A DNA stretch of 31,427 nucleotides from Firmicutes bacterium UBA4874. GTDB taxonomy: Bacteria > Bacillota > Clostridia > Caldicoprobacterales > DTU083. Below, piece by piece: positions 1 to 31,427 of this stretch (positions within the stretch are counted from its first letter, which is position 1; each line of letters opens with the position of its first letter). The stretch spans positions 1-31,427 of the forward strand of contig DHDO01000089.1 in the NCBI GenBank assembly GCA_002399435.1. The letters run 5' to 3'. A model generated the notes under the pieces. It was given only the letters and a program-made list of their open reading frames with translations, did no database searches and had not been told where the DNA came from. Position numbers and translations under genes: made by a program.

Positions 1-27
1 TCAGATCAATCAGATCAATCAGACCAA
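1..27. repeat. 9-bp tandem repeat, three copies, at the window edge
   Basis: Three adjacent copies of TCAGATCAA (the third is TCAGACCAA) lie just ahead of the nitrilase gene. The repeat starts at the first base of the window, so more copies may lie outside. No function can be assigned; it sits where a promoter or leader of the downstream gene would be. Confidence 0.6.
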
Positions 28-52
28 CCATCTGAAGAGAGAGTGGTTACCC

Positions 53-931
53 ATGAAAAATTTCAAAGTCGCATTATTACAGCTTTTGCCGGAAGGCACC
101 CTGGAAGGCAACCTGCAAAAGGGAATGGAATATTGCAGGAAAGCAAGGGAAGCGGGCGCGGATCTGGCACTGTTCCCTGAAATGTGGAGCATTGGCTATC
201 ATATGTCGGGAGATCCTGAGGAATGGAAGGCAAACGCCGTATCAGCCAATGATGAGTTTGTCAGATCATTTGGCCGGCTTGCGAAAGAACTCCATATGGC
301 GATCGGTATCACTTTTCTTGAAAAGTACGATCCGCTGCCGAGAAACACCCTTTGCCTGTTCGACCGTTTCGGCAACAAGGTACTTACTTACGCAAAGGTA
401 CATACCTGTGATTTTGATGTGGAAAACAATTTAACAGCTGGTGATGACTTTTATGTCACCGATCTGGACACGGCGCAGGGGAGCGTAAAAATCGGCGCAA
501 TGATCTGCTATGACCGCGAATTTCCCGAAAGCGCCAGGATTCTGATGCTGAAGGGAGCCGAAATAATCCTGGTGCCGAACGCTTGCCCGATGGAGATTAA
601 CCGCATTTCCCAATTGCGGGCAAGAGCCTTTGAAAATATGGTCGGCATTGCGACAGTCAATTATCCAACGGGCAATCCCGATTGCAACGGTCATTCCACT
701 GCTTTTGACGGGATTGCATATCGGCCTTCTGAATCCGGTTCAAGGGATACGCTCTTAATGGAAGCCGGTGAAAGGGAAGGAATCTATATCGCAGATTTTC
801 CTGTAGATGAGATCCGGGAATACAGGAAGCATGAAGTACATGGCAATGCCTATCGTCATCCGCAAAAATATAAGCTTCTTGTTTCGGAGAGGATTGAAGA
901 GCCTTTCATCCGAAAGGACTATAGAAAGTAG
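53..931 (+). CDS. Carbon-nitrogen hydrolase (nitrilase superfamily amidase)
   Basis: This 292-residue protein has the full nitrilase-superfamily catalytic triad. Glu43 lies in the FPEMW segment, Lys115 in YAKVHTCDF, and Cys152 in ICYDREFPES. Family members hydrolyse C-N bonds of amides or N-carbamoyl compounds through a cysteine thioester in the cytosol. The substrate is not evident. The length is normal for the family and no signal peptide is present. The ATG follows a purine-rich GAAGAGAGAG stretch, which is a modest ribosome binding site. The next gene is 280 bp away, so this is probably a single-gene unit or the end of an operon that begins outside the window. An omega-amidase, an N-carbamoylputrescine amidase or an aliphatic amidase are all possible; the sequence alone does not choose between them. 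Confidence 0.9.
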   Translation: MKNFKVALLQLLPEGTLEGNLQKGMEYCRKAREAGADLALFPEMWSIGYHMSGDPEEWKANAVSANDEFVRSFGRLAKELHMAIGITFLEKYDPLPRNTLCLFDRFGNKVLTYAKVHTCDFDVENNLTAGDDFYVTDLDTAQGSVKIGAMICYDREFPESARILMLKGAEIILVPNACPMEINRISQLRARAFENMVGIATVNYPTGNPDCNGHSTAFDGIAYRPSESGSRDTLLMEAGEREGIYIADFPVDEIREYRKHEVHGNAYRHPQKYKLLVSERIEEPFIRKDYRK

Positions 932-942
932 GACAACCCTTT

Positions 943-1091
943 GGGCTTACATACTCAGTGGAAAGTACTATGACGGAGTTCTGCCCGATGGTGATAGGGG
1001 CATGATGAAGAAGGGTTTTCAGGATCTTTTTCGACATGTGCTGAAGCTTATTGCAGAGCAAGGCTGTGAGCTGGGTCTGATAAGCCGTTGA
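943..1091 (+). pseudogene. Possible gene remnant after the nitrilase gene (uncertain)
   Basis: Right after the nitrilase stop there is an open stretch of about 50 codons, ending in TGA at 1089-1091, that reads like protein (for example GYYDGVLPDG-like and FRHVLKLIAEQGCELGL-like segments). It lacks a start codon with a ribosome binding site, because its frame runs back into the nitrilase gene. It may be the 3' end of a decayed gene. I do not recognise the family, and chance coding is possible. Confidence 0.2.
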
Positions 1092-1113
1092 TGGAAATGC
1101 AGTTTTAAAACTT

Positions 1114-1142
1114 TATTGACTCAAAATGTATTGGCTCAAATG
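1114..1142. repeat. Imperfect 14-15 bp direct repeat upstream of the sigma factor gene
   Basis: TATTGACTCAAAATG is followed directly by TATTGGCTCAAATG. The pair lies about 75-100 bp ahead of the sigma factor start and contains a TTGACT that could serve as a -35 element. It may be a regulator site, but no matching -10 is convincing. Confidence 0.4.
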
Positions 1143-1213
1143 AACCTTTTGGTATGCCATGGCGTCTTATGTTGTGAAACCGGTTTTAATTGTGAAGCTT
1201 TGGAGGTGAAAAC

Positions 1214-2494
1214 TTGACGCATGGCGAAATAGAGCAGCTTTATCTGGAACATCGGCGTGCTTTGGAGCGGTTTGTATTCTTCAAAACACCCAGCAGAGAG
1301 GACGCCGAGGACATCTTGCAGGATGTTCTGCTGAAAGTGCTTGAAAAGAGCGATACACTTCAAAACGCGAATCATTTCAAGCCATGGCTGTTCCAAATCG
1401 CCGCCAACAGAATCAGGGACTTTTACCGCAGACGTGCCAGGCAACCCGACATTTCGCTTGATGAAAGGAAAGATGAAATCGTCAGCCTTTCCCGATATGG
1501 CAGAACGGTTGGGGAAAATGTATATGATACACTGGATGCGCTTCGGGACAATGACAGGGAAATTCTCGAAATGGTCTATTTGCAGAACAAGCCGCAATCA
1601 GAGATTGCGCAATTGCTGAATATACCTGTCGGAACGGTAAAAAGTCGCCTGTACACAGCAAAACAACACTTTCGCGCCGAATATGGCGAGGAAAAGCCGA
1701 AAGGAGTTCTTATGAGTCAATTACCGGAAATATGCCCTGATTATAAAATCAAACGATCCGGATTATCACCGTTTGATGTACGATGGGAAGAGCTGATGGG
1801 TTGGTTCATCGTTCCGAAGCTGGGGGAAAATATCTCCTGGGCGATGTATGAATTTCCGGAGCGCAGACAATCCGAAAGGTATGATATTAAAGTCGTCGGC
1901 CGCGCTTCTGTCCATGGCGTGGAAGGTGTGGAGATCACTGTAACCGATACGAATGGCGGAACACATGAGAGCAAACCCGACCAGCGCAATATCACACGTT
2001 CGTTCGTGGCACAGCTTACAGACACGCATTCCAGGTTTCTGGCAGAAAGCCATACGGCTCACGGAGTGAAAAAAATCTTTACGTTCCTTGATGGTGATGA
2101 ATTTCTGGAGAATTGGGGATTTGGAGAAGACAACTGTGGTAACAACATATTTCCAAAACAAAACGGTCATATCATTCGAAACGGCTCTGAGATAACCTGT
2201 GACCGGGAGAATGGCCTGCTGGATGTTGTCGGAAGATATACCATTACCATTGGCGGCAAAGCCTATGACACAATTTGTGTCATGGATGCGGAATGCTATA
2301 ACGGCACGCTTTCGGAGCAGTACATCGATGAGAAAGGGCGGACCATTCTCTGGCGGCGTTTTAACCGGAACGATTGGCGCATCAGCCATTACAAAAAGCT
2401 GTGGAGTGAGATCCTTCCTAAAAATGAGAAACTTTCACTGAATGGTAAATCCTATGTTCACTGGTATGACTGCATTACCAATTATATCCTGTAA
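1214..2494 (+). CDS. ECF-type RNA polymerase sigma factor with a long C-terminal domain of unknown function
   Basis: Residues 4-70 form sigma region 2, with the DAEDILQDVLLKVL core-binding helix and WLFQIAANRIRDFYRR at the -10 recognition part. Residues 108-155 form region 4, with the helix-turn-helix SEIAQLLNIPVGTVKSRLY. Together they identify a group IV sigma factor that directs RNA polymerase to special promoters. A normal ECF protein ends near residue 170-190; this one continues for about 260 residues as a soluble, beta-rich-looking domain without membrane segments. Such extensions often sense a signal or replace an anti-sigma factor. No separate anti-sigma gene is visible nearby. The start is TTG at 1214, with GGAGGTG at 1202-1208. 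A second ribosome binding site and ATG lie inside the gene at the domain boundary (see the entry at 1700). The C-terminal domain is not one I recognise. Confidence 0.85.
   Translation: MTHGEIEQLYLEHRRALERFVFFKTPSREDAEDILQDVLLKVLEKSDTLQNANHFKPWLFQIAANRIRDFYRRRARQPDISLDERKDEIVSLSRYGRTVGENVYDTLDALRDNDREILEMVYLQNKPQSEIAQLLNIPVGTVKSRLYTAKQHFRAEYGEEKPKGVLMSQLPEICPDYKIKRSGLSPFDVRWEELMGWFIVPKLGENISWAMYEFPERRQSERYDIKVVGRASVHGVEGVEITVTDTNGGTHESKPDQRNITRSFVAQLTDTHSRFLAESHTAHGVKKIFTFLDGDEFLENWGFGEDNCGNNIFPKQNGHIIRNGSEITCDRENGLLDVVGRYTITIGGKAYDTICVMDAECYNGTLSEQYIDEKGRTILWRRFNRNDWRISHYKKLWSEILPKNEKLSLNGKSYVHWYDCITNYIL
1700..1714 (+). promoter_or_regulatory. Internal ribosome binding site and ATG at the sigma/C-terminal domain boundary
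   Basis: AAAGGAG at 1700-1706 is followed after 5 bases by an in-frame ATG at 1712-1714 (residue 167). This is exactly where sigma region 4 ends and the extra domain begins. Initiation here would give a free 260-residue C-terminal domain (1712-2494). The motif and its position are seen; its use in the cell is inferred. Confidence 0.5.
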
Positions 2495-2538
2495 CTGGTT
2501 AGGGCTGCTGTCTGAGTTTGCTTAGGAATCTCATAAGG

Positions 2539-2573
2539 AACAGGCGCCTGTTTTTTTATGACAGACGCCTGTT
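2539..2573 (+). terminator. Hairpin between convergent genes, likely terminator of the sigma factor gene
   Basis: AACAGGCG pairs with CGCCTGTT, with an inner CTGT/ACAG extension after one mismatch. The inner palindrome ACAGGCGCCTGT can also fold alone and is followed by seven T. It lies 45 bp past the sigma gene stop and ahead of the convergent small gene. Confidence 0.6.
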
Positions 2574-2616
2574 TCAGCACTCTGGTGTTTGTTTTCTCTT
2601 TCCTTACAAAAGATTT

Positions 2617-2976
2617 TTATTTGAGAAGGAGGTCTTTCTTTTCAAGAATCGCTGCAGCAGCGGAACAAGCAGGGCAATCACAATATTTCGCTCCGGCAGA
2701 CCGAATCTTCTTTGCATGATCTGCCATATTTCTGGCAGCATCCGCTCCCAGAACCTGTTTCCCGTCGGCCGATTCTGCGAAACTGATTAAATTGTCAATT
2801 GGCATAATGTCCTCTGACAGCTCATGAAGATATTTTCTTGTCTCCGCGGCTTCCTTTTCGGTTCCAAGCGCGTTCAGCCAGTCCTGTGCCGCTGATTTTG
2901 CCTCAGTGCAGCAGGATGGCGCCTGCATCAGTTCCTTTGTTTTTTCAACTGTATCTTCCAATACTTTCTGATCCAT
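2617..2976 (-). CDS. Small conserved cysteine-containing protein, function unknown
   Basis: This 119-residue acidic, mostly helical protein has a Cys-Cys pair at residues 22-23 and a CDCPAC cluster (Cys99, Cys101, Cys104) near the end. It has no signal peptide or membrane helix. The arrangement suggests metal binding or a redox role, but that is inference. From memory, similar small clostridial proteins carry a misleading 'Hsp90' label in databases; no Hsp90 domain is visible here. The gene is a single unit with its own strong promoter at 3013-3041. AAGAAGGAAT serves as ribosome binding site ahead of the ATG. It is convergent with the sigma factor gene. Confidence 0.8.
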   Translation of the reverse strand: MDQKVLEDTVEKTKELMQAPSCCTEAKSAAQDWLNALGTEKEAAETRKYLHELSEDIMPIDNLISFAESADGKQVLGADAARNMADHAKKIRSAGAKYCDCPACSAAAAILEKKDLLLK

Positions 2977-3012
2977 GATTGAGATTCCTTCTTTCTTCTG
3001 GCGTTTGCCTAT

Positions 3013-3041
3013 ATTCTACCACAATATCTTATCCTTTACAA
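3013..3041 (-). promoter_or_regulatory. SigA-type promoter of the small cysteine protein gene
   Basis: On the minus strand, TTGTAA (3036-3041) and TAGAAT (3013-3018) are separated by 17 bp. The -10 lies about 37 bp ahead of the start codon. Both boxes are close to consensus. Confidence 0.65.
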
Positions 3042-3216
3042 TTGCAGGATATCCTTAAACTTTATATTATGTATTTTATAGGATGCCTCAAAGGCAAAAT
3101 CTGCAGTTGTCCGTAGGCCAAATCAACTGAAAGGATTGGGGGATGGATGACGCACAGATATTTACCGCCTTTCATACATTGTATTGGAAATATCAAAAAC
3201 AGAAAGGGGAATCATT

Positions 3217-3324
3217 TTGGGCTATTATTGGTATCCATATTTAGGCTATCAGGAGGAATGTCAGCAGGTTCCAATTCAGTTTCCTCCGTAGCATCAGCCC
3301 GTACAGCCAGGTCTGGAAACTCTG
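3217..3324 (+). pseudogene. Interrupted original 5' end of the dehydrogenase gene, with in-frame TAG at 3289
   Basis: A TTG at 3217 with ribosome binding site AGAAAGGGGA (3201-3210, 6-base spacing) opens a frame reading GYYWYPYLGYQEE and later QFPP, then TAG (3289-3291), then HQPVQPGLETL. It runs without shift into the dehydrogenase ATG at 3325. Related dehydrogenases of this subfamily have an N-terminal PPQHQ...QPG segment at this place, so TAG stands where CAG (Gln) is expected. Without the stop the protein would have 300 residues, the usual family size. It is either a nonsense mutation, a sequencing error or a read-through site. Confidence 0.7.
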
Positions 3325-4119
3325 ATGGAACCGAAACCTGTTTTTGACCGGCCGAGCTACATCGGAACCGGCAAGCTGAAGGACAAGGTGGCATTGATTA
3401 CCGGAGGGGACAGCGGGATCGGAAGAGCTACTGCGGTTGCGTTTGCCAAAGAAGGTGCAGATATCTGCATCGCCTATTACAACGAACACGAAGACGCACA
3501 AATTACAAAATCTTATATCGAAGCACAGGGGAGAAGATGCCTTTTAATGGCAGGGGATATAAGAGATGAAATGTTTTGCCGAAAGGCGGTAGCCTGTACG
3601 GTTTCTACTTTTGGCGGCCTTGATATTCTGGTGAACAATGCCGGAGTACAGTTTCCACAGGCAAGTATTGAGGATATTTCCATAGATCAAATGGTACTTA
3701 CTTTTGAAGTAAATTTTTTTGGTATGTTCATTATGACGAAGACAGCTTTACCTTATTTGAAATGCGGAAGCTCCATCATCAATACAACATCCATTACTGC
3801 ATATGTGGGGAATGATCAGTTGATTGATTATTCCAGCACGAAAGGCGCCATTGTCAGCTTTACCCGTGCCATGGCCCGTTCTGTCGTATCAAAGGGCATT
3901 CGGGTCAATGCAGTCGCTCCGGGCCCGATCTGGACCCCGCTTCAGCCAGCCAGCTGGCCTGCCTGTGTCATTCCGACATTTGGTTCGGACACCCCGATGA
4001 AAAGAGCGGGACAGCCGGTGGAACTGGCGCCGACCTATGTATACCTGGCAAGTGAAGACTCTTCTTACGTTACAGGTCAGGTTCTTCATGTGGATGCCGG
4101 ACAATCCATGCAGTCCTGA
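3325..4119 (+). CDS. Short-chain dehydrogenase/reductase (SDR), YghA/YhdF-like, 5' end disrupted
   Basis: This is an NAD(P)-dependent oxidoreductase of the classical SDR family. It has the Rossmann motif TGGDSGIG (residues 26-33), NNAG at 104-107, and the catalytic Ser156, Tyr169 and Lys173 (YSSTK). The C-terminal AVAPGPIWTPL segment and the end SYVTGQVLHVDAG are also typical. The segment MEPKPVFDRPSYIGTGKLKDK before the nucleotide site is characteristic of the longer SDR subfamily that includes E. coli YghA and B. subtilis YhdF. The ATG at 3325 has no good ribosome binding site, and the natural start is probably TTG 3217, which is cut off by TAG at 3289 (separate entry). The core fold is complete from 3325, so a shortened enzyme may still be made. 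The substrate is unknown. The gene ends at a clear terminator. Confidence 0.8.
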   Translation: MEPKPVFDRPSYIGTGKLKDKVALITGGDSGIGRATAVAFAKEGADICIAYYNEHEDAQITKSYIEAQGRRCLLMAGDIRDEMFCRKAVACTVSTFGGLDILVNNAGVQFPQASIEDISIDQMVLTFEVNFFGMFIMTKTALPYLKCGSSIINTTSITAYVGNDQLIDYSSTKGAIVSFTRAMARSVVSKGIRVNAVAPGPIWTPLQPASWPACVIPTFGSDTPMKRAGQPVELAPTYVYLASEDSSYVTGQVLHVDAGQSMQS

Positions 4120-4183
4120 TAAATGTGATAAATGGAGCATAACGTTTGCAAGGAAATGAAATTCCAATGGATCAGGAACGATA

Positions 4184-4216
4184 AAGCATTCTGCATTTCA
4201 CACAGGATGCTTTTTT
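4184..4216 (+). terminator. Rho-independent terminator of the dehydrogenase gene
   Basis: AAGCATTCTG pairs with CAGGATGCTT (10 bp with one G-T pair, 9-base loop), followed by a run of six T. It lies 65 bp past the dehydrogenase stop. Confidence 0.8.
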
Positions 4217-4221
4217 GTGCC

Positions 4222-4250
4222 TGTTCATTTTCCTTGTTTTCTGATAAAAT
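4222..4250 (+). promoter_or_regulatory. Likely extended -10 promoter of the DUF512 gene
   Basis: TGATAAAAT (extended -10, TAAAAT at 4245-4250) lies 17 bp after a weak -35, TGTTCA (4222-4227). It follows the upstream terminator and is about 105 bp ahead of the start codon. Confidence 0.45.
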
Positions 4251-4354
4251 AGTGGATAGTTTTATTGCAGGTTCTGTCTGCTTGGCTTTCCACGGAGAAT
4301 GGAAGAATATCAGGATTGGAATAGAGAAAGTTTTTCTTTTGAAAGGTGATTGGT

Positions 4355-5797
4355 TTGGCAAAAAGAGAGAATAGAGGGAATCAGGAACATCGAATAAAAA
4401 AAGTTGATCCGAATTCAATCGGAGAGGAAATGGGAATCGAAGCGGGAGATGTCCTGTTGACCATAAATAAGAAAGGGATCGAGGATGTATTTGATTACCG
4501 GTATTTGATCCAGGATGAATATATTGAAGTGGTAATCAGGAAGCAAAACGGCGAAGAATGGCTGCTGGAGATTGAAAAAGATTACGATGACGATCTGGGA
4601 ATCGAATTTGACAACAGTCTGATGAGCGATTTCCGTTCCTGCAGCAATCAGTGCATATTTTGCTTCATCGATCAGATGCCGCCTGGTATGAGAAAGACAC
4701 TTTATTTCAAGGATGATGATTCCAGACTGTCCTTTTTGCAGGGGAATTATATTACCCTGACCAATATGCAGGACAGAGACATCGAAAGAATTATCCGAAT
4801 GCATCTTGCTCCGATCAACATATCGGTACAGACCACCAATCCGGAACTTCGCTGTAAAATGCTTCATAACCGGTTTGCAGGAGAAAAGCTCCGGTATCTG
4901 GATGCTCTCTGTGAGGCTCACATTGAGATGAATGGACAAATTGTACTATGTAAGGATATCAATGACGGCGGAGAACTGGACAGAACTATAGATGATCTTT
5001 CCAGGTATCTTCCCTTTATGCGAAGTGTTTCTGTGGTTCCGGCCGGGATTACAAAGTACCGTCAGAATTTGTATCCGCTTGAAATGTATAATAAACAGGA
5101 ATCAGCAGAGGTGATTGATCAGATCGAAAGCAGACAAAAGGAATTTTATGAACAATATGGGCTCCATTTTGTTCACGCCAGTGACGAATGGTATATCGCC
5201 GCAGAGAAGGATTTTCCGGAAGAAGATCGATATGACGGCTATATCCAGTTGGAAAACGGTGTTGGCATGATGAGGCTTTTTATAAATGAATTTTATGAAG
5301 CACTGGCGAAGGCTCAGAAAGACCGGGAGAAAGGGAAGATACCGGGCAGTCTATCCAGGACTCTCACCATTGCCACCGGAAAGCTTGCCTATCCGACCAT
5401 ACAGGGTTTTGCGGATCAGATCATGAGACTTTTTCCGGGGATAACTATCCACGTGTGCTGCATACGGAATCAGTTTTTTGGAGAGACCATCACCGTGTCC
5501 GGTCTGATTACCGGACAGGATCTCATCGGGCAGTTGCGGGAAAGGAAGGAAAGCGGGGAATCCTCTGGAAAGGTATTGCTGATCCCCTCCAATATGCTGA
5601 GGACCGGAGAGCAGACATTCCTGGACGATGTTACGGTAAGTGATGTGGAAAAGGAGCTGGGAATGAAGGTAATTGTATTGGAACCGGGTGGAAAGGAATT
5701 TCTGGATGCGATTTTAAATGGTAAGTATCCGTCGAATGGGGACAACGGCAATGACAACTCGGCTTATATAAAAGTGTATAGGAACAGGGGAAAATAG
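4355..5797 (+). CDS. DUF512 family protein (PDZ plus radical-SAM-like iron-sulfur protein)
   Basis: The protein starts with a PDZ-like segment (about residues 10-60, with VDPNSIGEEMGIEAGDVLLTIN). It then has a Cys-x3-Cys-x2-Cys cluster in CSNQCIFCF (4346-based numbering Cys99, Cys103, Cys106). This cluster is typical of radical-SAM-type 4Fe-4S binding. The C-terminal DUF512 part holds TGKLAYPTIQGFADQ and the closing LEPGGKEFLDAI. The family is widespread in Clostridia and cyanobacteria and its reaction is not established. I chose TTG 4355 because AAAGGTGA (4342-4349) lies 5 bases ahead; GTG at 4346 is the alternative and overlaps that site. This gives 480 residues, normal length. In many clostridia the GTPase gene der follows this gene; here it does not. 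Confidence 0.88.
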   Translation: MAKRENRGNQEHRIKKVDPNSIGEEMGIEAGDVLLTINKKGIEDVFDYRYLIQDEYIEVVIRKQNGEEWLLEIEKDYDDDLGIEFDNSLMSDFRSCSNQCIFCFIDQMPPGMRKTLYFKDDDSRLSFLQGNYITLTNMQDRDIERIIRMHLAPINISVQTTNPELRCKMLHNRFAGEKLRYLDALCEAHIEMNGQIVLCKDINDGGELDRTIDDLSRYLPFMRSVSVVPAGITKYRQNLYPLEMYNKQESAEVIDQIESRQKEFYEQYGLHFVHASDEWYIAAEKDFPEEDRYDGYIQLENGVGMMRLFINEFYEALAKAQKDREKGKIPGSLSRTLTIATGKLAYPTIQGFADQIMRLFPGITIHVCCIRNQFFGETITVSGLITGQDLIGQLRERKESGESSGKVLLIPSNMLRTGEQTFLDDVTVSDVEKELGMKVIVLEPGGKEFLDAILNGKYPSNGDNGNDNSAYIKVYRNRGK

Positions 5798-5895
5798 GTA
5801 TAAGGAGGGCAGCTGTTTTGAAGTCGCCTGACTCTGGATGTTACTTTTTCTATTCATGAAATATTTAACTAATACTATCAAATTGTTAAAATATC

Positions 5896-5924
5896 TTGAC
5901 AATCAAGAATGTTCCAATTATGCT
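5896..5924 (+). promoter_or_regulatory. SigA-type promoter ahead of the small membrane protein
   Basis: A perfect TTGACA (5896-5901) is separated by 17 bp from TATGCT (5919-5924). It would give a leader of about 135 nt before the ATG at 6065. Confidence 0.65.
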
Positions 5925-6064
5925 ATGGATAGATGGGTTTTTTTATATAGAGTTAACGATAACCAGATGAAATAGAGTGGGCAGAAGATAATATACTGTA
6001 CAGAGAAGTTAATGTTTTTTCCAGTACTTGTATCGCTGGCAGCAATGGGCAAATGGAGGGCGTT

Positions 6065-6319
6065 ATGAGAGCAATGATCACAATAATATCTATAGTGATT
6101 TTGACATTTGTATGGTTGTTGATGGTACATAAAAATAGAATCAATTCCACAGGATATAACGTTGTCTTGTGTTTTATTTCTGCCGGAATAAGTTCACTTT
6201 TTCCTAAAGTGGGGGTTCCAGTACAGATTATTTTCTGGGTAGTGATATTTATAGTATTGTATTGGGGGGCAAAGATATATATCCGTAGAAAACAAAATGG
6301 GCCCAACCCTGATGCTTGA
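6065..6319 (+). CDS. Small membrane protein, function unknown
   Basis: This 84-residue hydrophobic protein has a membrane helix at about residues 3-21 and a strong one at about 51-70, with a weaker hydrophobic part between. It ends in a basic, polar tail (RRKQNGPNPDA). The chosen ATG at 6065 has GGAGGG at 6055-6060; an in-frame ATG at 6053 overlaps that site and is less likely. A good promoter lies upstream. The stop codon is followed, in the same frame, by a decayed ABC-ATPase fragment, so this gene may be what is left of a rearranged transporter locus. I do not recognise the family, and a chance hydrophobic frame cannot be excluded. Confidence 0.55.
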   Translation: MRAMITIISIVILTFVWLLMVHKNRINSTGYNVVLCFISAGISSLFPKVGVPVQIIFWVVIFIVLYWGAKIYIRRKQNGPNPDA

Positions 6320-6517
6320 TATAATGGCGAACAGCAACGTATCGCCATCGTCAGGTGCCTGGCACATCATTCCATGGTAAATGCTGCAGATGAACCCACA
6401 GGGAATCTGGATGATGAGAATACCCGGGCAGTTATGGATTTGCTGCTGTATTTGGCTCATAATGAGGGAAAGATATCACTCCCGTTGCAGATGGAGGTTG
6501 GACTGCCCATTAATTGA
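6320..6517 (+). pseudogene. Remnant of an ABC transporter ATP-binding protein (LolD/MacB-like)
   Basis: Starting right after the small membrane protein, this frame reads [17 protein letters not shown], then [20 protein letters not shown]. These are the C-terminal half of the ABC signature (usually [14 protein letters not shown]) and a Walker B region with the ADEPTGNLD motif typical of LolD/MacB-type ATPases. Walker A, the Q-loop, the first part of the signature and the H-loop are absent, and the frame stops at 6517. There is no start codon or ribosome binding site of its own. It is a deletion remnant and cannot make a working ATPase. Confidence 0.8.
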
Positions 6518-6600
6518 CAAAGCGGCATGATCCAGCTGCGATGGGATTGGTACAACAGTTTTCGGCAGGATACAAATAAATATTCAGAGACAAAGTGACC

Positions 6601-6641
6601 ATCGGCCATATGTGAGTTGTTTACATATGGCCGATTTTTTT
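6601..6641 (+). terminator. Strong Rho-independent terminator
   Basis: ATCGGCCATATGT pairs perfectly with ACATATGGCCGAT (13 bp, 9-base loop), followed by a T-rich run. It closes the small membrane protein and ABC remnant unit. Confidence 0.92.
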
Positions 6642-6779
6642 ATAAAAAAACAGCACAGGGAATTCTCATATCTTACTATTCGACACAAAAAGCCATTTAG
6701 TTGTATTAAAATACATTAAATATCAAAATATATAGGATATATATGACAAAGAAAAACAATACATAATTAGGAATATATG
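6642..6779. other. AT-rich intergenic segment without recognisable genes
   Basis: Between the terminator and the subtilase promoter the DNA is markedly AT-rich, with several short ATAT and TAAAAT runs. No open frame with a ribosome binding site was seen. It is likely upstream promoter or regulator-binding DNA for the subtilase gene. Confidence 0.5.
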
Positions 6780-6808
6780 TTGACTTATAAATTTACTGGT
6801 GCTAATAT
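6780..6808 (+). promoter_or_regulatory. SigA-type promoter of the subtilase gene
   Basis: TTGACT (6780-6785) and TAATAT (6803-6808) are separated by 17 bp. The predicted leader to the ATG at 6950 is about 135 nt. It contains an extra AAGGAGG at 6892-6898 that serves no clear start codon. Confidence 0.7.
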
Positions 6809-6949
6809 ATATAACAATATATGTATAAATAAAACAATACCCCTATATCCGTAGAGATCTGCAATAAAGGATAATCGTCAAATATGAGGGGAAGGAGGAC
6901 ACAACAACTGGCGGATATCTTTTAAAATATGAATAGGAGTGATAGAAAG

Positions 6950-9900
6950 ATGGTTCTCAAAAGAAAGACACGAAAAGCAATTGCAGTCGGATTGTTTCTG
7001 CTGATGCTGATCAGTTCCTTCCCCGCTTTTGCGGCTGGCAGCGTCCGGTCTGCGCCACTTTCCACAGCGAAGGATCAGCTCCGTAAGGAATCTGCCAAAA
7101 AGATCGATCGGAACTGGGTGGGATCCCTTCCGGACGGGGAGTATGGAGAGGCGATTGTTTATTTGAAAAGTCAGACGAATGGCGAAGAGGCGGCCAGGGA
7201 AGCCAAAACCAAACTTTCTTCGTCGCTGACTCCAAATAAAGCGAAAACCGAAGTAAGAAAAGCAGTCATCAATGCACTCAAGGATAATGCAGAAGATACA
7301 CAGCGCAATCTGGTGAAGTATCTGACGCAGCAGAAAGGAAAGGGAAAAGTAAAGGAATATAAACCATACTATATTATCAATGTGGTTTATGTAAAGGCGG
7401 CGAAGGATGTCCTGAAAGATATTTCGTATTTCAGCGAAGTGGAAAAGATATACGAAAACAAAATTGTCAAGCTGGACAAGCCTGAGATCAACAAATCCAA
7501 AATTCAGGCAAATGCAGACGGAGTAGAGTGGAATATTGAAAGAATCAAAGCGGATGCGGCATGGAATCTTGGAGTGGATGGAACAGGAGTTGTAGTGGGG
7601 ACCATTGATTCCGGTGCGACATGGCAGCATCCGGCTCTTCAGGCAAAATGGAGAGGATATCTTCCGGAGGATCCCGACAATCCGAATCCGGATGGAAACT
7701 GGTTTGATGCGGTAAACGGGTCTGCTCTGCCCAACGACGATGCAAGCAATCCCCATGGAACCCATGTTATGGGAACCATCCTGGGTCAGGAGCCGGATGG
7801 GAGCAATAAGGTGGGAGCAGCGCCGGGAGCAAAGTGGATCGCCGCAAAGGCTTTCTCGCCAAACGGCGGTTATGACGACGATATTCTGGAAGCGGCAGAA
7901 TGGATGATGGCGCCAGGCGGGGATCCTGAAGCGGCACCGGATATCATAAACAATTCCTGGGGCGGAGGACCGGGCCTGGACGAATGGTTCCGCTCTGTTG
8001 TTGTCAACTGGAGAGCCGCCGGAATCCTGCCGGTCTTTTCAGCCGGGAATGGAGAACCGGGAAAACAGGCACCTCCGGCTTCCGTGAGTTCGCCGGCGAA
8101 CTATCCGGAAAGCTTTGCTATAGGAGCTTTGGACAACAACAATCAAAAAGCAGATTTTTCACAGAGAGGTCCGGGGCCTTATGACAATCTGAAACCGGAA
8201 GTTTCTGCTCCCGGAGTGAATATCCGTTCCTCCGTACCGGGAGGGTATGAGAGCGGATGGAATGGAACAAGCATGTCCGCACCGGCAGTTACGGGAACAG
8301 CGGCTTTGGTTTTGTCCGCGAACCATTCTCTTTCCGTGGAAGACGTGGAAGACCTTTTGAAGGAAACGGCAACTCCTCTGGAAGATGCCAACGATTCCGG
8401 GCATCCGAACAATGGATATGGTTACGGCCTGGTCGATGCATTTGAAGCGGTATCCAGGGTGGCAGGCGGGGCCGGAACAATAGAAGGAAAGGTACTGTCG
8501 GAAGGGCAGGATCTGGAGAATCCCGTTATCGTCCATGAGCAGAAGATATTTGATGCTTATCTGGGTTCTGATATTGCAATTCAGGCAGAAATCTCCGATG
8601 ATGTTTCCATTGTGGATACGGAGCTGCTGGTAAAGGAAACCGGGAAATCCTACTGGATCACATTACCGATGAAGAGAACAGCGGGAGATTATAAGTCGGG
8701 AACCTATACCGGTACGATTCCTGCTGATGTCGTCGGGCAGCCCGGGCTCACCTATAAGATCAAGGCAAGGGATTATGACGGCAATGTGGTGGCTACGGAA
8801 GGATATCAGGTAAAGGTGAAGTTCGGTGTCGTTCCGGATCAGTATGAGACAGATTTTGAGCCTTATCCGACAGGATGGGTAATGGACGGAGACTGGCAAT
8901 GGGGAGATCCTGCGGAGGGCGTGGGACCAGCCCCGCTGAGCGGAACGAAACTGATCGGCACCAACCTTGGCGGAGATTACGCCAACAGCGGAGACAGCGT
9001 TTTGCTGTCGGTACCACTGGATTTGAGAAATCGCGATTTGACCTTTGCACAATTTCGGGTGAGCCAGTGGTACGATATGGAAAATAATTATGACAAAGGA
9101 TTTGTCTATGTAACAAATGACTACGGTGAGACATGGACCCAGGCAGGGCCTGTCTATACCGGGGCCCAAACGGAATGGAAAGAAGTTCTGATTGATCTGA
9201 ATCCCTATATCGGATCAAAGGACCCCGTATTTCTGGCATTTCGGTTGACGACGGATGCCAGCGGTCAGAGAGCGGGATGGTATCTGGACAATGCAAAACT
9301 GATCGCGACGGACAACACACCGCCCGCCACACCGACAAACGTAAAAGGCAAATTTCGCCTGAACAGGGTAACCCTGAACTGGGATGCGGTATCGGATGCC
9401 GATGTCCAAAACTATCGGGTGTACCGCGCAAATGCGGAAGACGGCGAATATACCCTATTGGGAGAAACAGACGGTACCTCCTATGGAGATCGGGATGTTG
9501 TTCCGAAAACGCCTTATTATTACAAAGTCTCAGCCTGCGACTTTGCGGGGAACGAAAGCGAATTGTCATCTCCGTTGGCAGTGGAAGTGCCGGCCTTTGG
9601 AGACTATGTCTTCCTGACCGATTTTGAGGAGAATAACGGAAACTTCACGACAGGCGGCGAGAATAACACCTGGGAATGGGGTGTTCCCACATCCGGTCCG
9701 GAAGCCGGGTTTTATGGGGAAAAGGTCTGGGCCACCGGACTTTCCGAGAATTATGCCGGCAACAGCAGCTGCTGGCTGGAATCTCCGGAGATCCAGCTGC
9801 CCGCGGAAAATTGCTTTTTAGCCATTGGACATTGGTATGAGCTGGAGGATCGATACGATAAGGGATATATCCAGATCGCCCAAAAGGATGGAGAGAACTG

Positions 9901-12424
9901 GTCGGAATGGACAGATATTGCTCCTGGAGGCTACCTGACAGGAGACGGAAAGACATGGACAGACCTGGAAATTCCGTTGAATTCCTCTTATGCGGGGAAA
10001 ACGGTAAAAGTCCGGTTCCTGCTGACCAGTGACAGTTCCGTATCCAAAGCCGGCTGGTATCTCGATTATGTTCTGATTGATGCATCGGGAGAGGCGGGAA
10101 AAGCAGCCAAAACGGACAACCCCAGGGGAAAAATCAAGGCCGGGCTGAACGCGGATTTGATTTCTGCAAAAAAAGAAACCGAAGTGAAACCATTTCAGCT
10201 TGATCTGAAGGCAATGAAAAAGGCAAAAACAGGAAAGTATAAAACCATACCGGATCAGAAGGTATCCTCCCTTTCTTCCGCAACAGCGGGATTGCCTGTG
10301 GACGCTTCCGTGACGGTCCTGGAGACGGGAATAAGCGTAAAAACGAATCCGGCAGACGGAAGATTTCAGATGAAGCATGCCGCCAGCAAGGGAAATGAGA
10401 GCTGGACCCTGAAGGCGGAGGCCTATGGATTTTATCCGGCGGAAACAAAGGTTCATCTAAACGAAAACCAGACGGTCAAAACGAACTTTGTCCTGGAGGC
10501 AATTCCGAAAGGAACCATAACCGGAAGGGTTGTGGACCGATATTCCGGCGAACCCGCTTCAAATGCGGTCATACGGGTGCTGGAGGATCCCAGGGTGCCG
10601 GTTGCCATTGCCAATGAGAACGGAGAGTTTACCATCCCGGATATTTATGAAGGGGAATATACGCTCAAGGCGGTGGCGGATGGTTTTGAACCCGGAGAGA
10701 TTCATGTTGTAGCAGTGGGGAAGGAAACCGTCAAAACGGAAATACCCCTGAAGCGGTTTGTAGGCTATGAAGAAGAAATCGCGTATGATGACGGAACAGG
10801 GGAAAACGCACTGGTATTGAATGCAGCCGGAAGCGGGTTGGCCATACGGGTTACCCCGGTTCAATCCGGTCTGGTAAAGGGAGCCAATATTTTCTTCTGG
10901 GGAAATGACTGGCCGACTCCGGGCGGTACAAGGATCGGTATCACCCTGTACGATTCGGACGCAGACGGAAACCCCGTAAAGCTGGATGTCCAGCCGAAGA
11001 TTGTGGATGTTGTACGGGGCGAATGGAACAATATCGATTTGTCGGAGTTTGGATTTTCCACAGACCGGGATTTCTTCATTGCGACCTGTCAGACGGAAGT
11101 GGGGACTCTTTCTCCCGGGACAGGTATCGATGAATCCAGTCCATATGCGGAAAGATCCTATCTGTATTCCGGTGATACCTTTACTCCCATCAAGGAGGAG
11201 GATGTAGCCGGAGGCCTGATGATACGGGCAAGGATGGAGTATTCGGTCGGGACTCCTGAAATCAGCAATCTTGAAGATGTCAGCTATACCAATGAGGACT
11301 CCGTCGTGGTGGAAGGGACCGTAACGTCAGACAGCAAGGTAAACCTCTATGGCAACGGAGCCCGGATCGGAGAAGTGAATTCCGAAGGGAAGAAGTTCCG
11401 GAAGGAAATTGTTCTGCCGGAGGATAAAACATTGATCACGGTAACCGCCGAATTAAACGGCAAGGAAACAGAGCCCTCCCCCGGCAAGACCGTCATAAAG
11501 GATAAGGTCGCTCCGGAGCTTACGGTTACCAGTCCGAAAGATGGCCTGGTTACAAAGGAAAGAGTGGTTGATGTAACCGGAACGGTTTCGGATAACCATT
11601 TCGGAAGACTGGAAATAAATGACGATGCAGTTGAAGTTGTTAACGGAGCCTTTCATGCAGAAAAAATCATTCAGGAAGGCGAGAATCTGTTCCATATCCG
11701 GGCGTATGATCTGGCAGGAAATCAGACGGAATCCACGGTCCACGTCGTTGTAAAAAGAGATAAGCCGATGATAACCGATCTGGAACCCTCGCAAGACGTG
11801 TATCTGCCTGGAGGGGAGGAACTGACGGTAAGCTTTCACAGTGAGCCGGGCGGACAGGGGAGCTTTCGTGTTTTGATTCCCGGCAGTGCTTCCACGCAGG
11901 CAAATCGTTCGATTGCCATGGAAGAAGTGGAAGCCGGATACTATGTCGGGAAATGGACCGCACCGGATGCCCGCATCAGCGGTCTGGTCGTGGAAGCAGA
12001 GTTTACGGACGTGGCCGGAAATACCGTAACCGCTGAGGCAGCAGGAAAGATACAGGTTGGAGTGGACGAGAATGCGATACGGGATCTGGAACCTTCTAAG
12101 AATGTTACCCTGAAGGGAGGAGAGCAGCTTACCGTGAGCTTCCGCAGCGGGAAAGGCGGCTCCGCGTCCTTCCGGATTGTATTCCCGGGACTCAGCGCAT
12201 TGAAACCTGCAGCATCCAACATGAGAGAAGTTACTCCGGGGTATTATGAAGGAACATGGACAGCCCCGCAGAATACAAAAGCCAATGGGCTGCTGGTTGA
12301 AGTGACTTATACCGATGCGGATGGAAAGAAGACAACCGCCACAGCACCAGGCAGGATCCATGTGGTGGAATCCGGTAAGAAAAAGCCGAAGCCGCTCAAG
12401 CCAAAAAAGCCTGGTAAGCAATAA
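6950..12424 (+). CDS. Very large secreted subtilisin-like serine protease (S8 family, bacillopeptidase-F-like)
   Basis: From ATG 6950 (AGGAGTGA at 6935-6942; the ATG at 6929 lacks a site) the product has 1824 residues. Residues 1-29 form a signal peptide (basic MVLKRKTRK, hydrophobic core, then FPAFA). A propeptide follows to about residue 185. The S8 catalytic domain (about 195-500) has Asp220 (GTIDSGA), His269 (HGTHVMGT), oxyanion Asn334 (INNSWGG) and Ser441 (NGTSMSAPA), so it should be active. After it come two immune-inhibitor-A/MAM-like jelly-roll domains (about 630-790 and 885-1055) with a fibronectin III domain between. Two carboxypeptidase-regulatory-like beta domains (about 1113-1270), Ig-like domains, and two copies of a 102-residue repeat follow (from about 1609 and 1711). 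The Lys/Pro-rich end has no LPXTG or SLH anchor. The role is probably extracellular protein degradation. It is a single gene with its own promoter and terminator. Confidence 0.93.
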   Translation: MVLKRKTRKAIAVGLFLLMLISSFPAFAAGSVRSAPLSTAKDQLRKESAKKIDRNWVGSLPDGEYGEAIVYLKSQTNGEEAAREAKTKLSSSLTPNKAKTEVRKAVINALKDNAEDTQRNLVKYLTQQKGKGKVKEYKPYYIINVVYVKAAKDVLKDISYFSEVEKIYENKIVKLDKPEINKSKIQANADGVEWNIERIKADAAWNLGVDGTGVVVGTIDSGATWQHPALQAKWRGYLPEDPDNPNPDGNWFDAVNGSALPNDDASNPHGTHVMGTILGQEPDGSNKVGAAPGAKWIAAKAFSPNGGYDDDILEAAEWMMAPGGDPEAAPDIINNSWGGGPGLDEWFRSVVVNWRAAGILPVFSAGNGEPGKQAPPASVSSPANYPESFAIGALDNNNQKADFSQRGPGPYDNLKPEVSAPGVNIRSSVPGGYESGWNGTSMSAPAVTGTAALVLSANHSLSVEDVEDLLKETATPLEDANDSGHPNNGYGYGLVDAFEAVSRVAGGAGTIEGKVLSEGQDLENPVIVHEQKIFDAYLGSDIAIQAEISDDVSIVDTELLVKETGKSYWITLPMKRTAGDYKSGTYTGTIPADVVGQPGLTYKIKARDYDGNVVATEGYQVKVKFGVVPDQYETDFEPYPTGWVMDGDWQWGDPAEGVGPAPLSGTKLIGTNLGGDYANSGDSVLLSVPLDLRNRDLTFAQFRVSQWYDMENNYDKGFVYVTNDYGETWTQAGPVYTGAQTEWKEVLIDLNPYIGSKDPVFLAFRLTTDASGQRAGWYLDNAKLIATDNTPPATPTNVKGKFRLNRVTLNWDAVSDADVQNYRVYRANAEDGEYTLLGETDGTSYGDRDVVPKTPYYYKVSACDFAGNESELSSPLAVEVPAFGDYVFLTDFEENNGNFTTGGENNTWEWGVPTSGPEAGFYGEKVWATGLSENYAGNSSCWLESPEIQLPAENCFLAIGHWYELEDRYDKGYIQIAQKDGENWSEWTDIAPGGYLTGDGKTWTDLEIPLNSSYAGKTVKVRFLLTSDSSVSKAGWYLDYVLIDASGEAGKAAKTDNPRGKIKAGLNADLISAKKETEVKPFQLDLKAMKKAKTGKYKTIPDQKVSSLSSATAGLPVDASVTVLETGISVKTNPADGRFQMKHAASKGNESWTLKAEAYGFYPAETKVHLNENQTVKTNFVLEAIPKGTITGRVVDRYSGEPASNAVIRVLEDPRVPVAIANENGEFTIPDIYEGEYTLKAVADGFEPGEIHVVAVGKETVKTEIPLKRFVGYEEEIAYDDGTGENALVLNAAGSGLAIRVTPVQSGLVKGANIFFWGNDWPTPGGTRIGITLYDSDADGNPVKLDVQPKIVDVVRGEWNNIDLSEFGFSTDRDFFIATCQTEVGTLSPGTGIDESSPYAERSYLYSGDTFTPIKEEDVAGGLMIRARMEYSVGTPEISNLEDVSYTNEDSVVVEGTVTSDSKVNLYGNGARIGEVNSEGKKFRKEIVLPEDKTLITVTAELNGKETEPSPGKTVIKDKVAPELTVTSPKDGLVTKERVVDVTGTVSDNHFGRLEINDDAVEVVNGAFHAEKIIQEGENLFHIRAYDLAGNQTESTVHVVVKRDKPMITDLEPSQDVYLPGGEELTVSFHSEPGGQGSFRVLIPGSASTQANRSIAMEEVEAGYYVGKWTAPDARISGLVVEAEFTDVAGNTVTAEAAGKIQVGVDENAIRDLEPSKNVTLKGGEQLTVSFRSGKGGSASFRIVFPGLSALKPAASNMREVTPGYYEGTWTAPQNTKANGLLVEVTYTDADGKKTTATAPGRIHVVESGKKKPKPLKPKKPGKQ
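11776..12380 (+). repeat. Duplicated ~102-codon module in the subtilase C-terminus
   Basis: Two successive modules begin with DLEPSQDVYLPGGEELTVSF and DLEPSKNVTLKGGEQLTVSF. Each ends in a TWTAP segment followed by a valine-rich strand. They are clearly homologous, about 306 bp apart, and diverged, so this is an old domain duplication rather than a recent one. Confidence 0.8.
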
Positions 12425-12500
12425 AAATCAAGGCAATCTCCAGAAAAAATGTAGAGAAGCAAATGAAATAAAATGAAATAACCAGATGATAAGATACATG

Positions 12501-12539
12501 AAATCCCGTCCCTGCAGTTTACAGAGGCGGGATTTTTTT
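12501..12539 (+). terminator. Terminator between the subtilase and ABC exporter genes
   Basis: AAATCCCG pairs with CGGGATTT, with a further partial CCTG/CAGAGG pairing inside, followed by a run of seven T on the plus strand. It lies between convergent genes. On the minus strand only a short T run follows, so it mainly serves the subtilase gene. Confidence 0.8.
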
Positions 12540-12546
12540 CGGATGT

Positions 12547-14352
12547 TTAATTTTCGGATCCCTCAAACTGGCTGTTGTACATGTTGGCATAAAAGCCGTT
12601 TTTCCTGAGGAGTTCCTCATGTTTTCCCTGCTCTATGATGCGTCCGTGATTCATGACCAGGATCACATCCGCTTCCTGGATGGTGGACAGTCGGTGGGCA
12701 ACGATGAAACTGGTCCGATCGTGCATCATATAGGCAAAGGCAGACTGAATTTTCATTTCCGTCCGTGTATCGATGCTGCTCGTCGCTTCATCGAGAATCA
12801 GCATGGGGGGAAGGCAGAGCAGGACTCTGGCGATACAGAGCAGCTGTTTTTGTCCCTGACTGATGTTGCCGCTGTCTTCTGAAATCATGGTATCATATCC
12901 GTCGGGAAGCCGTTGGATAAAGCTGTGGGCATAGGCTGCTTTGGCTGCCTCCACAATCTCCTCCTCTGTGGCATCCGGTTTCCCATAGGCTATGTTTTCC
13001 TTTATAGTTCCGGCTTTCAGCCAGGTATCCTGCAGGACCATGCCATAGCTGTTTCGCAGGGAAGCTCTCGTAACCTCCCGGATATCCTTTCCGGAAACGG
13101 TGATGCGACCGGTATCCACATCATAAAAACGCATCAGAAGATTGATCAGGGTCGTTTTTCCGCTTCCTGTCGGACCGACAATGGCGATTCGTTGCCCTGG
13201 CTGTACGTCCAGGCTGAAGTCCCGGATCAGTTCCTGATCGGGTTGGTAGCGGAAGGAGACATTTTCTGCCGTGACATGGCCGTCACTTTTCAGTTCCGAT
13301 GCGTGCCGGACTTCCGGCACCTGGTCTTTTTCATCAAGGAATTCGAAAACGCGGGCTGCGCAGGCAAGCGCATTCTGCAGCTCGGTGACCACCCCGGATA
13401 TCTCATTGAACGGCTTGGTATACTGGTTGGCATAGTTCAGGAAGATGCTCAGCTGTCCGATGGATAAACTTCCGTGGATTGCAGACAGCGCACCAATCAA
13501 ACCGACCCCGGCGTAAACGATGTTGTTGACAAAACGGGTGGCTGGATTGGTGATACTACTGTAAAATACGGATTTCAAAGTAACTTTCTGCAGTTTTTCA
13601 TTAATGCTGTCAAAGCTTTTCTGACTTCTGTCTTCATAGCCAAAGGCCTGCACCACCCTCTGGCCTTCCACCATTTCGTTGACCAATGCAGTCTGCTTTC
13701 CCCTCATCCGGCTCTGACCCTGAAAATACCGGTGGCTGCGTCTGGCGATGAATGCTGCGACAATCAGACTGAGCGGAGTTAAAAGTACCACAACAAGCGT
13801 AATGGTTACCTGGATGGACAGCATAAAGCCGATGATTCCCAGGATGGTAAGGACTCCTGTGAACAATTGCGTAAACAACATCAGGATGCCATCGGAAAAG
13901 GTCTCGATGTCTGCAATCATGCGGCTCAGCAAATCCCCGGTGGAATGGGAGTCCAGATAGGAAAGCGGCAGCGACTGGATTTTTGCCATCACCTGGTTTC
14001 TCAGATCCCGGGACAGGCAGTATGTAATATGATTGTTGCAAATGCTGAGGATCCATTGGGAGACGGCGGATACGAAAGCGGTAACAGCAATCTGTAACAG
14101 AATGGGAACGATCGCATCAAAATCGACATGATCCGGTCCCAGCATGAAATCAATTGTCCGGCCAGTGAGAATGGGGATATAAAGCTGGGTAGCAACACTC
14201 CCCATCGCAAAAAGGATGCTGAGAATCGTAAACCCACTGTAGGGAGAGAGAAAATCCCGGATTCGTTTCAATGTGCTCACGGTATTTTCGCTGTCTTCCG
14301 CATTTCTGTTGTTTCCGGCTTCTCTTCTATCATTTGTGGATCTTAACGGCAT
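12547..14352 (-). CDS. ABC exporter subunit with the canonical catalytic ATPase (heterodimeric, LmrD/BmrD/TM288-type)
   Basis: This 601-residue protein is a half-transporter: a six-helix membrane domain (about residues 35-330) followed by an ATPase domain. Walker A GPTGSGKT is at 393-400 (Lys399), the Q-loop at VLQDTW, Walker B at LILDEATSS with catalytic Glu522, and the H-loop His553 in VAHRLST. The signature is ISQGQ (497-501), deviating from LSGGQ. That is what is expected of the partner which supplies the altered signature to the degenerate site. Its start overlaps the end of the upstream gene by 10 bp, so the two are translationally coupled and form one complex. Such heterodimers export lipids, drugs or peptides; the cargo here is unknown. 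No peptidase or peptide gene is nearby. Confidence 0.9.
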   Translation of the reverse strand: MPLRSTNDRREAGNNRNAEDSENTVSTLKRIRDFLSPYSGFTILSILFAMGSVATQLYIPILTGRTIDFMLGPDHVDFDAIVPILLQIAVTAFVSAVSQWILSICNNHITYCLSRDLRNQVMAKIQSLPLSYLDSHSTGDLLSRMIADIETFSDGILMLFTQLFTGVLTILGIIGFMLSIQVTITLVVVLLTPLSLIVAAFIARRSHRYFQGQSRMRGKQTALVNEMVEGQRVVQAFGYEDRSQKSFDSINEKLQKVTLKSVFYSSITNPATRFVNNIVYAGVGLIGALSAIHGSLSIGQLSIFLNYANQYTKPFNEISGVVTELQNALACAARVFEFLDEKDQVPEVRHASELKSDGHVTAENVSFRYQPDQELIRDFSLDVQPGQRIAIVGPTGSGKTTLINLLMRFYDVDTGRITVSGKDIREVTRASLRNSYGMVLQDTWLKAGTIKENIAYGKPDATEEEIVEAAKAAYAHSFIQRLPDGYDTMISEDSGNISQGQKQLLCIARVLLCLPPMLILDEATSSIDTRTEMKIQSAFAYMMHDRTSFIVAHRLSTIQEADVILVMNHGRIIEQGKHEELLRKNGFYANMYNSQFEGSEN

Positions 14353-16115
14353 TCCTGCTTCCCGCCTTTTTTGTACTGACTTTCGTAGATTTCCTGGTAA
14401 ACCCTGCAGGACCGCAGCAACTCCTCATGGGTCCCGATGCCCGCCAGGGAACCGTCTTCCAGAACCAGAATCTGATCGGCATACCGGACACTGGAAGCTC
14501 TCTGACTCACGATAAAAGTGGTCATTTCCACAGGCAGATTGCGAAGAGCCCTGCGTAAAGCAGCATCGGTCGTATAGTCCAGCGCACTGGTGCTGTCGTC
14601 AAGAATGAGAATTTTCGGATTCTTCACAAGGGCACGGGCTATGGTCAGACGCTGTTTTTGTCCTCCGGAGAAGTTACGCCCGTCCTGTTCCACAGGTTCG
14701 TCCAGTCCCTTGCTTTTTTCCCTGACAAATTCCTCTGCCTGTGCCACATGCAGTGCATGCCACAGCTCCTCCTCTGTTGCATTTTCCTTTCCCCACAGAA
14801 GATTGGAACGGATGGTTCCCTGAAACAGCATGGATTTCTGCAGGGCAATGCCTGTCAGCCGGCGCAGTTCTTTTTTTGAATAGTCTCTTACGGATCTGCC
14901 AAAGAGCAGGACATTCCCGGATGTCGCGTCATAAAATCTGGGAATCAGATGCACCAGACTGGATTTCCCGCTTCCTGTCCCGCCGATGATGCCGATGGTT
15001 TGTCCGGTCTTTGCGCAGAAGCTGATGTCCTTCAGACTTTTTCCGGCTGCCAGGGGATAGGTGAGGGATACCTGTTCAAAGCGTACCGCGTCATTCCATT
15101 TTTCCCTATCCGTTGGTATCGTTTTAAATTCCATAGCGGGCTTTGTCTGCAGCACGGAAGAAACCCTTCCCGCACAGGCAGCCGCTTTTGTCATCTGAAT
15201 AATCAGATCCGCCAGCTTTATGAGTTCAATGAGAATCTGTCCCATATAACTGACCAGGGCGATGACATCTCCCTGCCTGAGGTCGCCGATGCCCACATGA
15301 ACGGCGCCGGTGTGCAGTACGGCAAGAATCGCCAGGTTGATGATCACATAGGTGATGGGATTCATGAATCCGGAAATGCGGCCGACTTTTTTTTGCAGGG
15401 CGGTCAGGATGGAATTTGCCGTTTCAAAGCGGTTGACTTCACTTTGCTCTTTGGTAAAGGCGCGTATGACCCGGACTCCCGTCAGATTTTCCCGCGTGAT
15501 TCCCAGGACCTGATCCAACTGTTCCTGGACTTTTTTATAAAGGGGTATGGTAACCAGCATAATGCCAAAAACGGCAACTGCCAGCAGGGGAATGGCCACG
15601 ACGAATATCATGGCAGCGTCCCGGTTGATCCGGAATGCCATGACCAGGCTGCCAAACACGATAAACGGGCTGCGAAGGAACAGACGCAGAAAGAGGTTGA
15701 GGCCGCTTTGCACCTGATTGATGTCGCTGGTCATGCGGGTAATCAGCGTATTTGTGCCAAGACGATCCATTTCTGAAAACCCAAGGGTCTGTATGTGATG
15801 AAAAAGAGAGTGGCGTAGGGCAGTGGCGTATCCAACTGCAGCTTTCGAAGCAAAATATTGTGCGGTAATGCTGCTGACCAGTCCCACGATTCCCAGTAGA
15901 ACCAATACGGCGCATCGCCGCAGTATAAAATCGGTATCCTGATTGGAAATGCCGATATTGATGATGGAGGCCATGACAAACGGCACCAGTAAATCAAAGG
16001 ATGCCTCCAGCATCTTGAACAAAGGTGCCAATATGCTTTCCTTTGTATACCCTTTGAAGTAGGACAGCATCTGATGTAACAAAAAATCCCCCTTTGGAAT
16101 GTTCCTTCCTTTCAT
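14343..16115 (-). CDS. ABC exporter subunit with degenerate ATP site (heterodimeric, LmrC/BmrC/TM287-type)
   Basis: This 590-residue half-transporter has a membrane domain (about residues 25-320) and an ATPase domain. Walker A GGTGSGKS is at 378-385, and the signature FSGGQ at 482-486. Walker B reads LILDDSTSALD with Asp507 where catalytic Glu is expected. The H-loop reads VSQRASS with Gln538 in place of His. These two replacements mark the non-hydrolysing site of asymmetric heterodimeric exporters. It is first in the operon; the second subunit overlaps its end. The start may be ATG at 16115, but TTG at 16082 has a better site (AAGGGGGA just ahead) and would remove 11 residues. The leader contains operator-like tandem repeats (16113-16179). 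Confidence 0.9.
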   Translation of the reverse strand: MKGRNIPKGDFLLHQMLSYFKGYTKESILAPLFKMLEASFDLLVPFVMASIINIGISNQDTDFILRRCAVLVLLGIVGLVSSITAQYFASKAAVGYATALRHSLFHHIQTLGFSEMDRLGTNTLITRMTSDINQVQSGLNLFLRLFLRSPFIVFGSLVMAFRINRDAAMIFVVAIPLLAVAVFGIMLVTIPLYKKVQEQLDQVLGITRENLTGVRVIRAFTKEQSEVNRFETANSILTALQKKVGRISGFMNPITYVIINLAILAVLHTGAVHVGIGDLRQGDVIALVSYMGQILIELIKLADLIIQMTKAAACAGRVSSVLQTKPAMEFKTIPTDREKWNDAVRFEQVSLTYPLAAGKSLKDISFCAKTGQTIGIIGGTGSGKSSLVHLIPRFYDATSGNVLLFGRSVRDYSKKELRRLTGIALQKSMLFQGTIRSNLLWGKENATEEELWHALHVAQAEEFVREKSKGLDEPVEQDGRNFSGGQKQRLTIARALVKNPKILILDDSTSALDYTTDAALRRALRNLPVEMTTFIVSQRASSVRYADQILVLEDGSLAGIGTHEELLRSCRVYQEIYESQYKKGGKQECR

Positions 16116-16179
16116 TGATTCCTGTAATCACTGATTGTAATCATTGATTGGAACCATTGATTGTAACCACTGACTTCTG
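16113..16179. repeat. 13-bp tandem repeats with palindromic core in the ABC exporter leader
   Basis: Three exact-period units, CACTGATTGTAAT (16129-16141), CATTGATTGGAAC (16142-16154) and CATTGATTGTAAC (16155-16167), are flanked by diverged partial copies (16113-16128 and 16168-16179). The best unit junction holds TGATT-GT-AATCA, a perfect inverted repeat with a 2-base centre; the others fit with single mismatches. They lie just downstream of the predicted transcription start of the exporter operon, a classic repressor-operator position. Confidence 0.75.
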
Positions 16180-16184
16180 TTAAT

Positions 16185-16212
16185 ATTTTACTATCAGACA
16201 GGGAATATGCAA
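16185..16212 (-). promoter_or_regulatory. Promoter of the ABC exporter operon
   Basis: On the minus strand TTGCAT (16207-16212) and TAAAAT (16185-16190) are 16 bp apart. The predicted transcript starts just before the 13-bp repeats and has a leader of about 65 nt. Confidence 0.6.
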
Positions 16213-16226
16213 AGGATAGGAAGCAT

Positions 16227-17813
16227 TTATTTTGATTTTTTCAGCAAGCCTTTTTTCTCCAGGAACTCATGAGCGACAATACTGGCCTTTTTGCCTTCCA
16301 CATCCACTTCGTAGTTCATCTCTGCCATTTCTTTTGTGGTGATGGCATGCTCCAGTTTCTTAAGAACCGGACGAATTTCCGGATACCTGCTGTATAAATC
16401 CTTTCTTGTCAGATTGATGGCTTCATAAGGCGGAAAGAAGCCAAGATCGTCTTTCAGCGGTACCAGCTTTACCTTAACCGTCATGGCATCGGTGGAATAG
16501 GCATCCGTTACGTCGACTTTGTCAGATTTGATTGCCTGATAACGGATGTTTCCCTCCAGGCCCAGAATATCCTTGAAATGGATTCCAAATTGTTTTTCCA
16601 TTTTCGGCAGACAGTCTTCCCGTTGGGAAAAGGCGGTGGTACAGCCAAAACGCAGCTTGGGCGCCTGTTCGACCAAATCCGAAAGCTTCTCCAGGTGCCA
16701 GGTTTCCGCAGACTTCGGGCTGGCACTGATGACATATTCGTTGCTGAATCCCAGCGGCTCCGAGATCAGGACATTGTATTTGCTTTTCATTTGTGTTGTT
16801 ACATCGTGATATACCTTTTTCGTGTCCGTTTCCAGCGGCAGCTTCAACAGGATCGAGGATGCAATGCCCGTATAATCCGTAAACATATCAATGTCTCCGC
16901 GCTTCAATGCAGCAAAGGCCAAAGGGGAGCCGTTCAGATTGAACCGCTCTTCGACTTTGATGTCCGTGTTATCTTCAATCAGATTCTTATATAAATATCC
17001 GAGAATGATGGCTTCCGTAAAATTCTCACTTCCGACGACAATGGTACGATTCTCTTTCTGTACTACGGCAGAAACCCCGGAATAGATGGGGATCACCAGC
17101 AAAAGGGCGCAAAGTCCGAAAGCGACAATCCTTTTTGTAAGAATTTTTCTTGGTGTTTGCGGAACAATCTGATCGGAAGGCTTTAATCCTTCCGGTGTAA
17201 CGACTTCTTCCATTTTGGACAGGATATAGTCTACCAGCAGAGCCAGCAGGGAAGCAGGGATCGCACCCAGCAGCACCAGATTGGGATCGTTGGCGTTCAG
17301 CCCCAGGTTGATAAACCAGCCCAGTCCGCCTGCTCCGGCAAAGGCCGCAATGGTAACCGTACCAACAGCGGTAACGGCAGAAATCCGGATACCGGCCATA
17401 ATAAAGGGAGCAGCCATGGGAAGCTGAACCTGGAACAACCGCTGCATGGGCGAAAGTCCGATTCCATTTGCCACCTCCACTTTGTCGGGATCGATTTCCG
17501 TAATCCCGGTATAGGCGTTTTTGATGATCGGAAGCAGGGAATACAGGACAACCATAATAATCGCCGGCTTCTGTCCAATTCCTACAAAGGGGACCATAAA
17601 GGCAAGCAATGCAATGCTGGGTATGGACTGGAGAAGATTGGCAATCCCAATGACAATGGTGGCCAGAGGCTTACTTTTTGTAATAATCAGTGCAAGGGGA
17701 ATTCCAATGGCCAGAGAAATCAAAACTGCCATGGTGGTCATGTTCAGATGATCGATAAAGAGGTTCAGCAATTCTTCCTTTCGTTCCATAAACATTGAAA
17801 AAAAAGCGTTCAT
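16227..17813 (-). CDS. ABC importer permease fused to its substrate-binding domain (OpuF/EgtU-type)
   Basis: The first part (residues about 18-205) is a ProW/OpuCB-type permease with the EAA loop VANGIGLSPMQRLFQVQLP. A further membrane helix (about 227-249) tethers a C-terminal OpuAC/ProX-type binding domain (about 256-525, starting IVVGSENFTEAIILGYLY). The binding domain therefore faces the outside of the cell. Such fusions take up osmoprotectants (glycine betaine, choline, carnitine), or ergothioneine in the EgtUBC group, or act as the BilE system. The sequence alone does not settle the substrate. The start overlaps the stop of the upstream ATPase gene by 4 bp (ATGA), so the two form one operon and complex. 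The 528-residue length fits this fused class. Confidence 0.9.
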   Translation of the reverse strand: MNAFFSMFMERKEELLNLFIDHLNMTTMAVLISLAIGIPLALIITKSKPLATIVIGIANLLQSIPSIALLAFMVPFVGIGQKPAIIMVVLYSLLPIIKNAYTGITEIDPDKVEVANGIGLSPMQRLFQVQLPMAAPFIMAGIRISAVTAVGTVTIAAFAGAGGLGWFINLGLNANDPNLVLLGAIPASLLALLVDYILSKMEEVVTPEGLKPSDQIVPQTPRKILTKRIVAFGLCALLLVIPIYSGVSAVVQKENRTIVVGSENFTEAIILGYLYKNLIEDNTDIKVEERFNLNGSPLAFAALKRGDIDMFTDYTGIASSILLKLPLETDTKKVYHDVTTQMKSKYNVLISEPLGFSNEYVISASPKSAETWHLEKLSDLVEQAPKLRFGCTTAFSQREDCLPKMEKQFGIHFKDILGLEGNIRYQAIKSDKVDVTDAYSTDAMTVKVKLVPLKDDLGFFPPYEAINLTRKDLYSRYPEIRPVLKKLEHAITTKEMAEMNYEVDVEGKKASIVAHEFLEKKGLLKKSK

Positions 17814-18955
17814 ATGATTCCACTCCTCGAATTTGAAACACTTGCCGTTTCATACTGTTTACTGAGAGAAGACAAGAGGATGCTTTTGGTAAGGTATCCC
17901 ACCAACTGTTTTTTATGATTGATGACAGGAATAATGCCTGAGATATTATAGTCAATCGTGTTGACGATTTTTTTCAGGGTGGTATCTTCGTATACCGAAA
18001 CAAAATCGGTGGAGATAAAATCCTTCAGGGAAGAAGTATATTGTTTGAAATTCTGAAGGTCGCTCAGCCATACGATTCCTGCAATCTCGTGTTTATCGGT
18101 AACCAGCAGGCTGTCCACGGCATAATGGTTCATGACCTGCAGGGCCTGCAGCACTGTACGGTCCCCTGAAATGCGGCAGGGATCCGTTTTCATGATATCC
18201 CGTGCTTCAATGAACTCCGGATTGCTCCACAACCGGCGGGGACCGACAAAATCCGCAACCTCACTGTTGGCAGGATGTTTCAGTATATTCTCCGGGGTGT
18301 CACATTGGACGATATGCCCGTTTTGAATAATGCAAATGCGGTCTGCCAACAGGATGGCTTCATCCATATCATGTGTGACAAACAGGATGGTTTTGTTGAG
18401 CTTTTTCTGCAGTTGGACGATCTTATCCTGCAGCTCCGCACGCACAACGGGGTCCAGAGCGGAAAAAGGCTCGTCCATCAGAATAATGCCGGGATCTGCC
18501 GCGAAGGCACGTGCGACTCCAACCCTGTGCTGCTGTCCGCCGGACAGTTGGCTGGGATATAAACTCCGGTAATCCGGATCCAGATCCACCATTTCCAACA
18601 GCTCATTGATACGGGCTTCCTGCTTTTTTTTCGGCACGCCCAGTACCTTCAGGATAATGCTGATGTTCTCGGCGACTGTCATATGGGGAAACAGGCCGCC
18701 GTCCTGCACCACATAGCCGATTTTCCGCCGCATCCTTGTATCGTTCATTTTGGTGACGGAAACGCCGTCCAGAAGAATGTCTCCCTGATCAATGGTATTG
18801 AGCTTATTGATCATTTTCAGCAGCGTTGTCTTTCCGCAGCCGCTGGCGCCGATCAACACCATAAACTCACCGGTCCGGACCGTCAGATTGATGTTCTGCA
18901 ATACAGACTTGCTTTTGTAGGACTTATATACATTCTCAAACTGAATCAAGATCAC
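17810..18955 (-). CDS. ABC importer ATPase with tandem CBS domains (OpuCA/EgtUA-type)
   Basis: The N-terminal ATPase (residues 1-240) has Walker A GASGCGKTT (36-44), signature LSGGQ (137-141), Walker B ILMDE with Glu162, and H-loop His195. A C-terminal pair of CBS domains (about 251-305 and 310-365) follows. In the OpuA and OpuC families such domains sense ionic strength or bind a nucleotide such as cyclic di-AMP and gate transport. All catalytic residues are present. The GTG start has GAGGAG close upstream; spacing is short. The gene is first in the importer operon, followed with a 4-bp overlap by the permease/binding protein. It is divergent from the sugar kinase gene. Confidence 0.92.
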   Translation of the reverse strand: MILIQFENVYKSYKSKSVLQNINLTVRTGEFMVLIGASGCGKTTLLKMINKLNTIDQGDILLDGVSVTKMNDTRMRRKIGYVVQDGGLFPHMTVAENISIILKVLGVPKKKQEARINELLEMVDLDPDYRSLYPSQLSGGQQHRVGVARAFAADPGIILMDEPFSALDPVVRAELQDKIVQLQKKLNKTILFVTHDMDEAILLADRICIIQNGHIVQCDTPENILKHPANSEVADFVGPRRLWSNPEFIEARDIMKTDPCRISGDRTVLQALQVMNHYAVDSLLVTDKHEIAGIVWLSDLQNFKQYTSSLKDFISTDFVSVYEDTTLKKIVNTIDYNISGIIPVINHKKQLVGYLTKSILLSSLSKQYETASVSNSRSGII

Positions 18956-19020
18956 ACAACTCCTCTTTTTGCTCCCGCAATTTTTTGTTACGAACTTTCA
19001 GGAATCCGCACAGTTCTTTC

Positions 19021-19046
19021 TTATATAAGCTACCCATATAAGCTAC
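19021..19046. repeat. 13-bp direct repeat upstream of the importer operon
   Basis: On the minus strand GTAGCTTATATGG is followed directly by GTAGCTTATATAA (written on the plus strand as TTATATAAGCTAC and CCATATAAGCTAC). It lies about 65-90 bp ahead of the ATPase start, where a promoter -10 or a regulator site would be. A possible upstream -35/-10 pair is TTGATT-17 bp-TAGCTT, whose -10 overlaps the repeat. Confidence 0.5.
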
Positions 19047-19132
19047 ACCTTATCATTTAAGAAATCAAGCTGTTCCCTCCATTTTTATCACAAAAATATA
19101 TCTGGATTTCCATATTGCACCGGGAGGCATCG

Positions 19133-19161
19133 TTGACAGGATATTCCCTCCATGCCATAAT
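19133..19161 (+). promoter_or_regulatory. SigA-type promoter of the sugar kinase gene
   Basis: A perfect TTGACA (19133-19138) and CATAAT (19156-19161) are 17 bp apart. The leader to the ATG is about 100 nt. Confidence 0.75.
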
Positions 19162-19269
19162 ACAAGGGAAGGCATGGAATCTGTGAGTCGGCCTATGCAT
19201 TTTATCAATAATATGGAAAACAGGACGACACATACACAATGAATCTACCAATAAGGAGGCTGGATTTCT

Positions 19270-20343
19270 ATGGAGTTACGAAAAGATTTTACCTATTCCC
19301 TTGTGGTACCGACGAGTATGGGAGTTCGGATTACCCCTGCCGGGGGACAGCCGGTGCACTGCAGCGATACGTTTACCATGCAGGCGACCAGTGCTGAGAC
19401 CAATGTGGCCAGCATCTCGTCTTATCTGGGTCTTCCCGTAAAGGTTCTGACAACATTTGTAAAGGACAGTCCCATCGCTGCGTTCATCAAAAACAATCTG
19501 GCAGGCAGACATATGTCCTACGAAGGGATCGATGTTCCGCAGGGCGGGCCGTGGGGGTACCGGCATCAGTTCAATATTGCGGACAGCGGCTTTGGATCCC
19601 GCGGTCCCAGGGTTCACAACGACCGTGCCGGGGAAGTCGGACTGACGCTGAACAGCAAAGACTTTGACCTGGATCGTCTTTTCGGTCAGGAGGGAGTCCA
19701 AATCCTGCATTTGTCCGGGCTGATTGCTGCCCTGTCCCATGAAACCAGTATTTTTTGTCTGGATCTTGCCAAAGCAGCCAGGAAGTATGGCACACGGATT
19801 TCCTTCGATCTCAACTATCGTGCTTCTTTCTGGAAAGACAGGGAGAAAGAGCTGAGGGATGTCTTCACGGAGATTGCCGGCCTTTCCGATATTCTGGTGG
19901 GCAACGAGGAAGACTTTCAGCTGTGTTTCGGAATGAAAGGACCGGAGGCAGGCGGCAGGAACGTTGCGGCAAAGACAGACAGCTTCAGGGCCATGATTGG
20001 CAGCGTCCGGAAGATGTTCCCCAACGCCTCGGTATTTGCCACCACATTGCGTCAGGTGATCAGCACCAACCGCCATATGTGGGGTGCCATCATGCTGGAA
20101 GGGGAGAATTGGCATGCAGCAGAGCCCCGTGAGATTACCGTGCTGGATCGGATCGGCGGGGGAGACGCTTTTGTCGGCGGCCTGCTGTATGGGATTCTGA
20201 AGGGCTGGGAGCCGGAAAAGTGGCTTCAGTTCGGATGGGCCACCGGTGCCATGGCCACTACATTCCTGACGGATTATGCACAGCCTGCGGATGAGGAGCA
20301 GGTCTGGAGCATCTGGGAAGGCAATGCAAGGGTAAAGAGGTAA
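19270..20343 (+). CDS. PfkB-family sugar kinase, probably 2-dehydro-3-deoxygluconokinase-like
   Basis: This 357-residue protein has the PfkB signature near the C-terminus, DRIGGGDAFVGGLLYG, with catalytic base Asp299 in the GGGD motif. The segment FDLNYRASFWKD (179-190) resembles the DxNxR...W region of KDG kinases. The family phosphorylates sugars or sugar acids with ATP in the cytosol; for KDG kinases the product feeds the Entner-Doudoroff aldolase. No aldolase, dehydratase or sugar transporter is adjacent, so the substrate is not confirmed by context. The start has AAGGAGG at 19253-19259, 10 bases ahead. It is transcribed alone, from its own promoter to a strong bidirectional terminator. 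Confidence 0.88.
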   Translation: MELRKDFTYSLVVPTSMGVRITPAGGQPVHCSDTFTMQATSAETNVASISSYLGLPVKVLTTFVKDSPIAAFIKNNLAGRHMSYEGIDVPQGGPWGYRHQFNIADSGFGSRGPRVHNDRAGEVGLTLNSKDFDLDRLFGQEGVQILHLSGLIAALSHETSIFCLDLAKAARKYGTRISFDLNYRASFWKDREKELRDVFTEIAGLSDILVGNEEDFQLCFGMKGPEAGGRNVAAKTDSFRAMIGSVRKMFPNASVFATTLRQVISTNRHMWGAIMLEGENWHAAEPREITVLDRIGGGDAFVGGLLYGILKGWEPEKWLQFGWATGAMATTFLTDYAQPADEEQVWSIWEGNARVKR

Positions 20344-20415
20344 AGGCAGACCAGGCCCGAAAAGATGTGAATAACAGAAGGGAACGGCAGAGTGCCGGAG
20401 CAAAGTGCAGGGATC

Positions 20416-20454
20416 AAAACAGCACCTTTCCGATGATGGAGAAGGTGCTGTTTT
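20416..20454. terminator. Bidirectional terminator between the sugar kinase and kamA
   Basis: AAAACAGCACCTT pairs perfectly with AAGGTGCTGTTTT (13 bp, 13-base loop). The flanking A and T runs allow it to end transcripts from both sides, as expected between convergent genes. Confidence 0.88.
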
Positions 20455-20497
20455 GCTTTCCTCACGAAATGCTGTAAATGTATTTTATAGGTTTATC

Positions 20498-21643
20498 TTA
20501 TGGATGCTTTGATGGAGTGGTATTGGAAGCCGTTTGGGCTTTGGGTCTTTGGGGAATCGGATAGTGGTATTTTTCGCCTTTGTAGTTCTCAAGCAGGACC
20601 TCACGGTCATCCTTGCGGAGGACATAGTTATAATTAATGGGGATTTTTCCACCGCCGTGGGGGGCATCAATTACATATTTCGGTACGGCAAAGCCGGAGA
20701 TGTAGCCGGTAAGCTGATGCATGATGTCGATTCCGGTATCCACATCGGTCCGGAAGTGGGAGATGCCTCTGGACAGGTCGCACTGGTACAGATAATAGGG
20801 GCGTACCCGCATATGGACCAGTTTCAGCAGCAGATCTTTCATCACTTCCGCATTGTCATTGATTCCTCTCAGCAGCACGCTCTGGTTTCCAAGGGGGATG
20901 CCGGCGTCCACTATGGCAGTACATGCCCGCTCCGCATCCGGGGTGATTTCCTGGGGATGATTGAAATGCGTGTTGATCCAGACCGGCTGATACTTTTTCA
21001 ACATGACCAGGAGCTCTTCGGTGATCCGCATGGGCAGAACCACGGGAACCCGCGTGCCGATGCGGATAATATCCACATGGGGGATTGCCCGGAGTCCGGC
21101 AATAATGGACTCCAGCTTTTTTGTATTCATTGTCAGGGGATCCCCTCCGGAGATCAGGACATCCCGGATTTCCTCATGAGACCGGATGTAATCCAAAGCT
21201 ATTTCCAATTCGCTCTCTGTGATCGTTCCGTCTTCCTCCCCGACGACTCTGCGGCGGGTGCAATGACGGCAATACATGGAACAGACATAGGTTACTAGGA
21301 GCAGTACGCGGTCCGGATAGCGGTGAACAATATTGGGAACCGGGCTGCTTCCCACTTCGTTCAGGGGATCGTCCAGGTCATCACTGCAGTAAAGCGTTTC
21401 CTGAATCGACGGGACACTCTGCATTCGGATGGGATCCTTTTCATCCTCCGGATGAATCAGGGAAGCATAATAAGGGGTAATCGCCATTCGGAACTGTTTC
21501 AGACAGGTGGTGATATCCGTTTTTTCCTGTTCGGATAAGTCAAGTACTTCCGATAACATTTCGGTGTTTGTAATCCTGTGGGCAAGCTGCCATTTCCAAT
21601 TATTCCAGGATTGTACCGGAATGGAGTTCTTCCAACTGGTCAT
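20498..21643 (-). CDS. kamA: Lysine 2,3-aminomutase family radical SAM enzyme
   Basis: The enzyme class moves the alpha-amino group of lysine to the beta carbon, giving L-beta-lysine, using a 4Fe-4S cluster, S-adenosylmethionine and PLP. Seen here are Cys121, Cys125 and Cys128 (CSMYCRHC), the PLP lysine Lys333 in DAPHGGGKIP, and Asp289 (YQCDLS) and Asp326 (VIDAP). All sit at a constant offset of 4 from the Clostridium subterminale enzyme (Cys125/129/132, Asp293, Asp330, Lys337). The two aspartates hold the lysine side-chain amine in that enzyme, so lysine rather than glutamate is the likely substrate. The protein has no Cys after residue 288, so the C-terminal zinc site of the classical enzyme is missing. 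The ATG overlaps the stop of the ATP-grasp gene by 4 bp. Usual partners of the beta-lysine osmolyte pathway (an acetyltransferase) are absent. Confidence 0.88.
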   Translation of the reverse strand: MTSWKNSIPVQSWNNWKWQLAHRITNTEMLSEVLDLSEQEKTDITTCLKQFRMAITPYYASLIHPEDEKDPIRMQSVPSIQETLYCSDDLDDPLNEVGSSPVPNIVHRYPDRVLLLVTYVCSMYCRHCTRRRVVGEEDGTITESELEIALDYIRSHEEIRDVLISGGDPLTMNTKKLESIIAGLRAIPHVDIIRIGTRVPVVLPMRITEELLVMLKKYQPVWINTHFNHPQEITPDAERACTAIVDAGIPLGNQSVLLRGINDNAEVMKDLLLKLVHMRVRPYYLYQCDLSRGISHFRTDVDTGIDIMHQLTGYISGFAVPKYVIDAPHGGGKIPINYNYVLRKDDREVLLENYKGEKYHYPIPQRPKAQTASNTTPSKHP

Positions 21644-22692
21644 GCAATCTCACCCCGTCTCTCGTCTTTCTGCCTTTTCAGGGCAGCATCCAGGATTCCA
21701 TTGATGAGATCGGAATAGGAGACGCCGCAGAATTCAGCGAGCATTGGGTAGTCACTGTAACCGGGAGCCAGTCCGGGAAGGGGATTGACCTCAATGAAAT
21801 GGATCTTCCCGTCGGGCGACATCCGGAAATCCACCCGCGCAAGATCCATACAGCCAAGGACATCGTAGACTTTCCTTGCCATCCCCGTCATTTCTTTCTC
21901 CTGGTCTTTTGTCAGATCAGCAGGGCATTGGTATTCCAAATATTCCGTAAAGCTTTGTTTCAGTTTATAATTGTAAACATGATAGTTTCCCTGGGTGGGT
22001 TTCCGGTATCGGATCTCCATGGGTGGGAACAGCCTTGCGTCCCGGCCGTTTCCAAGGATGCCAACCGTAAATTCCCGTCCCTCGATGTACTCTTCAGCCA
22101 GCATATCCTGTTGGTAAAGATGGATGCTTCTGCCTGCCAGCTCCTGAAGTTCCCTTCTGTTCTTTACGATACTGATCTCCGAAATTCCCTTGCTGGATCC
22201 TTCTGCATTGGGTTTAAGGATGACCGGATAATGAAGGGAACCGGTGGCAAGCGGTGTTTTGGCGGATAAAACGATGCTTTTGGGTGTCCGAACCCTGTAG
22301 GAAGAAACGATTCGCTTTGTCAGCGCCTTATCCAGTGCAATGCACAACGTTGTTTCGTCCGATCCGGTAAACGGTATTCCAAAAAAATGAAGCATGGCCG
22401 GAACCTGCGCCTCACGGCCTCTTCCATGCAAGCCTTCAGCGATATTGAAAGCAATATCCATTTGCTCATGACGCAGTTTTTCCGGCAATGCTCCATCTGC
22501 CTCCAGCAATACCGTTCTGTGACCCCTTTCTTCCAAAGCGGATTGGATCGCATAAACCGTATCGATCCTGTCGTATTCCGCTTCAGCATCCGGGGTATCC
22601 TTCTTTAATCCCTTTTTCAGGTTGTATACAATACCCACTGTTAAGGTACGCTTGGGGAGGGGAACTTCGGAATCCATTTGTTCCATGTTCAA
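21640..22692 (-). CDS. ATP-grasp ligase resembling D-alanine-D-alanine ligase
   Basis: The 350-residue protein has an ATP-grasp fold. It contains KPNAEGSSKGI (nucleotide loop), EEYIEGREFTVGILG, RVDFR, and FIEVNPLPGL with the metal-binding Glu and Asn. Mid-region FNIAEGLHGRGREAQVPA and FTGSDETTLCIALDK are typical of Ddl-like ligases. The Ddl N-terminal motif around GGxSxEREVS, which holds the first D-alanine, is absent; the start reads VGIVYNLKKGLKKD. After PGL it has APGYSDYPMLAE instead of the Ddl TxxSLxP motif. It therefore probably joins a different amino acid pair, forming an amide from an acyl-phosphate. It is first in an operon and overlaps kamA by 4 bp, so beta-lysine is a candidate substrate (inference). 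Confidence 0.85.
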   Translation of the reverse strand: MNMEQMDSEVPLPKRTLTVGIVYNLKKGLKKDTPDAEAEYDRIDTVYAIQSALEERGHRTVLLEADGALPEKLRHEQMDIAFNIAEGLHGRGREAQVPAMLHFFGIPFTGSDETTLCIALDKALTKRIVSSYRVRTPKSIVLSAKTPLATGSLHYPVILKPNAEGSSKGISEISIVKNRRELQELAGRSIHLYQQDMLAEEYIEGREFTVGILGNGRDARLFPPMEIRYRKPTQGNYHVYNYKLKQSFTEYLEYQCPADLTKDQEKEMTGMARKVYDVLGCMDLARVDFRMSPDGKIHFIEVNPLPGLAPGYSDYPMLAEFCGVSYSDLINGILDAALKRQKDERRGEIA

Positions 22693-22735
22693 TTACCAAC
22701 CTTTCCTGAAAGATAAGTATTTTGTTTTCAGCTTA

Positions 22736-22763
22736 AGTATAGTCAAAAAAAAGAGAATGTCAA
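22736..22763 (-). promoter_or_regulatory. SigA-type promoter of the ATP-grasp/kamA operon
   Basis: On the minus strand a perfect TTGACA (22758-22763) and TATACT (22736-22741) are separated by 16 bp. It is back-to-back with the uppP promoter. Confidence 0.75.
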
Positions 22764-22777
22764 TATATTTTTATACG

Positions 22778-22806
22778 TTGAAAGGTTTCTTTTTATGATG
22801 TAAGAT
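22778..22806 (+). promoter_or_regulatory. SigA-type promoter of uppP
   Basis: TTGAAA (22778-22783) and TAAGAT (22801-22806) are 17 bp apart, about 78 bp ahead of the uppP ATG. The -35 lies only 15 bp from the -35 of the divergent operon, so both may share a regulator. Confidence 0.6.
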
Positions 22807-22883
22807 ATACTTGTCCTGCAATTGATTTTTGGAAAATAAACAAAGAAATAATGTGGGAAATATTGTTACTGGAGGAAATTAAT

Positions 22884-23708
22884 ATGCCAATTATTGAGTT
22901 ACTGAAAGCAGTGCTCCTGGGAATCGTGGAGGGAGTTACGGAGTGGCTGCCGATCAGCAGTACCGGACATATGATTTTACTGGACGAATTCATACAATTA
23001 AAGGCATCCCCTGCATTTAAGGAGATGTTTCTGGTTGTCATCCAGCTGGGAGCCATATTGGCTGTCGTTCTGCTTTATTTCAACAAGCTGAATCCTTTTT
23101 CCCGGAGGAAAACCAGTCGTCAGAAGAGGGATACCCTGGCAATCTGGGGCAAGGTAATTGTCGGTATCTTACCGGCAGCGGTTCTCGGCGTTCTTTTCGA
23201 TGATTGGCTGGATGAACATCTGTATAACTACATAACGGTTGCCGTTACCCTGATCCTATACGGCATTTTGTTTATCCTTGTGGAAAACCGGAATAAAACC
23301 CGGAGACCAACGGTGCGATCCTTTCATGATTTGTCGTATCAGACTGCTTTTCAAGTCGGGCTGTTTCAGGTTTTGTCCCTGATCCCGGGAACATCCCGGT
23401 CCGGAGCGACGATTCTCGGTGGAATTCTGCTTGGCGCCTCCCGTCCATTGGCAGCGGAGTATTCCTTTTTTCTCTCCATTCCTGTTATGTTTGGAGCCAG
23501 CGCCCTGAAGCTGGTGAAATTTGGGCTGCATTTTACCGGCATGGAAACTGCCCTTCTGATAACCGGCATGATCGTTGCCTTTGTCGTTTCCATTGCAGCC
23601 ATCAAGTTTTTGCTAAGTTATATCAAGAACAATGATTTCAAGGCTTTTGGATGGTATCGGATTGTGCTGGGCATTCTGGTGATAGGATACTTCCTCCTAT
23701 TCCACTGA
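22884..23708 (+). CDS. uppP: Undecaprenyl-diphosphatase (UppP/BacA)
   Basis: This integral membrane enzyme removes a phosphate from undecaprenyl diphosphate, recycling the lipid carrier for peptidoglycan and other wall polymers. Extra copies give bacitracin resistance. The conserved [14 protein letters not shown] motif near the N-terminus and [10 protein letters not shown] in the second half are both present and intact. About eight hydrophobic segments are visible. I chose ATG 22884 because GGAGGAA (22871-22877) lies 6 bases ahead; an in-frame ATG at 22851 would put that site inside the gene. The result is 274 residues, normal for the family. It is a single gene ending at a terminator. Confidence 0.95.
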
Positions 23709-23716
23709 ATGGTACG

Positions 23717-23758
23717 GGATGAGAGAATATCCCCGATACAGGATGAAGGAATATCCCC
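23717..23758. repeat. 18-bp direct repeat after uppP
   Basis: GGATGAGAGAATATCCCC and GGATGAAGGAATATCCCC lie 24 bp apart and differ at two bases. Each can fold a small hairpin (GGAT with ATCC). They sit between the uppP stop and its terminator; no function is known. Confidence 0.6.
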
Positions 23759-23804
23759 CGGCTGGTGAAAATCCTCTGATTCTGAAATTTCATGAAAAGA
23801 AAAG

Positions 23805-23850
23805 GGAAGAGAAGACCATTCCATGGGGGAGGCTTTTCTTCCTTTATTTT
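23805..23850. terminator. Terminator between uppP and the Hsp70 operon
   Basis: GGAAGAGAAG pairs with CTTTTCTTCC (10 bp with one G-T pair, 18-base loop), followed by TTTATTTT on the plus strand and preceded by A-rich DNA. It fits uppP well and may also end the convergent minus-strand operon. Confidence 0.65.
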
Positions 23851-23914
23851 GTTCCTCATTTTATCTTTTATTTTTGATGCGGCTGAAAACAGGATTAAAA
23901 GAAAACCAGCCGGA

Positions 23915-24325
23915 TCATAAGAAAACCCGCACCTGAAATCTGGTTTGGCAGCGAGGGCATCTTACTACATTCTTTCCCCGTTTGCGGGGAAGACGAAGCA
24001 CCGTTTTGCAATGAGGGCATTTGCGGAAACGGTGGGTCCGGATTTCCCGTATCCTGCGGAAAAGCAGGGATAACTCCGATTGGATGGGGTTCCAGAATTT
24101 CAGGAATATCTCATTTTCCCTTTGTCGTTTATAAATATTGCGTGAAAAGGTCCGAAAGATCAACCAGGCCAAAATGACCCACATCAGGACATCAACAATC
24201 CAGAAACGGGTGAACATGTTGATGACCAATACTACAAAATAAAGTACAAACAAAGCAACATACAGCTGATCTGCACCATATCTTCCGTACATGAAACGCG
24301 ACAGCTTGTCAGTAAATTTTCCCAC
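23915..24325 (-). CDS. Membrane protein with C-terminal zinc ribbon, function unknown
   Basis: The 136-residue protein has two membrane helices (about residues 20-38 and 42-58). A cytosolic basic part follows, ending in a four-cysteine zinc ribbon, CPHC (103-106) and CPRC (123-126). The gene starts with GTG; GGAGC lies about 11 bases ahead. It is the last gene of the Hsp70/DUF5685/J-protein operon, 27 bp after the J-protein gene. A role as membrane anchor or client-binding part for that chaperone set is an inference from position only. I do not recognise a named family. Confidence 0.8.
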   Translation of the reverse strand: MGKFTDKLSRFMYGRYGADQLYVALFVLYFVVLVINMFTRFWIVDVLMWVILAWLIFRTFSRNIYKRQRENEIFLKFWNPIQSELSLLFRRIREIRTHRFRKCPHCKTVLRLPRKRGKNVVRCPRCQTRFQVRVFL

Positions 24326-24352
24326 TTTTATAATTGCTCCTTATCATCATGA

Positions 24353-25081
24353 TTAGCATGGTCCGATATAAAAGGGACAGCACATTCTTGCCAGGCAAAG
24401 TCCGCAGCATATCTTGTTGATGGTGTCACCCGGCATGCCAAATCCCCGGCTCTGCTGCTGATAAACCCTGCCGCCATGCTCGATTTGATTCAGAAGTCTC
24501 CGGTATTCCCTGTTGTTTGGATCCATCCGGACAGCGGTTCGTGCATGATCAAGGGCTGTAATGCGATTGCCCATACCGGAATTTGCCAGTGCACTGTAAT
24601 AATACCATTCCGCAGTCCTGTCTGACATCCCTGCCAGTACATGTAATGCCTCCTCATAATAACCTGCGTTCAGATAACTGATGACCGGATCAAATGCAGA
24701 TTGTTGTCTGCGCTGCCTGTTCCTGTCATAGGATCCGCCTTCTCCAAACGGACCGAATCCGCCGAACGGGTCAAATCCCCCGAACGGATCAAATCCCCCA
24801 AAGGGATCAAACCCGCCATATGGATTCTCCTGGTTTCCGGAGGGACTGGATCCGTTGTTTCCATAGGAGCTCTGTCCTCCATAGCCGCTGTTGCCGGACT
24901 TTTTCATTTCCTTGATCTGTTCGTAGGCAGCATTGACCTCGCTCATCTTTTGGGCAGCTTCCTTGTCCCCCTGATTTAAATCCGGATGGTACTTTTTTGC
25001 CAGTTTGCGATAGGCTTTTGTAATTTCTTCATCCGAAGCATCTGGCGAAACACCAAGCACCTTGTAAGGATCGGATATCAT
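24353..25081 (-). CDS. J-domain co-chaperone with Gly/Phe repeats, TPR-like region and Cys-rich tail
   Basis: Residues 4-60 form a J domain with the HPD motif (His32-Pro33-Asp34) that stimulates Hsp70 ATP hydrolysis. Next come a Gly/Ser/Asn-rich linker and four copies of a GGFDPF-type hexapeptide, encoded by 18-bp DNA repeats at 24744-24815. Residues about 130-200 look like a TPR-type helical pair ([14 protein letters not shown] and [15 protein letters not shown]). The end holds six cysteines (225, 226, 229, 234, 235, 242) in a hydrophobic context. It lacks the DnaJ zinc domain, so it is a specialised J-protein. The ATG overlaps the stop of the DUF5685 gene by 4 bp, and an Hsp70 paralogue lies in the same operon, its obvious partner. 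Confidence 0.88.
24744..24815. repeat. 18-bp tandem repeat coding for the GGFDPF hexapeptides
   Basis: Four adjacent 18-bp units, the central two nearly identical (CCGAACGGGTCAAATCCC and CCGAACGGATCAAATCCC), lie inside the J-protein gene. Copy number could change without a frameshift. Confidence 0.85.
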
Positions 25082-25899
25082 GTTTTCAATCTCTCATTTC
25101 TCTTCTTGTTTTTGGATACCAGTCTTGTCCACACTCCGGAATAAAGGATATTTTCAATCAGATTTTGATCCCGGTCCATGGGAAGCTGTTTGTATCGTTC
25201 CGTACAGTCTGCCATCATCAGATTGAGAACGGAGGGAAAATCCTCTGAAGAATGCATCGTCATGGGATTATAGCGCTCTTTCCGGATATCGGACTCCAGA
25301 TCCAGACAGGCATCCATGATATAGATAAACCTGCCAAGAGATTTTCCAAACGCACGCAGTTTTTCAGAAAACTCATCCTGTTTCGGAACAAATACTTCTC
25401 CCATTATATCACCAAAACAATTTGCAGGGAGATCCGGATTGATTTCTCCGGAAGTTTCCATACTGGAAAGTTTCCCGAGGCTTTTTTGGATCACTGCGGA
25501 TTTATCAGGGTACCGGGCCACCGTTTTTTGAAATTCCTGCTCCAGCAGTCTGGACTCCAGCAAAGGCAATGCTTTCTTATCGTCCTTCCAGTCATCGAGA
25601 AGATTGTAATAGGATAAAACGATGTTCATATCGGCTGCATAGGCTGACACATCGTTTTGCCAATATTCATGCGGCTTCAGGGGATGCATCATACATCTTT
25701 CGGTTTTCACGGTGGTTTTCGGCTCATACAGGGAGGACAAGCAAAGAACCAGAAAGGTCATATCATAATTCAGAGTCATGCGGCTGATCAAACCATGCCG
25801 ATCTCCCAATACCTTGCACAGGCCGCAGTAACAACCGCGATAACGTTTTTTTTCCTCTGGAGTCAGCTTGTCAACATTGGCAACAATATAGCCGAACAC
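25078..25899 (-). CDS. DUF5685 family protein with isoprenoid-synthase-like aspartate motifs, function unknown
   Basis: The 273-residue soluble, all-helical-looking protein begins with a conserved GCYCGLCK motif (Cys23, Cys25, Cys28) and [12 protein letters not shown], which I associate with DUF5685. Two acidic motifs stand out: DDWKD (Asp102, 103, 106; a DDxxD pattern) and Asp196-x3-Asp200-x3-Asp204 in [18 protein letters not shown]. This second pattern has the i, i+4, i+8 spacing of the second metal motif of class I isoprenoid synthases, and resembles the second acidic motif of squalene/phytoene synthases. That fold assignment is an inference. The GTG start has AGGTGA ahead. The gene lies 51 bp after the Hsp70 gene and overlaps the J-protein gene by 4 bp. 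Confidence 0.8.
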
Positions 25900-25950
25900 G
25901 TCATCACCTACTCATTATTTTTCTATATTGTTCCCATCTTGGCTCAGGAA

Positions 25951-27711
<1,761 letters not shown>

Positions 27712-27753
27712 CTATTCGTTAGTTTTCCTATTTTTGTATATCATATGAGCCAT

Positions 27754-27759
27754 ATTATA
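27754..27759 (-). promoter_or_regulatory. Possible -10 element of the Hsp70 operon
   Basis: A perfect TATAAT is present on the minus strand about 75 bp ahead of the Hsp70 ATG. No good -35 stands at 16-18 bp, so the promoter may depend on an activator; the assignment is weak. Confidence 0.35.
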
Positions 27760-27886
27760 CTTTGCTATTGTGAACTGCATGTTAACGAAGATATGAAGAG
27801 GCAGCTGACAAGCAGGATTCTTCATGAATTTTCTGTGAATAAAGGGTGAATAAAGCATGAATTAAAATGCGAAATTGATTTTTTCG

Positions 27887-27915
27887 TTGCCAGTCTGCGG
27901 ATTATGCTTTATAAT
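27887..27915 (+). promoter_or_regulatory. SigA-type promoter of the glycosyltransferase/transporter operon
   Basis: TTGCCA (27887-27892) and a perfect TATAAT (27910-27915) are separated by 17 bp. Confidence 0.75.
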
Positions 27916-27921
27916 CGAGGC

Positions 27922-28056
27922 TGTAGGTACCAGGTAGTATGGAGTGCCTCTCTGGTGACGGTTCAGTCCGCAGGGTCGTTTTTATCCTTGCTTTTTCCCC
28001 GGGGCGTGGTATTATATTTCTATGAATTTACTTGATATGGAAGGAGGAAGCTATTC
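27922..28056 (+). other. 135-nt leader of the glycosyltransferase gene, possibly structured
   Basis: Between the predicted transcription start and the ATG there is a GC-richer stretch than its surroundings. It can pair in several ways: ACCAG (27930-27934) with CTGGT (27952-27956), and the self-complementary CCCCGGGG around 27998-28005. It matches no riboswitch I know, and no small gene is visible. It may be a regulatory leader or simply untranslated sequence. Confidence 0.35.
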
Positions 28057-28914
28057 ATGAATATACTGGTTGCGTTGGACTCCAACTATATCCATCCACT
28101 GAAGGTTATGCTGAAATCCCTGTTTTTGAACAATCCGGGAGAGCATTTTCGTATTTATCTGATGCAATCCACAATACCGGAGCGGCAGTTGGAAGATCTT
28201 AGCCGCTTTGTTGCGGAAGACGGGCAGGAGCTTGAAATCGTGAAAATGGAGCAGGATTTGTTTTGTGATGCTCCTGTCATCCTGCACTATACCAGGGAAA
28301 TGTATTATCGCTTGCTGGCCTATAAGATTCTGCCTGCCGATATTACCCGCATCCTGTATCTGGACCCGGATATTCTGGCCATCAACCCGGTCAGGGAGCT
28401 TTATGAAACGGATTTGGAAGGATATCTGTTTGCCGCTGCCTATCATGATGTCCTTCCCAATCGGGAGCTCAACAAAATAAGGCTGAAATCCCCGGAAATG
28501 AAGGCTTACTATAATTCAGGCGTATTACTGATGAATCTGGATTTGCAAAGGAAAGAAATTTGCGAACAGATGGTTTTTGATTTTGTGGAAAAGAATCGGG
28601 TCAAACTGATTATGCCGGACCAGGATATCATCAATGCCCTTTATGGAAGTAAAATAAAGACTCTGGATGAGAAACGCTATAATTACGATGCCAGATACTA
28701 CTATTATTATAAAATAACGACAAACGGCATGTGCGACATGGATTATATCATAAGGAATACCGTTTTATTGCATTTTTGCGGAAAAAAGAAACCGTGGAAC
28801 AAAAATTACGGAGGGAAATTCCATTCCTTGTATAAACACTATGAGAAGATTGCCGACTGTCCGGTGAATGGATATGGGACAGGCTCTGAAAAGTTATGGA
28901 AACAGGAGAAATAG
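28057..28914 (+). CDS. Glycosyltransferase family 8 protein
   Basis: The 285-residue protein starts with ILVALDSNYIHPLKVMLKSL, the usual GT8 opening. It has the metal-binding DxD motif in YLDPDIL (Asp103, Asp105), a YYNSGVLLMNLD segment, and HFCGKKKPWN near the end. Retaining GT8 enzymes such as LgtC transfer galactose or glucose from a UDP-sugar to a glycan or lipid. The acceptor is unknown, and no other cell-surface sugar genes are adjacent. AGGAGGA precedes the ATG. An EamA transporter gene starts 2 bases after its stop, so the two are co-transcribed. Confidence 0.92.
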   Translation: MNILVALDSNYIHPLKVMLKSLFLNNPGEHFRIYLMQSTIPERQLEDLSRFVAEDGQELEIVKMEQDLFCDAPVILHYTREMYYRLLAYKILPADITRILYLDPDILAINPVRELYETDLEGYLFAAAYHDVLPNRELNKIRLKSPEMKAYYNSGVLLMNLDLQRKEICEQMVFDFVEKNRVKLIMPDQDIINALYGSKIKTLDEKRYNYDARYYYYYKITTNGMCDMDYIIRNTVLLHFCGKKKPWNKNYGGKFHSLYKHYEKIADCPVNGYGTGSEKLWKQEK

Positions 28915-28916
28915 AA

Positions 28917-29801
28917 ATGTACATAGAAGAGAAAAAAACAAAAAAGCAGACCGGATTCCTGCCTGTCGTCATGATGTTGTCCGCAGCGGTCCTTTGGAGC
29001 ACCGGAGGGATGATGATCAAGCAGTTGAGTCTGAGTCCCATGGTCATAGCAGGTTATCGAAGCCTGATCGCTGCAATCGTCGTGTCATTGTTTCTTCAAA
29101 AACCGACGTTTCATTTTTCATGGAATAAGTTACTGGGGGCGATATCCTATGCTTCCATGATGATTTTATGTGTTTCTGCCACAAAAAAGACGACAGCGGC
29201 CAGTGCCATACTGCTCCAGTATACGGCACCCATCTATATTGCCATTCTTGGCGGCCGGCTCCTAAAGGAAAAAGCGGAATCGAAGGATTGGCTCGTGATC
29301 CTGTTTATTTTGGCGGGCATGGTTTTGCTGTTCCTGGATGACAGGAGCATTGGCAGCCTGAAGGGGAACCTGATGGGAGCTTTAAGCGGAGTAGCCATGG
29401 CAATGAATACCATATTCATGAGAAGGGAAAAGGATGCAGATCCGCTGGAAAATGTCTTCTGGGGATGTGTCCTGACCGTCCTCATCACGTTGCCTTCCAT
29501 GGTCCGTTTCGTGCCAAATGAAAGCAGCTGGATAGGACTGATCCTGCTGGGTATCTTTCAACTGGGCTTTTCCTATGTGCTTTACGCAAAGGCAATCCGG
29601 AAGGTATCCGCTTTGCAGTCCGCATTCATCTGCCTGATTGAGCCATTGTTGAATCCTGTCTGGGTTTTCCTTACTGTTGGAGAATTTCCCGGTGTTCTTG
29701 CCGTCCTGGGCGGGCTGATTATTCTGACCGCTGTGACTGTCAGCTGCATCAGACCGAAAAAGCGGCTGGAGCCGGAAGCATTTCAGCAACAAAGCTCCTG
29801 A
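28917..29801 (+). CDS. EamA/DMT-superfamily transporter
   Basis: This hydrophobic protein has about ten membrane helices arranged as two EamA repeats. Typical segments are LWSTGGMMIKQLSLSPMVIA near the start and IEPLLNPVWVFLTVGE near the end. The family exports metabolites such as amino acids, or takes up other small molecules, in the cytoplasmic membrane; the substrate is not evident. I chose ATG 28917, with AGGAGA at 28904-28909 and 2 bases after the GT8 stop, giving 295 residues. The in-frame ATG at 28896 would overlap the GT8 gene. Its last 53 bp overlap the 3' end of the convergent SGNH hydrolase gene. Confidence 0.9.
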   Translation: MYIEEKKTKKQTGFLPVVMMLSAAVLWSTGGMMIKQLSLSPMVIAGYRSLIAAIVVSLFLQKPTFHFSWNKLLGAISYASMMILCVSATKKTTAASAILLQYTAPIYIAILGGRLLKEKAESKDWLVILFILAGMVLLFLDDRSIGSLKGNLMGALSGVAMAMNTIFMRREKDADPLENVFWGCVLTVLITLPSMVRFVPNESSWIGLILLGIFQLGFSYVLYAKAIRKVSALQSAFICLIEPLLNPVWVFLTVGEFPGVLAVLGGLIILTAVTVSCIRPKKRLEPEAFQQQSS

Positions 29802-30486
29802 TTGTGTCTGTGATTAAGGAATGGCCCGCTTCATTGGGATGGATGCCATCCTCACAAAACAGGCTGGGATAGTTTCTTGCTTCCAGAAACGCCCGGCGGA
29901 TATCGATGAGGGGGATCCGCTTTGCGGCTGCCAGCTCAACAACAGCCAGATTGTACATTTCGTGCCATCGATAGATATGTTCCACATCCCCCAGCCAATG
30001 AAGGATGTTTTCCGCATTTCGGTTCCTTGAAATCCAGGAGAAGTATCGCTTTGCATCCAGGGGAGGCAGGGAAAGCATAACGGGTTGACTGCCGCTGTCG
30101 AAAACGCAATCAATCACCTCAGAATACAGGGCCTTGAATTTTGCCAATGGGGTAAAGGGCACGTAGGAACCCTGCGGGTGCTCGGAAATGGCAGTCCAGT
30201 CAAAATCGCAGTCATTTCCCCCAAATTCCAATACGGTGAATTGATAATCGGGAAGATCCTTCCTGTGCTTTTCAACCATTTTCTTTCCTGTCTCAATGGT
30301 GCATCCGAATTTTGCATAGTTGTCCACCTTTATTTTTGAATTTTTGGTCAGAAGATTGACAAAGCTGTTTTTCAGCAGGATGTACCTGCCGCGCACGCTG
30401 TCCAGAATGACTCCTCTTCCTATGGAATCCCCGAACAGGCATGCAAAATCTGGTTTTTTCGCACTTCCCATTTTCGCACTTCCCAT
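29749..30486 (-). CDS. Cytosolic SGNH/GDSL hydrolase
   Basis: The start is ATG at 30486, with GGGAGG 6 bases ahead, giving 245 residues. An in-frame ATG at 30510 lacks a site. The four SGNH blocks are visible: nucleophile Ser21 in LFGDSIGRG, Asn91 in EFGGNDCDF, and Asp213/His216 in CEDGIHPNEAG. The fold hydrolyses ester or acetyl groups on lipids or sugars. No signal peptide is present, so it acts inside the cell; the substrate is unknown. The start codon lies in a 15-bp tandem duplication that repeats MGSAK. Its 3' end overlaps the convergent transporter gene by 53 bp. A promoter candidate lies upstream. Confidence 0.88.
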   Translation of the reverse strand: MGSAKMGSAKKPDFACLFGDSIGRGVILDSVRGRYILLKNSFVNLLTKNSKIKVDNYAKFGCTIETGKKMVEKHRKDLPDYQFTVLEFGGNDCDFDWTAISEHPQGSYVPFTPLAKFKALYSEVIDCVFDSGSQPVMLSLPPLDAKRYFSWISRNRNAENILHWLGDVEHIYRWHEMYNLAVVELAAAKRIPLIDIRRAFLEARNYPSLFCEDGIHPNEAGHSLITDTIRSFVAEMLPAPAAFSV

Positions 30487-30489
30487 TTT
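30460..30489. repeat. Perfect 15-bp tandem duplication spanning the SGNH hydrolase start
   Basis: CGCACTTCCCATTTT occurs twice in a row (30460-30474 and 30475-30489). On the minus strand it gives two in-frame ATG codons and the sequence MGSAKMGSAK. Perfect identity suggests a recent duplication. Confidence 0.9.
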
Positions 30490-30524
30490 GTGCCTCCCGT
30501 GTTTCATCAAATATAGTATTGATT

Positions 30525-30553
30525 ATTATATAACATAATATTCAAAAAGTAAA
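30525..30553 (-). promoter_or_regulatory. Likely promoter of the SGNH hydrolase gene
   Basis: On the minus strand TTTACT (30548-30553) and a perfect TATAAT (30525-30530) are 17 bp apart, about 40 bp ahead of the start codon. Confidence 0.5.
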
Positions 30554-30640
30554 TTGTAAAATCCGGATGAATCATAACATTTGCGAAATTATATAGGAAA
30601 TGATACAGTAATCCATGATAAAGTGGAAGGAAGTGTTCCA

Positions 30641-31417
30641 ATGGAGGAACTGATACAGTTAAAAGAGAAACTGGATGGAGAACGGCCGGTTAGATGGATA
30701 GATTTTCCGGATATAGGCCTGTACAAGGATCAGGTTGTTTCCTACATGTACCGGCAATTGATTCATTTCGAAGAAGAAGGCCACCTTACCTCGGCAATGA
30801 TCAACAACTATATCAAGGGCAGATTGCTGCCCCGGGCGGAAGGAAAAAAATATAACAGGGAGCATCTGGCCGGATTGACGGAGATCTGCGTATTAAAGCA
30901 GATTTTATCTGTCGAAAATGCCGGATTCCTTCTTCATCAGGAGCTGAAGGGAGATAACCAGGAGACTTTCTATGAAAAATTCTGCAATATTCTGGACCAG
31001 GCTCTGACGGAAACATCCGCTCAGATCCATACAGATTGGGACGCCGGATGCCTGTCGGATATTGTGCTGCGGCTGGCTGTTTCGAGTTATTGTCAGAAGC
31101 TGGTTTGTGAAAGACTGCTTGAAATCATTCGAAACCGGGAGGAAGGCAAAGGCCCGGAAGATCCGAAGGAAGCGAATAGGAAACGGGGAAAAAAGCGGGA
31201 GAAAGAGCAGGAAAAGAAACAGGATGACAATGAAATCAGAAAACAGGATGACAATGGAATCAGGAAACGGGACGACAATGAAATCAGAAAACAGGATGAC
31301 AATGGAATCAGGAAACGGGATGACAATGAAATCAGAAAACAGGATGATAATGGAATCAGAAAACAGGATGATAATGGAATCAGGAAACGGGACGACAATG
31401 AAATCGGGGAAAAATGA
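30641..31417 (+). CDS. DUF1836 family protein with C-terminal octapeptide repeats
   Basis: The N-terminal part has the DUF1836 pattern seen in many clostridial and lactobacillar proteins: an MINNYIKGRLLPR segment (about residues 53-65), then KKYNREHLAGLTEICVLKQ. This looks like a winged or MerR-like DNA-binding helix set; its function is unknown. A basic linker follows, then eight copies of an eight-residue unit, (Q/R)DDN(E/G)IRK, at residues 194-257. I chose ATG 30641 with GGAAGGAAG at 30625-30633; a TTG at 30581 in the same frame has no site. The product has 258 residues. DUF1836 proteins usually end soon after the first domain, so the repeat tail is an unusual addition. Confidence 0.8.
   Translation: MEELIQLKEKLDGERPVRWIDFPDIGLYKDQVVSYMYRQLIHFEEEGHLTSAMINNYIKGRLLPRAEGKKYNREHLAGLTEICVLKQILSVENAGFLLHQELKGDNQETFYEKFCNILDQALTETSAQIHTDWDAGCLSDIVLRLAVSSYCQKLVCERLLEIIRNREEGKGPEDPKEANRKRGKKREKEQEKKQDDNEIRKQDDNGIRKRDDNEIRKQDDNGIRKRDDNEIRKQDDNGIRKQDDNGIRKRDDNEIGEK
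31220..31411 (+). repeat. 24-bp tandem repeat, eight copies, inside the DUF1836 gene
   Basis: Eight 24-bp units of the type CAGGATGACAATGAAATCAG... follow each other in frame. They alternate between two variants (QDDNGIRK and RDDNEIRK), so the real unit of duplication is often 48 bp. The units differ at few bases, which points to recent expansion by slippage or recombination. Confidence 0.92.
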
Positions 31418-31427
31418 GAAAAGAAAG

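Follow-up and report, generated by a model that had tools for sequence, protein, structure and literature searches.

A KamA-family aminomutase joined to a non-canonical Ddl-like ATP-grasp ligase: a possible beta-lysine conjugation pathway

A KamA-family gene with the active-site residues of lysine 2,3-aminomutase overlaps the gene of an ATP-grasp ligase with the Ddl fold in the window (the whole stretch of DNA analysed, 31,427 nucleotides), and the two genes are adjacent, or fused into one, in other genomes as well. That the KamA and the ligase are coupled is near certain, and beta-lysine (beta-amino acid) conjugation chemistry is likely. We consider it probable that the pair is a self-contained module for beta-amino acid synthesis and conjugation, in which beta-lysine is made and then ligated to another amino acid. 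Beta-lysine has few known fates: it is acetylated to an osmolyte, used to modify EF-P, fermented, or built into some antibiotics. A conjugation module that occurs in Bacteria and Archaea, and as fusions in both orders, predicts a class of beta-lysine peptides.

Results

The pair is encoded on the minus strand. The first gene (21640..22692) encodes a Ddl-like ATP-grasp carboxylate-amine ligase of 350 aa when read from the TTG at 22692 (the alternative start is the ATG at 22686), and kamA (20498..21643) encodes a short KamA-family radical SAM aminomutase of the lysine 2,3-aminomutase type (381 aa). The first-pass annotation had described a 4-bp overlap and a promoter in front of the pair, and both were recovered. 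With the two open reading frames at the positions just given, the ligase stop and the kamA start share ATGA at 21640..21643 (minus strand, read in the sequence). A putative sigma-70-like promoter, TTGACA-16-TATACT (22736..22763, minus strand), lies 5' of the ligase with 11 of 12 consensus matches and ∼43 bp between its end and the ligase start; such a match is not proof of function, and the window contains 6 promoter-like sites vs. 3.5 in shuffles (sd 2.0). The ligase and kamA are most simply a two-gene transcription unit, because the flanking PfkB-type kinase gene is convergent and the flanking UppP gene divergent. A perfect inverted repeat with 13-bp arms (AAAACAGCACCTT / AAGGTGCTGTTTT, 20416..20454, no strand assigned) was found by eye between kamA and the pfkB-like gene and is a possible bidirectional terminator; with 13 bases its loop is too long for our terminator scan, which omitted it. 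Beyond the PfkB gene, 1.5-4.3 kb from the pair, lies a ProV/OpuBC-type osmolyte transporter. Elsewhere in the window we observed a protein of 1831 aa in which a subtilisin-like (mycosin-type) protease region is accompanied by a choice-of-anchor J domain (6929-12424), a radical SAM protein related to TIGR03279 (4346-5797; 401 bits, below the cut-off of 574.7), and a DUF5685 protein flanked by a DnaK of 576 aa and a DnaJ-like protein that carries a Gly/Phe-rich repeat (24353-27681).

The window KamA was aligned with the C. subterminale enzyme (PDB 2a5h) over residues 11-364 (E 7e-138), at an offset of -4 that is constant up to position 337. C121/C125/C128 correspond to C125/C129/C132 of 2a5h (the CxxxCxxC cluster cysteines), R130 to R134, D289 to D293, D326 to D330, and the PLP lysine K333 to K337. 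Asp293 and Asp330 are presumably the lysine side-chain binding residues of lysine 2,3-aminomutase, and we take Lys/Asn in their place to be the glutamate-mutase pattern. In a control, nine glutamate-type KamA homologues from related genomes carried K/N at these two positions, and D/D was found in lysine-type KamAs and in 13 class-level pairs, those whose gene is complete. TIGR03820 was the best-scoring model (522.5 bits, 2.9 under its equivalog cut-off of 525.4), and PF12544 and PF04055 were also matched; the glutamate and arginine mutase models fell 178 and 170 bits short of their cut-offs, and the EpmB model TIGR03821 gave 258.6 bits vs. a cut-off of 369.3. Paired class-level KamAs measure 370-399 aa vs. 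398-442 aa for the unpaired lysine-type enzymes, and form their own tree branch (support 100/99). Judged from its residues, the window KamA is predicted to convert lysine to beta-lysine.

The window ligase matches PF07478 and has the ATP-grasp fold of Ddl; its closest PDB sequences are VanA-type chains. It scored under every curated cut-off among the best 25 of 42 families listed, including the canonical Ddl models TIGR01205 (168.9 bits, cut-off 245.65) and NF002378 (192.4 bits, cut-off 243, the best of these). Two canonical Ddls are encoded elsewhere in the window genome. Alignment with these two showed that the window ligase has lost the N-terminal GG(K/N)S..E.E(I/V)SLQS motif, the tyrosine of the EAKY/EKY loop and the S-M/S-R pair after PGFT. 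The Glu15 region is, in our reading, the N-terminal D-Ala1 motif, and Tyr216 the loop residue of Ddl. The first-pass annotation had thus read both proteins correctly on these points: the two lysine-selecting aspartates, PLP lysine and cluster cysteines that it placed at a constant offset in KamA are all found at -4 to 2a5h, and the Ddl N-terminal D-alanine motif and post-PGL motif that it found wanting are missing when the ligase is set against the genome's own Ddls. The EAEYD and NIAEG motifs are not beta-lysine-specific, because they are found also in ligases without kamA.

The adjacency of the two genes was examined at three taxonomic depths. Among 61 genomes of relatives, a ligase match (E <= 1e-30) was present in 14, with kamA adjoining in 9 (window included). 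At class level, 27 of 245 genomes gave a ligase match at E <= 1e-40; kamA was adjacent on the same strand for all 13 matches above 350 bits (window included) vs. none of the 14 matches below 330 bits. Across fourteen pairs the gap ranged from -59 to +72 bp, the ligase always came first, and the flanks were mostly unlike between families. The databased ligase of Caldicoprobacter algeriensis (P0003) is 99.7% identical to the L083 ligase, whose kamA follows after 72 bp. At phylum level, a ligase profile match (E <= 1e-80) was found in 46 of 398 genomes (49 places; G307, G459, G287 and G450:C23 were left out). Of 75 clustered ligase ORFs, 26 had a same-strand kamA no more than 300 bp away, with the ligase first in 22 and KamA first in 4. 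Clustering yielded no ligase ORF from L175 and L194; L129 and L130 (G090, G141) were left out and have no KamA there, and G572, G439 and G635 were viewed with 1.5 kb flanks only, within which no KamA was present. In G076 and G110 the KamA match contains in-frame stops. All 26 kamA-adjacent ligases fall within one 48-row ligase clade (support 95/92), in which 22 rows have no adjacent kamA. Nineteen of the 20 searched clade genomes without an adjacent kamA encode a KamA elsewhere (the exception is G240), and these KamAs could be catabolic. A KamA-family match occurred in 42 of 46 ligase genomes vs. 220 of 352 others (Fisher p 5e-5; KamA at E <= 1e-60, glutamate types included, relatedness not corrected).

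No recurrent third gene that could name the product was found among the pair loci. The neighbours were single cases, such as a GNAT gene downstream in L164 and L172, DJ-1/PfpI in L179, NUDIX in L087 and IF3 in L088; three upstream genes are common to L083, L084 and L085. Directly 5' of the pair in G305 (L164:6778-9499) we also noted YheC/D-like ATP-grasp genes, three consecutive paralogues by clustering, two of which were scanned.

Natural fusions were recovered both when the joined pair served as query and when a long fusion did. Among all 353 proteins listed, at least 58 are ligase-KamA fusions, at least 18 ligase-first and at least 40 KamA-first (lower bounds). Named sources were Eubacteriales, Syntrophobacteraceae, Desulfoferrobacter, Magnetoovum and two archaea (one Thermoplasmatota), and several of the proteins derive from metagenome bins. 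The three cysteines, R134, D330 and K337 are kept in all 58 listed fusions. Position 293 is D in 48 and Gln in 10 (P0266, P0268, P0269, P0270, P0272, P0277, P0278, P0280, P0281 and P0284, each with D330 kept); these ten are possibly aminomutases of another amino acid. The first-pass annotation had proposed a search of genomes for kamA/ATP-grasp pairs and fusions, and had counted absence of the pair from relatives against its idea; pairs and fusions were both found, the adjacency being kept across many families and the fusions occurring in both orders.

In a midpoint-rooted KamA tree, from which L093, L153 and L196 were left out (their KamAs are cut or carry unknown residues), the 23 ligase-linked KamAs fell in three places: 14 with the class pairs (support 98/92), 4 lysine-type enzymes (96/83, with a tool warning that two long branches were joined) and 5 beside glutamate mutases (100/99). 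We read the ligase-linked KamAs and the fusions as repeated selection for coupling both activities.

The pairs are of two types. In type A, the KamA has a full glycine loop and the ligase has S-D after PGL or AGL (18 of 18 readable loops). In type B, the glycine loop of KamA is shortened and the ligase has S-L (all six pairs with a readable loop); E293 was found in four of the seven type B KamAs. Type B pairs may, from these residues, use another amino acid. Given the shortened loop and E293 in type B, lysine need not be the substrate in every pair. The type B ligases are one clade, so the coupling of the two types may be one event and is not proof of a common specificity.

Discussion

The pair suggests the following chemistry. 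The KamA, a radical SAM and PLP enzyme, would form beta-lysine by shifting the alpha-amino group of L-lysine to C3. The ATP-grasp enzyme with the Ddl fold would then activate a carboxylate as an acyl phosphate and couple it to an amine. One partner in this reaction would be beta-lysine, and the outcome would be a beta-lysine dipeptide or amide. Candidate roles for it include osmolyte and storage compound; the first-pass annotation also named wall component and signal. We infer lysine as the substrate of KamA, beta-lysine as a substrate of the ligase and a dipeptide as the product.

Three kinds of neighbourhood bear on the product. An S51-family peptidase gene lies 122 bp 5' of the ligase-kamA pair in G110 (L090), and P0128 is an S51 peptidase, ligase and KamA in one protein, the only S51 fusion among the best 120 matches listed. 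The S51 parts of P0128 and L090 are 45% alike, and the L090 protein scores far under the cut-offs for cyanophycinase and PepE. The substrates of S51 peptidases are aspartyl dipeptides or cyanophycin. The peptidase is not a general partner, because a homologue of the L090 protein (E <= 1e-20) was found in one of 245 class genomes, G110 itself. On plasmid pTHIMO01 of Thioflavicoccus mobilis (L237, 2557-8038), an annotated diaminobutyrate transaminase, SbnA (over the cut-off) and an SbnB-like protein (below the cut-off) precede a homologous ligase (30% identical), next to which lies a convergent KamA of the D/D type. SbnA and SbnB make 2,3-diaminopropionate, and the locus has the look of a small gene cluster for a diamino-acid peptide. 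On two rhizobial plasmids (L240:4971-7430 and L239:3586-6194), KamA is paired, in either gene order, with a member of another ATP-grasp family; this KamA has Cys instead of D330 and a shortened loop, and the PDB relatives of the ATP-grasp protein include L-amino acid ligases, although not as the top match. These few cases point to diamino or beta-amino acid peptides. A wider reading, in which net-neutral dipeptides of beta-lysine (in type B and Q293 systems, of another beta-amino acid) with an acidic amino acid are widespread, made in Bacteria and Archaea by a portable KamA-ligase unit or fusion and reclaimed by a dedicated S51 dipeptidase (a step suggested by P0128 and L090), appears unlikely to hold as a whole.

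As a special case of the conjugation reading, the pair may make a compatible solute, a net-neutral beta-lysine dipeptide (with glutamate or aspartate, for example) that replaces N-epsilon-acetyl-beta-lysine. The abl osmolyte operon follows the same two-step logic (PMC1224877); 25 of 26 pair genomes have no AblB over the cut-off; P0180, in which KamA is fused to AblB, is a counterpart of the ligase fusions; and the ProV/OpuBC-type transporter lies near the pair in the window. However, an OpuBC-type gene is common only to the congener G001 among the 14 pair loci, within the stretches fetched, and the window gave no Rfam match and 13 further pair loci no riboswitch over the gathering score. Since no riboswitch lies beside the 14 pairs and the OpuBC-type gene recurs only in the congener, we regard the osmolyte role, by analogy and from the transporter, as possible, but tentative. 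A riboswitch link to salt stress was tried and dropped; 21 further loci gave only tRNA, RNase P, L21 leader and FMN matches.

Could the ligase serve the cell wall instead? A specialised, VanA/VanC-like enzyme placing beta-lysine or another residue in peptidoglycan peptides would be consistent with the VanA-type chains closest in the PDB, with the UppP gene that adjoins the ligase in the window, and with the peptidoglycan role proposed for a related type 3 ligase of lichen Nostoc in PMC5987646. We doubt this explanation strongly: the Ddl/Van D-Ala1 motif is gone, UppP is common only to G001 in the stretches fetched, and the annotated flanking genes include no recurrent wall-related neighbour. 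Furthermore, ligase-KamA fusions exist in archaea, which to our knowledge have no murein. According to PMC9108774, cells showed no obvious defect in growth, shape or S-motility after disruption of MXAN_4097, which as a tandem ligase probably belongs to the same family. Plain D-Ala-D-Ala formation by the window ligase is highly improbable, given the scores below the curated cut-offs of the best 25 of 42 families listed, the missing Ddl substrate motifs and the two canonical Ddls that the genome already has; 'D-Ala-D-Ala ligase' labels on proteins adjoining KamA may be wrong. It is also conceivable, at rather long odds, that KamA works in lysine catabolism or nitrogen metabolism, with an unrelated peptide ligase kept near by operon convenience. 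KamA-family matches (E <= 1e-60) are indeed common (262 of 398 phylum genomes), but adjacency and fusions, each in both orders, argue against it, as does KamD over the cut-off in only one of 26 pair genomes. Synthesis of a beta-lysine conjugate by the coupled enzymes is the reading we prefer.

Comparison with known systems

The fold and ATP-grasp core of canonical Ddl and Van ligases are common to the window ligase, whereas their substrate motifs are gone and its scores lie below the family cut-offs. It has homologues in Myxococcota that are tandem Ddl-like proteins. Iyer et al. in 2009 reportedly, and probably, classified the MXAN_4097-like amidoligase or type 3 D-Ala-D-Ala ligase family. That work is cited in PMC4431377. 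MXAN_4097 consists of two tandem Ddl-like domains (PMC9108774), an architecture from which it is probably of the same family as the window ligase; the window unit, in contrast, stands alone and has just two genes, one for a KamA and one for a ligase of a single domain. For lichen Nostoc, PMC5987646 describes a second ligase operon, of type 3 and MXAN_4097-like, and LAM and SET are among its abbreviations. In our set, L102 (2685-6531; domains by scan) and L188 (by clustering) each have three genes of the ligase family, interrupted by a SET-domain gene and followed by a GNAT gene, without an adjacent KamA; the Nostoc abbreviations can be compared with these ligase-SET-GNAT clusters. Because LAM is listed in PMC5987646, the ligase-LAM neighbourhood has probably been noticed already, and the link may be partly in print. 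In the literature searched for an aminomutase with an ATP-grasp or D-Ala ligase, that paper is the only one among the matches listed whose main text may touch the pair; among the matches listed for the ligase/KamA pair, no activity was reported for either protein.

The EpmB/EpmA system has a similar logic, in that beta-lysine is made by a KamA-family enzyme and attached by a second one. EpmA attaches it through an ATP-dependent amide bond. The KamA-family enzyme was proposed to supply beta-lysine for EF-P (PMC2821294). The two systems differ in that EpmA is lysyl-tRNA-synthetase-like and the ligase of the pair is not, and the window KamA does not reach the EpmB cut-off.

The closest parallel in layout is abl, the established N-epsilon-acetyl-beta-lysine osmolyte pathway of a lysine 2,3-aminomutase and a beta-lysine N6-acetyltransferase (PMC1224877), whose ablA can be controlled by Na+ and c-di-AMP riboswitches (PMC9337991). 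The first-pass annotation had remarked that the acetyltransferase gene is missing here, and indeed no AblB (TIGR03827) over the cut-off was found in the window genome (G000); among the other sets, it occurred in one of 26 pair genomes (G305) and 3 of 14 controls. KamD (PF09043) was likewise absent from G000, over the cut-off in one of 26 pair genomes (G305, a weak and partial match) and in none of 14 controls, with no positive control. Acetyl-beta-lysine synthesis and lysine fermentation are disfavoured, because AblB and KamD each occur in one of 26 pair genomes. Mutual exclusion of AblB and the pair was considered and set aside (0 of 13 pair genomes vs. 11 of 49 other KamA-bearing class genomes, Fisher p 0.10, not significant). 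In ablA-ablB, as in the ligase pair, a predicted beta-lysine-forming KamA is followed by a modifying enzyme, but this second enzyme is a GNAT in the former and an ATP-grasp ligase in the latter. Both second enzymes are also found fused to KamA: the ligase in at least 58 proteins, and AblB in P0180 (TIGR03827, 228.6 bits, above the cut-off of 205.1), which has the layout of the ligase-KamA fusions with the acetyltransferase where the ligase would stand.
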